Origin: Dehalococcoidia bacterium
GTDB taxonomy: Bacteria; Chloroflexota; Dehalococcoidia; DSTF01; JACRBR01
Length of the DNA stretch: 64,000 nucleotides
Direction of reading: 5' to 3'
Assembly: GCA_040902535.1 (NCBI GenBank)
Contig: JBBDXD010000006.1
Span: 104,497 to 168,496, forward strand
Shown here: positions 1 through 64,000 of the stretch, in pieces
Position numbering within the stretch: the first letter of the stretch is position 1
How the letters are laid out: every line of letters begins with the position of its first letter
Notes under the pieces: generated by a model
The model's database searches: none
The model's input: only the letters and a program-made list of their open reading frames with translations
Told to the model about the DNA's origin: nothing
Made by a program: the position numbers and the translations under genes

Positions 1-2
1 GG

Positions 3-209
3 CGAGCGGCGCAGATGAAGCGCCTGCGCGCCGGCCGCGACGCAACGGCCGCCAGCGCCTCGCTCAAGCGCCTCGAAGACGGTGCGCGCGGCGACGCGAA
101 CATGATCCCGCTGATGGTCGAGTGCGTGGAGAACTACGTGACGCTCGGCGAGATCTGCCGCACGTTGCGCGGCGCCTGGGGCGAGCAGCGCGAACGCCTC
201 GCGCTCTAG
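3..209 (+). CDS. Acyl-CoA mutase catalytic subunit, C-terminal end (partial)
   Basis: The open frame enters from the left edge and covers only the last 68 residues. The run around RLRAGRD, the alternating Ala/Ser helix and the ending with LGEICRTLR match the C-terminus of the TIM-barrel subunit of B12-dependent methylmalonyl-CoA-type mutases. The protein stops right after this block, so no cobalamin-binding domain follows. It is therefore the split type, needing a separate B12 subunit, unlike single-chain ethylmalonyl-CoA mutase. Its position beside mch, mcd and the lyase suggests it isomerises methylmalonyl-CoA or ethylmalonyl-CoA in the same route. The substrate cannot be told from this fragment. 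Confidence 0.75.
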   Translation, partial: RAAQMKRLRAGRDATAASASLKRLEDGARGDANMIPLMVECVENYVTLGEICRTLRGAWGEQRERLAL

Positions 210-724
210 TCGCGCTCCAGTGTTTGCAGCCAGACACCCTCCGCGTCGAATCGCAACGTGCCGCCCGCAATCGTCATGAACGACGCGATCACGATGTCTC
301 CCTGATCGACCATGACTCGCACCGGCTCGCCCAGGAACGGGCGCACGACGTCATCGGAGATCCGGTAGCGAGCGCATTCGACGCGCGCGTAGACGATCTC
401 TCGCGTGGTCGTGACGGTGAGCACGTCACCGTCGCAACGGAGCGTGTAGAAGATGTGCTGCTCGCTGACAGGCGTGCCGGCCGGCGGCGTGGCGTCGCCG
501 AGCAGCAGGTCCGTGGTGACTAAATTGGCGTCGAGCGGAACTCGCGCCGGCCGCCGGGGCGGGGCGACGGACGTCGCCTCCGGCGTCACAGCCGGGGCGT
601 CATGCTCGCCGGGACGCATCGTCAGGGCGGCCGTGACGGTCACCGTGACGACCACCATCGACCAGAAGGCGAACAGGATCGCCATGGTGAGAACCCAGAG
701 CCGGGGCCAGAGAGCGTCGGTCAC
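206..724 (-). CDS. Hypothetical protein with one N-terminal membrane segment
   Basis: I recognise no family. The protein is about 172 residues. A hydrophobic stretch at about residues 7-35 (rich in V, T, A) would anchor it in the membrane. A Pro/Ala/Thr linker follows, then a beta-rich domain of about 110 residues outside. I prefer the GTG at 724 because a GGAGG lies 8 bases upstream; a longer reading from a GTG at 739 has no ribosome site. Its 3' end overlaps the mutase stop by 4 bases, tail to tail. Weak coding signature apart from codon use. Confidence 0.55.
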   Translation of the reverse strand: MTDALWPRLWVLTMAILFAFWSMVVVTVTVTAALTMRPGEHDAPAVTPEATSVAPPRRPARVPLDANLVTTDLLLGDATPPAGTPVSEQHIFYTLRCDGDVLTVTTTREIVYARVECARYRISDDVVRPFLGEPVRVMVDQGDIVIASFMTIAGGTLRFDAEGVWLQTLERD

Positions 725-844
725 CTGATATGCCTCCACAAGAAGGATCGGTGATCGCGGCCGGTTGTATCAGTAACAGACTCCCGGCAGGGCAGGCTGA
801 ACAGCGGCGCCTCCTGGCGCTGTCAAGCTAGGAAGCTGAAGGAG

Positions 845-2026
845 CTACGTCCCACGGCGCGGGATGACGATAACCGCGACCGCGAGTACCCCGAGGACGA
901 CCGCCGCGGCGAGCAACGCGATCTCCCTGGTGTCATCGCCCGTTCCCGTCTCCGGGAGAGTGACGCCACTAGCTTGCGTCGCCGCCGGGACGACGGTAGG
1001 CGCCGCCGGGATGGGAGTCGCTGCCGGCGCAGGCGTTGCAGTTGCGAGCAGCGGCGCCGTGCAGACATCTGCCGCGCCATCGCCGTCTTCGTCGCGCGTC
1101 AGGTAAAGCATCGTCGTCGCCAGCATCGCCTTCGTCACGCTCGTCGCGAACGGCATGTCGAGCGTCTCGATCGTGTCCGACGGCTCGTGGTAATTCGGGT
1201 TTCGGAAGTTCGCGGTGTCTGTCACGAGCAGCGCCTGGTAGCCAGCGTCCCAGAACGGCGCGTGGTCGCTGCGACGCGTGTCCGGCGATGACTCGCCGTT
1301 GCCCGCCGCGGCGAGCGTCACGATCGGCAGGTCCGGCACGTACGACTTCGCCTGCTCGACGGCCTCCAGCAGCGGCGCCGACGCTTCGTTGCCGAGCACC
1401 AGGATGAACTCCGAGCCGCTCGCTTCGTCCGTGTAGCCGATCATCTCGAGCGAGAACATGCCGACGACCTCGGCGTCCGCCGCGGCGAAGTCGCCGGCCA
1501 TCTTGCGGCTGCCGATCAACCCCAGTTCCTCCAGCGTGAAGCCCGTGAAATACACGCTCGCCGGCAGGTCGACGTCCGCCAGTACCCGCGCAATCTCCAG
1601 CATGCCGGCCGTGCCGCTGGCATCATCGTCGGCGCCCGGCGACTCCGGCACCGAGTCGTAGTGACCGCCGACGACGAAGATCCGGTCGGCGCACTCGCTG
1701 CCTGCCTTCACACCGATGACGTTCGGCGATACGATGGCGCCGAGTTCGTCGTCCTCGAACTCCACGTCCTGCAGGACGACCTCAAGGCCATAGCCCTCGA
1801 GCTGCGACTGCACGTAGTCAGCGGTAGCGTCGAGCTGGTCGATCTCATCCTCGAGCGCGCTTCGGGGCTCCGCCATCTCTTCGATATGCGCGAAGAGGCG
1901 TGCCTGCTCGACGTCCGCCACGACCGCGGCGACGTCAGGATCGGTCTGTTGGCCCAGGGCGGAGGTGGCGGTGACGGCGGAGATTAGCGTGATAAACACC
2001 GCGGCAGACGTGAGGTAGCGCTTCAT
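845..2026 (-). CDS. Secreted M28-family aminopeptidase with C-terminal LPETG sorting signal
   Basis: Zinc metallopeptidase of 393 residues, predicted to act outside the membrane. An N-terminal signal peptide (MKRYL, then a hydrophobic stretch to about residue 23) leads into the catalytic domain. Visible metal-site motifs are GGHYDS, GADDDASG, the EELG that holds the catalytic Glu, and NYHEPSD near the end. After a Pro/Ala/Thr-rich spacer comes LPETG at residues 357-361, a hydrophobic segment of about 20 residues and a final RRGT, which is the classic sortase-anchoring layout. The ATG at 2026 was chosen because the signal peptide starts there; the longer open frame upstream overlaps the divergent mch promoter. 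Substrate unknown. Confidence 0.85.
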   Translation of the reverse strand: MKRYLTSAAVFITLISAVTATSALGQQTDPDVAAVVADVEQARLFAHIEEMAEPRSALEDEIDQLDATADYVQSQLEGYGLEVVLQDVEFEDDELGAIVSPNVIGVKAGSECADRIFVVGGHYDSVPESPGADDDASGTAGMLEIARVLADVDLPASVYFTGFTLEELGLIGSRKMAGDFAAADAEVVGMFSLEMIGYTDEASGSEFILVLGNEASAPLLEAVEQAKSYVPDLPIVTLAAAGNGESSPDTRRSDHAPFWDAGYQALLVTDTANFRNPNYHEPSDTIETLDMPFATSVTKAMLATTMLYLTRDEDGDGAADVCTAPLLATATPAPAATPIPAAPTVVPAATQASGVTLPETGTGDDTREIALLAAAVVLGVLAVAVIVIPRRGT

Positions 2027-2116
2027 GTGTGCGATGTTGCACTGGAGCGGCTCCGTATGTCCAGCTTCCACCATTCCGCGAGGCTCGCTATAACGCCTGC
2101 GCGGAGGACAGTCAGA

Positions 2117-3190
2117 GTGAACATCGGCGGCAACTTCTTCGAGGACCTGGGGCCGGGGCAATTGCTGCGCAATCCCGTGCCGCGCACGATCACGCCCGGC
2201 GATGTCGCGCTCTACATCGCGCTCACCGGTGATCGCAATCCGCTGTACTGCTCCGACACGTTCGCGCAGAGCCTCGGCTTTGAGCGTTCGCCGGTCGCCG
2301 ACCTGCTCGTATTTCACATCGTCTTCGGGCGCGCCGTTGGCGAGATCTCGCTCAACTCGCCCGGCAATCTCGGCTACGCGGACCTGCGCTTCGTGCGCCC
2401 CGTGTACACCGGCGACACGCTGCGCGCCGAGACGGAAACACTCGGCTGGCGCGAGACGTCGAAGGGCGACACCGGCGTCGTATGGGTGAAGACCGTCGGC
2501 TTCAATCAGCGCGACGAGGTCGTGCTTCAGTTCTATCGCTGGGTCATGGTGAACAAGCGTGATCCCGCCACCCCGACCAATGCCGATGACGCGCCCGAAA
2601 TGCCCGCCGAGGCATCACTCGATCACGTGAGCTTTCCCCGGATTGAACGCTTCGACGCGGTCGCCACGGGCAGCAGTGCAGCTTGGGAGGACTATGCGCC
2701 CGGTCAGCGCATCGCGCATCCGCAGGGCATGACGCTCGAAGAGACGGAGCATCAGCTCGCGACGCGGCTGTATCAGAACAGCGCGCGCGTGCACTTCAAC
2801 CAGCATCAGCAGAGCGCATCGCGCCACGGCCGGCGCATCGTCTACGGCGGCCACGTGATCTCCGTAGCGCACGCGCTGTCGTTCGACGGGTTAGAGAACG
2901 TGCTGGGCATGGCGGCGTGGAACGGCGGCTCGCACACGGCGCCGACCTTTGCCGGCGACACGCTGTTCGCCTGGACCGACGTGCTCGACCGCATCGACCT
3001 CGGCCGCGACGACATCGGCGCCCTGCGGCTGCGTCTGGTCGGCGTGAAGAACGTCGACCCATCGCGCGAGGACGTGCCGCTCCGCGTCAAGGACGACGCA
3101 GGCCGCGAGCGCTACGCGGAGCACGTCGTGCTGGATTTGGACTACGTCGCCCTGCTGCCGAAGAAACGGACTTTCGTTCCGTCATTCTGA
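2117..3190 (+). CDS. mch: Mesaconyl-CoA (2-methylfumaryl-CoA) hydratase
   Basis: MaoC/hot-dog-fold hydratase of 357 residues with two such domains (about 10-165 and 190-330). It hydrates mesaconyl-C1-CoA to beta-methylmalyl-CoA in the ethylmalonyl-CoA pathway and 3-hydroxypropionate cycle. Recognised from the family blocks NPLYCSD, FHIVFGRAVG, NLGYADLRF, GFNQ, RWVMVNKRDP, ATRLYQN, YGGHVIS, FAGDT and VLDLDY, which follow Mch order closely. GTG 2117 has GGAGGA 8 bases upstream; the frame stays open to 2027 but without a ribosome site. Its stop codon lies inside a dispersed repeat (3181-3207). The next two pathway steps are encoded by neighbouring genes. Confidence 0.9.
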   Translation: MNIGGNFFEDLGPGQLLRNPVPRTITPGDVALYIALTGDRNPLYCSDTFAQSLGFERSPVADLLVFHIVFGRAVGEISLNSPGNLGYADLRFVRPVYTGDTLRAETETLGWRETSKGDTGVVWVKTVGFNQRDEVVLQFYRWVMVNKRDPATPTNADDAPEMPAEASLDHVSFPRIERFDAVATGSSAAWEDYAPGQRIAHPQGMTLEETEHQLATRLYQNSARVHFNQHQQSASRHGRRIVYGGHVISVAHALSFDGLENVLGMAAWNGGSHTAPTFAGDTLFAWTDVLDRIDLGRDDIGALRLRLVGVKNVDPSREDVPLRVKDDAGRERYAEHVVLDLDYVALLPKKRTFVPSF

Positions 3191-3207
3191 GCGAAGCGAA
3201 GAATCTC
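3181..3207 (+). repeat. Dispersed repeat, left copy flanking broken GIY-YIG gene
   Basis: 27 bases beginning GTCATTCTGAGCGAAG and ending GAATCTC. The same repeat recurs inverted at 3589-3613, as a solo copy at 39299, in a cluster at 45996-46210 and inverted at 46566. This copy supplies the stop codon of mch. Confidence 0.9.
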
Positions 3208-3251
3208 GAATTCGCGCCGCAGACGGCGTGTAGCAGACGACTAGCGTGACC

Positions 3252-3561
3252 ATGAGACGATTTCACGTCTACATCATGACCAACCGACCGGGTGGGCGCC
3301 TGTACACAGGGGTGACAAACGGAATCGAGCGTCGTGTGTCCGAACACAAGCACAAGGCGACCTCGGGATTCACCGCCCGATATACCCTGGACAAGCTGGT
3401 ATTCGCGGAGGCCGCTGATAGCGCGATGGCGGCGATCCAGCGCGAGAAGGCAAATCAAGGGTTGGTTGCGGAGCAAGAAGATCGAACTGATCGAGTCGCT
3501 GAACCCCGGCTGGGAAGATCTTGCGAAGGACTGGTTCGCGGACGAGGGCGAAGGCCGGTGA
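3252..3561 (+). pseudogene. GIY-YIG nuclease-family small protein, frameshifted
   Basis: The N-terminal half reads as a GIY-YIG protein: FHVYIMTN, then LYTGVTN (the GIY and YIG strands), ERRVSEHK with the catalytic-type Arg, and SGFTARY. After about residue 66 the frame fails. In the frame one base over, the expected ending continues as QIKGWLRSKKIELIESLNPGW to a stop at 3561. One extra G near 3450 (in gagaaGGcaaatc) explains it. It is homologous along its length to the intact gene at 46224. It could be a real pseudogene or a sequencing error. It lies between inverted copies of the dispersed repeat. Confidence 0.8.
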
Positions 3562-3588
3562 CTCGTCGGCTCGTGCGCTTCACGACAG

Positions 3589-3613
3589 GATTCTTCGCTG
3601 CGCTCAGAATGAC
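3589..3613 (-). repeat. Dispersed repeat, inverted right copy
   Basis: 25 bases; its reverse complement begins GTCATTCTGAGCG and ends GAAGAATC, differing from the left copy (3181-3207) at one aligned base. With the left copy it bounds a segment of 433 bases that holds only the broken GIY-YIG gene. Confidence 0.85.
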
Positions 3614-3696
3614 CTGAAGATGAACATAAGCCCGGATCAACGTATGCTGTGCCCGTTGCGCCATGCGCTGGAGCCTCGAAGACCTAAGGCTGTGCG

Positions 3697-5358
3697 ATGA
3701 CCTCCCAGGCCTCTACGAAAACGCTCGCCGCCGCCAGGCAGCTTGCTGAAGCCGCGGCGAGCCTCTCCGAAGCCGCAATCGCGCGCGCCGCCGCCCTCAC
3801 CGACGCCGGCGGAAGGATCGATGACCACCAGGTGCTGTGCGAGCGCCTCGCGCTGATTGCCACAGAGGCGCGGGCGGCGCAAGAGCTTGTCGCGTACGCC
3901 GAGCAGCTCGCATCCGGCGGGAAGGCCGATGCACTCTCGGAGGACGAAGCACTGGCCTATGCGGCCGACGTCGTCAACCGCTTCCTCGCGATCCAGCACG
4001 CGCATCCGGACGACTTTGCTGATGCTCCGCTCGTGGGCGATGCGCTTCGCGCGCTCCTACGCGATGGCCTCGACGACGCGCGCATCTGCGCCATCGGTGC
4101 GCGCGTGATCGAGGCGCGAGGCGTCAACGGCTCCGACCTGTTCGACGACGGCGCAACACAGACGCGTGGCTTCGCGCGCCAGTTCGCGAAAGGCGAGTTG
4201 CTGCGGGAAGAGGACGGCATCGCGATCGCTGACCTCGTACACCGCGACGATCTGCTCGTGCCGGAGGCGTGGATCAAGCAGTTCTCCGAACTAGGCTTCT
4301 TCGGCAGCTCCGTGCCCGATGAGTACGGCGGCACCGAGATGGGCTACCTCACCATGATCGTGCTCACCGAGGAGCTGTCGGCAGCATCATTGATCGCCGG
4401 CAGCCTGCTCACGCGTTCCGAGATCCTGTCGCGCGCTCTGCTCGAAGGCGGCACGAACGAGCAGAAGCGCGCCTGGCTCCCGAAACTCGCGTCGGGGGAA
4501 GTGCTCGTCGGCATCTCGGTCACCGAGCCGGACGTCGGCTCCGACGTCGCCTCGGTGCAGTGCAAGGCAACGCCCGGTGAGCGCGACGGCAAGCCGGGGT
4601 GGCTGCTGAACGGCGCCAAGGCGTGGTGTACGTTCGCCGGTCGCGCGAACGTGCTGGCGCTGCTCGCGCGCACCGATCCCGATATGAGCAAGGGCCACGC
4701 GGGCCTCTCGCTGTTCATCGTGCCGAAAGAGACGTTCGACGGGCACAAGTTCGAGTATCGTCAGCCCGAGGGCGGACTGCTCACCGGCGAAGCGATCCCG
4801 ACGCCGGGCTATCGCGGCATGCACTCCTACATCCTCAATCTCGAGGACTACTTCGTGCCCGCCGAAAACCTCGTCGGCGGCGAGCAGGGGGAGGGCCGCG
4901 GTTTCTATCTCACGCTCGGCGGTTTTGCGATCGGCCGCCTGCAGACCGGAGGGCGCGCGCTCGGCGTGGCGCAGGCGGCGCTCGAGAAGGCGTGCAACTA
5001 CACGACGCAGCGCGCACAGTTCGGAAAGCCGATCAGCGAGTACCAGTTGACACGGCACAAGATCGGTTCCATGGCCATGCGCATCGCGGCGGCGCGGCAA
5101 CTCACGTACGCCGTCGCGCGCGGCACCGACCCGAAGGGCCGCGCGCCGCTCGGGCCGGCCATGGCGAAGCTCTTCGCGTCGGATGTCGCGGTCGCCGTGA
5201 CGCAGGAAGCGCAACTGCTGCACGGCGGCTGGGGTTATGCGGAGGAAGATCGCATCAGCCGCTACGTCGCCGATGCGCAGGTGCTGCCGATCTTCGAGGG
5301 CGTGAAGGCAACGCTCGAGCTGAAAGTGATCGCGCGCGCCCTCGTCGCGCGGCACTGA
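3697..5358 (+). CDS. mcd: (2S)-methylsuccinyl-CoA dehydrogenase
   Basis: FAD-dependent acyl-CoA dehydrogenase of 553 residues that would oxidise methylsuccinyl-CoA to mesaconyl-CoA. The length and the roughly 150-residue all-alpha N-terminal extension before the dehydrogenase core are typical of Mcd and longer than ordinary acyl-CoA dehydrogenases (about 380). Core motifs are SVPDEYGG, ISVTEPDVGSD for the FAD/acyl site, GRLQTGGRALG, YTTQRAQFGKPI and LLHGGWGY; IFEG near the C-terminus is in the region of the catalytic base. It follows mch and precedes the lyase on the same strand, the order expected for ethylmalonyl-CoA pathway genes. Electrons would pass to ETF, which is not in the window. 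Confidence 0.88.
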   Translation: MTSQASTKTLAAARQLAEAAASLSEAAIARAAALTDAGGRIDDHQVLCERLALIATEARAAQELVAYAEQLASGGKADALSEDEALAYAADVVNRFLAIQHAHPDDFADAPLVGDALRALLRDGLDDARICAIGARVIEARGVNGSDLFDDGATQTRGFARQFAKGELLREEDGIAIADLVHRDDLLVPEAWIKQFSELGFFGSSVPDEYGGTEMGYLTMIVLTEELSAASLIAGSLLTRSEILSRALLEGGTNEQKRAWLPKLASGEVLVGISVTEPDVGSDVASVQCKATPGERDGKPGWLLNGAKAWCTFAGRANVLALLARTDPDMSKGHAGLSLFIVPKETFDGHKFEYRQPEGGLLTGEAIPTPGYRGMHSYILNLEDYFVPAENLVGGEQGEGRGFYLTLGGFAIGRLQTGGRALGVAQAALEKACNYTTQRAQFGKPISEYQLTRHKIGSMAMRIAAARQLTYAVARGTDPKGRAPLGPAMAKLFASDVAVAVTQEAQLLHGGWGYAEEDRISRYVADAQVLPIFEGVKATLELKVIARALVARH

Positions 5359-5389
5359 TCGAACGCCAAACAGGGGAGGGCCGTCGACG

Positions 5390-6418
5390 ATGTACGTCAT
5401 GCAAAAGCTCAACCGCTTCGTCATTCCGCGGACTGAGCTCACTTATCCGGCGCACACGTTGAAGATGAACGAGAAGGCGGCGCAGGCGCCCGTCGACCAC
5501 GTTATGCCGGACTTCGAGGACGCATGCCCGTACGACTTCAAGGGCGACCCCAGCCGCAGCACGCTCGTCGAGGCGCTGAATACGTTCGATTTCGGCGGCA
5601 AGGTCATCGCGATCCGCCCTAACAACATCCGCTCGAAGTACTTCCTCGGCGATATTCAGGCGATCATGCTGGGCGCGCCCGACCGCTTCCACGGCATCAT
5701 CCTGCCGAAGACCGAGACGCCCGAAGACATCGTGCACCTCTCGCGGCTGCTCGACGCGCTCGAAGATCAGGGCGGCTGGACGACGCACGTCCAGATCGAA
5801 GCTCTCATCGAAACGCCGCTGGCCGTCGTGAACGCGTACAAGATCGCGACGTCCTCGCAGCGCATGGCGGGCCTCATCTTCGGCATCGCCGACTTCAGCG
5901 CGTCGATGGGCGTGCGCGAGATGATCGACAACCAGAACCAGAACTTCCATTACGCCAAGCAGGCCACCGTCGTCGCCGCGAAAGCGGCCGGCCTCCACGC
6001 CGTCGACAACGCGTTTCTGCGCCTCGTGCGCCCCGATACGCAGGCGGACGAAGCGCAGAAAATCTATGCGCAACTCCGCAAGAAGAACGAGGAGTCGCGC
6101 GACCTCGGCATGGATGGCACGTGGGTGATTCACCCGCAGCAGGCCGACGTCGCGAACGCAGTGTTCACGCCGAGCGACGAGCAGATCGAAGCAACCAAGC
6201 GCTCGCTCGAGGTATACCACCGTCTCGGCGGCGGATCGATCGCCGACCCCGAGACCGGCGAGTTCTACGACGAGGCGACGACCAAGGGCATGCTGATGCA
6301 GCTCGCCAAGGCAGCGCAGGGCGGCAAGGTGTCGTATGACTACCTCTCGGAGCTTTCCGCCAAGTCGAAGGAAGTCTCCGGCTACGACATCCTCGAGGTG
6401 ATGGGCCAGGTAGCGTGA
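5390..6418 (+). CDS. mcl: CitE-like beta-methylmalyl-CoA / L-malyl-CoA lyase
   Basis: TIM-barrel lyase of 342 residues in the HpcH/HpaI-CitE superfamily. In this neighbourhood it should cleave beta-methylmalyl-CoA to glyoxylate and propionyl-CoA and perhaps interconvert malyl-CoA with acetyl-CoA plus glyoxylate. Visible motifs: PDFEDACPYDFK (metal-site Glu/Asp), AIRPNN with the CoA-binding Arg, LPKTETPED, ALIETPLAVVN with the catalytic Glu, IFGIADFSASMG and the WVIHPQQ block. The ATG has GGGGAGGG about 10 bases upstream and lies 31 bases after mcd, so they are probably cotranscribed. The exact CoA-ester specificity is inferred from context. Confidence 0.8.
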   Translation: MYVMQKLNRFVIPRTELTYPAHTLKMNEKAAQAPVDHVMPDFEDACPYDFKGDPSRSTLVEALNTFDFGGKVIAIRPNNIRSKYFLGDIQAIMLGAPDRFHGIILPKTETPEDIVHLSRLLDALEDQGGWTTHVQIEALIETPLAVVNAYKIATSSQRMAGLIFGIADFSASMGVREMIDNQNQNFHYAKQATVVAAKAAGLHAVDNAFLRLVRPDTQADEAQKIYAQLRKKNEESRDLGMDGTWVIHPQQADVANAVFTPSDEQIEATKRSLEVYHRLGGGSIADPETGEFYDEATTKGMLMQLAKAAQGGKVSYDYLSELSAKSKEVSGYDILEVMGQVA

Positions 6419-6512
6419 TCGAACGTCGGGCATCCGCAAGAGAGCGCCGGCTCCGTGCCATCGACGCTCCGCGCGCGTAGTGACAGCAAAGGCCTGAGGA
6501 AGCGGAGGCAAT

Positions 6513-6905
6513 GTGATCGAGAAGAAGCTACACAACCCATGGACGTGGCAGGATAACCTCGGTTTCGCGCAGGCCGTAGAGATCAGCGGCCACAAGCGAG
6601 TCGTGCGGTGCGCTGGCCAGACCTCGGTCGACGCCGACGGCGCACCGATGCATGAAGGCGACATGGCCGCGCAAATCGGCCAGGCGCTCAACAACCTGGA
6701 GACCGTCCTCAAGAGCGCCGGCATGACCTTCGCCAATATCGCTCGGCTCAACATCTACACGACCGACGTCGACCTGTTCCTCGCGTCCTATGGCGCAATG
6801 ATCGAGCGCCTCGCCGGCAACAGGGCTGCGAGCACGCTGCTCGGGGTGGCGCGGCTGGCGTTCCCGCCGCTGATGGTCGAGATCGAGGCGACGGCCGTCG
6901 AGTAG
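6513..6905 (+). CDS. RidA/YjgF family deaminase-like protein
   Basis: 130 residues, the normal RidA length. RidA proteins hydrolyse reactive enamine/imine intermediates from PLP enzymes. Seen here: CAGQTSVDADG, then QALNNLETVLKSAGM and the C-terminal PPLMVEIEATA strand. The usual C-terminal substrate Arg of the R-G-V motif is present as GVARLAFPP, so the active subtype is uncertain. GTG 6513 is preceded by GGAGG at the right distance; the ATG two bases earlier runs straight into a stop. It lies 94 bases after the lyase gene and may share its transcript. Confidence 0.8.
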   Translation: MIEKKLHNPWTWQDNLGFAQAVEISGHKRVVRCAGQTSVDADGAPMHEGDMAAQIGQALNNLETVLKSAGMTFANIARLNIYTTDVDLFLASYGAMIERLAGNRAASTLLGVARLAFPPLMVEIEATAVE

Positions 6906-6924
6906 CGTCGGCTATCATGCAGCG

Positions 6925-7233
6925 ATGAAGAAAGTAATCCTCCTCGGTGCGCTGGCCGTGCTTTCGAGCGCGTCTATCCTGGCCGGGCTGCGGCACGCGT
7001 TCGGGAATCGCGATAAAGGCGAGCGCGAACCCCTCGACCCGCGCGAGGCGGAGCGCCAGCGGATCCGCAAAGCGCTCGGCGACGTTGGCAGCCCGCTTGA
7101 CCTCAGTGAGTGGCCAGAGCATCTGCGTCCCCGACCGGACACGCCCGATCGGGACACCCTGCGCAACTCTCTTCCCCGAAGCGAGCGTCCGGTTTGGATG
7201 GACCTCCGTGAGGAGCGCGATGCAGGTCCTTAG
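6925..7233 (+). CDS. Hypothetical small protein with N-terminal hydrophobic segment
   Basis: 102 residues with no family I recognise. MKK and a hydrophobic stretch (about residues 4-22) suggest a signal anchor, followed by a charged helix (residues 30-52) and a Pro/Asp-rich C-terminal half. It ends 4 bases before the start of a PIN-domain gene, in the place where an antitoxin normally sits, but it lacks any recognisable AbrB, ribbon-helix-helix or Phd fold, and a hydrophobic N-terminus would be odd for an antitoxin. Confidence 0.5.
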   Translation: MKKVILLGALAVLSSASILAGLRHAFGNRDKGEREPLDPREAERQRIRKALGDVGSPLDLSEWPEHLRPRPDTPDRDTLRNSLPRSERPVWMDLREERDAGP

Positions 7234-7237
7234 ATAG

Positions 7238-7631
7238 GTGCCATCCGACTTCTGGGATACGAGCGCCCTCGCCAAGCTATACGTTCCCGAGTTGGGATCG
7301 CGCTGGGCGGCTCTGCGTGTTCGTGAGTATGATGCCGTCATCTCGGCACTTACAATTGTTGAAATCGCTTCCGTCCTGCGGCGAAGACACACTCAAGGCT
7401 TGCTGACCGCACCTGCGCTCGATGAGCTTCACCGCAGATTCGTCGGTGATGCTTCGACGTTCAATGCGGTTGCTATCGATGATGCGCATCACCAGGGCCA
7501 GCCAGTTGATGCTCCGCGGAGGCACAGGCGGGCGCGTACGATCTTCCGATGCCATTCAGCTCGCCACCGCCCGCTGGTGGTTCGAAAAGTTAGGTGCCCT
7601 TAACATTGAGCCCGGCGCGGCGCGTTCGTAG
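7238..7631 (+). pseudogene. PIN-domain ribonuclease (VapC-like), frameshifted
   Basis: The first frame gives the N-terminal PIN half: FWDTSALAKLYVPE with the first catalytic Asp, and ALTIVEIASVLRRR with the conserved Glu. At about 7485-7495 the frame breaks; one frame over, the missing C-terminal half reads RASQLMLRGG then RSSDAIQLATARWW, which holds the last acidic residues, to a TAG at 7629-7631. A single-base indel in an otherwise complete gene is the simplest reading, so this is either recent decay or a sequence error. GTG start 4 bases after the preceding gene. Confidence 0.75.
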
Positions 7632-7701
7632 TGGCCGATCGGCCGCTGCGCGACGCCGCACTCGCGTTGGGCTTGGCCATCGAAAACCCCGAGGATCACG
7701 A

Positions 7702-8904
7702 ATGAGATTCTACGAGTACGAAGCCAAGACGCTGCTCGCGAAAAGCGGCGTCCCCGTCTCGCAAGGCGGCCTGGCGACCACGCCCGACGAAGCCGCAGAC
7801 ATAGCCACCAGCGTCGGCGGCGAGGTGGTGTTGAAGTCGCAGGTGCTGAGCGGCGGCCGCATGAAAGCCGGCGGCGTCAAGTTCGTCTCGTCGCCCGACG
7901 AGGCGCGCCAGGCGGCTGACGCGATCCTGAAGCTCGAGATCAACGGCCAGCAAGCGCGCGGCGTGCTCGTCGAGAAGAAGTCGCCCGTGAAGAAGGAGTA
8001 CTACGCCGGCGTCATCTACGACGCCATCGCCAAATTGCCCGTCGCGATCTTCAGCGACATGGGCGGCATCGACATCGAAGAGGTGGCGGAGACGCACCCG
8101 GATCACGTCGCGCGCGTCCACTTCTCGACGTTCGAGCCGTTCCAGGAATTCAAGATGAAAGAACTGGTGTCGTCCCTCGGCATCAGCGGCAACGAATTGA
8201 CGGCCCTCACGCGCATCTGCACGGGATTGGCGAAGACGTTCCTGAAGTACGGCCTCACCCTCGCCGAAGTGAACCCGCTGGCCCAGCTCGAGGACGGCAC
8301 GTTCATCGCGCTCGACTCCCACATGGATATGGAAGAAGAGGCGCGCGACCAGCAAAAGGCGATCCTCGCCGAACTGGGCATCGGCAACGAGGAGACGAGG
8401 CAGGCGCGCCCGCCGACGCCCTTCGAGATCCGCGGCGCCGAGGTCGATGCGTCGGACTATCGCGGCGTCGCCGGCCGTGTCGTTGAATTCGAAGGCAACC
8501 TGGGGTGCGTCATCGGCGCTGGCGGCGGCAGCCTCACTATCTTTGACGCGCTGCGCAAGCATGGTGGCAAGCCGGCGAATTACTGCGAGATCGGCGGCAA
8601 CCCGAGCGTGAAGAAAGCCGCCGAACTGACCAAGCTCATCCTCAGCAAGCCCGGCGTCAGCAAGATCTGCGTGATCATGAACGTCGTCAGCAACACGCGC
8701 GTCGATATCGTCGCGCGCGGCGTGATCAAGGGCGTCGTCGAGAGCGGCTATGACCCGGCAGAGAGGATCGCCATCTTTCGCATCCCCGGATCGTGGGAGG
8801 ACGAAGGCTACAAGATCCTCAAAAAGTACGGCGTCGAGTACGCCGACCGCACCGTGCCCATGTCCGAGGCGGCGCGCCGCGCGGTGGAGAAGGTGCGAGC
8901 GTAG
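7702..8904 (+). CDS. sucC: SucC-type CoA ligase beta subunit (succinate- or malate-CoA ligase)
   Basis: ATP-grasp beta subunit of 400 residues. It begins with the typical YEYEAKTLLAKSGV and has KSQVLSGGRMKAGGV for nucleotide binding, LAEVNPLAQL with the metal-binding Asn, and a C-terminal CoA-ligase domain (GCVIGAGGGSLTIFD, ANYCEIGGNPS). The C-terminal domain differs from standard SucC, where the block is NGAGLAMATMD and LDVGGGA, so this is a divergent subgroup. Next to a malyl-CoA-type lyase, a malate-CoA ligase (MtkA-like) role is a real alternative. Start ATG 7702 begins the conserved N-terminus. sucD follows 6 bases later. Confidence 0.8.
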   Translation: MRFYEYEAKTLLAKSGVPVSQGGLATTPDEAADIATSVGGEVVLKSQVLSGGRMKAGGVKFVSSPDEARQAADAILKLEINGQQARGVLVEKKSPVKKEYYAGVIYDAIAKLPVAIFSDMGGIDIEEVAETHPDHVARVHFSTFEPFQEFKMKELVSSLGISGNELTALTRICTGLAKTFLKYGLTLAEVNPLAQLEDGTFIALDSHMDMEEEARDQQKAILAELGIGNEETRQARPPTPFEIRGAEVDASDYRGVAGRVVEFEGNLGCVIGAGGGSLTIFDALRKHGGKPANYCEIGGNPSVKKAAELTKLILSKPGVSKICVIMNVVSNTRVDIVARGVIKGVVESGYDPAERIAIFRIPGSWEDEGYKILKKYGVEYADRTVPMSEAARRAVEKVRA

Positions 8905-8910
8905 GCGAGC

Positions 8911-9816
8911 ATGAGCATCCTGATCGACGAGAACACGACCTTCATCATCCAGGGGATCACCGGCCGCGAAGCCGTGAACATGGCGCGCGAGTGCCTCGAC
9001 TACGGATCGAATCTCGTCGGCGGCGTGACGCCGGGTCGCGGCGGCCGCGACGTGCACGGTGTGCCGGTGTACGACACCGTCAAGGAGATCACATCACGCC
9101 AACGCGTCGACGCGTCGGTGATCTCGGTGCCGCCGGCGTTCGTGCGCGATGCCGCGTTCGAAGCGATCGAGAACGGCATCAAGCTGATCGTCATCGTCAC
9201 GGAGCGCATCCCGCGCCTCGAAGTGGCGCAACTGCTCGAAGTGGCGCGTCGCCACCACGCGCGGGTGATCGGTCCCAACTGCCTGGGCGTGCTGTCGCCC
9301 GGTAAGTCGCGCGTCGGTGGCATGGGCGGCGCGGCGGTCGCGGCGCGGCGCGCCTACCAGCCGGGCCCGATCGGCATCCTGTCACGCTCCGGCGGCATGA
9401 CGACGGAGATCGCCAACACGCTGACCGCCGCCGGTCTCGGGCAGAGCACCGCCGTCAGCATCGGCGGCGATGCCATCGTGGGATCGTCCTACGCCGAACT
9501 GATGCCGCTGTTCGAGGCCGATCCCGATACGAAGGCGATCGTCATCTACTCCGAGCCCGGCGGCCCCATGGAGGCGCAGCTCGCGAAGTACGTGAAAGAC
9601 AACAACTCGCGTCTGCCGATCGTCGCGTTCATGGCGGGACGCTTTATCGACGAAATGCCCGGCATGCGCTTCGGCCACGCCGGCACGATCGTCGAAGGCA
9701 AGGCCGACACGACGTCGGAGAAGATCGCCCGGATGCTCGACGCCGGCATCTCCGTCGCCGAGGAGATCCAGGACATACCGGACATGGTGAAGCAGCGACT
9801 GTCGGGGGTGCGCTAG
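8911..9816 (+). CDS. sucD: SucD-type CoA ligase alpha subunit
   Basis: 301 residues, normal for the alpha subunit. N-terminal CoA-binding Rossmann domain (FIIQGITGREAVN, GVTPGRGG), ligase domain with IGPNCLG and GILSRSGGMTTE, and the phosphohistidine loop seen as FGHAGTIVEG at about residue 250. It pairs with the beta subunit immediately upstream to make succinyl-CoA from succinate and nucleotide triphosphate, or malyl-CoA from malate if the complex is MtkAB-like. Its TAG is directly followed by the ATG of the ferredoxin-like gene, so the three are surely one transcript. Confidence 0.85.
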   Translation: MSILIDENTTFIIQGITGREAVNMARECLDYGSNLVGGVTPGRGGRDVHGVPVYDTVKEITSRQRVDASVISVPPAFVRDAAFEAIENGIKLIVIVTERIPRLEVAQLLEVARRHHARVIGPNCLGVLSPGKSRVGGMGGAAVAARRAYQPGPIGILSRSGGMTTEIANTLTAAGLGQSTAVSIGGDAIVGSSYAELMPLFEADPDTKAIVIYSEPGGPMEAQLAKYVKDNNSRLPIVAFMAGRFIDEMPGMRFGHAGTIVEGKADTTSEKIARMLDAGISVAEEIQDIPDMVKQRLSGVR

Positions 9817-10071
9817 ATGGCGTCGAACGGTTCCGGCATGTTCATCCGGGTCGAAGTCGACGAGCCGCTCGCGTCGGATGCGGCGGCGGCGCAGCAACTC
9901 GCGGGCGTCTGCCCCGTTGACATTTACGCGGCGACCAACGGCCACGTCGAGATCGTCGAAGATAACCTCGACGAGTGCATCCTCTGCGGCCTCTGCCTCG
10001 AAGTCGGTCCGCAAGGCGCCGTGCGCGTCATCAAGCTGTACGACAACAACGCGCTGTTGACGAAAGCGTAA
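9817..10071 (+). CDS. Ferredoxin-like protein with an unusual single-cluster motif
   Basis: 84 residues starting on the base after the sucD stop codon. It carries GVCPVDIY at about residues 29-36 and CILCGLCLEVGP at about 52-63. A standard ferredoxin motif would end C-P where this has G-P, so three cysteines come from the second motif and the fourth most likely from the earlier C-P. That gives one [4Fe-4S] cluster, as in FixX-like half-ferredoxins. A FixX-like electron carrier beside a CoA ligase is unexpected. Its partner is unknown. Confidence 0.7.
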   Translation: MASNGSGMFIRVEVDEPLASDAAAAQQLAGVCPVDIYAATNGHVEIVEDNLDECILCGLCLEVGPQGAVRVIKLYDNNALLTKA

Positions 10072-10175
10072 CGACGTACATCGCACCCGCCCCCAGCAGC
10101 GATGTTGGATTGCGGATGCGCGAACCGGTTTAGGCAGCCTCGCGCCAAGCGCCAGTTCCCCTAGTATTGAGCACC

Positions 10176-11615
10176 ATGGATCAGGACGCCGTCGCCGATG
10201 CGCCCGTGGCCGGAGAGGACGCCCCCGCAGCCGTGGCCACGCCTGCCGCGCTGCGCCCCTCGATCAGGCAGTACGGGATGCGGCCGCTCGTGATCCTCTT
10301 CATCCTCAACGGAGTCGACGAGTTCGATCGCGCAGTGCTTACCATCGCGCTCGACGACATTCGTCTGCACTTTGGGCTCTCGGACTTCACCGTCGGGCTA
10401 CTGCCGCTTGCGGTCATCTTCATCACCGGCATCCTCTCGCTCCCGGTCGGAAATTGGGCCGATCACTACAGCCGCACGAAGATCCTTGCGGTCGGCGCGC
10501 TGGTGTGGGGAAGCGCCGGTCTCTTCGCGGCGGGCTCGCGCTCGTTCCTGCAACTCTTTTTCACGCGCGCGTTGCTGGGCGTTGGTCAGGGCACGATCGG
10601 CCCCACGCACCTGAGCCTCCTTTCGGACTACTACCCGCAGCACGTGCGTGGTCGCGTCATGAACTACTGGCGCTCGGCGAACGCCTTCGGTTCGATCGTG
10701 GGCGCGGTCGTTGGCGCCGGCATTGTCGCGGCGGTCGGCTGGCGCTGGGGATTCGCGGCCGCGGCGGTACCGGGTTTGCTCTTCGGACTCGTGGCGCTGA
10801 CGCTGCGCGAGCCGAAGCGCGGTCAGGCCGAGTTGGACGAGGCCATCGTCGATAATCCAATGCTTGCCGGGTTCCTGCGCGAGCCAACTGACCGGAAGGG
10901 CTTCTTCGAGAGCCTGGGCACGATCCTCGCGACACGCACGCTCCGCTACATGATCCTGGCCAACGCGGCGATCGGCTTCACGCTGATCGGCGTTATCGTG
11001 TGGCTGCCGACGCTATTCGAGCGGCGGTACGGATTCGAGACGGAGGAGGCGGGCGCGATGTTCGGCGCGCTCGCGATCGCCGCGTTCCTTGGCCAGTGGT
11101 TTGCCGGCCCCTACGCCGACAACCGGCTGCATCGCGGCCTGGGCTATCTCGGACGCATGGGAGCGCTGTCCGTCGTCGTCCTTCTCGTGACGTGGACCGT
11201 GGCGTTCGCCATCCCGTACGCGCCAGTCACGCTGGCGATGCTGCTCGTCGGCGGCTTTGTCGCGTCCGTGACGTCGGGCGGACTCATTCCGATCGTCGCT
11301 GCGTGCTCGTCGCCGCGCATACGCAGTCAGTCGTTCGCCGCGTTCGGCCTGTCGCTCTCAGTGCTCGGCGCAGCCATGGCGCCGCTCGCGGTGGGCGGCG
11401 TATCGGAGCTGTTCCAGATGCGCGGCGTGGACGACGGCGACGCGCTGCGCTACTCGATGCTGCTGGCCACGGTCACCGTCGCGAGCGTCGGCGCGTGGTG
11501 GGTGTACGAGGCGAGCCGCAGCGCCGAAGACGACGCACGCCGCGCGGTCACCGAGTTTCTCGCCGAGAGCACCGGCGGCGGTGCGGCGGCGACGGACGGA
11601 ACGCCGCAGGCCTGA
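10176..11615 (+). CDS. Major facilitator superfamily transporter
   Basis: 479 residues with about 12 hydrophobic segments. The first cytoplasmic loop carries GNWADHYSRTKIL, the MFS signature after helix 2, and the second half has FAGPYADN, its counterpart. The N-terminal 35 residues are Ala/Asp-rich and cytoplasmic. A Glu/Asp pair in helix 1 (NGVDEFDRA) resembles organic-anion/sugar-phosphate-type porters. I cannot assign a substrate; given the setting, a dicarboxylate or organic acid is possible. ATG 10176 is preferred to the TTG 9 bases upstream; neither has a clear ribosome site. Confidence 0.8.
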   Translation: MDQDAVADAPVAGEDAPAAVATPAALRPSIRQYGMRPLVILFILNGVDEFDRAVLTIALDDIRLHFGLSDFTVGLLPLAVIFITGILSLPVGNWADHYSRTKILAVGALVWGSAGLFAAGSRSFLQLFFTRALLGVGQGTIGPTHLSLLSDYYPQHVRGRVMNYWRSANAFGSIVGAVVGAGIVAAVGWRWGFAAAAVPGLLFGLVALTLREPKRGQAELDEAIVDNPMLAGFLREPTDRKGFFESLGTILATRTLRYMILANAAIGFTLIGVIVWLPTLFERRYGFETEEAGAMFGALAIAAFLGQWFAGPYADNRLHRGLGYLGRMGALSVVVLLVTWTVAFAIPYAPVTLAMLLVGGFVASVTSGGLIPIVAACSSPRIRSQSFAAFGLSLSVLGAAMAPLAVGGVSELFQMRGVDDGDALRYSMLLATVTVASVGAWWVYEASRSAEDDARRAVTEFLAESTGGGAAATDGTPQA

Positions 11616-11657
11616 CGTCTGGAGGTTCTAGGCACCGACGCCGGTGGGGGAGTAATT

Positions 11658-11910
11658 CTGAAGACGACACGATACTTTGAAGAGCAGGTGCTGCGTAAAC
11701 GGCCGTACTTGCGGCGGGAATGGTGTGAGCAGGTTCTCAACCGCCCGCTTCAGAAAGGAGGTTCAGCCCGATGGGCGAGTCCGCTACTGGGGTATGATTA
11801 GCGAGTTGGATGGGCGGACACTCCGGGTGGTGACGCTTGAAGACGGAGAGACCGTACATAACGCGTTCCCTGATCGCGGATTCAAACCACCAAGCGAGGC
11901 AGCAGAGTGA
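11658..11910 (+). pseudogene. Small PDR-F motif protein of a toxin/antitoxin-like pair, decayed
   Basis: The C-terminal part (EVQPDGRVRYWG, then LRVVTLEDGETVHNAFPDRGF) matches a widespread family of about 85 residues that is usually encoded next to a DUF2283 gene. The N-terminal part (RYFEEQVLRKRPYLRREWCE) is present but in another frame; removing one G near 11754-11758 (cagaaaGGagg) joins them. The expected initiator is a CTG (11658) after a GGGGGAG, so the start codon also looks lost. The gene ends overlapping the next by 4 bases. Confidence 0.65.
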
Positions 11911-12116
11911 GGCTTCACTACTACGCAGAGACGGATTCGCTCTACATCGACCTCAGTTCGAAGCCCAGCAAGGAGTCGAACGAAATCGCGGACGGTATCG
12001 TCATTGACTTTGACGAAGACGGCAAGGTCGTTGGCATCGACATCGACCGTGCTTCGCGGATCTTGGATCTCAAGAAGCTGGAGATTGAGGGACTGCCTCT
12101 CGCAGCCACCTCTTAG
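11907..12116 (+). CDS. DUF2283 family protein
   Basis: 69 residues. The motif YYAETDSLYIDLSS, then ADGIVIDFDEDGKVVGIDIDRAS, is the whole DUF2283 fold. These small proteins commonly sit directly after a PDR-F-type partner and are suspected antitoxins or regulators; the biochemical role is not established. GTG start overlaps the partner stop. The gene looks intact although its partner is broken, a pattern expected when a toxin is lost first. Confidence 0.8.
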   Translation: MRLHYYAETDSLYIDLSSKPSKESNEIADGIVIDFDEDGKVVGIDIDRASRILDLKKLEIEGLPLAATS

Positions 12117-12120
12117 CACT

Positions 12121-12163
12121 TGACAGCCCGACCGACTGACGGACTGAAAGACTGACCGACTGA
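12121..12163. repeat. Imperfect tandem GACTGAC-type tract
   Basis: A 43-base tract made of degenerate copies of (C/G)GACTGA between the stop codons of two convergent genes. No hairpin with a U tract is visible, so I do not call it a terminator. Confidence 0.6.
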
Positions 12164-12166
12164 CGC

Positions 12167-13627
12167 CTAAATAAACACCGGGATCGGCTTCTTCTCTCGC
12201 TCTGCCACGCCGTCCGCGATCGCCGCTTCCGCTACTGCCTTCGCGACGTTCTTGAACACCGTCGGGTGAAACACGCTCGGGATGATGTATTCCGAGCTTA
12301 GTTCGTTCTTGCCGACCGCGGCCGCGATCGCCTCGGCGGCCTTCACCTTCATGTTCTCGGTGATGTGGCGCGCGCGCACGTCGAGCACGCCGCGGAACAG
12401 GCCGGGGAAGCACAGCACGTTGTTGATCTGGTTCGGGAAGTCCGAACGCCCCGTCGCCATCACGGCCACGTGCGGCCCCGCGATCTCCGGCCGAATCTCC
12501 GGATCCGGGTTCGCCATCGCCATCACGATCGGATCGCGGCTCATCTTCTTCAGGTCGTCGACGGTGATCATGTTCGGACCCGCCAGCCCGAGAAACAGGT
12601 CGGCGTCCTCCATCGCGTCGCTGACCGAGCCGCTCACGCCTTCGAGGTTCGTGTTGTCCGCGAACCACTCCTTCATGAAGTTCATGCCCTCGGTGCGGCC
12701 CTTGTAGATAATCCCCGTCCGGTCGCAGCCTATGATGTTCTTCACGCCGGCCGACATCAGGATCTTCGAGCACGCCACGCCCGCAGCGCCGACGCCCAAC
12801 ACGACGACCTTGATATCCGTCATGTTCTTCTTCACGATGCACAGTGCGTTCAGCGCCGCCGCCAGCACCACGACCGCCGTGCCGTGCTGGTCGTCGTGGA
12901 ATACCGGAATGTCCAGTTCGGCCTTAAGGCGCTCCTCGATGTAGAAGCAGCGCGGCGCCGAGATATCCTCCAGGTTGATGCCCCCGAACCCGGGCGCAAT
13001 CGCCTTCACGATCGCGACGATCTCGTCCTGATCCTTCGTGTCGAGGCAGATCGGCCACGCATCGACGCCGCCAAACGCCTTGAAGAGCATCGCCTTGCCT
13101 TCCATCACGGGCATCGCCGCTAATGGACCGAGGTCGCCGAGCCCGAGAATGGCGGTGCCGTCGCTGACGACGGCCACCGTGTTGCCCTTGATGGTCATCG
13201 AATAAGCGGCTTCCGGATCCTTATCGATCGCAAGGCACACGCGCGCGACGCCAGGTGTGTAGACCACGGACAGGTCGCGGCGGCTCGCCACCGGCACCTT
13301 GTTCGAAATCTCGATCTTGCCGCCGCGGTGGCTCAGGAACACCCGGTCCGAGACGCTCTTTATTGACACGCCCTTGATCTTCTTGACCTGGTCCACGATC
13401 TCGACCGCGTGCTCGCTGTCGCGTGCCTGCACGCTGATTTCGCGCACGATCGAGGTGCCCGTCGTCCGAATCACGTCAATATCGCCGAGATTCCCGCCGC
13501 AGTCGCCTACGGCCGCTGCGATCTGCGCCAGCATGCCCGGCTTATTGGGATACTGTGCCTGGAAGCTAAACGTGTACGACGCCGTGGGGACGTCGGCTGC
13601 GTGGCTGCCATTTCTGCTGCGGGCCAT
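12167..13627 (-). CDS. NAD-dependent malic enzyme with N-terminal ACT domain
   Basis: 486 residues. Decarboxylates malate to pyruvate. An ACT regulatory domain (about residues 18-100; PNKPGMLAQIAAAVGDCGGNLGDI) precedes the malic enzyme core: VVYTPGVARVCLAI, VSDGTAILGLGDLG, MEGKAMLFKAFGGVDAWPICLDT with the catalytic Lys, NLEDISAPRCF, FHDDQHGTAVVVLAALNAL and the Rossmann VVLGVGAAGVACSKIL. The ACT domain implies allosteric control by a small ligand. The ATG at 13627 follows GAGAGGAA about 8 bases away; the frame extends 9 codons further. It would drain C4 acids made by the upstream pathway. Confidence 0.9.
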   Translation of the reverse strand: MARSRNGSHAADVPTASYTFSFQAQYPNKPGMLAQIAAAVGDCGGNLGDIDVIRTTGTSIVREISVQARDSEHAVEIVDQVKKIKGVSIKSVSDRVFLSHRGGKIEISNKVPVASRRDLSVVYTPGVARVCLAIDKDPEAAYSMTIKGNTVAVVSDGTAILGLGDLGPLAAMPVMEGKAMLFKAFGGVDAWPICLDTKDQDEIVAIVKAIAPGFGGINLEDISAPRCFYIEERLKAELDIPVFHDDQHGTAVVVLAAALNALCIVKKNMTDIKVVVLGVGAAGVACSKILMSAGVKNIIGCDRTGIIYKGRTEGMNFMKEWFADNTNLEGVSGSVSDAMEDADLFLGLAGPNMITVDDLKKMSRDPIVMAMANPDPEIRPEIAGPHVAVMATGRSDFPNQINNVLCFPGLFRGVLDVRARHITENMKVKAAEAIAAAVGKNELSSEYIIPSVFHPTVFKNVAKAVAEAAIADGVAEREKKPIPVFI

Positions 13628-13794
13628 CTCGATGTTCCTCTCTCTGGGGCACATGCGTCGGGCAGCCTATTCTATGACTGGCCTGTGGTTATGGCTAGTT
13701 GACGATCCTCGCCGGTTCTCGTGCGTTGCTTGCACGTTTTCGCAACGAAGCGTACCGTCAACTGTCGCATCGATAGCAGCGATTGGAGATGTTC

Positions 13795-14649
13795 ATGGCG
13801 GAGCCGCAGGCGGGACGCGTGACGGTGGAAGAGGGCGTAGTCTTCGGCACCGGCGGCGGCCGCGATCTGAAATGCGACGTGTACACGCCGCCGCAGCCCG
13901 GCCCGCGCCGGCCCGGCGTGCTGCTCGTGCACGGCGGTGGCTGGGTGCGCGGCGACCGTACGCAGTTGCGCGGCTACGGCATCCTGCTCGGGCGCCTCGG
14001 CTACGTGTGCGTCGCGACGGAGTACCGCCTGACAGGCGAGGCCAAGTGGCCGGCGCAGCTCCACGACGTCAAGGCGGCGCTGCGGTGGATGCGCGCGAAC
14101 GCCGAGCGCCTCGGCGTCGATCCGGAGAAGATCGCGGTGTCCGGGAACTCTGCGGGCGCCCATCTTTCGCTGATGATCGCCGGCACGCAAAACATGCCGG
14201 CGTTCGAAGGCGACGGCGGTAACGCCGGCGTCAGCACGTCGGTCGCCGCATGCATCGCGTTCTACGCGCCCGTGCGCCTCGCCGAACTCTACGAACGCCG
14301 CGCCGATGCGTTTCTTCCCGCACTCTTCGCGCCCGACGCCACGCCGCAGACGATGGCTGGCGCTAGCCCGGATCGCCACGTCGCGAACAACTTTCCGCCG
14401 ACGCTGCTGATCTCCGGCAACAAGGACCAGACCGTGAATTACCGCGAGAGCGTGCACATGTACCACGCGCTGATCGACGCGGGCGCCCGTGCCGAACTGC
14501 ACCTCTACGAAGGCGCCCCGCACGCCTTCGACGCGCTACCGGACTTCGGGCGCCAGTGTGCATCGATCATGGCGCTCTTCCTCGACCGCGTGATGACGAA
14601 CCCGCGCCCCGTCGCCGCGCCGCAGACGACGATGGCCGGGCGCACATGA
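13795..14649 (+). CDS. Alpha/beta hydrolase (HSL-type esterase)
   Basis: 284 residues. Serine esterase of the hormone-sensitive-lipase family: oxyanion hole HGGGW, nucleophile elbow GNSAG at about residue 115-119, an Asp in GNKDQTV and the catalytic His in GAPHAF. No signal peptide, so cytoplasmic. ATG 13795 has GGAG about 8 bases upstream; two earlier in-frame starts lie inside that ribosome site. The stop overlaps the start of the VOC gene, so the two are cotranslated. Substrate not predictable. Confidence 0.85.
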   Translation: MAEPQAGRVTVEEGVVFGTGGGRDLKCDVYTPPQPGPRRPGVLLVHGGGWVRGDRTQLRGYGILLGRLGYVCVATEYRLTGEAKWPAQLHDVKAALRWMRANAERLGVDPEKIAVSGNSAGAHLSLMIAGTQNMPAFEGDGGNAGVSTSVAACIAFYAPVRLAELYERRADAFLPALFAPDATPQTMAGASPDRHVANNFPPTLLISGNKDQTVNYRESVHMYHALIDAGARAELHLYEGAPHAFDALPDFGRQCASIMALFLDRVMTNPRPVAAPQTTMAGRT

Positions 14650-15008
14650 ACGTCACTCAGTGCATCGTCAACATCAACAGCGAGCAGCCGGAAGAACTCA
14701 AGCGCTTCTACCGCGACGTCGTCGGCCTGCCGCCGCACCCCGACGTCAACCGCGAGAGCACCTACATTGCCGGCGCGACCGAAGTCGTCATCGATGGCCA
14801 CAGCGAGGTCCGCGGGCAGGCGCCGCAGCCACAGCGGATCATGATCAACCTGTTCGTCGATGACCTGACGAGCGATCAGCGCCGCCTCGAAGATCAAGGC
14901 GTCGCGTTCGTGCGCAGGGAAGGGCGTGAGTATTGGGGCGGCGTCATCTCGACGTTCTGTGATCCCGACGGCAACTATGTGCAGTTGATCGAGTTCCGCC
15001 CTGGTTGA
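14646..15008 (+). CDS. VOC (glyoxalase/dioxygenase fold) family protein
   Basis: 120 residues, a single vicinal-oxygen-chelate domain: IVNINSEQPEELKRFYRDVVGLPP at the start and FCDPDGNYVQLIEF at the end, which gives the last metal-ligand Glu. Starts with ATGA overlap on the esterase gene. Role unknown; such proteins include lyases, isomerases and resistance proteins. Confidence 0.8.
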   Translation: MNVTQCIVNINSEQPEELKRFYRDVVGLPPHPDVNRESTYIAGATEVVIDGHSEVRGQAPQPQRIMINLFVDDLTSDQRRLEDQGVAFVRREGREYWGGVISTFCDPDGNYVQLIEFRPG

Positions 15009-15022
15009 GCCTGCGCAGCGTG

Positions 15023-15538
15023 CTAACCCGAATACGTCCAGCCCAGGTCGTCGTCACGTAGCGGCTTGCCATGACTGATCTGCCCGCCATCGACGACCCG
15101 CGCGACGATCAGCGTATGGTCGCCCGTAGGGATGCCGCCTTCCACCTCGCACTCGTACCATGCCAGCGCGTCACGCAGGATCGGACAGCCGGTGCTCATC
15201 GTCTTGTGCGGGACGCCGGCGAGCTTGTCGACCATCACCGGTTTGCCCTCGGCCGCCCGGCCGATGATCTTGCCGGGATCAGCAGGCTGCAAGAACGTCG
15301 CGACGAGTTCGTGGCTGTTCTCGCCCATGACGTTCACGCTGAACACGCGCTCCTCGCGGATGTTCGCCAGCGTCCGCGCGTCGTTCTCGACGGACAGCGC
15401 GACCATGCGCGGCTGGAAGGAGATTTGCATGAGCCAGTGCGCCGCCATGACGTTGAGGCCCATCGGCCCCTTCGAGCCGACGACATACATGCCGTAATTC
15501 ATCATGTCCAGCGCAGGCTTCGCGTTCGAATCGGGCAC
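15023..15538 (-). CDS. Flavin reductase-like domain protein
   Basis: 171 residues with the split-barrel FMN-binding fold: YGMYVVGSK, NVMAAHWLMQISFQP for flavin contact, SVNVM, and GDHTLIVARVVDG near the C-terminus. Proteins like this supply reduced flavin to monooxygenases or act as NAD(P)H:FMN reductases. It lies divergent from the P450 gene. It is too short for a full two-component partner, so its electron acceptor is open. Confidence 0.8.
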   Translation of the reverse strand: MPDSNAKPALDMMNYGMYVVGSKGPMGLNVMAAHWLMQISFQPRMVALSVENDARTLANIREERVFSVNVMGENSHELVATFLQPADPGKIIGRAAEGKPVMVDKLAGVPHKTMSTGCPILRDALAWYECEVEGGIPTGDHTLIVARVVDGGQISHGKPLRDDDLGWTYSG

Positions 15539-15613
15539 TGCCGCTCCCTTCCAGGACGGACACGTCCTCGGATTGTAGCCACGTTGTCACCGTAAGTGCC
15601 GTCCGCACTGTGC

Positions 15614-15642
15614 TTGACAGGATCTCGGCACACCTCGATACT
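15614..15642 (+). promoter_or_regulatory. Sigma-70-like promoter of the P450 gene
   Basis: TTGACA at 15614-15619, a 17-base spacer and GATACT at 15637-15642, 48 bases before the P450 start. The -35 is perfect and the -10 matches 4 of 6. Confidence 0.55.
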
Positions 15643-15689
15643 TAGGCACCACCGAAATAATGGCTCGAAGCCAATGAATGGGAGGAGCC

Positions 15690-16907
15690 ATGTCCGACCA
15701 AACATCCCCGCCGTCAGCACCAGAAGAACCCAATCTGTTTGACGTGCCGATTTTCTCCGGCGATCCGTTTCCGCTGTTCAAGACACTCCGCGCGACGAAC
15801 CCCGTTGTGAAGATCGGCGAAGGGTTCTGGGGCGTCACCAAGTACAACGACGTACTCAACATTCTGCGCGATCCCGACACGTTCTCGTCGCGCGTCGACG
15901 GGCGTTCCGTGCGCGGCGAAGCGCGTCCGCCCACCATCTTGTTCGATGACCCGCCGATCCACACGCGCATGCGTGGCCTGCTCACGAAGGCCTTCACGCC
16001 GCGCGTCGTCGAATTGCAGCGCGAGTTCATTCAGGAAAACTGCGACCGCCTGATCGACGCGATGCTGCTCCAGGAAGAACCGGACTACATCGAAGGTCTG
16101 TCGTATCCGCTGCCCGTCGGCGTCATCGCGAGCATGCTCGGCGTCGAAGACGGCGATCTCGCGACCTTCAAGCGCTGGTCCGATGCGATCATCCGCAACA
16201 TCGGCGTCACGTTGTTCGATCCGGACAACAACGACCTCGAAGAGATCAATCTCGAGTTTGACGCGTACTTCCGCGAGCACATCGCCAGGGTGCGCGAACA
16301 TCCCACCGACACGTTGTTGAGCGCGCTGGTCCACGCCGAGAGCGCGGAAGAGGGCCGTTTGTCGCTCGAAGATCTTCTCGTCGTGTCGCGCGTGTTGCTC
16401 GTGGCGGGGAACGAGACGACGACGGGGCTCATCATCAACTGCGCGCGCGTGCTCGCAGAATTCCCGGACGTGCTCGCTCGATTGAAGGCCGAACCGGAAC
16501 TCACAGCGAGCTTCATCGAGGAGACGTTGCGCTATTACCCGCCGTTTCCCGCGACGATTCGCCGCACCACGCGCGACGTGGAACTGCGGGGCGTCACGAT
16601 TCCGCAGGGCGAACGCATCCTGGCGCTGCTCGGTTCGGCGAACCGGGACGAAGAGGCCTTCGATCGCGCGGAGGAGTTCGTCATCGACCGCGACCCGAAT
16701 CGCCACCTCGGATTCGGCATGGGGATTCACTACTGCCTCGGCGCGCCGCTCGCGCGTCTCGAAGGCCGGATCGCCATGCGCACGCTCATTCCGCGCATCA
16801 AGCGCCTTGAGATCATCGAAGAGGGGGAGGGCGGTGCGCTGCGACCGGGCGGCCCCGATTACATGAAGGTGCGCTTCGAGCTGGACGCGGCGGCGGCGCT
16901 CGTCTAG
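15690..16907 (+). CDS. Cytochrome P450
   Basis: Soluble bacterial P450 of 405 residues. Oxygen-activation helix I reads AGNETTT, helix K has ETLRYYPP (the ExxR pair), and the heme loop is FGMGIHYCLGAPLAR with the thiolate Cys at about 353. Also DDPPIHTRMRGLLTKAFTP from helix C. It would take electrons from a ferredoxin pair, not encoded beside it. ATG 15690 has GGAGG 5 bases upstream; an ATG at 15678 lies inside that ribosome site. Substrate unknown. Confidence 0.92.
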   Translation: MSDQTSPPSAPEEPNLFDVPIFSGDPFPLFKTLRATNPVVKIGEGFWGVTKYNDVLNILRDPDTFSSRVDGRSVRGEARPPTILFDDPPIHTRMRGLLTKAFTPRVVELQREFIQENCDRLIDAMLLQEEPDYIEGLSYPLPVGVIASMLGVEDGDLATFKRWSDAIIRNIGVTLFDPDNNDLEEINLEFDAYFREHIARVREHPTDTLLSALVHAESAEEGRLSLEDLLVVSRVLLVAGNETTTGLIINCARVLAEFPDVLARLKAEPELTASFIEETLRYYPPFPATIRRTTRDVELRGVTIPQGERILALLGSANRDEEAFDRAEEFVIDRDPNRHLGFGMGIHYCLGAPLARLEGRIAMRTLIPRIKRLEIIEEGEGGALRPGGPDYMKVRFELDAAAALV

Positions 16908-17920
16908 CGCGGCGCCAGCGCCCGCAGCATCTCGACGGACTGGCGCGCGCGCTCGTTGGGGTCAGCGGCTGTCGTGATGACGTTGATCACCGGTATCGTC
17001 ACCCCCGCATCGACGTAGTCCTGCACCTTGCGACGGCACGTCGCCGCGTCTCCGTGTACCAGCAGTTCGTCGATGACGCTGCGCGGGATTGCCGCGGTCG
17101 CGGCTTTGCGGTCGCCGGCGCCCCAGGCGTCCCACATCGGCTGCAGCAGCGGACCTCGACCCAGCCATTCGTGGAATGCCGCGTATACGGGCACGTTCAG
17201 GTACGCCGCGATCGACCGCCGCCCGATGAAGTCGACCAGCGGCTCTTCCTCCGAAACGCACACGAAGATGCGGCAGGCGACTTCGACCTTCGACGGGTCG
17301 CGTCCGGCCTCCTCGGCGCCGCGTCGCGCTTCTGCGACGGCCTTCGGCACGTCGCCCGCCGACAGCCAGTTGATGATCACGCCATCCCCCACCGCTCCGC
17401 CCAGGCGCAGCATGCGCTTACGCAGCGCTGCGATGTACAGCGGCGGCGGCGCGACCAGGCGCCGCGACATCCGGAAGCCGTCCGCGCGCACCGTGTCGAG
17501 CGTCTCCGTCACCTTCTCGCCGGCAAACGCCTTGGTCAGCACGTTCGCGACGTCCCGCACCTTCCGATACGGAGCCTCGAACGGTACCCCGTTCCACCGC
17601 TCGACGATCACCGACGATCCCGACCCGATACCCAGCGCGAAGCGCCCCGGCGCCGCCTCCGCGACGCCCATCGCCGACATCGCCAGCGTCAGCGGTGTGC
17701 GTGTATACACGTTCGCGATCGCCGTGCCGAGTTGCATCTTCTCTGTCCAGGATGCGGCGAGCGCGAGCGGCGTAAAGCAGTCAACGCCGTCGATCTCGTA
17801 CGACCATGCGTCGGTGTAGCCCAGCCGCTCGGCCTCCTGCAGCGCTTCTTTGTGCGCGTGCAGGGGCATGCCGTCGAAGGGGAAAGTAAATCCGTATCTG
17901 GCCATGACCGCCATCATCAC
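16904..17920 (-). CDS. LLM-class flavin-dependent oxidoreductase
   Basis: Luciferase-like monooxygenase/F420-dependent fold of about 338 residues. Motifs: EAERLGYTDAWSYE, VYTRTPLTLAMSAM, GRFALGIGSGS, VADVL-type helix seen as RDVANVLTKAF, PPPLYIAALR, and GDGVIINWLS. The pattern is closest to F420-dependent members rather than bacterial luciferase, but F420 use is inference. Start is uncertain: GTG 17920, ATG 17917 and ATG 17905 are all in frame; the conserved part begins at the last one (MARYGF). Overlaps the P450 stop by 4 bases, tail to tail. Confidence 0.85.
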   Translation of the reverse strand: MMMAVMARYGFTFPFDGMPLHAHKEALQEAERLGYTDAWSYEIDGVDCFTPLALAASWTEKMQLGTAIANVYTRTPLTLAMSAMGVAEAAPGRFALGIGSGSSVIVERWNGVPFEAPYRKVRDVANVLTKAFAGEKVTETLDTVRADGFRMSRRLVAPPPLYIAALRKRMLRLGGAVGDGVIINWLSAGDVPKAVAEARRGAEEAGRDPSKVEVACRIFVCVSEEEPLVDFIGRRSIAAYLNVPVYAAFHEWLGRGPLLQPMWDAWGAGDRKAATAAIPRSVIDELLVHGDAATCRRKVQDYVDAGVTIPVINVITTAADPNERARQSVEMLRALAPR

Positions 17921-18009
17921 CGAACCGCTCGCTGCGATCCAGCGGTAGCCCTCGCCGCGCGCTCCGGAGATACTGGTGCATCCGGCGAGCAGCGAAGACA
18001 GGGGCCCAA

Positions 18010-18507
18010 GTGGATATCTACAAGACCATCGTCACCAAGCGAGACACGCGTTCATTCACCGATAAGCCCATTGCCGATGAGACGCTGCGCCGCATCCTGC
18101 AGGCCGGGCGCATGGCCGGCAGTTCGAAGAACTCGCAGCCATGCCGCTTCATCGTCATCGACGAGCAGGCCGTGAAGGAAGAGGTCGCCAAGTGCGGCGA
18201 CTTCGCCGCATGGATCCCCACCGCGCCGCTGCTCATCGCGATCGGTATCCCCGACGAAGGGCCGCGCGGCGAGTACGATGCCGGCCGCGCCTCCCAGAAC
18301 ATGATGGTCGCCGCCTGGGCGGAGCGCGTCAGCTCGTGCCCGGTCACCATGCACCACGTCGACTGCGCGCGCGATGCGCTCGGGATGCCTGCGAACTATC
18401 GTCTCGCCGTCGTGCTCGCGTTCGGCTATCGCTCGAAGCCGCAGAAGAGCGTCCCGGAGGCTGCGCGCCGCCCCTTCGACGAGTACGTGCATCGCAACCG
18501 CTGGTAG
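18010..18507 (+). CDS. Nitroreductase family protein
   Basis: 165 residues with the FMN nitroreductase fold: IVTKRDTRSFTDKPI, LQAGRMAGSSKNSQPCRFIV for FMN phosphate, ASQNMMVAAWAERVSSCPVT and LAFGYR near the end. It reduces nitro, quinone or enone groups with NAD(P)H in characterised relatives. Shorter than the NfsB type (about 217). GTG start. The next gene begins 3 bases after its stop. Confidence 0.85.
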   Translation: MDIYKTIVTKRDTRSFTDKPIADETLRRILQAGRMAGSSKNSQPCRFIVIDEQAVKEEVAKCGDFAAWIPTAPLLIAIGIPDEGPRGEYDAGRASQNMMVAAWAERVSSCPVTMHHVDCARDALGMPANYRLAVVLAFGYRSKPQKSVPEAARRPFDEYVHRNRW

Positions 18508-18510
18508 GGC

Positions 18511-19194
18511 GTGATCATCATCAGCGGCTGCGGCCGTTCCGGCACCAGCGCCGTCGCGCGCTTGTTGTATGACTCCGGCGTCTCCGTCGGACGCGACCTG
18601 ATCCCGCCCGACGAAGGCAACGCCGAGGGTTACTACGAGGAGCGGGCCGTCGTCGAGCTCAACGACGAGATCGTTCAGACTGCGGGCCTCGGCGCCTTCT
18701 TCGCGACGGCTTCGCGCGAGCACATGCTTGCGTGCGCGCGGCCGCTCGTCGAGCGCATGCGCGAGCTTGCTGCGGAAGCGACGCCAGCCTGGAAGGACCC
18801 GCGCTTTTGCTGGACGCTCGAAGCCTGGCTGGACGCCTTCGACGCTGCGCCGCGCGTCGTCGTCTGCCTGCGCAATCCTTCCGAAGTCATCGCATCGACC
18901 ATGCGCTATTTCGGCATGTCCAACGACGACGAGGGCCGGCGCGCCGTGGCACACGTCTGGCGCAGCGAAAACGAACGGCTCCTCGCGATCATCCAGGCCC
19001 ACGCGCTCGAAGCCACATGCGTCGAGTACGACGATCTGCTCGCTGACCCGGCTGCCGTCGCCGCGCGGCTGGCTGCGTTCATCGGCCAGCCGTTGCGCGC
19101 GGCCGGGGTGCGCGCCGATCTGCGACACCATCGCGCCGCCCTGCCCGATGAGTTCGCGAATCTCTACGCCCGCGTCCGGGCTATCGGCGCCTAA
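18511..19194 (+). CDS. Sulfotransferase-family P-loop protein
   Basis: 227 residues. The N-terminal IISGCGRSGTSAVARLL is the PAPS 5'-phosphosulfate loop of sulfotransferases, and VVVCLRNPSEVIASTMRYF is the 3'-phosphate block. It would transfer sulfate from PAPS to a hydroxyl or amine. Acceptor unknown. GTG start 3 bases after the nitroreductase stop. Its end overlaps the convergent nfeD gene by 4 bases. Confidence 0.8.
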   Translation: MIIISGCGRSGTSAVARLLYDSGVSVGRDLIPPDEGNAEGYYEERAVVELNDEIVQTAGLGAFFATASREHMLACARPLVERMRELAAEATPAWKDPRFCWTLEAWLDAFDAAPRVVVCLRNPSEVIASTMRYFGMSNDDEGRRAVAHVWRSENERLLAIIQAHALEATCVEYDDLLADPAAVAARLAAFIGQPLRAAGVRADLRHHRAALPDEFANLYARVRAIGA

Positions 19195-20558
19195 GCAGGC
19201 TCCGTCTGCGCGTCACCCTCCGGGCGGCGTACCGTCAGCGTCAGCCCCCGCACCGACGTCACTTCGACTGGCGTGCCCTCGGAGATCGGCGCATCCTCGG
19301 CGATCGCCTTCCAGCGCTCGCCGTGGATGAACACGAAGCCCTCCGGATTCAAGTACGAACGCGCCAGCGCCCGCTGTCCGATCATCGCTTCGATGCCCAT
19401 CGAAATGGGCAACTTCCGCATCCGGATGATCGCCATCATCACCATCAGGAAGAACGCGGCGAACACGACGCCCGTGACGACCACGAACCAGCGCGACACC
19501 TGGAACTCGGGCTGATCGCTCGTCGTCAGCAGCAGCCCGCCCGCGATCAGCGCGATCGCGCCGCCGATGCCGAATGCCCCAATCCCGGGCGCGATGAAGA
19601 TTTCTCCGGCGAACAGTGCGAACGCCACCAGTATTAACGCCACGCCCGCCCAGTTCACGGGCAGCGTGCCAAGCGCGAAGAACGCAAGGATCAACATGAT
19701 GATCCCGAACACGCCCGGCGCGAAGATCCCCGGATTGATCAGTTCGATCAGCAGACCCAGCCCACCAAGACTGAGCAGCAGGAACGCGATGTTCGGGTCG
19801 CTGAGTATCAGCAGGAATCGTTCGACGAACGTCATGTCATTCGACACGAGCGGTGCTTCGACGAGACCCGCGAGCGTCACCTCACTGCCGTCAACCTGCA
19901 CTGTCCTGCCCTCGGCGGTCGTCAGCACCTCCGTCACGTCGCGCGCCACGAAGTCGACCACATTCAGCTTGACGGCTTCGTTCGCCGATACCGCCTCGCT
20001 GCTCCGCACCGCGTCCTCGGCCCAGTCGGCATTGCGGCCGCGCTCCTCCGCGATTGCGCGCGCGTACGCGGCGGCATCGTTCTCCACCTTCTCGCCGAGC
20101 GTGCCATCGATGTCGCCGCCACCCGCCGCCACCGGGTGCGCCGCGCCGATCCGCGTACTCGGCGCCATCGCGGCCACGTGAGCTGACATGGTGATGAACG
20201 TGCCCGCCGACGCCGCCTGCCCGCCTGCCGGCGATACGAACACGATCACTGGCACATCCGACGACTGGATCCGCTTGACGATGTCCTGCATCGAGCTCAC
20301 CAGGCCGCCCGGCGTATCGAGTTTGATCACGACGGCGCGCGCATCGGTGCGCTCGGCTTCGTCGATACCGCGGTCGATGTACCCGGCCAACACGGGATTC
20401 ACTTCGGCGTCGGCCGTCAGCACGTGTACCGCTTCGCGCTCGTCGACACTTCTGGCGCACGAGATGAGGAGGCCGGCGAGCAGAAACGTCAGCGCGAACG
20501 CCAGGCGCACGCGGCGCGGCGGCAGGTGCAGCGATATCCTGGGCAGAGGCAGCGACAT
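19191..20558 (-). CDS. NfeD-family membrane protease (ClpP-class domain plus NfeD membrane region)
   Basis: 455 residues. N-terminal hydrophobic segment ending LISC, a possible lipoprotein cleavage site. Then a ClpP/SppA-like domain (about 45-230) with LDTPGGLVSSMQDIV, and SPAGGQAASAGTFITMSAH holding the likely catalytic Ser, with APSTRIGAAHPV. Four to five membrane helices follow (about 250-385), then a C-terminal OB-fold NfeD domain with the IGQRALA block. Such proteins cleave membrane stomatin partners; no stomatin gene is adjacent. ATG 20558 with AAGGGG upstream; the much longer open frame upstream is a shadow of hisZ. Confidence 0.88.
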   Translation of the reverse strand: MSLPLPRISLHLPPRRVRLAFALTFLLAGLLISCARSVDEREAVHVLTADAEVNPVLAGYIDRGIDEAERTDARAVVIKLDTPGGLVSSMQDIVKRIQSSDVPVIVFVSPAGGQAASAGTFITMSAHVAAMAPSTRIGAAHPVAAGGGDIDGTLGEKVENDAAAYARAIAEERGRNADWAEDAVRSSEAVSANEAVKLNVVDFVARDVTEVLTTAEGRTVQVDGSEVTLAGLVEAPLVSNDMTFVERFLLILSDPNIAFLLLSLGGLGLLIELINPGIFAPGVFGIIMLILAFFALGTLPVNWAGVALILVAFALFAGEIFIAPGIGAFGIGGAIALIAGGLLLTTSDQPEFQVSRWFVVVTGVVFAAFFLMVMMAIIRMRKLPISMGIEAMIGQRALARSYLNPEGFVFIHGERWKAIAEDAPISEGTPVEVTSVRGLTLTVRRPEGDAQTEPA

Positions 20559-20669
20559 GGTCGTCCCCTTCGCCCGAAATTGTATCGCGAGAGAGCCGAA
20601 GTCAGCCGCGCGAGGCCCGAAACGCCCGTAGAGAGATGAATACCCTTCCACCCGCAGTCGCCGATCGCG

Positions 20670-20699
20670 TTGTCGCCCCGGGAGCACGTTCGATAGAAT
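20670..20699 (+). promoter_or_regulatory. Probable promoter of the histidine operon
   Basis: TTGTCG at 20670-20675, an 18-base spacer and TAGAAT at 20694-20699 (5 of 6 to consensus), about 50 bases before the hisZ GTG. Confidence 0.5.
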
Positions 20700-20708
20700 G
20701 CGGCACGT

Positions 20709-20728
20709 CCCTGCCCGATTGGGCGGGG
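20709..20728 (+). promoter_or_regulatory. Leader hairpin before hisZ
   Basis: CCCTGCCC, loop GATT, GGGCGGGG: an 8-pair stem with one G-T pair, located between the promoter and the hisZ start. No U tract follows beyond ATTT and no His-rich leader peptide is visible, so an attenuator function is not shown. Confidence 0.4.
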
Positions 20729-20750
20729 ATTTGCCAGTCTGGGAAACGCC

Positions 20751-21995
20751 GTGTCGCAGACCGCCGAACGTCAGATTGCCCGCGGCATGCGGGACGTGCT
20801 GCCCGATGAGATGGACCGGACGCGGGCCGTCGAATCGGCCTTCGCCGCCACCTGCCGCGCGTGGGGCTACGGCGAAGTCCGCACGCCGGTCATCGAGCCG
20901 CTCCACCTCTTCACTGCCGCGGGCACGCTCTCGCCGCAGACGCTCGACCGCATCTACTCGTTCTTGGATTGGGACGGCTGGAGCGGCGAACGCGTCGTCC
21001 TGCGCCCCGATTCGACGATCCCCGTCGCGCGCCTGTACGCAGACCGTCTCGCCGGCGCCCGCGCCGCGAAGCTGTTCTACAACCAGAACGTCTTTCGCTT
21101 CACCGACGACGGCTCGAGCCGCGAGGAATGGCAATGCGGCGTCGAATTGATCGGCGACACGGGCCTCGCCGGCGACGTGGAAATCGTCATGCTGGCTCTC
21201 GCGGCCCTCCGTGCGTTGGAGATCGCCGACGTGAGAGTGCGGCTCTCGCACGCCGCAATCGTGCGGGCCGTGCTTGCCGCTGCGGGGCTCAGCGCGGGCG
21301 AGCAGGCTGCGGCGTACGACCGCCTGCTCGATGGCGACCTCACCGTCGTCGATGAGATCGAGTCGCGCCTCCCACAGCTCAACGCTCCGCTGCGTCTGCT
21401 CTTCGAGGTCGAAGGAGCCGGTAGCGGTTATCTCGCGAACGTGCGGTCCGCGCTCGCCGACGCGATTCCCGGGCTCGCGCAACCGCTCGATGACCTCGCC
21501 TTCGTCGTAGAGGCACTCGAGGCGGCGGGGGTACGGCCCGTCATCCAGGCCGTGCTGATGCGCAGCTTCGAGTACTACTCCGGCGTCGTCATGAAGATCG
21601 ACGGCGGCGGCGGTGAGCGTCTCGCGACCGGCGGCCGCTACGACGATTTGATCGGACAGGTGAGCGGCACGCGCGTACCGGCTTCCGGGTTCGCGTTTTA
21701 CATGAGCACGCTCGCCGACCTCGTGCCACTGCCTGACCGCCAGTCGCACGCGCGCGTCACCATCACCACCTCATCCAATGCGGCGCAACTGCTCGCCGCC
21801 GCGCACGCCGCCGCCGATGCTCTGCGCGCGGCCGGCGCGATCGTCAGCACGACGCCCGGGGATGCGTCGGCGGCTGACTACACGCTGCGCTGCCGGGACG
21901 CCGGCCCGCGCTTCGAACTATCGCGCGACGGCGTCGAAACGCGCTCGTTCGACACGCTCCCCCAGGTGATCGCCGCGCTCGGACTGCCGTCGTGA
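20751..21995 (+). CDS. hisZ: ATP phosphoribosyltransferase regulatory subunit
   Basis: HisRS-like paralogue of 414 residues that lacks tRNA-charging activity in its family and forms a complex with short-form HisG to catalyse and regulate the first histidine step. Visible class II synthetase remnants: RGMRDVLPDEM at the start, VVLRPDSTIPVAR (motif 2 region), FYNQNVFRF, and FEYYSGVVMKI with GGRYDDLIGQ (motif 3 region). No C-terminal anticodon domain of normal HisRS length is needed at 414 residues. GTG start. hisG begins in its stop codon. First gene of a seven-gene operon. Confidence 0.85.
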   Translation: MSQTAERQIARGMRDVLPDEMDRTRAVESAFAATCRAWGYGEVRTPVIEPLHLFTAAGTLSPQTLDRIYSFLDWDGWSGERVVLRPDSTIPVARLYADRLAGARAAKLFYNQNVFRFTDDGSSREEWQCGVELIGDTGLAGDVEIVMLALAALRALEIADVRVRLSHAAIVRAVLAAAGLSAGEQAAAYDRLLDGDLTVVDEIESRLPQLNAPLRLLFEVEGAGSGYLANVRSALADAIPGLAQPLDDLAFVVEALEAAGVRPVIQAVLMRSFEYYSGVVMKIDGGGGERLATGGRYDDLIGQVSGTRVPASGFAFYMSTLADLVPLPDRQSHARVTITTSSNAAQLLAAAHAAADALRAAGAIVSTTPGDASAADYTLRCRDAGPRFELSRDGVETRSFDTLPQVIAALGLPS

Positions 21996-23389
21996 TTCGC
22001 GTTGCGCTGCCGACCGGCGACCTGCGCGATCCCGTCGCCGCCGCACTCGACGATGCCGGCGTCGGCATCGGCCCCTTCGCGGCCGGATCCCGCGCACTCC
22101 GCTTCGAGATGGCAGGCGGCGCCGCCGTCGCTCGCGTGTTCCGCGAGAAGGACATCCCCGTGCAGGTCGCGCTCGGCAACTATGATGTCGGCATCTGCAG
22201 CCTCACGTGGATCGAGGAGTTGTCGCAGCGCTTTCCGAATCACCGCGTCGTTCGGCTGCGCGATCTCGGCTTCGGGGCGAGCGCGCTCTGGCTGGCCGCC
22301 GCCGGCGAACATTCAGAGCCGTCCGTGCGTATCGTCAGCGAGTATGCGAACATCGCCGACGCGATCGCCCGACGCGCCCGCCTGCCGCGCTATCGCGTGT
22401 TTGGCGTCTGGGGCGCCGCCGAAGCGTATCCGCCGGAAGACGCCGACCTCGCGCTCATCGCCGCCGACGACGACGAAGCGGTGCGTTCGCACGGCCTGCG
22501 CCCTCTCGGCGAAGTGCTGCGCAGTTCGGCCTGGCTCATCGCAAACCGCGAGTCGCTGGCATCGAAAGACCTGTCGAGCGTGCTGAAGCCGCTGCTCGGC
22601 GCGGCGGCGGCGGTGAACGCGCCGGCCGCAGCGCTGCGCGTCCCGGAGATCGGCCTGCGCGCGCGCGCACACGAGACGAAGCGCGAACGCCTGCGGCTCG
22701 CGCTGCCGGATGGCCACGCCAAATCGCACACCATCGCCGCACTGCGCGAGGCGGGCATCAGCGTCCCCGGCTACGAAGAAGAAAGCATCGTGCGCCGCCT
22801 CTTCGTCGAAGGTCACGATGTCGACGTGAAAGTGATCCGGCCGCATGATATGCCCCGCCACGTCGCCATCGGACAGTTCGATCTGGCGATTACGGGCCGT
22901 GACTGGCTCTTCGATCACCTGGTGCAGTTTCCGTCGAGTCCCGTCGAAGAAGTTGTCGATTTGCGGCGGTCGCGCTACGGTCTCGCCGCGATCGTGAAGG
23001 ACGTGCGCGCGGACAGCATCGGCGGCGCCGTAGCCGAGTGGCGTCAGAGCGCGCCCGGCCGCGCCATCCGCGTGGCGAGCGAGTATCCGAACATCGCGGA
23101 CCACTTCGCCCGCGAGCGCCACCTCGGGCGCTACAGCGTCATCCCGATCAATGGCGCATCGGAGGGCTTTGTCCCGGACGACGCCGACATCCTGATCGAG
23201 GGCATCGACACGGGATCGAGCGTGAAGGCAAACAATCTCACGGTGCTGGAGCGCTTCTTCGAGTCGACGAACTGCGTCATCGCCAACAAGCGGCCGCCCG
23301 AGGGCGCCCTGCGGCCTGTCTTCGATCGGCTCGTGGAACGACTGCGCGCGGGCGCCGCCGAGCCCGTCGCCGCTGGCGGGGGAGCGTGA
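21992..23389 (+). CDS. hisG: Tandem-duplicated ATP phosphoribosyltransferase (HisG-HisG fusion)
   Basis: 465 residues, about twice a short HisG. Residues 1-212 and 228-455 are each a HisG-like periplasmic-binding fold: both have the IRVALP/LRLALP opening, an ALGNYDVGIC / AIGQFDLAITG strand, SEYANIAD / SEYPNIAD, and SSAWLIANRESL / STNCVIANKRPP. The second copy keeps the PRPP-phosphate loop as EGIDTGSSVKANNL. In the first it is replaced by ADDDEAVRSHGL, so that half probably cannot bind PRPP. The enzyme should join ATP and PRPP with HisZ, encoded just upstream with a 4-base overlap. The fused inactive half is unusual. Confidence 0.85.
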   Translation: MIRVALPTGDLRDPVAAALDDAGVGIGPFAAGSRALRFEMAGGAAVARVFREKDIPVQVALGNYDVGICSLTWIEELSQRFPNHRVVRLRDLGFGASALWLAAAGEHSEPSVRIVSEYANIADAIARRARLPRYRVFGVWGAAEAYPPEDADLALIAADDDEAVRSHGLRPLGEVLRSSAWLIANRESLASKDLSSVLKPLLGAAAAVNAPAAALRVPEIGLRARAHETKRERLRLALPDGHAKSHTIAALREAGISVPGYEEESIVRRLFVEGHDVDVKVIRPHDMPRHVAIGQFDLAITGRDWLFDHLVQFPSSPVEEVVDLRRSRYGLAAIVKDVRADSIGGAVAEWRQSAPGRAIRVASEYPNIADHFARERHLGRYSVIPINGASEGFVPDDADILIEGIDTGSSVKANNLTVLERFFESTNCVIANKRPPEGALRPVFDRLVERLRAGAAEPVAAGGGA

Positions 23390-23392
23390 GCC

Positions 23393-24145
23393 ATGCCGGG
23401 CCTCCGACTGCACCTGACGATCGCTCGCGACCTGGCGAACGAGCTCGGCTCCGGGCTCGTCGACGAGGCTCGCGGCGCCTACTACCTCGGCGCGACGACG
23501 CCGGACATCCGCGCGCTGACGCGCTGGGACCGTGAACGCACGCACTTCTTCAGCCTCGACGACTTCGAAGAACAGAGCGGCGTCCATCGCCTCTTCGAAC
23601 AGGAGCCGAAACTCCGCGACGCTGGGTCGCTCGATGCGCCGACGGCTGCATTCGTGGCCGGCTACATCTCGCACCTCGTCCTGGACGAGGACTACATCTG
23701 CCAGATCTACCGCCCGCTGTTCGGCGAACGCTCGTCACTCAGCGGCGACGCCATGGCCGATGTCATGGACAAGGCGCTGCAATGGGACATCGAGCGCGAA
23801 GACTGTGCCGACCACGCGAAGGTCGAAGAGATCCGCACCGCCATGGTTGAAGCCGCCGTCGAAGTGAACATCGACTTCATCGCGCGCGAGTCGCTGACGC
23901 AATGGCGTGACATCTCCGTCGATCTCATCGGCACGCAGCCAAGCGTCGAGCGGCTGGTGCGCTTTCTTGGCCGGCGCATGCCCGACGTCCGCCTCGACGA
24001 CGAACAGGCCGAGGCGCGTTTCGCCGAGGAGATCCCGCTGTTGCTGCGGCGGACCTGGGAGCATGTCGGCGCTGAGCGGATTCACGAGTACCTGCACGGC
24101 GCCCGCGCCCGCGCGCGCAGCGCCATGAGGGAGTTTCTCTCGTGA
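23393..24145 (+). CDS. Zinc-dependent phospholipase C-like protein
   Basis: 250 residues. The spaced His/Asp pattern LHLTIARDLANEL, YYLGATTPDIRAL, RTHFF and FVAGYISHLVLDEDY resembles the all-helical zinc-dependent phospholipase C/S1-P1 fold, in a short form without a signal peptide. It therefore acts in the cytoplasm, if it is an enzyme at all. It sits between hisG (3-base gap) and hisD (4-base overlap) and must be co-expressed with histidine synthesis. No role in that pathway is known to me. Confidence 0.65.
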   Translation: MPGLRLHLTIARDLANELGSGLVDEARGAYYLGATTPDIRALTRWDRERTHFFSLDDFEEQSGVHRLFEQEPKLRDAGSLDAPTAAFVAGYISHLVLDEDYICQIYRPLFGERSSLSGDAMADVMDKALQWDIEREDCADHAKVEEIRTAMVEAAVEVNIDFIARESLTQWRDISVDLIGTQPSVERLVRFLGRRMPDVRLDDEQAEARFAEEIPLLLRRTWEHVGAERIHEYLHGARARARSAMREFLS

Positions 24146-25515
24146 AGATCGTGCGCGGCGCTGAAGAAGGACGTCGCACGCTGCTGAAGCGCCAGCCACT
24201 CGGCGAGACTGCGCTGCCTGCCGCGATCCGCGAGAAAAACGCCGCGATCTTCGGCGCCGACCTCTCGGTCGAACAGCAGGTGCGTCGCATCATCGAAGAC
24301 GTGCGCCGCGAAGGCGATGCGGCGATCTCGCGCTATACGAAGGCCTTCACCGGCGCTGACGTCACGTCGTTCGAAGTGCCGCGCGCCGCCATCGAAGCGG
24401 CGTACGCCGGCGTAGCCGACGATCTCGCCGAAGCGCTGCGCGAAGCGGCGCGGCGCATCGAGGCGTATCACCGCCGCCAGCGCGAACACTCGTCCCGCTC
24501 GTTCAGCGACGACGGCATCGGCATGCAGGTGCGCGCCATCGAACGTGTCGGGATGTACGTGCCGACGAGCCCCGGTGCGGTGTACCCCTCATCGGTGCTG
24601 ATGACGGCGATCCCCGCGAAGGTCGCCGGCGTCGGCGAGCTGATCATGATGAGCCCCGCAGGCCACGACGGACGCGTCGACCCGCTGAAACTCGTCGCCG
24701 CAGATATCGCCGGCGTCGACCGCGTATTCGCCGCCGGCGGCGCCGAGGCGATCGCCGCGCTCGCGCACGGGACGCAGACCATCCCGCGCGTCGACAAGAT
24801 CGTCGGCCCGGGCAGCATCTTCGTCACCGTCGCCAAGCGCGAGGTCTTCGGCAGCGTCGGCATCGACGCGCTCTACGGCCCGAGCGAGACGATCGTCATC
24901 GCCGACGAGACCGCCGACCCGATGCTCGCCGCCGCCGACCTGCTCGCCCAGGCCGAACATGACGAACTCGCGACGCCCATCCTGCTCACAACGTCGGAGT
25001 CCGTCGCCGATGCCGTCGCTCGCGAGGTCGAGCGCCAGCTCAAGCTGCTGGACCGCGAGCAGATCGCCCGCGCATCGTTCGATGCCCGGGGCGGCGCCGT
25101 GATCGTCGAAAGTGTCGCCGAGGCCGTCGATCTGGCGAGCGAGTACGCGCCGGAGCACCTCTGCCTGCTCGTCGCCGATGCGAACGCCGTGGTAGCGACC
25201 GTGCGCAACGCAGGCGGCATCTTCGTCGGCGATGAATCGCCGGAGTCGCTCGGCGATTACACCGCCGGCCCGAGCCACGTCATGCCGACCGCGGGCGCCG
25301 CGCGATACGCCTCGCCGCTGGGCGTACACGACTTTCTGAAGGTGACGAGCGTCGTGGCGGTGAACATGGAGCAGTTACGGGAGGCCGGCCAGGCCGCCGC
25401 GAAGATCGCTCGGGCCGAAGGCTTCACCGCGCACGCACGCTCGATCGAACTGCGCCTTGATGGCGGCGAACGTCCTGCCGCGGCACGGGGCGACGGCACG
25501 CAGGCCGCGACGTGA
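24142..25515 (+). CDS. hisD: Histidinol dehydrogenase
   Basis: 457 residues. Catalyses the last two steps, histidinol to histidine, with NAD and zinc. Motifs: VGMYVPTSPGAVYPSSVLM, the glycine-rich AAGGAEAIAALAHGT, VDKIVGPGSIFV, YGPSETIVIAD, LAQAEHDE with zinc-ligand residues, EYAPEHLCL, and GDYTAGPSHVMPTAGAARY, which carries the signature His. Slightly longer than usual (about 430), the extra residues being an Ala/Gly/Arg-rich tail. GTG start overlapping the upstream stop; the next gene overlaps its stop likewise. Confidence 0.95.
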   Translation: MKIVRGAEEGRRTLLKRQPLGETALPAAIREKNAAIFGADLSVEQQVRRIIEDVRREGDAAISRYTKAFTGADVTSFEVPRAAIEAAYAGVADDLAEALREAARRIEAYHRRQREHSSRSFSDDGIGMQVRAIERVGMYVPTSPGAVYPSSVLMTAIPAKVAGVGELIMMSPAGHDGRVDPLKLVAADIAGVDRVFAAGGAEAIAALAHGTQTIPRVDKIVGPGSIFVTVAKREVFGSVGIDALYGPSETIVIADETADPMLAAADLLAQAEHDELATPILLTTSESVADAVAREVERQLKLLDREQIARASFDARGGAVIVESVAEAVDLASEYAPEHLCLLVADANAVVATVRNAGGIFVGDESPESLGDYTAGPSHVMPTAGAARYASPLGVHDFLKVTSVVAVNMEQLREAGQAAAKIARAEGFTAHARSIELRLDGGERPAAARGDGTQAAT

Positions 25516-26621
25516 AGGACTTCGATGTGCGCTCGCTGATCCGTCCAGACATCCTCGACATGCCCGGGTACGTGCCGATCACGCCCACCGACGTGCTCGC
25601 CGAGCGTCTCGGCATCCCGCCCGAGCGCGTGATCAAGCTCGATGGCAACGAGAACCCGTTCGGCCCGTCACCGAGAGCGCTGGCGGCGATTCGCAGGGAA
25701 GGCGCGTACCACATTTATCCCGACCCCGACCAGCACAACGTCCGCGCCGCCCTCGCGGATTACGTCGAAATGGAGCCGGAATGCATCGTCTGCGGGCAGG
25801 GCAGCGACGACCTGATCGACCTCATCATGCGCGCCGTGCTCGCGCCCGGCGACGCCGTCCTCAACTGCCCGCCGACGTTCGGCATGTACCCGTTCAGCGC
25901 CGAGATCGCCGGCGCGCGCGTCCTCGAAGCGCCCCGCAACGAAGACTTCTCGCTGGATCTCGACGCGATCGTCACGATGGCGCCGCAGGCGAAGGCGATC
26001 TTCCTTGCGTCACCGAACAACCCGACCGGCAACCTGATCTCCGAAGCAGAGATCGCGTCGATGCTCAAGCTCAACCTGCTCGTCGTCATCGACGAAGCCT
26101 ATATCGAGTTTGCAGGGCGGCAGCATTCGTCCGTGCCGCTTGTGCGCGAGCACGCGAACCTCGTCGTGCTGCGGACGTTCAGCAAGTGGGCCGGCCTCGC
26201 CGGCCTGCGCGCCGGTTACGGCATCATGACGCCGGAACTCGCCGCCGTGCTGATGACCATAAAGCAGCCGTACAACCTCAACGTCGCCGCCGGCGTCGCG
26301 ATGATCGCCGCGCTCGAGGACCGCGCACTGTTAGACGAGCAGGCGTGCAAGATCACCGGCGTGCGGAACAGGCTCTTCGACCTGCTGGCGAACTTCGACT
26401 GGGTGCACCCGCACCTCTCCGACGCGAACTTCGTGCTTTGCCGCCTCGAAGGCGTCGATGCCGTCGAGGTGAAGGAGCGGCTCGCCCGGCGCGGCATCTT
26501 CGTGCGACACTTTGACACGGCGATGCTGCGCAACCATCTGCGCATCAGCGCCGGGCTGGAAGAGCACACCGCGCTCGTCATCGACGCGCTGCGCGAGATC
26601 GGGGGAGAGCTTGGGCAATAA
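25512..26621 (+). CDS. hisC: Histidinol-phosphate aminotransferase
   Basis: 369 residues, fold type I PLP enzyme that converts imidazole acetol phosphate to histidinol phosphate. Motifs: KLDGNENPFGPSPRA, CGQGSDDLIDLIMRA, PTFGMYPF, SPNNPTGN, VIDEAYIEFAG, and RTFSKWAGLAGLRAGY with the PLP Lys in FSK. C-terminal LRISAG carries the substrate-carboxylate Arg. GTG start overlapping hisD. Confidence 0.95.
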   Translation: MKDFDVRSLIRPDILDMPGYVPITPTDVLAERLGIPPERVIKLDGNENPFGPSPRALAAIRREGAYHIYPDPDQHNVRAALADYVEMEPECIVCGQGSDDLIDLIMRAVLAPGDAVLNCPPTFGMYPFSAEIAGARVLEAPRNEDFSLDLDAIVTMAPQAKAIFLASPNNPTGNLISEAEIASMLKLNLLVVIDEAYIEFAGRQHSSVPLVREHANLVVLRTFSKWAGLAGLRAGYGIMTPELAAVLMTIKQPYNLNVAAGVAMIAALEDRALLDEQACKITGVRNRLFDLLANFDWVHPHLSDANFVLCRLEGVDAVEVKERLARRGIFVRHFDTAMLRNHLRISAGLEEHTALVIDALREIGGELGQ

Positions 26622-27210
26622 CGCACTCGACTCACGGCGCGCAATCTTCGCGATCTCCGGCACGCAGGGCGCTGGCAAGACGACCGTGTCGTCGATCCTG
26701 GCGCGTCGATTCGAGCGCGGCGTACACGTCAGCGCCGACACGCTGCAGAAGATGATCCTTTCAGGCGGCGAATGGCCCGTCGCGAGCCAGACAAACGCCA
26801 ATACGGACCTCGAAGGCGAAGCGGCGACCCAGTTGGGCCTCCGCCTGCACAACATGTGCCTGCTCGCGCGTTCGTTCTATGACGCGGGCTTCACCGTCGT
26901 CCTCGACGACATCATCGTCGGCAGCCGCATGCAGCACCTGCTCGATGAATTTGCCGGCATCGACTTCATGTTCGTCATGCTCACGCCGTCGCTCGAAACC
27001 GTGCGCGACCGCGAGCGTCGGCGCGGCACGCAGCTCTGGCGCGAGTGGGAGTGGCTGACAACGTCTATCGCCGAAACGACCCCGCGCATCGGCCTTTGGC
27101 TCGACTCTACGACGCAATCAGCCGAACAGACGGTCGACGAGATCATGCGTCGCGCATGGGAAGAAGCGATGGTGCATCCGACTGCCGTCGTCGCGAAGGG
27201 CCGAGCATGA
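26611..27210 (+). CDS. P-loop kinase-like protein inside the his operon
   Basis: About 199 residues. Walker A is ISGTQGAGKTT at about residue 12-22; HVSADTLQKMILSG resembles the substrate Asp region of zeta-toxin/chloramphenicol-phosphotransferase-like kinases; VVLDDIIVG is a Walker B-like strand and RDRERRRGTQLW a lid helix rich in Arg. Start taken as TTG 26611, which has GGGGGAG just upstream and overlaps hisC by 11 bases. It ends overlapping hisB by 4 bases. The substrate is unknown. It is not a known histidine enzyme. Confidence 0.7.
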   Translation: MGNNALDSRRAIFAISGTQGAGKTTVSSILARRFERGVHVSADTLQKMILSGGEWPVASQTNANTDLEGEAATQLGLRLHNMCLLARSFYDAGFTVVLDDIIVGSRMQHLLDEFAGIDFMFVMLTPSLETVRDRERRRGTQLWREWEWLTTSIAETTPRIGLWLDSTTQSAEQTVDEIMRRAWEEAMVHPTAVVAKGRA

Positions 27211-27803
27211 CCGCCCGAACCGCAACCGTCACGCGCGAAACCAAAGAGACAAAGGTCGAAGTCACGCTCGACCTCGACGGCAGCGGCAATGCCTCCGCCG
27301 ATACGGGCATCGGCATGCTCAACCACCTCGTCGAGCAGATCGGCAAGCACGGGCTGTTCGACCTGAGCGTGAAGGCGACCGGTGACCTCCACGTCGACGA
27401 GCACCACACGGTCGAAGACGTGGGCATTGCGATCGGGCAGGCGCTGGACCGCGCGCTCGGCGACCGCAGGGGCATCGTCCGCATGGCCGACGCGCTGGTG
27501 CCGCTCGACGAGGCACTGGCGTCCGTTGCGGTCGACGTCAGCGGACGGCCTTTCTGCGTTGTTGACGTAACGTGGACGCTCGACCGCATCGGCGAGCTGC
27601 CGGCGTCGCTCGTCGAGCACCTGCTCGCGTCGATCGCCGCCGAAGCGAAGCTGACGCTGCACGCACGCGTGCTCGCCGGCGAGAACGACCACCATCGCGC
27701 CGAGGCGATGTGCAAGGCGCTCGGGCGCGCGCTGTCGGCGGCGACGCGCATCGAGCCGCGCCTCAAGGGCCAGGCGCCGAGCACCAAGGGCAGCATCGGC
27801 TAG
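27207..27803 (+). CDS. hisB: Imidazoleglycerol-phosphate dehydratase
   Basis: 198 residues, the monofunctional length. Motifs: TGIGMLNHLVEQIGKHG, DEHHTVEDVGIAIGQAL and ENDHHRAEAMCKALGRAL, the two DHH-type manganese sites (here D/E-HH), and the C-terminal STKG. Performs the sixth step of histidine synthesis. The first ATG with ribosome spacing overlaps the preceding gene. hisH, hisA, hisF, hisI and hisE are not in the window. Confidence 0.95.
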   Translation: MTARTATVTRETKETKVEVTLDLDGSGNASADTGIGMLNHLVEQIGKHGLFDLSVKATGDLHVDEHHTVEDVGIAIGQALDRALGDRRGIVRMADALVPLDEALASVAVDVSGRPFCVVDVTWTLDRIGELPASLVEHLLASIAAEAKLTLHARVLAGENDHHRAEAMCKALGRALSAATRIEPRLKGQAPSTKGSIG

Positions 27804-27865
27804 GATGGCCGCGCCTCGCGCGTCAACCGGCCGATAATCTCTGTGGAATCCGCAGCGAAGAGCGA

Positions 27866-27895
27866 TTGACACTCGCCGGTGCGCGAATCTACTAT
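27866..27895 (+). promoter_or_regulatory. Sigma-70-like promoter of the ferritin-like gene
   Basis: Perfect TTGACA at 27866-27871, an 18-base spacer, TACTAT at 27890-27895 (4 of 6), 45 bases before the ATG at 27940. Confidence 0.55.
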
Positions 27896-27939
27896 TTAGC
27901 ACGCGCTAAGCTTCGCGACCTCGCCGAAAGGAACGTCAG

Positions 27940-29028
27940 ATGGCCGTCGACCAGGACACCAAACACATGCTTCAGGCGGACCCCGAACCGAGTGATCTCG
28001 ACCTGAGCTGGATGCAGAGCACCGGCGAGCGCGGCTTCTGGGCGAAACCCGGCCGCCGCGGTCTCACCCTCGAAGAGATCAACAAGGGCGCCTACGGCGA
28101 CGCCCCGAAGTTCAGCGAGAACATGACGATGGCGCCCCGCGGCGCGGCGTCACGCGCCGGCGTCCCTCGCATCGGCTACCACGTGCGCGAAAAATCCGAC
28201 ATCTGGTCCGAGAACGCGGCCATGCTCTACGAAGAGGCCGTGCAGCGCCAGTGGAGCAGCGCAACCGACATCCCGTGGGACGAACTACAGCCCCTGCCCG
28301 ACGACGTCGAGCGCGCGTACAGCCAGTTCTGCACGTTCCTGACAGAAGTCGAGTTCATCGCCGGCGACACGCCGAGCCAGTGGCTGCCGCAGATCAGCAA
28401 TGACCACTACGAAGTCAAGATGTTCCTCGCGTCGCAGATCATGGACGAAGCGCGCCACCTCGACGTCTTCCGCAAGCGCGCGCTCGCGAACGGCGGCGGC
28501 CTCATGAGCAGCAGTGGCAACGCCGGCCTGCGCGTGATCATCGAGGCGAAGGACTTCACCGAGATGTCGACGATCATGCACGTGCAGGGCGAAGGCCTCG
28601 TGCAGTCGATCTTCCGCATGGGTGAGTACATCGCGACGAACGAAGCGGAGAAGCGCATCTTCCGCCTTTCGGCGCAGGACGAGTCGCGACACGTCGCGTT
28701 CGGCGTCATGCACCTCAAGTACATCCTCGAGACGGAGCCGGAACGCCGCGAAGAGATCCACAGTTACCTGGAAAAGGCGGAGCCGATCATCGGCGCCGGC
28801 TCAGGCACGGCGCCCGTCGCCGGCGGCTCGCCGATCTTCGGCACGTCGCTCGCGATGCTCTTCGGTCACACGCTCGGCAGCAACGACGAGGGCGGCAAGA
28901 TGGCGCTCGCCGCGTTCCGCCGCCAGCTCAACGAGTACATGCACCGGCTGGAGGTCGCGGGCATGGGCGAACGCCGCTACCGCCTGCCGGCCCAGATCCA
29001 GGCCATCCTGGACCCGCCGAAGAACTGA
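27940..29028 (+). CDS. Ferritin-like di-iron protein (R2/hydroxylase-like)
   Basis: 362 residues, mostly helical. The four-helix di-iron site is visible: TEVEFIAGD (first Glu), IMDEARHLDVF (ExxH pair), HVQGEGLVQSIF (third Glu) and SAQDESRHVAFG (second ExxH pair). This matches ribonucleotide reductase R2-like and aromatic hydroxylase-like proteins; no radical-site Tyr can be identified with confidence. Possible roles are an oxygenase or an oxidase that uses dioxygen. ATG follows AAAGGAA. It has its own promoter and terminator, so it is expressed separately from the his operon. Confidence 0.8.
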   Translation: MAVDQDTKHMLQADPEPSDLDLSWMQSTGERGFWAKPGRRGLTLEEINKGAYGDAPKFSENMTMAPRGAASRAGVPRIGYHVREKSDIWSENAAMLYEEAVQRQWSSATDIPWDELQPLPDDVERAYSQFCTFLTEVEFIAGDTPSQWLPQISNDHYEVKMFLASQIMDEARHLDVFRKRALANGGGLMSSSGNAGLRVIIEAKDFTEMSTIMHVQGEGLVQSIFRMGEYIATNEAEKRIFRLSAQDESRHVAFGVMHLKYILETEPERREEIHSYLEKAEPIIGAGSGTAPVAGGSPIFGTSLAMLFGHTLGSNDEGGKMALAAFRRQLNEYMHRLEVAGMGERRYRLPAQIQAILDPPKN

Positions 29029-29056
29029 GTCGTCAGTCGTAAGTTCTCAGTTGTAG

Positions 29057-29092
29057 GTCAGGGCTCGCCGTTCGGGCCCTGACTTTCGTTTT
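29057..29092 (+). terminator. Rho-independent terminator after the ferritin-like gene
   Basis: GTCAGGGC (29057-29064), 11-base loop, GCCCTGAC (29076-29083), then TTTCGTTTT. Confidence 0.75.
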
Positions 29093-29141
29093 CACCACAG
29101 AGGCACAGAGCCGACGATGTTGACCGCGGGCTTTCAGCCCG
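29091..29141. repeat. Remnants of two common intergenic repeat sequences
   Basis: TTCACCACAGAGGCACAGAG at about 29091-29110 is followed by the palindrome CGCGGGCT-TTC-AGCCCGCG at about 29124-29142. Both look like dispersed repeat sequences from elsewhere rather than gene parts. Here they lie in a 117-base gap. Confidence 0.5.
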
Positions 29142-29145
29142 CGCG

Positions 29146-29646
29146 TCATGCGGCACTGTGAGAATGCTCCGCAGCCAGGCGAAGCTTGAGAAACTCGGCG
29201 GGCATGAGGTGCAACGGTGTCGTGGCAAGACGACGCAATCGTTGCTTACCAACCTTCGCGCTTAGGATGGCGAGCGATTGCACAAATGGATCGGCGCTTG
29301 CCAGCGATTCACCGACGGCGGAATGCAAGTATTGCCAACACGCAGTCGTCAGATCCATCACGTTCTCGGTTTCGCGAGCCGATAGAGCTGAGCCGTCGTA
29401 AGGGTTGACCAGGAACCGCACTTCCTTTGTCACGCGCCCATTCTGATCGAGGACGGTCACCACCAGCTTGCGGTTGTGCCGCTCAAGCCGAACCAGCTCT
29501 CTTCGGTCTACGATGATCGAGCTGCGGAGGCATTCCATGCGTCCCATCGTGCGCGGGTCGTCGGTTGTGACGTTCAGCCGAACCCGACCTCGCACGGAGT
29601 CCGCGAAGCTCGCTTCGGTGAGTTGTCGTACTTTGCTCCATCTCAT
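29146..29646 (-). CDS. SF0329-like family protein
   Basis: 166 residues beginning MRWSKVRQLTEASFADSVRG, which resembles the start of the uncharacterised SF0329 family, followed by a strand with RVRLNVTT. The rest (RRELVRLERHNRKLVVTVLD, LVNPYDGSALSARETENVMD) is an alpha/beta domain I cannot assign. Charged C-terminal helix. No known function. It lies 32 bases downstream of purS on the same strand, and the longer open frame upstream is low-complexity sequence. Confidence 0.5.
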   Translation of the reverse strand: MRWSKVRQLTEASFADSVRGRVRLNVTTDDPRTMGRMECLRSSIIVDRRELVRLERHNRKLVVTVLDQNGRVTKEVRFLVNPYDGSALSARETENVMDLTTACWQYLHSAVGESLASADPFVQSLAILSAKVGKQRLRRLATTPLHLMPAEFLKLRLAAEHSHSAA

Positions 29647-29678
29647 GCGGCCAAGGGTACACGGATTGGCGACGACGG

Positions 29679-29714
29679 TTAACCTCCGAACTCCGACCTC
29701 CGACCTCCGACTTC
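29679..29714. repeat. CCTCCGACCTCCGA tract overlapping purS 3' end
   Basis: About 36 bases of imperfect tandem CCGACCT/CCGAACT units. It reads as the C-terminal tail and stop codon of purS. Confidence 0.65.
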
Positions 29715-29960
29715 GGCCTCTTCCAACTCGAACCGAAAGTCTTCGATCACCGGATTCGCCAGCAGCTTGCGGCACATCTCCGTCACCTGCGCTTCCGCCT
29801 GCGCGCGGTCAGCAGCATCGACGCGGATCTCCATGTACTTGCCGGCGCGCACCGACTCCACGCTCGCGAAACCCAGCGAGTGCAAGCCACTGCGGATTGT
29901 GAGCCCCTGCGGGTCGTTGACCGTCGGCTTGAGCGTGACGTAGACGCGCGCGAGATACAT
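29679..29960 (-). CDS. purS: Phosphoribosylformylglycinamidine synthase subunit PurS
   Basis: 93 residues; the third, small subunit of the PurLQS complex of fourth-step purine synthesis. Motifs: ARVYVTLKPTVNDPQG, LHSLGFASVESVRAGKYMEI and KLLANPVIEDFRFEL. The family normally ends about here (80-84 residues); the last 10 residues (GGRRSEFGG) and the stop are encoded by a GGAGGTCGGA-type intergenic repeat. purQ and purL are not next to it in this window. Confidence 0.88.
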   Translation of the reverse strand: MYLARVYVTLKPTVNDPQGLTIRSGLHSLGFASVESVRAGKYMEIRVDAADRAQAEAQVTEMCRKLLANPVIEDFRFELEEAEVGGRRSEFGG

Positions 29961-30086
29961 CGACGGCAGGATATCGAGCGTATACCCGAAGGGCTACGCC
30001 GCGATCGACGCTTTACATAGCAGCGTAGGCGGCGGCCCGCCGTGATACGATCGCGACGCGAACAGCGAATACGAAGGGGGAGATTC

Positions 30087-30332
30087 ATGCTGAAACGAAT
30101 GACGGACGCCCTGCGAAACGGCGAGGAAGGGCACGCCACAGCGGGCATCGGCACCGTCATTGGTGCCGCGGGCGCGATCATGCTCGCCATCGGCGCCGCC
30201 GGCGACACCGACTGGCTGACGATCACCGGCGGCATTGTGCTCGCCATCGGCGTCATCGCCGCGGGAGTGCTGCACCATCAGGTCGTCGACTACGACCTCT
30301 TCGGCCGCCTCGACAAACTCGAAGGCAAGTAA
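30087..30332 (+). CDS. Small two-helix membrane protein
   Basis: 81 residues. Two hydrophobic segments (about 18-38 and 43-63) separated by a short turn (GDTDWLT), with a basic N-terminus and charged C-terminal helix. No family recognised. ATG is preceded by GGGGGAG at 6 bases. It is the only plus-strand gene within the purine cluster. A very similar architecture is common in stress-induced small membrane proteins, but that is not evidence of function. Confidence 0.6.
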   Translation: MLKRMTDALRNGEEGHATAGIGTVIGAAGAIMLAIGAAGDTDWLTITGGIVLAIGVIAAGVLHHQVVDYDLFGRLDKLEGK

Positions 30333-30420
30333 ATCGAACGAAGTCGGACGTCGGAAGTCAGAGGTCGACGAGCGCTCTTTGGGCGATCACGATCGTTGGC
30401 GCTCAGACTCAAGCGTCCGC

Positions 30421-30470
30421 TTTGTTGTTTGCTGTTTGTCGTTTGGTGTAGGCGCGCGCCGCGCCTACAC
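30421..30470. repeat. TTGTTTG tract plus 11-base-pair hairpin at purC end
   Basis: TTTG-rich irregular repeats (30421-30445) abut GTGTAGGCGCG, loop CGC, CGCGCCTACAC (30446-30470). The hairpin spans the purC stop codon at 30465-30467. There is no U tract on the minus strand after it, so it is a weak terminator candidate at best. Confidence 0.6.
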
Positions 30471-31349
30471 CACTTCCTGACCCGTCAGCAACCGGTGCGC
30501 CTCGCGATACCGTTCCGACGTCCCCTGCACGACGTCCGGCGGCAGCTCGGGCGCGGGCGGCTCCTTGTCCCAGCCCGATTGCGCCAGCCAATCGCGCACG
30601 TACTGCTTGTCGAAGCTCGGCTGCGGCCCGCCCGTCCTGTAATCCGCGACCGCCCAGAACCGGCTCGAGTCCGGCGTCAGGATCTCGTCGATCGCGATCA
30701 GTTCGTTGTCGTAGTAGCCGAACTCAAACTTCGTGTCCGCGATGATGATGCCGCGCTTGAGCGCGTACGCCGCCGCAAACTGGTACAGCGAGATGCTGCG
30801 CAATCGCAGCACCTGCGCCGCCTCCGGCCCCACGTCCTGGATCAGGTCGGACATCGTCATCGGCTCGTCGTGTCCCTCGTCGGCCTTCGTCGTCGGCGTG
30901 AACATCGGCTCTGCGAACTGCTCGCTCTCCGTCATGCCCTTCGGCATCCGCACGCCGTTGACCGTGCCCCACTGCTTGTACTCCGCCCACGCCGATCCGG
31001 AAAGATACCCGCGCACGATGCACTCGACATCGACGCGCTTCGCCTTGCGTGCGATCGTGCTGCGGCCGAGCAGCTCTGCCGGCAACTCGAATGGCAAGTC
31101 GTCGGCGGCCGTACCGTCGGCTAGGCGCAGGAAGTGGTTCGGCACGACTTCGGCCGTGCGCTGGAACCACCACGCCGACATCTGGCTCAGCACCTTCCCC
31201 TTGTCGGGGATCGCCGTCGGCAACACGGCGTCGAACGCCGAAATGCGGTCCGTCGCCACGATCAGCAGGCGGTCGCCCAGGTCATACGTATCTCGCACCT
31301 TGCCTCGATAGGTGCGGTTCGGCAACGGCGACTCAAACAACACTGACAT
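30465..31349 (-). CDS. purC: Phosphoribosylaminoimidazole-succinocarboxamide synthase
   Basis: 294 residues; ATP-dependent joining of CAIR with aspartate (SAICAR synthase). Motifs: YRGKVRDTYDLGDRLLIVATDRISAFD, IPDKGKVLSQMSAWWF, VDVECIVRGYLSGSAW, IIADTKFEFG and ELIAIDEILTPDSSRFW. The ATG lies 17 bases inside the upstream membrane-protein gene, so translation is coupled. Penultimate position in the guaA-to-purC minus-strand block. Confidence 0.95.
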   Translation of the reverse strand: MSVLFESPLPNRTYRGKVRDTYDLGDRLLIVATDRISAFDAVLPTAIPDKGKVLSQMSAWWFQRTAEVVPNHFLRLADGTAADDLPFELPAELLGRSTIARKAKRVDVECIVRGYLSGSAWAEYKQWGTVNGVRMPKGMTESEQFAEPMFTPTTKADEGHDEPMTMSDLIQDVGPEAAQVLRLRSISLYQFAAAYALKRGIIIADTKFEFGYYDNELIAIDEILTPDSSRFWAVADYRTGGPQPSFDKQYVRDWLAQSGWDKEPPAPELPPDVVQGTSERYREAHRLLTGQEVV

Positions 31350-32115
31350 CGCTCTGCTCCCTCGCTTTCAAGTCGAAATACAACAACGTCTGCGCGATGA
31401 TCACGAACGGCAGCACGAACGCAAGCAGCAGGCTGCCCACCGTCGCCGCCGCAAGGATTGGTATCTCCGCCGGATTCGCCGCGAACACCGAAGCCGGAAT
31501 CACCGCCATCGACACGACGAGCACGATACCCAGCGTCCGCCACCAATGCCCGACGACACGGTCCGCGCTCGCATCGAGCGCTGCCCAGTTCTGGCGCCCT
31601 GCGAGCATCACTTCCTGGATCGAGAAGGTCCACCGCACAGAGAAGTAAAGAAACGTGCCGAGCAGCAATCCGAGCACCGTCCACGCGCCACGCGGCTCGT
31701 TTCGTTGTATGTCCTGCCAGTAACGATAGCCCGTATACGGAAACACCACGATCGATGCGATCGTCAGCACCGCGTACAGGAACTGCGTCGTGACGATGCG
31801 TCCGAAGCCCGCGAATGCCTGGTCGAGCGCCGCCCCCGCCTCGACGGGCTGGCCATCGGCGACGCGGTTCGCCGCGAATACGAGCGCGCCGACCGTCAGC
31901 AGGAATACCAGCGTCGTCGCGATCTGCAACGGTATCGCCACCAGGCTCTCCGTCTCCTCCGAACTGATGCGGTCGGTGATCACTGCGGACAGCATTTGCA
32001 GTGGCACCGTCGCCAGCGCGATCAGGAAGAACGGCAGGAACTGCGACCTGTACGCCTGTACCGCGGAGCGGATGATCTCGCCGATGGTCATCGGCCCGCG
32101 AAGGTCGACCTTCAC
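31333..32115 (-). CDS. Integral membrane protein between purB and purC
   Basis: 260 residues with about six hydrophobic segments (near residues 27-45, 65-85, 110-128, 148-165, 195-215, 222-245). The opening TIGEIIRSAVQAYRSQF and the general layout resemble glycerophosphodiesterase-type or DUF7544-like membrane domains, but no catalytic motif is visible. GTG start overlaps the purB stop; its 3' end overlaps purC. This tight coupling implies co-expression with purine synthesis. I know of no purine role for such a protein. Confidence 0.7.
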   Translation of the reverse strand: MKVDLRGPMTIGEIIRSAVQAYRSQFLPFFLIALATVPLQMLSAVITDRISSEETESLVAIPLQIATTLVFLLTVGALVFAANRVADGQPVEAGAALDQAFAGFGRIVTTQFLYAVLTIASIVVFPYTGYRYWQDIQRNEPRGAWTVLGLLLGTFLYFSVRWTFSIQEVMLAGRQNWAALDASADRVVGHWWRTLGIVLVVSMAVIPASVFAANPAEIPILAAATVGSLLLAFVLPFVIIAQTLLYFDLKAREQSDVSVV

Positions 32116-33404
32116 ACGAGCCCCAAACGTCTGAAACTATCGTCGACGTGCCGCGTGTAGTCGTCGTACGTGAAGATCGCATCGAGCGCGGAAGCTTCGA
32201 GCCGAGAAGTCACGTCAGGATCGGCTTCGAGGAGCCCGCGCAGCGGCGTCCGGTCGTGCCATGCCTGCATCGACGCGCGCTGCACGATCTTGTACGCGTC
32301 CTGCCGCGACATGCCGGTCTCGATGAGCGCCAGCAGCACCTTCTGCGAGAACACGAGCCCCTGCGTCATCTCCAGGTTCTCCCGCATGCGCTCCGGGAAC
32401 ACGTTCATGCCGCGCACGATGTCCGTCATCACCGCGATCATGTAGTCGAGCAGAATGCACGAGTCGGGGAGCACGATGCGCTCCGTCGAGGTGTGCGAGA
32501 TGTCACGCTCGTGCCACAACGCGACGTTCTCGAGCGACGTCATCGCGTTGCCGCGCACCACGCGCGCAAGCCCGCAGATGCGTTCGGCCAGCTCCGGGTT
32601 GCGCTTGTGCGGCATCGCGCTCGATCCCGTCTGACCCTCCGAGAACGGCTCCTCGGCTTCGCGCACCTCTGTGCGCTGAAGGTGCCGAAACTCGACTGCA
32701 AACCGTTCGAGCGATGCGGCGATCACGGCGAGCGTGGTCATGAAGAACGCATGCCGGTCGCGCGGCACGATCTGCGTGCTCACCGGTTCGACGGTAAGCC
32801 CCAGGTGCGTGCACACCTTCTCCTCGATCTCCGGCGGCACGGTGGCGTGCGCGCCCACGGTGCCGCTGATCTTGCCGTACGCCACCTGCGCCTTCGCCTC
32901 GGCGAGCCGTGACTGCGCGCGCCGCACCTCCGCCACCCATCCCGCCAGCTTCAACCCGAACGTCGTCGGCTCCGCGTGTACGCCGTGTGTCCGCCCGATC
33001 GTCAGCGTGTCCTTGAACTCGATCGCCCGCTTCTCGATGGCGTCGCGCAGGCCGTGCAGCCCCTCCTCGAGCAGCGTCGCCGCGTCGCGGAGTTGCAGTG
33101 CCGTCGCCGTGTCCCACACATCGGACGATGTCAACCCGAGGTGTACCCAGCGACCTTCGTCGCCAAGACTGTCGGCGACCGAGCGCAGGAACGCCGTCAC
33201 GTCGTGATGCGTCTCGTCCAGGTAGCGCATAATGCTGTCCATGTCGTACGTGGCATTCCGCACCTTCGCCGCGTCGGCCGCCGGGATGCGCCCGGCGTCC
33301 GCCCACGCGTCGACGACCGCCACTTCGACCTGCAACCAGCGGTCGAATTTACCCTTCTCCTCCCAGATCGCGCCCATCGCCGGGCGTGTGTACCGCTCGA
33401 TCAT
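32112..33404 (-). CDS. purB: Adenylosuccinate lyase
   Basis: 430 residues. Splits SAICAR to AICAR and adenylosuccinate to AMP. Motifs: RYTRPAMGAIW, ETHHDVTAFLRSVAD, LTSSDVWDTA, GRTHGVHAEPTTFG with the catalytic His, and the signature loop GSSAMPHKRNPELAERI. The ATG at 33404 begins the conserved N-terminus; an upstream in-frame start adds five residues. Confidence 0.95.
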   Translation of the reverse strand: MIERYTRPAMGAIWEEKGKFDRWLQVEVAVVDAWADAGRIPAADAAKVRNATYDMDSIMRYLDETHHDVTAFLRSVADSLGDEGRWVHLGLTSSDVWDTATALQLRDAATLLEEGLHGLRDAIEKRAIEFKDTLTIGRTHGVHAEPTTFGLKLAGWVAEVRRAQSRLAEAKAQVAYGKISGTVGAHATVPPEIEEKVCTHLGLTVEPVSTQIVPRDRHAFFMTTLAVIAASLERFAVEFRHLQRTEVREAEEPFSEGQTGSSAMPHKRNPELAERICGLARVVRGNAMTSLENVALWHERDISHTSTERIVLPDSCILLDYMIAVMTDIVRGMNVFPERMRENLEMTQGLVFSQKVLLALIETGMSRQDAYKIVQRASMQAWHDRTPLRGLLEADPDVTSRLEASALDAIFTYDDYTRHVDDSFRRLGLV

Positions 33405-33501
33405 CGAAAAACCTTGCACGAAGCCGTCGCGTTGCCGGCTTTCAATTCACTTCTGCTGACGTCATGGGTGATGCTCTCGGAGCTTGCTGGGACCGCCCAG
33501 T

Positions 33502-33963
33502 CTAACCAGTACTCAGCGATTCGCGGTAGGCGTCGTACTTCGCCCGCACGTCGTCGTGCTTCAGCGACAGGATCTCCGCCGCCAGCGTCGCGGCGTTGCG
33601 CGCACCCCACGCGCCCACTGCCACCGTCGCCACGGGCATCCCCGGCGGCATCTGCACGATCGAGTACAACGCGTCAATGCCCCTCAACTCGCTCGACGCC
33701 AGCGGCACGCCGATCACCGGCAGCGGCGTGTACGCCTTGCACACGCCCGGCAGCGCCGCCGCGCCCCCCGCCGCTGCGATGATGACCTCGAACCCGCGCT
33801 CGCGCGCCGACGACACGAACTCACGCACCCTGTCAGGGGCGCGGTGCGCCGACATCACGTGCACTTCATGCTCGATGCCAAACTTCGTCAGCGTGTCCAT
33901 GCAGGTCTGCATAACGTCCATGTCGGACTTCGATCCCATCAGCACGGCGACGAGCGCGCTCAC
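33502..33963 (-). CDS. purE: N5-carboxyaminoimidazole ribonucleotide mutase
   Basis: 153 residues, class I PurE. Motifs: VLMGSKSDMDVM, VMSAHRAPDRV with the catalytic His, AAGGAAALPGV and SIVQMPPGMPVATVAVG. GTG start overlaps the purD stop. purK, its usual partner, is not in the window. A 97-base gap separates it from purB. Confidence 0.95.
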   Translation of the reverse strand: MSALVAVLMGSKSDMDVMQTCMDTLTKFGIEHEVHVMSAHRAPDRVREFVSSARERGFEVIIAAAGGAAALPGVCKAYTPLPVIGVPLASSELRGIDALYSIVQMPPGMPVATVAVGAWGARNAATLAAEILSLKHDDVRAKYDAYRESLSTG

Positions 33964-35261
33964 GCCCGCACCGCCTCGCTCGCGCCGATGTCCCGGCGAT
34001 AGTGCATGCCCCCGAAGCCGATCCGCTCAACATTGCGGTAGACGCGCTCGCGCGCTTCGGCGAACGTCGGCGCCGTCGTCGTGACGGCGAGGACGCGGCC
34101 GCCGTTCGTAACGAAGCGCCGATCTTCGATGCGCGTGCCCGCGTGAAACACCGTGACGTCGCTATCGACGTCTTCCAGGCCGCTGATCGGCTTGCCAGTC
34201 TCGTACGTGCCCGGGTATCCACCCGAAGCGAGCATCACCGCGATCGAGGCGCCGTCCTGCCAGCGCACATCGATCGCGTCGAGCGTGCCGTTCGCGCAGG
34301 CAAGCATGATCTCGAGCAGGTCAGACTGCAGTCGTGGCAACAGCGCCTCCGCCTCCGGGTCGCCAAAGCGCGCGTTGAATTCGATCACGCGCGGCCCGTC
34401 GGAAGTCACGAACAGCCCCGGGAAGATGACGCCCGCAAACGGCGACCCCTCCGCCGCGAGCCCCCGCACGACCGCTTCCGTCACGTCGCGGCGAATCGCG
34501 TCCGCCGTCGAAGCGTCCAGCCATGAGGGCGAACTGTACACGCCCATGCCGCCCGTGTTCGGCCCGGCGCCCCCGTCGAAGATCGCTTTGTGATCGCAGG
34601 AAAACGGCATGTGCGCGACGCTCTTGCCGTCCGTGAACGCGTGCGCGCTTACTTCGCGGCCCTTCAGCTTGTCTTCGATCACGACGACGCGCCCCGACGC
34701 GCCGAGGGAGCGCTCGACCATCAGCGAGCGCAGCGCCTCGATCGCCTGCTCATGCGAATCGGTGACGATCGCGCCTTTCCCGGCGGCGAGCCCGTCTGCC
34801 TTGACAACGACGTCGCTATCGCGCGACTCCACGTACCGCCGCGCCTGCTCGAAGTCGTCGAAGCGCGCCGCGACGCTCATCGGGATCGCGTTGCGCTCCA
34901 TGATCTCCTTGGCGAACGCCTTCGACGCCTCGATGCGCGCCGCGGCCTTCGTCGGTCCGAACGCGGTGATGCCGGCAGCCTTGAGCGCATCGACCAGCCC
35001 CAGCCCAAGCGGGTCATCCGACGCGACAGCCACCAAGTCGGCGCGTCGCTCGCGCGCCATCGCAACGACTGCGCTGCAGAACGCCGCCACCTCTGCGTCC
35101 GGCGCGTGCGGCTTCGGGATCGCCAGCGGCAGCGTCTCGGCGACCTGCGCGATGCCGGCGTTGCCCGGCGCCACGAACAGGTCGCTGACCTTCGCCGATT
35201 GGCGCAGCTTCCACGCGATCGCGTGTTCGCGCGCGCCCGCGCCGATCACCAGTACGTTCAT
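33960..35261 (-). CDS. purD: Phosphoribosylamine-glycine ligase
   Basis: 433 residues, ATP-grasp enzyme for the second purine step. Motifs: VLVIGAGAREHAIAWKL, VAPGNAGIAQVA, DPLGLGLVDAL, VVKADGLAAGKGAIV, FNARFGDPEAEALLPRL and the GGYPGTYETG loop. The ATG overlaps the stop of a small membrane protein gene by 4 bases. Confidence 0.95.
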   Translation of the reverse strand: MNVLVIGAGAREHAIAWKLRQSAKVSDLFVAPGNAGIAQVAETLPLAIPKPHAPDAEVAAFCSAVVAMARERRADLVAVASDDPLGLGLVDALKAAGITAFGPTKAAARIEASKAFAKEIMERNAIPMSVAARFDDFEQARRYVESRDSDVVVKADGLAAGKGAIVTDSHEQAIEALRSLMVERSLGASGRVVVIEDKLKGREVSAHAFTDGKSVAHMPFSCDHKAIFDGGAGPNTGGMGVYSSPSWLDASTADAIRRDVTEAVVRGLAAEGSPFAGVIFPGLFVTSDGPRVIEFNARFGDPEAEALLPRLQSDLLEIMLACANGTLDAIDVRWQDGASIAVMLASGGYPGTYETGKPISGLEDVDSDVTVFHAGTRIEDRRFVTNGGRVLAVTTTAPTFAEARERVYRNVERIGFGGMHYRRDIGASEAVRA

Positions 35262-35458
35262 GAGACGGCGCCGCCATGGTTCAGCCGCCGCAGCACGACG
35301 AACGCCACCGCCACCAGCAGCAACGGCATGACAAGACGGCTCGCGACGCCGCTCTGCTTCTCCGCCGCCGGCGGTGCCTCGATTTCACCCGGCTCGTCGG
35401 ACTTCGTGTCGCTCGTGTGGGCGCGTCCGTTCGTGCTCGGTGCGTGCTCGGTCGTCAT
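35258..35458 (-). CDS. Small tail-anchored membrane protein between guaA and purD
   Basis: 66 residues. A polar, disordered N-terminal 40 residues (Thr/Ser/Glu/Pro-rich) is followed by one hydrophobic segment (LVMPLLLVAVAFVVL, residues 43-57) and a short Arg/His tail. Start ATG 35458 lies 4 bases after the guaA stop region and the stop overlaps purD, so it is embedded in the operon. No family recognised; the overlap is the main evidence that it is real. Confidence 0.6.
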   Translation of the reverse strand: MTTEHAPSTNGRAHTSDTKSDEPGEIEAPPAAEKQSGVASRLVMPLLLVAVAFVVLRRLNHGGAVS

Positions 35459-35462
35459 CGGG

Positions 35463-37124
35463 TCACTCCCACTCGATCGTGCCCGGTGGCTTCGACGTGA
35501 CGTCGTACACAACACGGTTCACGCCCGGCACTTCGTTCACGATGCGGCTGCTGATCCGCGCGATCACATCGTACGGCAACCGCGCCCAGTCGGCCGTCAT
35601 CGCGTCTTCCGCCGTCACGGCCCGCAGCGCCACGACGTGCCCGTACGTGCGGTAGTCGCCCATCACGCCGACCGAGCGCGTGTCCGTCAGCACCGCGAAC
35701 GACTGCCACAGTTCGTGGTACAGCTTCGCCTTCTTGATCTCGTTCATGACGATCCAGTCGGCGGCTTGCAGCACCGCCACGCGCTCCGCCGTTACCTCGC
35801 CGATGATCCGGATCGCGAGCCCCGGACCCGGGAACGGCTGCCGGTAGACCATCTCGTCGGGCAATCCGAGCGTGAGTCCCACCTGCCGCACCTCGTCCTT
35901 GAACAGGAAGCGCAGCGGTTCGATCAGCTCGAACGTCAACTCCTTCGGCAGACCGCCGACGTTGTGGTGCGTCTTGATCTTCGCCGCCGTACCGTGCCCC
36001 GTCGCGCTTTCGATGACGTCCGGATACGTCGTGCCCTGCGTGATGAAGTCGACCTTGCCGATCTTGTCGGCCTCCGCCTCGAACACGCGGATGAACGTCT
36101 CGCCGACGATGCGTCGCTTTTGCTCAGGGTCGGTGATGCCCCGAAGCTGCGTCAGGAAGCGCTCGCCGGCATCGACGTGTACCAGGTTCATGTCCATGTG
36201 GCGCTCGAACGTATCGACGACGCGCTCGGGTTCCTCGCGGCGCATCAGGCCGTTGTCGACGAAGATGCACGTCAATTGGTCCCCAACCGCCTTGTGTACC
36301 AGCGTCGCCGCGACCGCCGAATCGACGCCGCCCGAAAGCGCACAGATCACGCGCCCGTCGCCCACCTGCTTCCTAATGCGGTTGATGCTGTCCGCGACGA
36401 AGTTCCCCGCCGTCCAGTCGCCCTTGCAGCCGCAGACCTTGTACAGGAAGTTCTCCAGGATCTGCTTGCCGTGCGGCGTGTGTACGACTTCCGGATGAAA
36501 CTGGATGCCGATCATCCCGGCGCCGTTCGTCATCGCCGCGATCGGCGAGTTGTCCGAGTACGCGAACGAGGAGAATCCCGGCGGCATCTGCGTTATGCGG
36601 TCGCCGTGCGACATCCACACGGGCATCGAGGCCGGCAGTCCGTCGAACAGCGGCGAGTCGATGTCCCCCTGGTGTACGACGGCATGGCCGTACTCCCGCT
36701 GCTCAGCCGGCGCGACCCTGCCGCCGAGTTGATAGGTCAGTGCCTGCATCCCGTAGCAAATGCCTAGGATCGGCAGGTCCTTCTCGAACGCCCACGTCGG
36801 GATCTTCGGCGAGTCGAACTCGTAGATGCTCGCCGGCCCGCCCGAGAGGATGACGCCGCGCGGCCGCATCGCCTCGACCTGCTCCCACGGCGTGTCCGGC
36901 GGCACCAGTTCGCAGTACACCCGGCACTCGCGGATCCGACGCGCGATCAGCATCGAGAACTGCGACCCGAAGTCGATGACCACGACGGCTTCCGGCTGAA
37001 TCGGGAGCGCCGGCTGCTGCTCCGCGGGGGCTTCGCCGCTCTTCTCGCGGGCGATTTCCAGGTACGTGGAAACCTCGACATCACCCGAAGCGCGAATGCG
37101 GCGGGAACTCTGCTCGTCGGACAT
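35463..37124 (-). CDS. guaA: GMP synthase (glutamine-hydrolysing)
   Basis: 553 residues. Class I glutamine amidotransferase domain ([22 protein letters not shown] with the nucleophile Cys, [11 protein letters not shown] with His/Glu), then an ATP-pyrophosphatase domain ([17 protein letters not shown]), and the C-terminal dimerisation domain ([12 protein letters not shown] here as [22 protein letters not shown] end). About 45 extra N-terminal residues precede the amidotransferase. ATG 37124 has AGGA at 7 bases; a second in-frame ATG lies at 37142. First gene of the purine block, divergent from the TsaC-like gene. Confidence 0.95.
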
Positions 37125-37154
37125 CACGTATCCTGTGCGCATGAAGGGCGGTGG

Positions 37155-37832
37155 ATGCAGTCTAGTCCGATGCCGCTCGCACGGTCAATATTTTCTGCTC
37201 ATCGACATAAGCGTTTGGACGAGAAAGAACAGTTCCGCCACGCCATCGACGTGCTGCGGCAGGGCGGCATCGTCGCCATGCCGACCGACACCGTCTACGG
37301 CCTGATCGCCGTCGCGTCGGACAGCGCCGCCGTCGATCGCGTCTACCAGGCGAAGGTCCGCGACCCCGTGCAGCCTATGCCCCTCTTCGTCGGCTCGCTC
37401 GAGCAGGCGGAACTCATCGCCGGGATGAACGCGACGTCGCGGCTGCTTGCCTCGCTGTTCTGGCCCGGCGCGCTCACGCTCGTCCTGCCCGGGCAGACGA
37501 CATTCAGGACCCGCGCCGCGGCAGGTGGCGACACGATCGCCGTGCGCGCGCCCGCCGACCAGTTGCTGCGTGAGATCGCGCTCCAACTCGGCCCGCTCAC
37601 CGGCACGAGCGCCAATATCGCCGGTCGCGAGGAGACGCACGACGCCGCGGCCGCGCGCGAACAACTCGGCGACGTCGTCGACTTCGTCGTCGATGCGGCG
37701 CCCGTCGCCACCAGCAAGCCTTCGACGATCGTCGACGTCACGGATCCCGCGCAGGTGCGCGTCCTGCGCGAGGGTGAGATCACCCGCGAGATGCTGCGCG
37801 ACGCGCTCGCGGGCGCCGCAGAGGTGATCTAG
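37155..37832 (+). CDS. tsaC: L-threonylcarbamoyladenylate synthase (TsaC/Sua5 family)
   Basis: 225 residues. Makes threonylcarbamoyl-AMP for the t6A modification of tRNA. Motifs: [31 protein letters not shown] (normally KxR-x2-KPL), [38 protein letters not shown] and PSTIVDVT. The usual Lys of the KR-x-K-S motif differs (QPMP), as in some YrdC-only proteins. The first 20 residues are not conserved, so the true start may be later. Confidence 0.85.
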
Positions 37833-37853
37833 GATCGGACGGGAGGCCACGCC

Positions 37854-38234
37854 TTGCCGCAAATCATTCGGCTCCAGCACGCTGCCGTCACCGTACCCGC
37901 CGATGGCCTCGAGACGGCGCGGAAGTTCTACACCGAGATCCTCGGCCTGCGCGAGGTGCCGCGCCCGCCGGAGCTGCGCGAACGTCCCGGCATCTGGTAC
38001 TCGTTCGGCACGACGGAGCTGCACATTCAGGCACGCCCCGACGCGCCGCGCGAGACCGGCGATCGCCATCCCGCACTGATCGTCGATGACATCGACGCGT
38101 GGCGCGACCGCCTCTCGCATCACGGCATCGAGATCATCGACCAGCCGACGATCTACAACCGGCGGCGCTTCAACGTCCGCGATCCTTTCGGCAACCTGCT
38201 CGAGCTCATGACGGAAGGCGACGCCTCGCCGTGA
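37854..38234 (+). CDS. VOC family protein
   Basis: 126 residues, glyoxalase/dioxygenase-like single domain. LQHAAVTVPADGLETARKFYTEILGL, the middle LHIQAR, HPALIVDDIDAW, and the C-terminal DPFGNLLELM, giving a metal-ligand Glu. TTG start 21 bases after the tsaC stop; its stop overlaps the polyprenyl synthase start. Role unknown. Confidence 0.75.
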   Translation: MPQIIRLQHAAVTVPADGLETARKFYTEILGLREVPRPPELRERPGIWYSFGTTELHIQARPDAPRETGDRHPALIVDDIDAWRDRLSHHGIEIIDQPTIYNRRRFNVRDPFGNLLELMTEGDASP

Positions 38235-39286
38235 CGCCCGGATTCGCCCCGCCAGACCTGCAGCGCGTCGATGATGCGCTGTCGCGGTACCGCGACCCCG
38301 TCCTCGCCGGCATGCGCAACGCGCTCGAACGCCCGGGCGTCGAACATGTGCGATTCATGCGATATCACCTCGGCTTCGAGGACGCGGAGGGCAAGCCGGC
38401 CGAATCGACCGGCGGCAAGATGCTGCGTCCCGCCCTAGTACTGCTCGCCTGCGAGGCCGCAGGCGGCGATGCCTCCCGCGCGATGCCCGCCGCCGTCGCC
38501 ATCGAACTGCTGCACAACTTCTCATTGATCCACGATGACATCGAAGACGCGAGCGAGACACGCCACGGCCGCACCACGCTCTGGAAGCTCATCGGCGTTC
38601 AGCAAGCGATCAACGCCGGCGACGGACTGTTCGTGATCGCCCAGCGCACGCTGGTCGATCTTGCGGACGCCGGCGTGCCGCCCGCACGCGTGCTCGCGGC
38701 ATCGCGCATGCTCAACGACGCTTGCATCGCGCTGTGTGAAGGCCAGTACGCGGACATCAACTTCGAACGGCGCGACCGCATCTCGCAAAACGAGTACGAG
38801 GCCATGATCGCCGGCAAGACGGCAGCGCTCATCGGCGCATCCACCGGCATCGGCGCCATCGCCGGCGGCGCCGATGACGCGACCGTCGCGGCGCTTGCGA
38901 TGTGCGGCATCCGCCTCGGCATGGCCTTCCAGATCCAGGATGACGTGCTCGGCATCTGGGGCGAAGCGTCCGAGACGGGAAAGTCCGCCGCGGACGATAT
39001 CCGCGCCAGAAAGAAATCGTTCCCGGTCGTCTTCACGTTCGACCACCTCGAAGGCGCCGCGCTCGAAAAGCTCGAGCGCATCTACGCATCGCCGGCGCCC
39101 TCCGACGCCGCCGTCGCCGACGTGCTCACCCTGTTCGACTCCGTCCGCGCCCGCCAGGCGGCAACGTCGATGGCGGAACAATGGGCGACGCAGGCCATCG
39201 AGTCGCTACGCCCGCTGGAACTCAACCCGGACCGCCGCGAAGAGATCGAGGCGCTCGCGTCGTTCTTCGTCCACCGCCGGTCGTGA
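38231..39286 (+). CDS. Polyprenyl diphosphate synthase
   Basis: 351 residues, all-helical trans-prenyltransferase. First Asp-rich motif LIHDDIED, preceded by GGKMLRPALV; second region AFQIQDDVLGIWG, where the DDxxD is reduced to DDVLG as in many bacterial members. KSAADDIRARKKSFPVV is the Lys-rich product-side loop. Probable products are geranylgeranyl- or longer diphosphates for quinones or carotenoids; chain length cannot be read from this. GTG start with 4-base overlap. Confidence 0.9.
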   Translation: MTPGFAPPDLQRVDDALSRYRDPVLAGMRNALERPGVEHVRFMRYHLGFEDAEGKPAESTGGKMLRPALVLLACEAAGGDASRAMPAAVAIELLHNFSLIHDDIEDASETRHGRTTLWKLIGVQQAINAGDGLFVIAQRTLVDLADAGVPPARVLAASRMLNDACIALCEGQYADINFERRDRISQNEYEAMIAGKTAALIGASTGIGAIAGGADDATVAALAMCGIRLGMAFQIQDDVLGIWGEASETGKSAADDIRARKKSFPVVFTFDHLEGAALEKLERIYASPAPSDAAVADVLTLFDSVRARQAATSMAEQWATQAIESLRPLELNPDRREEIEALASFFVHRRS

Positions 39287-39298
39287 TGCACTGCCATC

Positions 39299-39327
39299 GT
39301 CATTCAGAGCGAAGCGAAGAATCTCTC
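39299..39327 (+). repeat. Solo copy of the dispersed GTCATTC repeat
   Basis: About 29 bases starting GTCATTCAGAGCGAAGCG and ending GAATCTCTC. It lies alone between the polyprenyl synthase gene and pgk, with no inverted partner and no GIY-YIG gene nearby. Confidence 0.85.
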
Positions 39328-39404
39328 GCGCCATCGCGCACCGATCGAGATAGGGGGCGCATACTCGTGATAGTCACGTCAGCGGCCCCGGGCGAGGCCT
39401 GCGC

Positions 39405-40592
39405 ATGAACAAGAAGACGATTCGCGACATTGATGTGGACGGCAAGCGCGTGCTCGTGCGCGTTGACTTCAACGTACCCATCGACAAAGAAACCGGCCGC
39501 ATCCTCGATGACACGCGCATCCGCGCCGCGCTGCCGACGATCAACTACCTGCGCGAGCACAACGCCAAGGCGCTCCTCGTCTCGCATCTCGGCCGTCCCG
39601 ACGGTCATATCGTCGAGTCGGCGCGCATGGCGCCCGTGGCCGCCCGACTCGCCGAACTGATCGGCGCCCCCGTGCCCGTCGCGACCGACGTCGTCGGCGA
39701 CTCCGCGAAGAACGTCGCGTCGTCCCTGCCGCCTGGCGGCGTCGCCATGCTCGAGAACGTGCGCTTTGAGCCAGGCGAAGAGAAGAACGACGACGCGCTC
39801 GCCCGCGCCCTCGCGTCCTTCGCCGATGTCTACGTCAACGACGCCTTCGGCACGGCGCATCGCGCGCACGCCTCGACCGCTGGCGTCTCGAAACACCTGC
39901 CCGCGGTCGCAGGCTTCTTGATGCAGAAGGAGATCGACTTCCTGGGGCGCATCGTCGGTGATCCCGAGCCGCCGGTCGCGGCCATCATCGGCGGCGCCAA
40001 GATCAGCTCGAAGATCGGTGTGCTGCAGCACCTGTTGTCGAAGGTGAATACGCTGCTCGTCGGAGGCGGCATGGCGAGCACGTTCCTCAAGGCGCAGGGC
40101 GTCTCGGTCGGCGCGTCGCTCGTCGAGGACGACCAGCTCGACACCGCGCGCCAGATCATCGAAGACGCGAAGCGCCGCAATCTGACGATCGGGCTGCCTG
40201 TCGACGCCGTTATCGCCGATACGTTCGCGGAGGACGCACAGTCACGCACCGTCGACATCGCAGACGTGCCCGACGGCTGGCTGATCCTCGACATCGGCCC
40301 GAAGACCGTCGCTGACTACGAAGCGAAGCTCACGGGCGCGAACACCGTCGTCTGGAACGGCCCTCTCGGCGTCGCCGAGTGGGAACCGTTCGCGCACGGC
40401 TCGCACGCCATCGCGCGCGCCCTCACCGGCTCCGACGCCACCGTCGTCATTGGCGGCGGCGAAACCGTCGCGATGGTGCAGGACCTCGGCCTCGCGGACC
40501 GCTACGCGCACGTCTCCACGGGCGGCGGCGCCTCCCTCGACTTCCTCGAAGGCCGCGAACTCCCCGGCGTAGCGGCGCTGCTCGATAAGTAG
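39405..40592 (+). CDS. pgk: Phosphoglycerate kinase
   Basis: 395 residues. Glycolysis/gluconeogenesis. Motifs: [17 protein letters not shown] (signature), [69 protein letters not shown] and [11 protein letters not shown]. No downstream tpiA or gap gene. Normal length. Confidence 0.97.
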
Positions 40593-40607
40593 GTCCGCGC
40601 GCTCCGT

Positions 40608-40636
40608 TTGACCCGCCGCAGACGCCTTGTTACCCT
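40608..40636 (+). promoter_or_regulatory. Weak promoter candidate before rplY
   Basis: TTGACC at 40608-40613, 17-base spacer, TACCCT at 40631-40636 (3 of 6), 44 bases before the L25 start. Confidence 0.3.
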
Positions 40637-40680
40637 CTCGTGGGCCTTTGGGCTCTATTTTTTCGGGAGTCAACGAATCC

Positions 40681-41361
40681 ATGGCGAACAACTCACTCAG
40701 CGCCGCTCCTCGCACCGTGCTCGGTAAGAAGGTGAAGGCGCTCCGGCGCTCAGGCGTCACCCCCGCCAACATCTACGGCCACAAGGTCGACTCCACTGCC
40801 GTCCAGGCCGACACGGCGGAGCTGACGCACCTCCTGCGCGCCGCCGGCCGCAACGCGATCATCGACCTCACGGTAGAAGGCGAGGCGGCGCCGCGGACCG
40901 TTGTCGTCCGCAACATTGGCCGCAATCCCGTCACGAGCCAGATCCTGCACATCGACTTTTTCCAGGTCTCCATGACCGAGACCATGAAGGCCGAGGTGCG
41001 CGTCGTGCTCACCGGCTCATCCTCCGCCGTCTCCGACATGCAGGGCGTGCTGCTGCAAATGATCGAGTCGGTATCGGTCGAGGGGCTCCCGGGTGACATC
41101 CCCGCCGAGTTCCTGGCCGATGTCTCCGTCCTGACACAGCTCGAATCATCGATCCACGTGCGTGACCTGCACATCGACGAGACGAAGGTCACCGTCACCA
41201 CCGACCCCGATGTCGTCGTCGCTCGCGTCGCAGCGCCACGGCTAGCGGCCGCTGAGGAGGAAGAGGCGGCGGCCGCTGCAGAGGGCGCCGAGGCGCCGGC
41301 CGAAGGCGCCGAGGGCGCTGCCCCCGCCGAAGGTGCCAAGCCCGAAGAGGGCGGCGAGTAG
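40681..41361 (+). CDS. rplY: 50S ribosomal protein L25 (CTC-type)
   Basis: 226 residues, the long bacterial L25/CTC form that binds 5S rRNA. The N-terminal TL5 domain reads VLGKKVKALRRSGVTPANIYG, and the C-terminal beta domain includes FFQVSMTETMKAEVRVVLTG, LPGDIPAEFLADVS and SIHVRDL. It ends in about 40 residues of Ala/Glu/Gly-Pro low complexity (repeated EGAEAPAEGAEG), typical of such tails but long. Terminator hairpin downstream. Confidence 0.92.
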   Translation: MANNSLSAAPRTVLGKKVKALRRSGVTPANIYGHKVDSTAVQADTAELTHLLRAAGRNAIIDLTVEGEAAPRTVVVRNIGRNPVTSQILHIDFFQVSMTETMKAEVRVVLTGSSSAVSDMQGVLLQMIESVSVEGLPGDIPAEFLADVSVLTQLESSIHVRDLHIDETKVTVTTDPDVVVARVAAPRLAAAEEEEAAAAAEGAEAPAEGAEGAAPAEGAKPEEGGE

Positions 41362-41382
41362 CTCTACGGCCACACTTGAAAC

Positions 41383-41413
41383 AAAAAAAGGGGCGCGACG
41401 AGCGCCCATTTTG
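41383..41413. terminator. Bidirectional rho-independent terminator
   Basis: GGGCGC (41391-41396), loop GACGA, GCGCCC (41402-41407), with ATTTTG after it on the plus strand and seven A before it, giving a U tract on the minus strand. It separates rplY and the convergent methyltransferase gene. Confidence 0.85.
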
Positions 41414-41431
41414 CATCGTCTTCGCCGCGTG

Positions 41432-42226
41432 TTAGCGCTTCTGCGCGCTCACGAACACGCGCTGGCGATACGGCTGCAGTTGCAGCGTCAGCGTCACCTC
41501 TCCGGCCAGCGCGGTGTACGCGGCCTCGCCCATCTCGCTGGTAAGCTCCGCCTTCGCATCGACGATCGCCTGGTATGCCTGCGTCAGCCGTACGCGCCAG
41601 CCCGCCGTCTCGGCGCAGCTCACCACGTCGAACCCTGCCTGTTCCAGGAGCGGGCTGTAATCGGCCACCGGATCCATTCCAAGCACCGGCACGCCGGCGA
41701 CGCGCTCCGGCTCCAGCTCGAAGCACGCAAACGCCAGGCGCCCGCCGGGCCGAAGAATGCGCGCGATCTCGTGGAGCGCGGCGCGCTTATCCGGCGCGTA
41801 CTGCAGCGCGTCGACGCTGATCGCGGCGGCCGCAGATCCAGCATCGAGTCCGGTCTGCGCAAACGATCCTTGCGTGAACCTTGCGACGGGCGCCGGTTGC
41901 AGCGATGCTGCTCGTTCGCGAGCGCCCGCCAGCGCGACCGATGAGATATCGACGCCGACGAGCCCCGCGCCGGCCCCCCGCGCGATCCACAACCCCGGAC
42001 CCGCCATGCCGCACGCGAGATCGACGAGCGTGTCGCCATCGCGCAAGTTCAGTGCCGCCGCCATCGTCTGCATCTCGGCGAGCGTCAGGAAACTGATGTG
42101 CTCGAACCCCGCAGGGTAATCCTCGCCCGTCGCATGCGTACGCCAGATCTTGTGGAACGTCGGGCTGTCTGACATGGCGCCGTAAACGGCGTCGTAGCCC
42201 GCTGCGACGCGGTCCGTGTCGTCCAT
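41432..42226 (-). CDS. Class I SAM-dependent methyltransferase
   Basis: 264 residues. Motif I LVDLACGMAGPGLW, motif II VGVDISSVAL, post-motif AAAISVDALQYAPD and IARILRPGGRLAFACFE. Resembles UbiE/Coq5-like small-molecule methyltransferases. The ATG at 42226 has GAGGG about 7 bases upstream; the longer frame upstream is not conserved-looking. Next to it, on the same strand, is a 2Fe-2S protein gene. Substrate unknown. Confidence 0.85.
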   Translation of the reverse strand: MDDTDRVAAGYDAVYGAMSDSPTFHKIWRTHATGEDYPAGFEHISFLTLAEMQTMAAALNLRDGDTLVDLACGMAGPGLWIARGAGAGLVGVDISSVALAGARERAASLQPAPVARFTQGSFAQTGLDAGSAAAAISVDALQYAPDKRAALHEIARILRPGGRLAFACFELEPERVAGVPVLGMDPVADYSPLLEQAGFDVVSCAETAGWRVRLTQAYQAIVDAKAELTSEMGEAAYTALAGEVTLTLQLQPYRQRVFVSAQKR

Positions 42227-42293
42227 GCTTACCCTCGCGTAGGAGAATCCCGCCGCCTCACACACGGCCAGGGCACCGGTCGCCCCGTCGAAG

Positions 42294-42734
42294 CTACTCC
42301 GCAGCGCCGCCCAGCGGGTCGACCGCAAAGCAAAACTCTTCGACCACGCACCCGCCGATCAGATGCTCCTGGATGATCCGCTCGAGCACGTCTGCGTTCG
42401 CCGAGTGATACCACGCGCCCTCCGGGTAGACGAGCGCGATCGGCCCCTGCGCGCACATGCGCAGGCAATTCGCCTTCGTGCGATACACCACGCCTGCCCC
42501 CGCCGTGAGCCCCAGTTCGACGAGCCTGCGCTTCAGGAACTCCCACGCGGCGAGCGTCTGCTCGCGCGGCGCGCACTTGGGCTCCGTCTGGTCGGCGCAG
42601 AGCAGGATATGACGCCGAATCCGCCCCACGCCGTACTGCGCGACATGCTCGAGCAACTCTTCGTCCAGCGCGCGTTCTTCGTTCGGCACGATCCATCGTT
42701 GCAGCCGCGATGCCCTCGCACAACCCTCCGTCAT
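42294..42734 (-). CDS. Thioredoxin-like [2Fe-2S] ferredoxin domain protein
   Basis: 146 residues. [13 protein letters not shown] followed by [22 protein letters not shown] gives the four cysteines of the thioredoxin-like ferredoxins (spacing C-x8-C then C-x3-C). Such proteins carry electrons or deliver to NADH-dehydrogenase-like or nitrogenase-like systems. An N-terminal helix of about 40 residues is extra. Weak ribosome site at the chosen ATG; the real start could be slightly later. Confidence 0.85.
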
Positions 42735-42856
42735 AACGGGAAGGCGGGCGCCCTAATTCCCACGGTTTGCGCTTCGGTTTGGCTATCTCCAGATTCGAAA
42801 AAGCTGGTGAGAGACGCGTAATCGGCTCGTGAGACGCTCGACGTAAAGTTGACCCT

Positions 42857-42880
42857 GCTTGTCAAACCGCAACGACAAGC
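42857..42880. promoter_or_regulatory. Interrupted palindrome upstream of the HTH gene
   Basis: GCTTGTC, 10 bases, GACAAGC, ending 46 bases before the ATG of the HTH protein at 42926. A possible autoregulatory operator; no direct evidence. Confidence 0.35.
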
Positions 42881-42925
42881 TCCAACGGCGCGGCCCGCAG
42901 CAGCGGGCGTTCACAGGGGGCAAGG

Positions 42926-43156
42926 ATGTCTGTCGAACTCACACCAACGTTGCAGGAGGAAAGACACCTCGACGAGCTGACGAGGACCGAGAAGCTCCGC
43001 ATCGCGGCGCGTGTCCTCATCAAGCGTGGAGTGGCCGGGAACGGCGGAAGATGGGGCCTGCAGTCGCGGCTCGCGGAACACTTCGGTGTCACGCGGCAGC
43101 GCGTCAGCCAGATCGTCCGCCAGGAACTCGCCCACTTCAATGCTGATTCTCGATAA
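42926..43156 (+). CDS. Small stand-alone helix-turn-helix protein
   Basis: 76 residues that are nearly all a DNA-binding domain: RLAEHFGVTRQRVSQIVRQEL at about residues 47-67 is a canonical HTH of the type seen in sigma factor region 4 and small transcriptional regulators. The first 25 residues form a Glu/Leu-rich helix. No ligand domain. ATG has a GGGGG/AAGG ribosome site. Likely a regulator, possibly of itself (palindrome upstream). Confidence 0.75.
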   Translation: MSVELTPTLQEERHLDELTRTEKLRIAARVLIKRGVAGNGGRWGLQSRLAEHFGVTRQRVSQIVRQELAHFNADSR

Positions 43157-43376
43157 GCAGAAGGCGGTCGAACACATCGTTGCGCTCACCTCCGCCGACC
43201 CCGTCGCGGTCGCCCGTCCTGAGGAGCGGCCCGGCAGGATCCGTGCGCGCAGCTATCACCGTGTGGCGCGGTACGAGCGGAAGACGGCGGCGGCAGACGG
43301 CGGTTTGCCGCCCCGCCGCTCACCGTTCCGCTTCCGTCGCCGCCTCGTCCCCAACATCGAGGGGACGCCTGTCTGA
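43140..43376 (+). CDS. Possible small hypothetical protein, doubtful
   Basis: An ATG 17 bases inside the HTH gene opens 78 codons starting MLILDKQKAVEHIVAL and ending in an Arg-rich, low-complexity tail (RRSPFRFRRRL). The first 45 residues look protein-like and the overlap could be coupling, but no family is recognised and the tail suggests a chance frame in GC-rich DNA. Confidence 0.25.
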   Translation: MLILDKQKAVEHIVALTSADPVAVARPEERPGRIRARSYHRVARYERKTAAADGGLPPRRSPFRFRRRLVPNIEGTPV

Positions 43377-43421
43377 GGTCGATGAGGCCCCGAACCCCGA
43401 GCCTTCGGGGCCTCATCGACC
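43377..43421. repeat. Perfect 18-base-pair hairpin
   Basis: GGTCGATGAGGCCCCGAA (43377-43394), a 9-base loop, and its exact complement (43404-43421). There is no T tract on either side. It lies in the gap of about 430 bases (43157-43588) between the HTH gene and the PIG-L gene, which otherwise holds only a doubtful ORF and a TTGTTTG-type tract. Confidence 0.8.
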
Positions 43422-43542
43422 CGACCCTGCCCCGAAGCGAACGAAGCGCCGCGTCCACCACACCGAACGATATAGCGCGGGGCACATGTGCACGCCACGG
43501 CGTCTCCGGCCGGGTCCGAGACGCGCGCCCACGCCGTCCCCT

Positions 43543-43585
43543 CTGTTGTCTGTTGTCTGTTGTTTGTTGTCTGTTGTTTGTTTGT
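43543..43585. repeat. TGTTGTC/TGTTTGT tract
   Basis: About 43 bases of irregular TGTTGTCTGTTGTT units just past the PIG-L stop. It is similar in composition to the tract at 30421-30445. Confidence 0.65.
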
Positions 43586-43588
43586 CCT

Positions 43589-44428
43589 CTACTCCAACCC
43601 CGCAAACAGATCGTCGAGCATCACGCCGTCCGCGACGGGCGGGTGCGCGCGATGAAACCACTCCCGCCCGAAAAAGCGCAGCCGCGATGCGACCGGCAGC
43701 TTCATGAACGGATTCATGTCGGAGATCTGCGTCCGGTGCGCCACCATCGCGCGCTCCTTGCGTTCGAACTGATCGCGTACGTCGATCACGCAGTTCGGCT
43801 CGACGCGCGGCAAGTCGTCGATGCCTTCCTCCTGCGCGACGTTCGGCTCCATGATCCCGCTCTCCTGCATCTCTTGCATCAGCCGGCCGAACTCCTGCAT
43901 AGGGATCGCCGTGTAATACAGCGCGTTCGCCTGCCACGCCGCGCCGGCCCCGGCGTAACGCGATGCGTCCGCCGCCGCGCTGAATGCTTCCTTCGCGTGA
44001 AAATGCACCGCGATGTGGTCCGGATGGCCGTAACCGCCGCTCTCGTCCCACGTCACCACGATCCGCGGCCGCGTCTCGCGGATCAATCGCACCATCGCTT
44101 CGACGACATCGTCGGCAGCGGCGTTCATCAGCGCGTCCGGATGCTCATTCTCGGCCGTCCCCTTCATTCCCGAGTCGCGGAAGCCCAGGAAGCGCACGTC
44201 GGACACGCCGAGGATCGTCATCGCATCGCGCAGTTCCTGCTCGCGATAGTCCGCCAGCGTCTCGGGCGTCGCGCCGGTCCCCGGCGAGATCTCCCCGACC
44301 TCGCCGCGCGTCGCCGAGACCATCGTCACCGGCACGCCGCGGTCCGCGTATCGCGCGACCGTCGCGCCGACGCCGAACGTCTCGTCGTCTGGATGAGCAA
44401 AGATCGCCAGGATTCCGCCTTCGGGCAT
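43589..44428 (-). CDS. PIG-L family N-acetylglucosaminyl-type deacetylase
   Basis: 279 residues. Zinc deacetylase fold with the signature FAHPDDETFGVG (metal Asp/His), GYGHPDHIAVH supplying the second metal His, and FRDSGMKGTAENEHPDAL. Length and internal sequence fit the mycothiol-synthesis MshB / Mca branch (LmbE), which removes acetyl or amide groups from N-acetylglucosamine conjugates. Mycothiol is not known outside Actinobacteria, so the substrate is open. ATG follows AGGAGGAG. Confidence 0.87.
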   Translation of the reverse strand: MPEGGILAIFAHPDDETFGVGATVARYADRGVPVTMVSATRGEVGEISPGTGATPETLADYREQELRDAMTILGVSDVRFLGFRDSGMKGTAENEHPDALMNAAADDVVEAMVRLIRETRPRIVVTWDESGGYGHPDHIAVHFHAKEAFSAAADASRYAGAGAAWQANALYYTAIPMQEFGRLMQEMQESGIMEPNVAQEEGIDDLPRVEPNCVIDVRDQFERKERAMVAHRTQISDMNPFMKLPVASRLRFFGREWFHRAHPPVADGVMLDDLFAGLE

Positions 44429-44619
44429 AACTCCTCCTATCACGTGCGCAAGTGATCCAGTCTGACACGCGCGCGCCCCAGCATCACGTATGGCCCGTTG
44501 CCTGTCCCGTCCGCCGTAGGCCCGAAAACTCCACCCGCGATCCCGACGACCGACGACCGACGACCAGGCGACCAGACGACGGCTGGTCGCCCCGCCGCCC
44601 CGCGTGGTACCGTCGCGCC

Positions 44620-45987
44620 ATGCCCACCATCACCCTCCCTTTCGGCGACGCCACCATCGATGCCGAACTCCCCGCACGGGCGCGCGTCGTCGCGCGCAGC
44701 GGTGGCGCCGGTTCCGGCGGCGGCCTCCAGCCCGTCGCTGACCTGGAGTCGACGATCCGGCAGGCCCTCGATCGACCGCTCGGCCTGCCGCCGATCCGCG
44801 AACTCGTGCGCCCCGGCTCGCGCGTCGCCATCGCCTTCGACGATCCCACCGTGACGTCCTTCGGCCCGATCCGCCGCGTCGCCATCGAGGCGATCCTCGC
44901 GCAACTCGTCGATGCCGGCGTCCGCGAGGACGATGTGCGGCTGATCTGCGCCAACGCGCTGCACCGTAAGTTCACGCGTGAAGAACTCGCCACGATCATC
45001 GGACAGGAGTTGGTCGACCGCTTCGGCGAGCGCCTCTTCTGCCACGACGCCGAAGATCGCGACAACATCGTCAATCTCGGCACGACGCCGCGCGGCTACG
45101 ACGTCGAACTCTCCCGTCACGCCGCCGAAGCGGATCTCTGCGTGTACGTGAACGCCGGCCTGCACCTGGGATTCAGCGGCGGCTGGAAGTCGATCGCCGT
45201 CGGGCTATCGACATGGCGCTCCATCCGCCACACCCACCACCCCGACGGCATGTCGATGTCCGTGCTCAACAACCGCATGCACGACGTGCTCAACGAGATG
45301 GGCGCGCACCTCGAAGCCTCACTCGGCAAGCGCATGTACAAGATCGAGTGCGTGCAGGCGTCGCCGACGAGGATCGCGCACGTCTGGGCGGGCGGCGTCT
45401 CCGAAACGCGCGCCGCTGCGCTCGACGTCATGGCCTCACGCAACGCGCCGCGTCGTTCGCAATCGGAGCCCGCCGATGTCGTCGTCTACGGCCTCCCCGC
45501 ATGGAGCCCGTACGCCGTCTTCGGCCAGATGAACCCAATCCTGACGCTGATATCGTCCGGCCTCGGCTATCTCGGCGGCTACATCGAAGCGCTCGGCAAA
45601 CCCGGCTGCACCGTCGTGCTCGCGACGCCGTGTCCGGAGGCGTGGGACATGGAACACCACCCCTCGTACCGCGACGCCTGGGACCGTGTGTTACCCGCGA
45701 CACGCGACCCGTACGAGATCATGCGCAGGCACACCGACGAGTTCGCCACGCATGCCGGCTACATCGACCGCTACCGCAACGGCGTCGCGTTCCACCCCGT
45801 CCACGCGATCCTCGCGACGCATCCGCTACGCCGCCTCAAGCACGCATCACGCGTCATCGTCGCCGGCGCACTCGATCCGGCGGTGCCACAGCACATCGGC
45901 TTCGACCACTCCCCGTCCGTCGAATCCGCCCTCACCGAAGCCGAACGCCACCACGGCCCCGACTGCTCCATCGTCTGCGTGAATTGA
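44620..45987 (+). CDS. LarA-like nickel-pincer racemase family protein (DUF2088)
   Basis: 455 residues. N-terminal DUF2088 domain: RPGSRVAIAFDDPTVTS, then GVREDDVRLICANALHRKFT (the His-containing loop), and VYVNAGLHLGFSGGWKSIAVGLSTW, with the Lys/His positions used for the nickel-pincer cofactor in LarA. The C-terminal part includes GYIEALGKPGCTVVLATPCPEAW. LarA relatives racemise or epimerise alpha-hydroxyacids. A hydroxyacid substrate is likely but not determined; LarB/C/E partners are not in the window. Confidence 0.8.
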   Translation: MPTITLPFGDATIDAELPARARVVARSGGAGSGGGLQPVADLESTIRQALDRPLGLPPIRELVRPGSRVAIAFDDPTVTSFGPIRRVAIEAILAQLVDAGVREDDVRLICANALHRKFTREELATIIGQELVDRFGERLFCHDAEDRDNIVNLGTTPRGYDVELSRHAAEADLCVYVNAGLHLGFSGGWKSIAVGLSTWRSIRHTHHPDGMSMSVLNNRMHDVLNEMGAHLEASLGKRMYKIECVQASPTRIAHVWAGGVSETRAAALDVMASRNAPRRSQSEPADVVVYGLPAWSPYAVFGQMNPILTLISSGLGYLGGYIEALGKPGCTVVLATPCPEAWDMEHHPSYRDAWDRVLPATRDPYEIMRRHTDEFATHAGYIDRYRNGVAFHPVHAILATHPLRRLKHASRVIVAGALDPAVPQHIGFDHSPSVESALTEAERHHGPDCSIVCVN

Positions 45988-45995
45988 GCGCAGCC

Positions 45996-46210
45996 GTCAT
46001 TCCGAGCGAAGCGAAGGCAGCGTCATTCCGAACGAAGCGAAGAACAGCGTCATTCAGAGCGAAGCGAAGAATCTCTCTCGTGGTCGCCACGCATGAAGGC
46101 AATTCCTCGCGTACCCTCACGACGAACGCGCATCAGAGCGAAGCGAACAACAGCGTCATTCAGAGCGAAGCAAAACAGCGTCATTCAGAGCGAAGCGAAG
46201 AATCTCTCTC
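45996..46210 (+). repeat. Cluster of about six dispersed GTCATTC repeats
   Basis: Direct copies begin near 45996, 46022, 46049, 46131 (lacks the first bases), 46155 and 46180. Each is a variant of GTCATTCAGAGCGAAGCGAAG; the fuller ones end AATCTCTCTC. Spacing is irregular and intervening DNA is not unique spacers, so this is not CRISPR. Between the third and fourth copies (46070-46130) lies a degenerate copy of the 5' end of the GIY-YIG gene that follows. Confidence 0.9.
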
Positions 46211-46223
46211 CTGGTAGCCGCAA

Positions 46224-46595
46224 ATGAAGACATTCCATGTGTACATCATGACGAACGCCGCGCGTGGCACGCTCTACGTCGGTGTCACGAACGCGATCGC
46301 CCGACGCGTCGACGAACACAAGTCGAAGCGCTCACCCGGGTTCACGCGCCGCTACAACCTCTCCATGCTCGTCTACGCGGAGACGGCCGATGACGCGCTG
46401 TCGGCGATCGCCAGGGAGAAGCAGATCAAAGGTCTGAGCCGATCGAAGAAGATCGCGCTGATCGAAGCGGAGAATCCTGGCCGGGCTGATCTCGCCCATG
46501 ACTGGTTCGCTGGCGACGCTCATGGCGACGTCCGGCCAAAGCAGCGTATCCCGGCGCAGCCGCACGAGAGAGACTCTTCGCTTCGCTCTGATTGA
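46224..46595 (+). CDS. GIY-YIG nuclease-family protein, intact
   Basis: 123 residues, UPF0213/GIY-YIG type single-domain. FHVYIMTN and LYVGVTN are the GIY and YIG strands, followed by ARRVDEHKSKRSPGFTRRYN with catalytic-type Arg and the helix containing LVYAETAD; REKQIKGLSRSKKIALIE is the terminal region. The last residues (RDSSLRSD) are encoded by the inverted repeat, which also gives the stop. The ATG is 14 bases past the left repeat. It would nick or cut DNA. The target, possibly the repeat itself, is unknown. Confidence 0.88.
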   Translation: MKTFHVYIMTNAARGTLYVGVTNAIARRVDEHKSKRSPGFTRRYNLSMLVYAETADDALSAIAREKQIKGLSRSKKIALIEAENPGRADLAHDWFAGDAHGDVRPKQRIPAQPHERDSSLRSD

Positions 46596-46596
46596 C
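46566..46596 (-). repeat. Inverted copy of the dispersed repeat, right end of element
   Basis: Reverse complement begins GTCAATCAGAGCGAAGCG and ends GTCTCTCTC, matching the repeat at 46180-46209 with two changes. Contains the GIY-YIG stop codon. Confidence 0.85.
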
Positions 46597-46696
46597 ACGT
46601 TTCGACGCCCCTCGCAACTATGGCTCCCTCGCTCCAATGGGCGACCTTAAGGACCTGCCGCGGTACGATCCCCCTCTCACAACGAAGGAGATCCCC

Positions 46697-47890
46697 ATGC
46701 CCAACGCACTCACCCCCGAAATCAAAGAACAACGCAAGCAGGCGAAAGCCTTCCTCGACGAGCACATCATCCCCAACGAGCCCGCCCTCCAGCAGCACGA
46801 CGCGAACGCCGCCGCCCTCATGAAAGACCTCCAGGCGCGCGTCAAATCGATGGGCATGTGGGCGATGTTCATCGGCCCGGAGGCCGGCGGCACCGGCACC
46901 GGCTTTCTGGCCTACGCCTACGTCAACGAGATCCTCGGCCGCAGCCCCTTCGCGCCGCGCGCCTTCGGATGCGCCGCCCCCGACACCGGCAACGCCGAGA
47001 TCCTGCACCAGTTCGGCACCCCCGACCAGAAGGAGCGCTGGATGAAGCCGCTGATCGCCGGCGACATCCGCTCCTGCTTCTCGATGACAGAGCCCGAAGT
47101 GTCGGGCGCCGACCCCACGGGCCTGCGCACGCGCGCCCTGCGCGACGGCGACGAGTGGGTGATCAACGGCCACAAGTGGTTCACCAGCGGCGCCATCGGC
47201 GCGTCGTTCGCGATCGTCATGACCGTCAGCGATCCCGAAGCCGAGCAGCACCGCCGCATGAGCCAGATCATCGTCCCGACGGACACGCCCGGCTTCAACA
47301 TCGTCCGGCCCGTGCCCGTCATGGGCGAGACCGACGGCGCCCACTGCGAGATCATCTATGACAACGTGCGCGTCCCCGTCACGAACACGCTCGGCGAGGC
47401 CGGCGATGGCTTCCGCATCGCGCAGCGGCGCCTCGGGCCGGGGCGCATCCATCACTGCATGCGCTGGCTGGGACAGATGCAGCGCGCGTTCGAACTGATG
47501 TGTACCTACGCGCTCAAGCGCGAGGCGTTCGGCGGCCCGCTCGCCGACAAGCAGACCGTGCAGAACTGGATCGCCGACTCCGCCGCCGAGATCCAGGCGT
47601 CGCGCCTGCTCACACTCGCCGCCGCCGAAAAGATCGACCAGGGCGACGAAGCGCGCGCCGAGATCTCGATCATCAAGTTCTTCGGCGCCAGGGTCCTGCA
47701 CGACGTCATCGACCGCGCGATCCAGGTGCACGGCGCCCGCGGCGTCTCCGGCGACACGCCGCTCGAGAGCATGTACCGCAACGCGCGCGCCGCCCGCATC
47801 TACGACGGCCCGGACGAAGTGCATCGCATGGTCGTAGCCCGCCGCATCCTCCGCACCTTCAAAGACGGCGGCGTGTGGGAGTTTGAGTAG
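46697..47890 (+). CDS. Acyl-CoA dehydrogenase
   Basis: 397 residues, FAD-dependent. Motifs: GPEAGGTGTGFL, CFSMTEPEVSGADPTGL for flavin/substrate, NGHKWFTSGA, FNIVRPVPVMGE, GRIHHCMRWLGQMQRAF, REAFGGPLADKQ and IQVHGARGVSGDTPLE. The IYDGPDEVHR block lies where the catalytic Glu is often found in the C-terminal half. It is related to mcd at 3697 only distantly and lacks its N-terminal extension. ATG 46697 has AAGGAG at 6 bases. Chain-length preference not readable. Confidence 0.92.
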   Translation: MPNALTPEIKEQRKQAKAFLDEHIIPNEPALQQHDANAAALMKDLQARVKSMGMWAMFIGPEAGGTGTGFLAYAYVNEILGRSPFAPRAFGCAAPDTGNAEILHQFGTPDQKERWMKPLIAGDIRSCFSMTEPEVSGADPTGLRTRALRDGDEWVINGHKWFTSGAIGASFAIVMTVSDPEAEQHRRMSQIIVPTDTPGFNIVRPVPVMGETDGAHCEIIYDNVRVPVTNTLGEAGDGFRIAQRRLGPGRIHHCMRWLGQMQRAFELMCTYALKREAFGGPLADKQTVQNWIADSAAEIQASRLLTLAAAEKIDQGDEARAEISIIKFFGARVLHDVIDRAIQVHGARGVSGDTPLESMYRNARAARIYDGPDEVHRMVVARRILRTFKDGGVWEFE

Positions 47891-47905
47891 AGAGCTCGCT
47901 CTCTC

Positions 47906-48877
47906 TCAGGGATTGGCTACGAAGTCGCTGGCATTGAGGGCCCGTAATCTGGGTTTGAGTTCGGCAACCCAGAGTTCAACTCGCTCGGCAAGTTCACGGA
48001 ATATGTCGTCATGCTGGTTTGGGCCAATGCTCAGCCTCTGCATGACGTGACTCTCGATCCGACCCGGGTTCTCCAGCCACTCTAGTTGACCGAGTCTCGC
48101 TTCAAGCGCGGCGGCGTCTCTCTGAAGCAAGTGGAAGTGCGGCTTCGAGTCTGGGCCGCCTAGCACGAGCTTGAGCCGCACGGAATCGTTGTTGGTGAGA
48201 ATCACCAGCGTGAAGTTCGTTCGACCAAGGGCAACCGCCATCTCAGATGGGAACATCGGCTGCCCAATTCGGATCGGGCTGGTTCGTTCCAACATGTACT
48301 CACGAAACGCCGACCAGAATTCCATCTGGTGCTGAGCAGTTGGGGACAGCTCTTTGTCGGTGGCTGCTGCGCGGCTAACGCGTTGCTGCCAGCCATTCGG
48401 TTGACTTGCGATGTTGAATCGAGGCGCCGGTGCCGAGCCCCCTATTCGCCAAAGCTCGATCTCGAGGCCGAAGAAGTTGATTCCACCACTCGATGTTCGA
48501 TTCAGCCAATCAAGCGCGGCCCGATGCTCGTCTGTGAACCGCGCAGCCACCCAAATCATAGTCACGCATTCGAGCCCTGCGGCATACGTCAACAGTTGAC
48601 CAAGATGTATGTGGTCTGTTCGCTCGAGCTGATTCTCGATCACGACAAAGTGCCCCGTCAGCGTATCTTGGCAAAGAATGTCAGCTCGGTACGGGCCAAC
48701 AAATTTCTCCTCCGCGTTCGCCTCGAGCGAGATCCCGATTGTTTCGCCAAGAACGGCTAAGTTCTCTGGCCTCGCGAGCCAAGGTGTGAACTCGTACGGT
48801 TCTGATGACCAGTAAGTGCGGAGGTCGACACGTTCGAGGCGCGCTAGGGCAGGCTTGTCGCCGTTCACATCCATCAC
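47906..48877 (-). CDS. DUF4268 / PD-(D/E)XK-like nuclease-fold protein
   Basis: 323 residues. VGPYRADILCQD then GHFVVIENQLERTDHIHLGQLLTYAAGL is the D...E-x-N(Q) layout of PD-(D/E)XK-type nucleases. The middle residue is Asn/Gln rather than Lys, so the catalytic Lys is not obvious. The C-terminal DUF4268 part is QMEFWSAFREYML to the end. It is AT-richer and uses codons unlike its neighbours, with a non-standard start (MMDVN overlapping the MOSC gene). Likely acquired. Such genes often travel with defence islands; none is next to it. Confidence 0.75.
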   Translation of the reverse strand: MMDVNGDKPALARLERVDLRTYWSSEPYEFTPWLARPENLAVLGETIGISLEANAEEKFVGPYRADILCQDTLTGHFVVIENQLERTDHIHLGQLLTYAAGLECVTMIWVAARFTDEHRAALDWLNRTSSGGINFFGLEIELWRIGGSAPAPRFNIASQPNGWQQRVSRAAATDKELSPTAQHQMEFWSAFREYMLERTSPIRIGQPMFPSEMAVALGRTNFTLVILTNNDSVRLKLVLGGPDSKPHFHLLQRDAAALEARLGQLEWLENPGRIESHVMQRLSIGPNQHDDIFRELAERVELWVAELKPRLRALNASDFVANP

Positions 48878-49428
48878 ACCGGCTCCAGCCGCACCCCCAC
48901 ACCCTCACGCGTCTCAACCCGAATAGCATCCCCGGCGCGCACGACGCCACCCTCCACCACCACCCCCATGATGCCGGCCTTCCGCATGATGCTCCCGTCT
49001 TCGAGCTTGCGTGCCACCTGTTGCAGCAGCCGCTCGTCGATGCTGTTGAGCTGCGTGCACGGGGTGCGCAGACCGGTGATCTCGACCACCACGCTCTCGC
49101 CTATGTGCAGCCGCGCGCCGACGGTCAGCTCCAGGATCGACAGGCCGCGCGTCGTGATGTTTTCGCCCATCCGCCCCGGTTGCACGTCAATGCCGAGCGC
49201 CGCCATCTCGTCGAACAACTCGCTATGGATCAGGTGTACCTGCCGCCGGTTCGGCAGCTCCGGCGTCTTCGCCGCGCGCGAGCGATGCCGCACCGTCGCG
49301 CCCGCGTGAAAGTCCCCCTCGACGCCATGACCCGCGATCAGCCTGATCTCCGGCATCGGATCCTTGCCGATGCCGCCCGTAGGACTGCTGTTCACCGAAA
49401 CGACTTCGCCCTGCATCTGCTCCTCCAC
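48874..49428 (-). CDS. MOSC domain protein
   Basis: 184 residues. MOSC domains (molybdenum cofactor sulfurase C-terminal) bind a sulfur on a conserved Cys. Here it is in ITGLRTPCTQLNSID at about residue 130, with GRMGENITTRGL and GVEGDFHAG among the usual blocks. Probable role: sulfur transfer or metal-sulfur chemistry. Start M1 or M5 (ATG 49416) both plausible. Ends overlapping the DUF4268 start by 4 bases. Confidence 0.85.
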   Translation of the reverse strand: MEEQMQGEVVSVNSSPTGGIGKDPMPEIRLIAGHGVEGDFHAGATVRHRSRAAKTPELPNRRQVHLIHSELFDEMAALGIDVQPGRMGENITTRGLSILELTVGARLHIGESVVVEITGLRTPCTQLNSIDERLLQQVARKLEDGSIMRKAGIMGVVVEGGVVRAGDAIRVETREGVGVRLEPV

Positions 49429-49454
49429 CTGCTCGTGAGGAATTGTACCGACTC

Positions 49455-49553
49455 CCCCAATCTGTCCTCATCTGCTCCATCTGCGGACAACCCCTCGCCC
49501 CGTACGGCGCCGACCCTCCCCAATCTGTCCTCATCTGTTCCATCTGCGGATAA
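49455..49553. repeat. Direct repeat of 36 bases, two copies
   Basis: CCCCAATCTGTCCTCATCTG... at 49455-49490 and again at 49518-49553, identical but for two bases, separated by 27 bases. They lie between the MOSC start and the RidA stop. Not part of a gene. Confidence 0.9.
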
Positions 49554-49581
49554 CCGGTTCATCTGTGGCGAATAGTCGACG

Positions 49582-50070
49582 CTACTCCCGCACTTCGATC
49601 GTCGCCTCCACCTCCAGCGCGATGTTGAACGGCAGCGAAGCAACGCCGACGGCAAGACGCGCGTGCTGCCCCGCTTCGCCGAACACCTCGACGAAGAGGT
49701 CGGACGCGCCGTTGATCACCTTCGTGTGCAGCAGAAACTCCGGCGTCGCGTTGACGACGCCGTACACCCGCACGAAGCGCGACACGCGGTCGAGCGTCCC
49801 TAGCGCATCGCGGATCGTCGCCAGCACGCCGAGCCCCGCGACGCGCGCCGCCTCGCACCCCGCGTCCGCATCGAGGTCCGCGCCCAACCGCCCGAAGATC
49901 GCGGTGCCGTCGGCGCGCAACGGAATGTGGCCGGCCGTCATGAGGACGCCGCGGCTCACGATCGCGTGCAGGTACGTGCCGGCCGGCGGCGGCATCTTCG
50001 GCAATTCGAGCCCCAGTGCCCTCAGCCGCGCTTCCGCAGATTCCGTCGTCACGTCAGCAGCCACAATCAT
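49582..50070 (-). CDS. RidA family protein (longer form)
   Basis: 162 residues. RidA fold with AGTYLHAIVSRGVLMTAGHIPLRADG, VLATIRDALGTLDRVSRFVRVYGVVN, GAGQHARLAVGVASLPFNIALEVEATIEV. The end GVASLP-FN.. keeps the R-x-A substrate region as HARLAVGVASLP. It is about 30 residues longer than the RidA at 6513 and belongs to a different subgroup. ATG 50070 follows GGATCGGAG. It lies next to a PNPOx-like gene and a MocR regulator. Confidence 0.8.
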   Translation of the reverse strand: MIVAADVTTESAEARLRALGLELPKMPPPAGTYLHAIVSRGVLMTAGHIPLRADGTAIFGRLGADLDADAGCEAARVAGLGVLATIRDALGTLDRVSRFVRVYGVVNATPEFLLHTKVINGASDLFVEVFGEAGQHARLAVGVASLPFNIALEVEATIEVRE

Positions 50071-50092
50071 CTCCGATCCTCTGATGCGCTCG

Positions 50093-50677
50093 TCATTCAT
50101 CGCGCGTCGTCGAGGAGCCACGTGCGGCGCCGTGCTCGCCGTAACGAAACGCGCCGGGAAAGTCGTCCTCGACTTTCTTCTGCTTGCCACTCCATTCGTC
50201 GATCACGATGCGATACACCGCCGTCAACTTCAGTTCGTCGTCGTTCGGCAGGCGATAATCGTCGCCCGGCGCCAGGTGCGGGAAGTATTTCCGCACCAGC
50301 AGGTCGAGCATCCATCGCTTCTCCAGCGGGTCCTCGACAAGACGCGCCCGCCCGAAGACGACGACGCCGTTGTACTCGACGCTCATGTTGAACGCGCGCT
50401 CCGAGGGCAGCAACCGTCCCATCTCCGTCACGCTGAAGCACACCGCATCCTCAGCCTCCACGTTCGATGCCGTGCGGCCCGTGCGGGCGCTGTGCATGTA
50501 GATGACGTGCTCCGCCTCGTCGAAGACGAACATGTTGCTGTTGATGAAGGGCTGGCCGCCGCGCACGGTCGCCATGATGCCCATCGGCGCGCGATGCAGC
50601 AGGCTGCGGATGAACGCGTCGTCTTCGACCTGGCGGTCCTTCCGTCGCACCTCGGTCAGCGATCGTGGGTCGCACAT
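50093..50677 (-). CDS. Pyridoxamine 5'-phosphate oxidase-like flavoprotein
   Basis: 194 residues with the split-barrel FMN fold. RAPMGIMATVRGGQPFINSNMFVFD, IYMHSARTGRTASNVEAEDAVCFSV, and VEYNGVVVFGRARLV are typical of the broad PNPOx-like family, which includes F420-binding oxidoreductases and pyridoxamine oxidases. Binding of PLP is suggested by the divergent MocR gene but not shown. ATG follows AGGAGG (50678-50686 region). Confidence 0.82.
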   Translation of the reverse strand: MCDPRSLTEVRRKDRQVEDDAFIRSLLHRAPMGIMATVRGGQPFINSNMFVFDEAEHVIYMHSARTGRTASNVEAEDAVCFSVTEMGRLLPSERAFNMSVEYNGVVVFGRARLVEDPLEKRWMLDLLVRKYFPHLAPGDDYRLPNDDELKLTAVYRIVIDEWSGKQKKVEDDFPGAFRYGEHGAARGSSTTRDE

Positions 50678-50706
50678 GGCTCTTCCTCCTGTTCGATCAT
50701 CCGTCG

Positions 50707-50756
50707 TATAATGGCCCCCGAAAAGAGCCAATGCAGCAAGCGTCGCTGGGGCCAAT
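50707..50756. promoter_or_regulatory. Divergent control region of the MocR/PNPOx pair
   Basis: TATAAT at 50707-50712, 48 bases before the MocR start. Two direct copies of (G/A)GGCCAAT-like sequence at 50725-50732 (GAGCCAAT) and 50749-50756 (GGGCCAAT), 24 bases apart. No clear -35. Direct repeats of this kind are where MocR-type regulators usually bind. Confidence 0.4.
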
Positions 50757-50759
50757 AGC

Positions 50760-52235
50760 ATGACGTCGCTGCCGCAGGTCAGACTCGATCCCGGCTCGCC
50801 CGAGCCTATGTACCGCCAGCTCTACGATGCCGTCCGCAAGGCGGTGCTCGACCGCACGCTGGCGCCCGGCACCCGCCTGCCCGCCACCCGCGAGCTGGCC
50901 CGCGACCTCGGCGTCGCGCGCAATACCGTCATGCTCGCCTTCGACCAGCTCATCGCCGAGGGCTACGTCGAAGGCCGCGTCGGCGCCGGCACCTACGTCA
51001 CCGATGCTCTGCCGGACGAACTCCTCTCGGCACGCACGCCATCTCGGAGCCCGCGGCGGCCGGCGGCTGGCCGTGCGCTCTCCGAACGCGGCCGCATGCT
51101 CTCGCGCACGCGCGTCACGCTGAACCCGCCCGACCAGCCCGAACGTCGCGCCTTCCGCATGGGCATGCCGGACTTCGCCGCCTTTCCCTTTCGTGAGTGG
51201 GCGCGTATTACTTCCAGGCTGTGGCGCGATCCGCCGCACGAGTTGTTGTTCTACGGCGACCCCGCCGGCTATGCGCCGCTACGCGCCCAGATCGCCGCCT
51301 ACGTTGGCGCCGCCCGCGCCGTCCAGTGCGATGTCTCACAGGTGATGGTCGTCGCCGGCTCGCAGCACGCGCTCGAGTTGGCCGCGCGCTTGCTCGTTGA
51401 TCCCGGCGATGCCGTTTGGATCGAAGACCCCGGCTATCTCGGCGCTCGCGCGGCGCTTCAGTCCAGCGGCGCCCGTCTCGTGCCCGTACCTGTCGATGAC
51501 GAAGGCATCGACGTCGAAGCCGGCATGCGCCGTTGCGCCGACGCTCGCGTCGCCTACGTCACGCCGTCGCATCAGTTTCCGCTCAGTGTCACCATGTCGC
51601 TCGGGCGACGCCTCGCACTGCTCGACTGGGCGGCACGCGCGAACGCATGGATTCTCGAGGACGACTTCGACAGCGAGTACCGCTACGCCGGGCGTCCCCT
51701 CGCCTCGCTACAGGGCCTCGACGGCTACGCGCGCGTCATCTACATCGGCACGTTCAGCAAGGTGATGTTCCCGTCGCTGCGCATCGGCTACATGGTCGTG
51801 CCACCGGACCTCGTCGATGCCTTCGTCGCCGCGCGCGCCATCGTCGACCGCCACCCGCCGCTCGTCGAGCAGGCGGCGCTCGCGCAGTTCATGGCGGAGG
51901 GGCACCTCGCGCGCCACATTCGCCGCATGCGCACGCTCTACGAGGAGCGTCAGCAGCAACTGCTCGAGGCGGGACGGCGCGAGTTGCGAGGCCTCATCGA
52001 CCTGCAGCCTGCCGACACAGGGATGCACGTCGTCGGCTGGCTGCCCCAGGGAGCCGACGATGCGGCGGTCTCGCGCGCGGCATCCGCCGGCGGCGTCGAC
52101 GCGCCGGCCCTCTCGCAATACTGCCTCGAAGCGAAGCTTCCGCCCGCCCTGACGCTCGGCTACTCCGGCTGCGACGAGCGCGCCATCCGCGATGGGGCCG
52201 CGACGCTCGCCCGCGTGCTCGCAGGCCGCCGGTGA
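50760..52235 (+). CDS. MocR-family transcription regulator (GntR HTH plus aminotransferase domain)
   Basis: 491 residues. N-terminal winged HTH (about 10-78): MYRQLYDAVRKAVLDRTLAPGTRLPATRELARDLGVARNTVMLAFDQL. A type I aminotransferase-like domain follows (about 125-485) with VVAGSQHALELAARLL, EDPGYLGARAAL, VTPSHQFPLSV, ILEDDFDSEYRY, and YIGTFSKVMFPSLRIGY, where the PLP Lys is in FSK. PLP or its vitamers act as the ligand in characterised members such as PdxR. It lies divergent from a PNPOx-like gene and 690 bases from a RidA gene, so it may control PLP-related functions. Confidence 0.9.
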   Translation: MTSLPQVRLDPGSPEPMYRQLYDAVRKAVLDRTLAPGTRLPATRELARDLGVARNTVMLAFDQLIAEGYVEGRVGAGTYVTDALPDELLSARTPSRSPRRPAAGRALSERGRMLSRTRVTLNPPDQPERRAFRMGMPDFAAFPFREWARITSRLWRDPPHELLFYGDPAGYAPLRAQIAAYVGAARAVQCDVSQVMVVAGSQHALELAARLLVDPGDAVWIEDPGYLGARAALQSSGARLVPVPVDDEGIDVEAGMRRCADARVAYVTPSHQFPLSVTMSLGRRLALLDWAARANAWILEDDFDSEYRYAGRPLASLQGLDGYARVIYIGTFSKVMFPSLRIGYMVVPPDLVDAFVAARAIVDRHPPLVEQAALAQFMAEGHLARHIRRMRTLYEERQQQLLEAGRRELRGLIDLQPADTGMHVVGWLPQGADDAAVSRAASAGGVDAPALSQYCLEAKLPPALTLGYSGCDERAIRDGAATLARVLAGRR

Positions 52236-52256
52236 CGCTTCCACGTCGCATCGGCG

Positions 52257-53132
52257 TTGGCCTACACTTGCGCTGATTTGCTGAGCTACGCTGCATTGCT
52301 GCGCATCATCCTCGCCTTCGACTCCGACGACCCGGGCGACTGGCTGCGCGACCATGGCTCCGTCATCGTCGCGGCGATCGTCCTCGCCATGATCGCCGTT
52401 TTCTTCGTGCGGAGGCTGGTGCCGCACGTGCTTCGTCCCGCCGTGACGCGCCAGATGTCCGGCCGCCCGACGACCGAGATCGACCGCCGCATCGAGACGC
52501 TCGCCGGCGTTATGATCCGCACCGCCGAAGTCGTGCTCTTCTTGCTCGCACTGTTCACGGTCCTGCCCGAGTTCGGGCTCGATATCCGCCCGGTGCTCGC
52601 CGGCGTCGGCATCACGGGCATCGCGCTGGGGTTGGGCGCGCAGTCCCTCGTGCGGGACACGCTCAATGGCATCTTCATCCTCAGCGAGAACCAGTACGCG
52701 CGGGGAGACGTCGTCACGATCGCCGGCGTCACCGGCACCGTCGAGGACGTGAGTCTGCGTCGCACGCTCGTCCGCGACGTCGATGGCGTCATCTACACCG
52801 TGCCGAACAGTTCTGTGGCGGTCGCCGCCAACTTCACGCGCGACTTCGCGAAGGTGCGCGTCACGATCCCGGTCGCACCTGCGAGCGATCTCGCCGAAGT
52901 GCGCCGTATCGCCGACGAAGTCGGTCAGCAACTCGCGGCGGAAGCCGAGTACCGAGACCGCATTCTGGCGCCGCCGCAATACCTCCGCGTCGATAGCATC
53001 GATGCCAACGGGGTCGCCGTGCAGGTTAACGGGACGGTGCGCCCCGGCAGCCAGTGGGAGATCGCCGGCGTCTTGCGCGCACGACTCCTCGAAGCGCTGC
53101 AAGCCAACGGTATCAAGACGCCCTGGGGTTAG
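52257..53132 (+). CDS. Small mechanosensitive channel (MscS family)
   Basis: About 291 residues. Three hydrophobic segments (about 7-20, 38-58, 90-115), then the pore-lining TM3 GVGITGIALGLGAQSLVRD with small residues, and the beta domain DVVTIAGVTGTVEDVSLRRT, followed by PNSSVAVAANFTRD. Releases turgor on osmotic downshock. The start is uncertain: TTG 52257 is used but other TTG codons follow. It ends overlapping the convergent protease gene by 4 bases. Confidence 0.85.
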   Translation: MAYTCADLLSYAALLRIILAFDSDDPGDWLRDHGSVIVAAIVLAMIAVFFVRRLVPHVLRPAVTRQMSGRPTTEIDRRIETLAGVMIRTAEVVLFLLALFTVLPEFGLDIRPVLAGVGITGIALGLGAQSLVRDTLNGIFILSENQYARGDVVTIAGVTGTVEDVSLRRTLVRDVDGVIYTVPNSSVAVAANFTRDFAKVRVTIPVAPASDLAEVRRIADEVGQQLAAEAEYRDRILAPPQYLRVDSIDANGVAVQVNGTVRPGSQWEIAGVLRARLLEALQANGIKTPWG

Positions 53133-54310
53133 GCCCCTTGCGGCTGCCGCCGGTCCTTCGGCTGCCCCGCCGGCTCGTTGCCCTCACTCGCGCCTTCGCC
53201 TAACTCACGCCGGATCTGGATGAAGCGCATCACGTCGCCGCGGTCGAGCATCCCGACGGGCTCGCGACCGCGCACGACCGGCAGTTGGTTGACATCGCGC
53301 TCGACCATGATGTGCAGCACGTCTGCCAGGCACTGACCGGGCGCGACCGTGTGCAGCTGACCCGCCGGCGTCATCGCCCGGTACACACTCGTCGACGCCC
53401 ACTCCTCGCGCGGCACCTTCCGGACGTCGGTCAGCGTAACCAGGCCCGCCAAATCGTCGCCGCCGATCACCATGAACGCCCGCGCGTTCGTGCGCATGAT
53501 GCCATCGTGCACCAGTTCCTCGACCGTCATCTCGGGACCGACGGAGGGGATGTCCTTCCGCATCACCTCATCGACGCGGATGCCGCTCAGCGTCGTTTCC
53601 ATCAGGAGTTGCTCGTAGCTGGCGCTCGCCGCTCCGCGCAGGAAGAAGCCGATGAACATGAACCACAGTCCGCCGACAAGGTTCCCGAAGAACACCTGCA
53701 CAAGTCCCAGCGCCATGATCCCGTACGCCAGCCACTCTCCGACGCGTGACGCCGTGCTCGTCGCGCGCAGCCGGTCGCCATTCCGCGACCACACGATCGA
53801 GCGAAATACGCGGCCGCCATCGAGCGGAAAGCCGGGCAGCATGTTGAAGATCGCCAGCGACACGTTGATCAGCGCCATGTACGCGCTTAGCCCGGCGATG
53901 CCGTCGTCGAACGGGTAGAGGACCGCCCACCCGGCCGCGAACAGCGCCCCCAGCGCGAGGCTCGTCGCCGGCCCGACGATCGCGATCTTGAATTCGTCAC
54001 CCGGTTTCTCCGGCTCTTTCGAAAGGTTCGCCGCGCCGCCGAAGATGAAGAGCGTGATGCTTCGCACCGGCAGTCCGAGCCTGTTCGACACGACCGCGTG
54101 CGACATTTCGTGGATCAGTACCGACAGGAAGAACACCGTGGAGACAACCACCGCGCCCGTCCAACGCTGCGCCGCCGACCAGTCCTCGTAGTAGTACTCC
54201 AGCACCCCCGTCGCGAACGACCACGTGACGACGAGGAAGATGAAGATCCAACTCCAGTGGGCGCCGATCTCGACGCCGAATAATCGCCCGAGTCTGAAGG
54301 AACTCGTCAT
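53129..54310 (-). CDS. Site-2 protease (M50) with two CBS domains
   Basis: 393 residues. Intramembrane zinc protease: VLIHEMSHAVVSNRLG gives the HExxH motif and NMLPGFPLDGGRV the Asp ligand in the LDG motif. Six or so membrane helices, then two CBS domains (about 250-310 and 320-375), typical of the SpoIVFB/Rip-like branch whose CBS pair senses adenosine nucleotides. A short Gly/Glu/Pro-rich tail ends the protein. It cleaves membrane-bound regulators such as anti-sigma factors; no such gene is adjacent. Confidence 0.9.
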   Translation of the reverse strand: MTSSFRLGRLFGVEIGAHWSWIFIFLVVTWSFATGVLEYYYEDWSAAQRWTGAVVVSTVFFLSVLIHEMSHAVVSNRLGLPVRSITLFIFGGAANLSKEPEKPGDEFKIAIVGPATSLALGALFAAGWAVLYPFDDGIAGLSAYMALINVSLAIFNMLPGFPLDGGRVFRSIVWSRNGDRLRATSTASRVGEWLAYGIMALGLVQVFFGNLVGGLWFMFIGFFLRGAASASYEQLLMETTLSGIRVDEVMRKDIPSVGPEMTVEELVHDGIMRTNARAFMVIGGDDLAGLVTLTDVRKVPREEWASTSVYRAMTPAGQLHTVAPGQCLADVLHIMVERDVNQLPVVRGREPVGMLDRGDVMRFIQIRRELGEGASEGNEPAGQPKDRRQPQGA

Positions 54311-54566
54311 CGCGCCCCCTTCTACAATCCCTCATCGATCATAAGACAGGAAACGTTGGCGATTCATGACGATTGGGAGTGGAAATAGCAGCCTTTCGTC
54401 ACATTACGCGCCCGTCCCGGTCGAGCGGCGCACCGGCCTCACGAATCGCAACGCGAAGTACACCACCCGAACGCAGACTGCGGAGAGTCCGGAACCAGCT
54501 CGCCATCGCCCGCCGCCCGAAATGACAAGAGGCGCCTCGTCATACTTCACGCTAACCCGCGCCGTC
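54311..54566. other. Non-coding gap without recognisable features
   Basis: 256 bases between the site-2 protease start and the thioredoxin-like gene stop. I see no gene, no repeat copy and no convincing hairpin; only short shadow frames. Confidence 0.5.
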
Positions 54567-55169
54567 CTAGCGCACGCGCTCTTCCAGCGCCCTGATCACT
54601 TCCTTGATGGTCTCTTGCCGCCAGCCACCCCAGGTCGGCCCGTTTTGGAACGCGATGTACTCCTGCTTCGCGGCCTCAGCTTCTTCTGGCGTCTTGTCGG
54701 GCTTCCGCATGCGCAGGTACATCGGCGCAAGCTCGTGCATCTGCTCATTCGCGAGCACCGGCCGCTCGATGAAGTGTGCGATGTACTCCATGTCCTTCGT
54801 GTAAAAGACGGTCACGGGGATCGACTCGAATTCACCGTCCTTCAGGAACTGCGCCATGATGTCCTTGTGCTGGTCGCGCGGGAAGACGCGCAACTCCATG
54901 CCGGTGGCCTCCGCGACGCGCGCGAATACCGGCATCCCACGGAAGACGTCCGGACACCAGTCCTCGCCCAGTACCAGCATTTTCGCCGGCCCGCCTGCCT
55001 TCTGCATCAGCCCCTTCAGCGCCGCCACATCATCGTCCTGGACCGTCGTACCGTCGTAGTTCTCCTGGAACCGCGCCCGATTGCGCTCGATCGAGCCAAC
55101 GTACTGCTCGTACGTCATGCCCTGAGCGTAGCGCTCCGGCGTCACGACGGATTCCTTCTGCTGCACCAC
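54567..55169 (-). CDS. Thioredoxin-fold protein with a single redox Cys
   Basis: About 200 residues. LVLGEDWCPDVFRGMPVFARVAEATGMELRVF is the thioredoxin-like strand-loop-helix; the motif WCPD lacks the second Cys (WCPDV rather than WCPDC). VTVFYTKD is the cis-Pro strand. A helical N-terminal 70 residues (TYEQYVGSIERNRARF) and a C-terminal helix are extra. A monothiol or non-redox role is therefore likely. GTG 55169 has AAGGAG 6 bases upstream; an ATG at 55193 starts before that site. Confidence 0.75.
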   Translation of the reverse strand: MVQQKESVVTPERYAQGMTYEQYVGSIERNRARFQENYDGTTVQDDDVAALKGLMQKAGGPAKMLVLGEDWCPDVFRGMPVFARVAEATGMELRVFPRDQHKDIMAQFLKDGEFESIPVTVFYTKDMEYIAHFIERPVLANEQMHELAPMYLRMRKPDKTPEEAEAAKQEYIAFQNGPTWGGWRQETIKEVIRALEERVR

Positions 55170-55265
55170 GGGCGTCTCCTTTCGGAACGTCATACGGGGC
55201 TAGAAGGGCAGTGTAACATCTACAGCGCCTTGTGGTCGTCAGGGTCGCAACGCTCGATCAGGCGC

Positions 55266-55862
55266 ATGCTATCCTCAATCGTGCTCGAAGCCAGTTCCGC
55301 CGTGGATTCCCCTCGACGCGCCACTTCGCTCACCGACCGCATCGCCTCCCGATGGCGCAACGACCTTGTGTTCTTCGCCATCGCCGCCGTCATCATCGCG
55401 CTCGATCAACTGACAAAGTGGCTCGTCCGCTCGAACCTGTCCTACGGTGAGACGTGGCCTGAGAACAGCGATGCCCTCGTCCGGATCATCCACGTCACGA
55501 ACAGCGGCGCCGCCTTCGGCATCCTCCAGGGCCAGACGCCTTTCCTCATCATCACGAGCATGCTCGGGCTGGCCGCGATCCTCCTGTACTACATCTATCC
55601 GCCGATGGATCACGGACTCGTTCGTGTCGCGCTCGGCCTGCAGCTGGGCGGTGCCATCGGCAATCTCATCGACCGCGTGCGGCTCGGCGAGGTGACGGAC
55701 TTCGTCGATGTCGGCAGCTTCCCGACGTTCAACGTCGCTGACTCCGCGATCACGGTCAGCATCATCGCGGTGCTGGCGTTCTTCTTCCTCCAGGAAGCGC
55801 AGGGACCCGGCGAGCACGGCCCTCCCGACGATGCCGGAAAAGCGCCGGCCGCCGACGACTAG
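55266..55862 (+). CDS. lspA: Lipoprotein signal peptidase II
   Basis: 198 residues. Cleaves signal peptides of prolipoproteins in the membrane. Four hydrophobic segments; conserved NSGAAFGIL, GAIGNLIDRVRLGEVTDFVDV with one catalytic Asp, and FNVADSAITVS with the other. A 40-residue N-terminal extension precedes the first helix (FAIAAVIIALDQLTKW). It is overlapped by rluD. Confidence 0.92.
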   Translation: MLSSIVLEASSAVDSPRRATSLTDRIASRWRNDLVFFAIAAVIIALDQLTKWLVRSNLSYGETWPENSDALVRIIHVTNSGAAFGILQGQTPFLIITSMLGLAAILLYYIYPPMDHGLVRVALGLQLGGAIGNLIDRVRLGEVTDFVDVGSFPTFNVADSAITVSIIAVLAFFFLQEAQGPGEHGPPDDAGKAPAADD

Positions 55863-56751
55863 CTTGATTGCCGATAGGGCGGGCGAGCGGCTCGATGTCT
55901 TCGTCGCGCGCATGCTGCCCGGCCTCACGCGATCGCGCGTCCAGAAGCTGATCGATGATGGCTACGTCGTTGTGACCGGCGTCCGCGCGAAGCCGGCCTT
56001 GCGGCTGGAATTGGGCCAGACCGTGCAGGTCGACCTCCCCGCTCCCGTCCAAGCGCGCGCGGAACCCGAAAGGATCCCGCTCGACATCATCTTCGAGGAC
56101 GCAGACCTGCTCGTCATCAACAAGCCCGCCGGCATGACCGTGCACCCCGCACCCGGCCACCCCGCCGCGACGCTCGTCAATGCCATCCTCGCCCACGCCG
56201 ACGATCTCTCCGGCATCGGCGGCGTCCTGCGTCCCGGCATTGTGCACCGGCTCGACCGCGACACGTCCGGAGTCATCCTGGTCGCCAAGAACGACGCGGC
56301 GCACAACGCCCTCGCGCGCCAGCTCAAGGCGCGGACGGTCGAAAAGACCTACATGGCAGTCGTCGAGGGCACGCCGAAACCGGCTGAAGGTGTCATTGAT
56401 GCACCGATCGCCCGCGATCCGCGCAACCGTCAGCGCATGGCGATCGTCGAGAACGGACGCGCATCGGTGACGGCGTACAAGGTCATCGAGCGCTTTCGCG
56501 GCTACTCGCTCATCGAAGCACGCCCGAAGACGGGACGGACCCACCAGATCCGCGTCCACCTCGCCGCCATCGGCCACCCGATCGTCGGGGATCGTGTGTA
56601 TGGCAAGGCGGTGGCCTTCGTACCACGCCAGTTCCTGCATGCCTACCGCATCGAATTCGACGATCAGCGGACGCACGCGCGCGTCGAATACGAAGCGCCG
56701 CTGCCGGATGATCTCGCCAAGGCACTGGCCCATCTGCGATCGTCCGGCTGA
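55831..56751 (+). CDS. rluD: RluA/RluD-type rRNA pseudouridine synthase
   Basis: 306 residues. S4 domain at the N-terminus (RLDVFVARMLPGLTRSRVQKLIDDGYV) then the catalytic domain with GIVHRLDRDTSGVILVAK, where the Asp in HRLDRDTSG is the nucleophile, TYMAVVEG and ARPKTGRTHQIRVHLAAIGHPIVGD. Converts U to pseudouridine in large-subunit rRNA helix 69 by family. Start is unsure: ATG 55831 overlaps lspA by 32 bases; a TTG at 55864 begins at the conserved part. Confidence 0.9.
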   Translation: MPEKRRPPTTSLIADRAGERLDVFVARMLPGLTRSRVQKLIDDGYVVVTGVRAKPALRLELGQTVQVDLPAPVQARAEPERIPLDIIFEDADLLVINKPAGMTVHPAPGHPAATLVNAILAHADDLSGIGGVLRPGIVHRLDRDTSGVILVAKNDAAHNALARQLKARTVEKTYMAVVEGTPKPAEGVIDAPIARDPRNRQRMAIVENGRASVTAYKVIERFRGYSLIEARPKTGRTHQIRVHLAAIGHPIVGDRVYGKAVAFVPRQFLHAYRIEFDDQRTHARVEYEAPLPDDLAKALAHLRSSG

Positions 56752-56882
56752 CCCTCCTGCGCGGTATCATCGCGCATGACTGTCGGCGACGCCTTTTCCT
56801 CTAGTTTCGCCGACGTAAGGTGCGTTTACCAGCACCTGTTCTTCGCCGTCTACGCCGGCAGACGCGCTGGTGCAGCCGCGCC

Positions 56883-57242
56883 ATGAAGATCTTTCGCTTC
56901 GACCGCGGCGTCGCGCATCACATCGCTCAGTTCGAAAGCTCGTTCGAGCATCAGTTTCTCGCGATCGCCCGCGGAGGTGAAGTGCGTATTTCGATCATGT
57001 ACCTCGGCGCCGGCGATCGTGTCGGACGCCATGAGGCACGGATCGCGCAGCTCTTTGCCGTCGTGCAAGGCAATGGTCGGGTCGAAGCGGCAGGGGCACG
57101 CACGCCGATTGCCTCCGGTCGCGCGGCGTTCTGGGGTGCGGGCGAGTCACACGCCGCTGGCACTGATACCGGAATGGTCGCGATCGTCGTCGAGGGCAAC
57201 AGTCTGGGTCCCGATGCGGCGCTGGCCCAAATGGTTGACTAG
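56883..57242 (+). CDS. Cupin-fold protein
   Basis: 119 residues, beta-sandwich. GAGDRVGRHEARIAQLFAVVQGNGRVEAAG and the second motif GESHAAGTDTGMVAIVVEG; the metal-binding His/Glu set is incomplete (one GRHE and one SHA). A shorter cousin of germin/quercetinase-like proteins. Enzyme or binding function unknown. ATG 56883; the frame upstream is not convincing. Confidence 0.7.
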   Translation: MKIFRFDRGVAHHIAQFESSFEHQFLAIARGGEVRISIMYLGAGDRVGRHEARIAQLFAVVQGNGRVEAAGARTPIASGRAAFWGAGESHAAGTDTGMVAIVVEGNSLGPDAALAQMVD

Positions 57243-57247
57243 CAGTC

Positions 57248-59926
57248 CTAGGCAAGACTCCCGGGATCGACGTCTACAGACCAATGAGGCGGCAGCACGA
57301 AGCCGCGCACCAGCGCCGCCGGATCGCGGCCGCGTATCGTGAGTTGCCAGCGCCATCGGCCGCGCACGCGGGGTACGTACGCCGGCGCCGGCCCGATGAT
57401 CTCGTCGTCCGACCCGAACTCGCTGCGCCTCAGCGATAGCGCCCGCTGCATGCGCAGCGCTTCTTCACGCGCGTAGCGCGCGTTCGGATGCGTGAACGAC
57501 ATGCGCACGAGCCGCGCGAACGGCGGATAGCCAGCGACCTGTCGCGATTCCAGTTCCGCCGCCGCAAGCCCCTCGTAGTCGTAGCGCGAAGCCGAGTCGA
57601 TGGCATAGTGGTCCGGCTGGTATGTCTGGATAATGACGCGGCCGTCGCGTTCGCCGCGTCCTGCCCGTCCTGCCACCTGTGTGAGCAACTGGAACGTGCG
57701 CTCGCCGGCGCGAAAGTCAGGCAAGTGCAACCCGACGTCCGCATTGACGACGCCGACGAGCGTCACGGCAGGCATGTCCAGCCCTTTCGCGAGCATCTGC
57801 GTGCCGATGAGGATGTCGGCATCGTGTGCCAGGAACTTCGCGAGAATCTGCTCGTGCGCATGACGCCCGCGCGTCACGTCGTGGTCCCAGCGCAAGAGCC
57901 GGGCGTGCGGGAACGCACGCGCCGCTTCCGCCTCCACTTTCTCGACGCCCACGCCCACCAGCCGCACGCGCGGACTTCCACACTGCCGGCACGTGGCGGG
58001 CAACCGTTGCTGGCGGTTGCACTGGTGGCAGACCAGCCGGTCGTATTGCCGGTGATACGTCAACGCAACGGCGCAGTTCGGGCATTGAGGCACGAAGCCG
58101 CAATCCCGGCACTGCACATGCCCCGCGAGCCCGCGCCGGTTGAGAAACAGGATCACCTGCTCGTCTGCCGCCAGCGCAGCCGCGATGCCTGTCTGAAGCG
58201 CGCGGCTGAACATGCTCCGATTGCCCGCGTGCAGTTCGTCCGCCATGTTCACCACAGCGATCTGCGGCATACCCATGGATGCTTCGATCCGTACGCTGCC
58301 GTCCGGTGCCAGGACCGGGCGTATGCGCTCCGGCAGCGTCAGCAGCGTGTACCCGTCACTCTGCGCGCGCGCGTACGACTCGACGTCGGGTGTTGCGCTG
58401 CCGAGCACCACGGTCGCGCCCTTCAGCCGCGCCAGTTCAATCGCGACGGTGCGCGAATGATAGCGCGGTTGCGGATCGTGCTGCTTATACGTCCATTCGT
58501 GCTCCTCGTCAATGATGATGACGCCCAGTTCGGGCTGCGGCGCGAAGACCGCCGATCGCGCACCAATGACGACGTCATACTTCCCCTCGAAGATGCCGTG
58601 CCACTGGTCGAACATCTCGCCGTCACTGAGGCCGCTGTGCAGCACGGCGACTCGCTCGCACCGCTCGCGGAAGCGACGCACGGTCTGCGGCGTCAGCGCA
58701 ATCTCCGGCACCATGACGATGGCCCGCCGCCCGCGTGCGATGCAATGGTCGAGCGCCTGCAAATACACCTCGGTCTTGCCGCCGCCGGTGACGCCATGCA
58801 GGAGAAACGTTCGCGCTTGCTTCTGGTCGATCGCAGCGCAGATCGCCTCCGCGGCGACCGCCTGCGCGGGCAGTAGCTCTGCGGGACGGCGCCTCGCTAC
58901 GGGAATGTGGCCAAGCGGGTCGCGCTGCACCGTCTCCGTATCGAGCGTCACCACGCCGATGTCGCGTAGCCACCGCACGATCGCCGCGTCGACGCCGGCA
59001 TCGGTGCGCAGAGCCGAAATCGGCTGCGCTCCCTGAACATCCAACCGCGCGATGGCGGCCAGCGCTTGCTCCGCGCGCCTCGTGCGCCGCATCGACGCGA
59101 TTTCCGCGAGCGCCTCTTCGCGTGCGATAGCGAGTTCAATGTTGTGGCCATCGCGGTCGCGGCGCACGTCATTCGCGCGGACGAGCCGTTCGAGATTAGC
59201 GCGGCTTCCAGCGAGGCGCTGTGCTTCAACATCGGAGATAGCGCGCCGTTCCAGCAGGCGCTCCAGCACCGCAGCGCGCCGCGAGTGCTTTGGCGGCTCT
59301 TCGAGCGCGACGCGCGCCTCCGCCGCGCTGCGCGGCATCGCCAGGGCGGCTATGTCGACGGTCTTGCGCCCAATGCGCGGCCGCTGCAGCGCATATTCGC
59401 GCACGACGAGATCCCTGCGCTCGAGTTGCGCCACTACGGGCTCCACGGCTTTGAAGGACAGCTTTTCCCGCAGCGCATCGACGTCTATCGATGCGTGCTT
59501 CGCGATCTCGGCGATCGCCTCCTGTTGTCGCGCGGGCAGATCGAGTCCGGCCACTTCATCCGCGTCTACGAGCGGGCGCACGATCGTCAACGGCTTGCGC
59601 TCGAACCCCGGCGGCAGCATCAACGCCACCGCGTCGAACACCGGCGCGATGCAGTAATCGGCGATCCAGTTCGCGAGCGCGACGCGGTCCTCGTCGAGCA
59701 GCGGTGTCTCGCCGATCAGCGACCTGAGCTCGCGAATCTTCTCCGGCTCGGAGAACACCGGCGTCGTGTGCACGTCCAGCACGATGCCCTGCAGCGTCAG
59801 CCGGCCGAACGGCACATAGGCGGCGTGCCCCGGCCGCACGTCAAGCCCGTCGGGCACGGCGTAGCTGAACGTCTGACGGTGCGGAAACGTCGAATTGACG
59901 GCAACTTCGGCAAACAGTTGTGGCAT
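57248..59926 (-). CDS. priA: Primosomal protein N' (replication restart helicase PriA)
   Basis: About 892 residues. A 3'-DNA-binding domain (VNSTFPHRQTFSYAVP, VPFGRLTLQGIV) and circularly permuted winged helix lead to SF2 helicase core: LLHGVTGGGKTEVYLQAL (Walker A), IIIDEEHEWTYKQ (DEEH), LGSATPDVES, and TQMLAKGLDMPAV then QVAGRAGRGERDGRVIIQTYQP. The zinc-binding insert is visible as CRDCG, CPNC, CHQC and CRQC (eight Cys). ATG 59926 is preferred over the TTG at 59938, which abuts the terminator tract. Reloads DnaB at stalled forks. Confidence 0.95.
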   Translation of the reverse strand: MPQLFAEVAVNSTFPHRQTFSYAVPDGLDVRPGHAAYVPFGRLTLQGIVLDVHTTPVFSEPEKIRELRSLIGETPLLDEDRVALANWIADYCIAPVFDAVALMLPPGFERKPLTIVRPLVDADEVAGLDLPARQQEAIAEIAKHASIDVDALREKLSFKAVEPVVAQLERRDLVVREYALQRPRIGRKTVDIAALAMPRSAAEARVALEEPPKHSRRAAVLERLLERRAISDVEAQRLAGSRANLERLVRANDVRRDRDGHNIELAIAREEALAEIASMRRTRRAEQALAAIARLDVQGAQPISALRTDAGVDAAIVRWLRDIGVVTLDTETVQRDPLGHIPVARRRPAELLPAQAVAAEAICAAIDQKQARTFLLHGVTGGGKTEVYLQALDHCIARGRRAIVMVPEIALTPQTVRRFRERCERVAVLHSGLSDGEMFDQWHGIFEGKYDVVIGARSAVFAPQPELGVIIIDEEHEWTYKQHDPQPRYHSRTVAIELARLKGATVVLGSATPDVESYARAQSDGYTLLTLPERIRPVLAPDGSVRIEASMGMPQIAVVNMADELHAGNRSMFSRALQTGIAAALAADEQVILFLNRRGLAGHVQCRDCGFVPQCPNCAVALTYHRQYDRLVCHQCNRQQRLPATCRQCGSPRVRLVGVGVEKVEAEAARAFPHARLLRWDHDVTRGRHAHEQILAKFLAHDADILIGTQMLAKGLDMPAVTLVGVVNADVGLHLPDFRAGERTFQLLTQVAGRAGRGERDGRVIIQTYQPDHYAIDSASRYDYEGLAAAELESRQVAGYPPFARLVRMSFTHPNARYAREEALRMQRALSLRRSEFGSDDEIIGPAPAYVPRVRGRWRWQLTIRGRDPAALVRGFVLPPHWSVDVDPGSLA

Positions 59927-59936
59927 ATGGTTCGTC

Positions 59937-59965
59937 AAACAAAAAAGGAAGGCTTCCTGCCTTCC
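59937..59965 (-). terminator. Rho-independent terminator after rplS
   Basis: GGAAGGC, loop TTCCT, GCCTTCC (59947-59965), followed on the minus strand by TTTTTTGTTT. It ends the rplS transcript before priA, both on the minus strand. Confidence 0.85.
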
Positions 59966-59991
59966 CCGATGATACGAGCCGCCCGGCGCGG

Positions 59992-60342
59992 TTACACGGT
60001 CGGTCGTGCCTTCTCCTTGATGCGGGCGGCCTTGCCTGTCAGGCCGCGCAGATAGTACAACCGCGCCCGCCGCACCCGCCCCTGGCGCATCACCTGCACC
60101 TTCTCGAGGCGCGGAGAGTGCAGGTTGAACGTCCGCTCGACACCCACGCCATGCGCGATGCGGCGAACCGTGAAATTCGCGCCGGCGCCGCCCTTGTTGC
60201 GGCGGATAACGACGCCTTCGAACACCTGTGTCCGTTCGCGCTCCCCCTCGACCACCTTTGCGCTCACGCGCACGGTGTCCCCCGGGCCGAACGGCTCGAT
60301 GTTCGTGTTCTCTTCGCGTTCAATGAGGTTGCTGACATCCAT
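59992..60342 (-). CDS. rplS: 50S ribosomal protein L19
   Basis: 116 residues, the normal length. [64 protein letters not shown] and [21 protein letters not shown] are the entire L19 sequence. ATG 60342. A TTGCGG / TATCCT promoter-like pair lies at about 60352-60381 on the minus strand, only 10 bases upstream of the start, implying a very short leader. Confidence 0.96.
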
Positions 60343-60396
60343 GGCCACGATAGGATAGCGGCCGCACTGGCGAATCCGCAAGAAAACGGCACGCTT

Positions 60397-60954
60397 CTAG
60401 CTAAACGGCGTGATGAAACCGATCTGCGGAGCATCGAGGTCGACGCACGCCCAGCCGGGCATCGGCATGGTCCGCCATGCCTCGTACGGATCCTCCAGCC
60501 CGATGGTCCGCGCGAGCCACGCCGTCAGCACGCGTCCATGCGAGACGACTGCGGCCGGGAACTCACCCTGGCTGACCAGCGCGACGCCGGCGGCGAAGCG
60601 GTGCGCAGCCTGCGCGGCGCGCTCCGCCCCTCTCGGCGCACCCGCTCCGTCTTCCAGGACCGCCCGCACGGCGTCGTTGAACTCATCGGCATTGCCGATC
60701 CAGTCCGGCATCCGCAACTCGTCGAAGCCGTCGACGACGTTTGCAACGAGTCCGAGCGCGTCTGCGATGATCAGGCCCGTGTTGCGCGCCTTCGCTTCGC
60801 TGCTCGTGTAGATCGCCTCCAGCTCCCACGTATGCGCGAGCTTCGCAAGCGCCCGCGCTTCTTCAATGCCACGCTCCGACAGCGGCCAATCGCGGGGCGC
60901 GCTTTCCGGTTGGACCACCGGAGATGCGTGTCGAATGAGAAACAGCTGGCGCAT
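60397..60954 (-). CDS. Histidine phosphatase (phosphoglycerate mutase-like)
   Basis: 185 residues. LFLIRHASPV is the RHG-type catalytic loop (here RHAS); WPLSERGIEEARALA, AIYTSSEAKARNTGLIIADAL and VVSHGRVLTAWLA, with the second His, complete the family. It probably hydrolyses a phosphomonoester such as alpha-ribazole phosphate or another sugar phosphate. It lies 2 bases downstream of the membrane protein gene at 60957, so is cotranscribed with it. Confidence 0.85.
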   Translation of the reverse strand: MRQLFLIRHASPVVQPESAPRDWPLSERGIEEARALAKLAHTWELEAIYTSSEAKARNTGLIIADALGLVANVVDGFDELRMPDWIGNADEFNDAVRAVLEDGAGAPRGAERAAQAAHRFAAGVALVSQGEFPAAVVSHGRVLTAWLARTIGLEDPYEAWRTMPMPGWACVDLDAPQIGFITPFS

Positions 60955-60956
60955 AG

Positions 60957-61808
60957 CTAAACCGGCACACCCGTGAGGAACAGCAGACCGCGCGCCAGCA
61001 CTTCTCCGACGAGCACGGCCCCGACAGCGATGTAGAGCAGGCCCGTCGCCGACATCATCGCCATGTCATTCTGCGGGTAGCCCTTGCTCGAAACATACGC
61101 CATGCTCGTCAACGCCGCCGCGAACAGCATCCCGATCGCGATCCGCAGCCAGAACGCCGGGTTCGCGCCGAGGTCGCTCGACCCCAGGAACGCCGTCGCG
61201 TCGGGCGCCTCCCGGACGGGGATGATGACGTTGATCACGAGCAGCACGGCTTGCAGCGCGATCGCCGCCAGCAGCAGCAGTGTGATCTCCTGCAAAGGCT
61301 GTTTCGAGAGGCGGGGCGTCGTCAGGTACCAGTGGCCTAGCGTCATCGCCAGCACCACGCCGCCGACTGCCAGCGTGCCCGCCAGCACGCTCAGCATCAC
61401 CCCGAAGAAGCCCCACGTCGGCAGGCTCACGTAGTACGAGACGAGTCCGATCAGGACGACGCCCGTAATCAGCGAGATTCCGCCCGCTAGCATCGACCGG
61501 CGCTTGTCTTCCTGCATCACGTACCAGAAGTATGGCAGCGTCGTCGCGAGGAAGACGACGGTTGCGACTTTCACCCACGTGAGGATGCTGTCCTCCAGCC
61601 GGTAGCCGCCTATCACCGACTTGGGATCGAGGACGAGCGCATTCAGCAGCAGCACGACCGCACCCGTGGCGACCATCGCGGCGCTGAGCTTTAAGAAGCC
61701 CGGCGTCACGTTGCCGCGCCAATCCGCAAGCATGCAAACCAGCAGGCTGCCGACGCAGAACTCGATCAGGACGATGAATGACGTATAGGGAAGCGCGTCG
61801 AGGTTCAT
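60957..61808 (-). CDS. Eight-helix integral membrane protein of unknown function
   Basis: 283 residues with eight hydrophobic segments at fairly even spacing. Polar residues inside the helices include GHWYL (about 158-162) and R-rich loops. FWYVMQEDKRR sits after helix 3. No family recognised; the shape fits DUF- or quinone-interacting membrane proteins, but that is only a resemblance. ATG 61808. Confidence 0.6.
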   Translation of the reverse strand: MNLDALPYTSFIVLIEFCVGSLLVCMLADWRGNVTPGFLKLSAAMVATGAVVLLLNALVLDPKSVIGGYRLEDSILTWVKVATVVFLATTLPYFWYVMQEDKRRSMLAGGISLITGVVLIGLVSYYVSLPTWGFFGVMLSVLAGTLAVGGVVLAMTLGHWYLTTPRLSKQPLQEITLLLLAAIALQAVLLVINVIIPVREAPDATAFLGSSDLGANPAFWLRIAIGMLFAAALTSMAYVSSKGYPQNDMAMMSATGLLYIAVGAVLVGEVLARGLLFLTGVPV

Positions 61809-61880
61809 GCAGACTCATAGTAGAAGGCGTATTCTCGTTGGACAAAGAGCGACCGGGTCATCTTCCTACAGGCACGCTCG

Positions 61881-62651
61881 CTAGACGCGGAGAGTCTGTT
61901 TGTTGCGACCCGCCGTCGCCGACCCGATCGGTGGCCGGGGCCCGCCCGTGAGCCCCCGTATCAACGGCCCCAGCCGCCGCCAGTCCTGCATCTGCGCGTC
62001 GTGCGCGCGGTGCAGCGTCGACTGGCGTCCGGGGTGGTACATCGGCACCAGCCAGCGCCCGTGCCACGCGACCGGGCGTCCGATGTCGCTGCGAAGATGT
62101 GCGTCGTGTGGCGCGATCGCCCGCAACGACTCGAGCGCGACCTGTCCAAGCGTTACTACTACGCGCGGCCGCACGATCTCGAGCGTCCGCGTGAGGAACG
62201 GCCGGCACCGCGCGACCTCTTTCGACGTCGGTGCCCGGTTGCGTTGCCTCTCGTCGATCGGATTGCAGAGCACCGCGTTCGTGATGAAGCTCTCGCTCCG
62301 TGCGATGCCCGCGGCCTCGAGGAATCTCGTGAAGCGCTTACCGGACTCATCGCGTGTCAGCGGCACGCCGGTGATCGCCCCGCCGCGCCGCCCCACCGCC
62401 TCGGCGACGAACAATACTCGTGCCTGCAACGTGCCGCTCGCTTCGCCCAGCACGTGCGCATGATGCATGCGTTCGCATGCCGAGCAGGCGCGCACGTCCG
62501 CCACAAGCGATGCGAAGTCCTGCCGCCTTGCCGCTCGCGTGGCTCGGCTCGTGTCCGGGAGTCGCAAAATCGCCTCTTGTAGACCCTTCTGGATGATCGT
62601 AGGATCGCAGCATACGTCACTCCGCCCCCACACGACGCCGAGGTGCGCCAA
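61881..62651 (-). CDS. Uracil-DNA glycosylase superfamily protein with Fe-S cysteines
   Basis: Up to 256 residues; the conserved part starts at about 45. Four cysteines fit the [4Fe-4S] pattern: ACSACE, NAVLCNP and VARCRPF. RVLFVAEAVGRRGG and YHPGRQSTLHR are the uracil-recognition loops, the latter with the His after the P-G turn. Removes uracil from DNA by family. The start is uncertain: TTG 62651 overlaps the divergent DinB gene; a TTG near residue 29 with an AGAGGCG site before it is plausible. Confidence 0.8.
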   Translation of the reverse strand: MAHLGVVWGRSDVCCDPTIIQKGLQEAILRLPDTSRATRAARRQDFASLVADVRACSACERMHHAHVLGEASGTLQARVLFVAEAVGRRGGAITGVPLTRDESGKRFTRFLEAAGIARSESFITNAVLCNPIDERQRNRAPTSKEVARCRPFLTRTLEIVRPRVVVTLGQVALESLRAIAPHDAHLRSDIGRPVAWHGRWLVPMYHPGRQSTLHRAHDAQMQDWRRLGPLIRGLTGGPRPPIGSATAGRNKQTLRV

Positions 62652-63145
62652 TGCGCCCCGTCCCCGAATACGACGCGAAGAGTTGGCTGCTCAAGGCGCT
62701 GCGCGAAACTGCGCACGCCATGGAGTCGCTCCTTTGGAATCTCGATGACGGGCTCGACCGCCGTCCCGCCGATGACGAATGGTCGTGCGTCGAACTCGTG
62801 AACCACATGATGGAGATGGAGCGTCGCTACATCGAGCGGCTCGAGCGCATAGTCCGTATGGATGAGCCCCGCATCGCGGCGTTCGATGGTGACTCGATCG
62901 CGTCCGAGATTCGGCCTGACCCCACCATGGCCTTCGACCTGATGGACGAGTTCGGAGTGCTGCGCAGGCAGGCCGTCTACCTGCTATGGTCGCTCGACGA
63001 TGGCGATTGGGACCGCAAAGGCATGCACCCGTACCTCGGAGCGCTCACGATCACGCAAGTCGCGCGTGAGATGAACGAACACGACCTGGCGCACCTCTGG
63101 CAACTCCGCCGCCTCTGCGACGCCTTCGCCGCAGCATCCGTCTGA
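62651..63145 (+). CDS. DinB-like four-helix protein
   Basis: 164 residues. DWSLDD-type pattern here as AMESLLWNLDDGLDRRPADDEWSCVELVNHMMEMERRYIERLE, with the first metal-binding His, and ITQVAREMNEHDLAHLWQL with a second; this is the DinB/YfiT fold. Such proteins bind divalent metal and are thiol-dependent in some lineages (bacillithiol/mycothiol), none of which is shown here. ATG 62651. Divergent from the glycosylase gene. Confidence 0.8.
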   Translation: MRPVPEYDAKSWLLKALRETAHAMESLLWNLDDGLDRRPADDEWSCVELVNHMMEMERRYIERLERIVRMDEPRIAAFDGDSIASEIRPDPTMAFDLMDEFGVLRRQAVYLLWSLDDGDWDRKGMHPYLGALTITQVAREMNEHDLAHLWQLRRLCDAFAAASV

Positions 63146-63187
63146 TTCCGATCCCGTGGTAGCATGACGCCGAGGTGAGTGAACAAA

Positions 63188-63706
63188 ATGGGCATTGTGC
63201 CGATTCGCATTGCAGGCGACCCTGTCCTGCGTGAAAAAGCGAAACGAGTGAAGAAGATCGACGCATCGATTCAGCGCCTGATCGACGACATGATCGATAC
63301 CATGCGCGCCGCGCCTGGTATCGGCCTCGCCGCTCCGCAGATCGGCGTATCGCTGCGCGTCATTGTCATCGAGACGCCGGACGACGGGCTGCTTCCATTG
63401 ATCAACGCCGAGATCGTCAAACATTCCGGGGAGCGCCGCCTGATGGAAGGCTGTCTCTCGGTGCCTGGCTACCAGGCCGAGATCAATCGCTCGAAGCAGG
63501 TAACTGTCAAGGCGCTCGACCGCGAAGGCAAAGAGGTCAGGATCAAGGCCGTAGATTCACTACTCGCGCAGGCGCTCGAGCACGAGATCGACCACATCAA
63601 TGGCATCCTGTACATCGACTACCTGGAAAGCGCCGACGAACTCATCCCCGTGCGCCCATCGATTGACGACGGATCGCCCGCCGAGGCGGAAGTCACGCTC
63701 GTTTAG
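63188..63706 (+). CDS. def: Peptide deformylase
   Basis: 172 residues. Removes the formyl group from nascent proteins. Metal-site motifs are all visible: GIGLAAPQIG, EGCLSVPGY with the Cys ligand and HEIDHINGI with two His and the catalytic Glu. ATG 63188 has GGTGAG about 9 bases upstream; a GTG at 63179 lies in frame. Normal length for bacteria; C-terminal acidic tail. Confidence 0.95.
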   Translation: MGIVPIRIAGDPVLREKAKRVKKIDASIQRLIDDMIDTMRAAPGIGLAAPQIGVSLRVIVIETPDDGLLPLINAEIVKHSGERRLMEGCLSVPGYQAEINRSKQVTVKALDREGKEVRIKAVDSLLAQALEHEIDHINGILYIDYLESADELIPVRPSIDDGSPAEAEVTLV

Positions 63707-63753
63707 GCGAGGGCCCCTGCGACCGTTAGCCTGTCCGACCTGGCGGAGCGCAT

Positions 63754-64000
63754 ATGGCATCGAATGAACCGAATCGGTGGCTGAACACGCGTAGCCGCTC
63801 CGGCGATGCGTACGATGCGACATACAAACGCCGTGCGGCCGCCGGCGAGAACGTCCACGGCGAAGCGGACTTCGTCGAGCGATTCGCGCCCCAATCCGTG
63901 CTCGACGCTGGCTGCGGCACAGGTCGCGTCGGCCGCGAACTCGCGCGTCGTGGGGTAGACGTCGTGGGCGTAGACATCGATCCGGAGATGCTCGCGACGG
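63754..64000 (+). CDS. Class I SAM-dependent methyltransferase (partial at window end)
   Basis: 82 codons seen before the edge. WLNTRSRSGDAYDATYKRRAAAG, then motif I SVLDAGCGTGRVGREL and motif II VVGVDIDPEMLA, as in UbiE/MenG-like small-molecule methyltransferases. Start ATG 63754. The C-terminal half lies outside the window, so substrate is unknown. Confidence 0.75.
   Translation, partial: MASNEPNRWLNTRSRSGDAYDATYKRRAAAGENVHGEADFVERFAPQSVLDAGCGTGRVGRELARRGVDVVGVDIDPEMLAT

Follow-up and report, generated by a model that had tools for sequence, protein, structure and literature searches.

A GIY-YIG nuclease gene enclosed by inverted CGTC-type REP hairpins as a candidate minimal mobile element in a Dehalococcoidia bacterium

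The locus described here lies in a window of 64,000 nucleotides of DNA from a Dehalococcoidia bacterium. It holds an intact gene for a small protein consisting of a single GIY-YIG domain (Table 1). The amino acids characteristic of GIY-YIG enzymes show no or almost no variation across 22 relatives. Searches with NCBIfam and PHROGs gave weak GIY-YIG-type matches only, and PADLOC gave no match on the locus. The gene is enclosed by two inverted copies of a dispersed hairpin repeat (REP). The arms (46180–46213 and 46563–46596) are 34 nt long and 91% complementary, with three mismatches, and the TGA stop codon of the gene (46593–46595) falls inside the right arm. A preliminary description of this DNA had placed the gene between inverted repeats of about 30 bases with two mismatches, and its stop codon inside the right repeat. 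Both points are confirmed, two being the number of mismatches in the 24-nt core. Between the REPs we found only GIY-YIG and no HUH Y1 transposase.

Further REP copies are clustered to the left of the intact element, where an apparent decayed gene start is also seen (TCACGACGAACGC beside TCATGACGAACGC). A second element has the same architecture around a broken GIY-YIG gene at 3181–3613, as had been noted before; its arms measure 25 nt and are 96% complementary, and the reading frame is broken near 3442–3473. The solo repeat at 39299 and the repeat cluster, both reported earlier, were found as well, and the cluster copies (about 45996–46204) are direct. Within the window, the sole other 14-base inverted pair spaced 200–700 bases apart lies at 51480–51840.

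Table 1. Coordinates of the two REP-bounded elements and the solo repeat in the window, and of insertions at the sufB–sufC junction in other organisms
Feature	Position	Strand	Basis or remarks
Left terminal REP, intact element	46179–46213	+	CGTC tag 46179–46182, hairpin 46183–46203; 34-nt arm 91% complementary to right arm
Intact GIY-YIG endonuclease gene (Ssn-like), 123 aa	46224–46595	+	ORF; Pfam PF01541, E 5.6e–14; invariant family residues in 22 relatives
Right terminal REP, inverted, TGTC tag; holds the gene's stop codon	46563–46597	–	
Direct REP copies clustered left of the element, with decayed 5' gene fragment	45995–46178	+	Direct repeat families D1–D4
Left REP, second element	3180–3205	+	
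Frameshifted GIY-YIG remnant	3252–3561	+	tblastn matches in two reading frames, with 59% and 65% identity to the intact copy
Right REP, second element, inverted	3589–3613	–	25 nt, 96% complementary to left arm (3181–3205)
Solo REP	39299–39323	+	Exact match to core pattern
sufB–sufC insertions	L066:2357–2975; L083:940–1460; L084:956–1441		

The core of the repeat, TCATTCNGAGCGNAGCGAAGAATC, matches seven times in the window, versus 0.00 matches expected, and 100 times in the 3.18-Mb genome to which the window belongs (G000), versus none for a reversed control pattern. When the 100 genome copies were considered as neighbour pairs at most 600 bases apart, 44 of 46 pairs were direct and 2 of 46 inverted. 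Both inverted pairs are the ones that enclose the two GIY-YIG genes of the window. In this genome, neighbouring REPs are inverted only where they enclose the gene. Direct neighbours are often about 71 bases apart and form tandem arrays. Solo repeats have a sharp left edge between CG and TC (CG/TCAT) and, on the other side, a tail that fades over roughly 40–60 bases, and therefore possess a real polarity. Nearest-neighbour calculations with standard DNA parameters give a weak hairpin for the REP of the window itself, and for this reason we relied on covariation to assess the stem. One stem pair is T-A in 19 distinct copies, G-C in 5 and C-G in 4 within the genome, and the covariation score was reached by none of 500 shuffles. 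The stem is kept by compensatory change.

Some tandem arrays are built of other units. At G000:C5:47200–47900 (L188), the REP is repeated together with about the first 25 codons of the GIY-YIG gene in units of 178 bases; at G011:C8:17200–18450 (L189), the 3' end of the gene is repeated with the REP in units of 201 bases. A second REP variant, GATGCTTCGCGTGCGCTCAGGATGACGG, forms a 73-base tandem array adjoining copies of the main type (L032:1501–1911, G000:C15 about 60502–60912).

We looked for the same association of gene and repeat in other bacteria by taking 300 bases on either side of each gene and scoring the best inverted repeat shared by these flanks, with shifted positions in the same loci as controls. 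Of 73 named loci with a relative of the gene, drawn from more than 20 phyla, 44 had inverted flanks scoring at least 16, versus 4 of 959 control positions (P-value = 6e–53). The pairing recurs in most phyla of the sample. The preliminary description proposed to test whether GIY-YIG genes of this clade border inverted repeats far more often than other genes do, and the count, taken against other positions, is in its favour. About a quarter to 40% of the relatives have no clear inverted pair. Inverted REP flanks are present at 13 of 15 loci from plasmid-collection records (Neisseria, Azospirillum, Sinorhizobium, Shinella, Sphingobium and others), although some of these records are chromosomes filed as plasmids and some of the relatives are near-identical. 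Within the window's class only, the association is weaker at threshold 16 (8 of 19 genes versus 2 of 105 controls) and clear at threshold 13 (15 of 19 versus 4 of 105). No inverted flanking pair was found for four YhbQ-like GIY-YIG genes (L059–L062), while one outlying relative (L064) does have inverted flanks. In a tree, the window protein groups apart from YhbQ-like and UvrC proteins with low support. On a Planktothrix agardhii plasmid (L067), a GIY-YIG relative with 59% identity to the window protein has a type IIL restriction gene on one side and the DISARM gene drmA on the other.

Across loci the arms mostly start with GTC and fold as a hairpin with a variable stem, which places them in the CGTC REP super-family described by Di Nocera et al. 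(2013). The similarity of the repeats tracks that of the proteins (52 loci, Mantel r = 0.35, reached in 0 of 5000 permutations), a correlation that includes any contribution of shared host ancestry. That gene and repeat are genuinely associated across bacteria is, in our judgement, practically certain, and the REP is quite likely the target of the enzyme.

The two components also come and go together. In the window's family, the genomes with the gene (G000, G002, G003 and G005) carry 100, 18, 54 and 21 repeat copies, respectively, and those without it (G001, G004, G006 and G007) carry 0, 1, 0 and 0, that is, co-occurrence in four of four and co-absence in four of four. At the first window locus the neighbouring genes are kept without gene or repeat in G006 and G007, and at the second in G001, G004, G006 and G007. 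Both window copies are insertions relative to related genomes. The preliminary description proposed to compare loci with and without the element, and the outcome is in its favour: the empty sites of both loci lack gene and repeats together. A joint insertion is very probable. No target-site duplication was seen, but the flanking intergenic DNA, both in the window's relatives and in Azospirillum, has diverged too far for one to be read. For the whole class the relationship is weaker than in the family: at least three repeat copies are present in 16 of 24 gene-positive genomes versus 9 of 36 gene-negative ones (P-value = 0.003). Hence, repeats can exist without a detected gene.

Filled and empty sites occur in other organisms as well. 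A. lipoferum 4B has the gene at its sufB–sufC junction, flanked on either side by REP pairs, and the same site is without the gene in A. ramasamyi, A. oryzae and Azospirillum sp. B510. The sufB–sufC junction has been entered separately in three organisms, by a REP-bounded GIY-YIG gene in Azospirillum and Shinella and by a DUF559 gene in Sphingomonas. On Sphingobium plasmids a REP-gene-REP unit lies between fnrL and a response-regulator gene, where relatives carry a single REP with the same outer ends. The ends of the element are therefore tied to the CGTC tags. Judged by the conserved target expected of a homing endonuclease, the solo REP of Sphingobium at the filled site fits the REP as target; the empty sites of the window hold no REP.

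The orientation of the repeats was compared with local GC skew, which is a proxy only for the replicating strand, with one vote per repeat cluster. The GTCATTC strand lies on the C-rich strand in 45 of 50 clusters in G000, 32 of 35 in G003 and 41 of 45 in G023 (118 of 130 pooled over the three genomes, P-value = 6e–23). Four unrelated motifs used as a control agree with GC skew in just 44–61% of cases, and the repeat's own skew is opposite in sense to the observed bias. The strand of the neighbouring gene has no effect on repeat orientation (P-value = 1.0 in each of three genomes). In most bacteria the leading strand is G-rich; if this is so here, the GATTCT..GAATGAC strand would be the lagging-strand template. 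In N. gonorrhoeae the neighbouring dRS3-like copies listed stand in inverted pairs, and the orientation test is therefore unusable there; Filomicrobium offers two repeat copies only. We found no report of a replication-strand bias for these repeats in the literature searched, which was a limited check. A related pattern has been glimpsed before in P. fluorescens SBW25, where tandem REP arrays are oppositely oriented on opposite sides of the genome (PMC3116915).

The independence of gene strand bears on the possibility that the repeats act as RNA terminators or stabilise mRNA as hairpins, bracketing small genes by chance. The hairpin structure and the mostly intergenic location (63 of 73 copies) would suit a function of this kind. 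However, a terminator or RNA role is disfavoured because orientation ignores gene strand; moreover, such pairs are missing at control positions shifted along the same loci, and an Rfam search of the locus gave no match. We consider this explanation very improbable indeed.

The strand bias itself might arise in two ways: single-strand insertion coupled to the replication fork, of the IS200/IS605 type, would give it, and so would selection for a polar site. In the latter case the REPs would serve the host as functional polar sites, like Chi, KOPS or uptake sequences, for the processing of single-stranded DNA in replication, repair or uptake; selection would keep their orientation, and the gene would spread by ordinary recombination between REPs. 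Polar functional sites likewise show a fixed orientation by replication strand, and the Neisseria homologue, which is reported to modulate transformation, can be counted on the same side. This explanation is at odds with the joint absence of repeats and gene from close relatives, with the decay and patchy distribution of the gene copies, and with the amplification of gene fragments together with the REP in tandem arrays. We regard it as unlikely, albeit one to be taken seriously, and rather favour a single-strand, replication-coupled spread of the repeats.

As to what moves the repeats, another enzyme (Y1/RAYT or an IS200-type transposase) could be responsible, the GIY-YIG gene being a passenger caught between two REPs. 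The hairpins and the strand bias of the REPs resemble those of HUH systems, and two Y1 matches were found in G000. Y1 is also present in G006 and G007, but both are without repeats, and the genome's only inverted pairs enclose this one gene family. No Y1 match was found in G003, G023 and G044, which are rich in repeats (54, 57 and 31 copies, respectively), and a Y1/RAYT transposase acting in trans was for this reason rejected as the general driver. We consider the passenger explanation improbable; the GIY-YIG enzyme is the best candidate for the mover.

We suggest, with moderate confidence, that the locus is a minimal REP-nuclease element, in which an Ssn-like GIY-YIG gene has a CGTC-type REP hairpin on each side, the two being inverted relative to each other and their tags pointing outward. 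The enzyme would recognise and nick its own REP when the latter is present as folded single-stranded DNA, which is most probably the case at replication forks. Re-synthesis or repair from the nick might then place REP copies at new sites, for the most part singly or in direct arrays, and two inverted REPs acting together could allow the gene to move as a unit. The preliminary description had compared the system to REP/RAYT pairs and had let the nuclease drive the spread of the repeat. The analogy holds well; the driving role may or may not apply, and we give it an even chance. G023 speaks against it, having 57 repeat copies in strong replication orientation with GIY-YIG and Y1 genes both undetected: either the genome bin misses the gene or the repeats outlast it.

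The window protein has a homologue in N. gonorrhoeae (43% identical, 94% coverage) that lies among dRS3-like hairpins, 165 copies of which occur in that organism, and that we take to be a member of the Ssn single-strand nuclease family. This family was reportedly named by Chenal et al. in Nature Communications in 2025, and is said to cut single-stranded repeats (NTS, in Neisseria) site-specifically. The pairing of gene and repeat is probably already known as Ssn. Both systems have a one-domain GIY-YIG protein and a dispersed hairpin repeat matched to the gene; however, the repeats stand in inverted pairs in Neisseria, whereas in the window's genome they are solos or direct arrays with an orientation set by the replication strand.

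According to Di Nocera, De Gregorio and Rocco (2013, PMC3733652), CGTC-tagged REPs form a super-family that includes Neisseria dRS3, occur mostly as head-to-head dimers ending in CCA and lack a dedicated transposase. The window repeat resembles them in the CGTC (or TGTC) tag at one end, the A/T at the start of the stem, and the dispersed, intergenic location. It differs in its tail, which is TCT and not CCA, in its copies, which are mostly solo or direct (44 direct versus 2 inverted) and not head-to-head, and in that a dedicated enzyme candidate exists here, unlike what is stated in that survey. With REP/RAYT and REPINs (PMC3116915, PMC6006769) the element has in common an enzyme gene flanked by inverted REPs, single-strand hairpins and dispersed non-autonomous copies, but it has GIY-YIG instead of HUH/Y1 and a CGTC instead of a GTAG tag. 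IS200/IS605 elements (PMC6006769) are similar in their hairpin ends and their coupling to the lagging strand of replication; the window element, in contrast, has no Y1 transposase, and its gene lies between two copies of a single hairpin in inverted orientation. By every testable feature except the tail and the dimer arrangement, the element belongs with the Ssn/CGTC-REP pairing and not with RAYT. As far as we checked, what is new is the restriction of inverted REP pairs to the gene, the paired empty sites and the orientation relative to replication.

A parallel was noticed for DUF559 (PF04480) nuclease genes, which are flanked by inverted palindromes CCCCTCTCC..GGAGAGGGG at 16 of 24 loci versus 6 of 168 control positions (L302–L325, in genomes of relatives). 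Inspection shows the inverted palindromes in the Sphingomonas DUF559 locus (L084:960–1440) too; there they escaped the automatic scoring owing to the bounds set for the gene. We found no report of DUF559 with inverted repeats in the literature searched, and this looks like a second REP-nuclease pairing.

Overall, we tentatively propose, while leaning slightly to the doubtful side, that CGTC-type REPs and GIY-YIG genes make up a bacteria-wide class of single-stranded, fork-coupled mobile elements, parallel to REP/RAYT with an unrelated enzyme and with solo REPs as non-autonomous members; DUF559 nucleases and CCCCTCTCC-type palindromes may make up a second, parallel class. The type of repeat goes with the type of protein, so that the sequence next to the gene of such a nuclease reveals the likely target of the enzyme; tools for single-strand DNA would benefit from this. 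Hairpin repeats of the CGTC type occur dispersed in numerous bacterial genomes, and no enzyme was assigned to them in the 2013 survey. The association with the gene, the empty sites and the strand orientation now give them a candidate enzyme and a testable route of spread.
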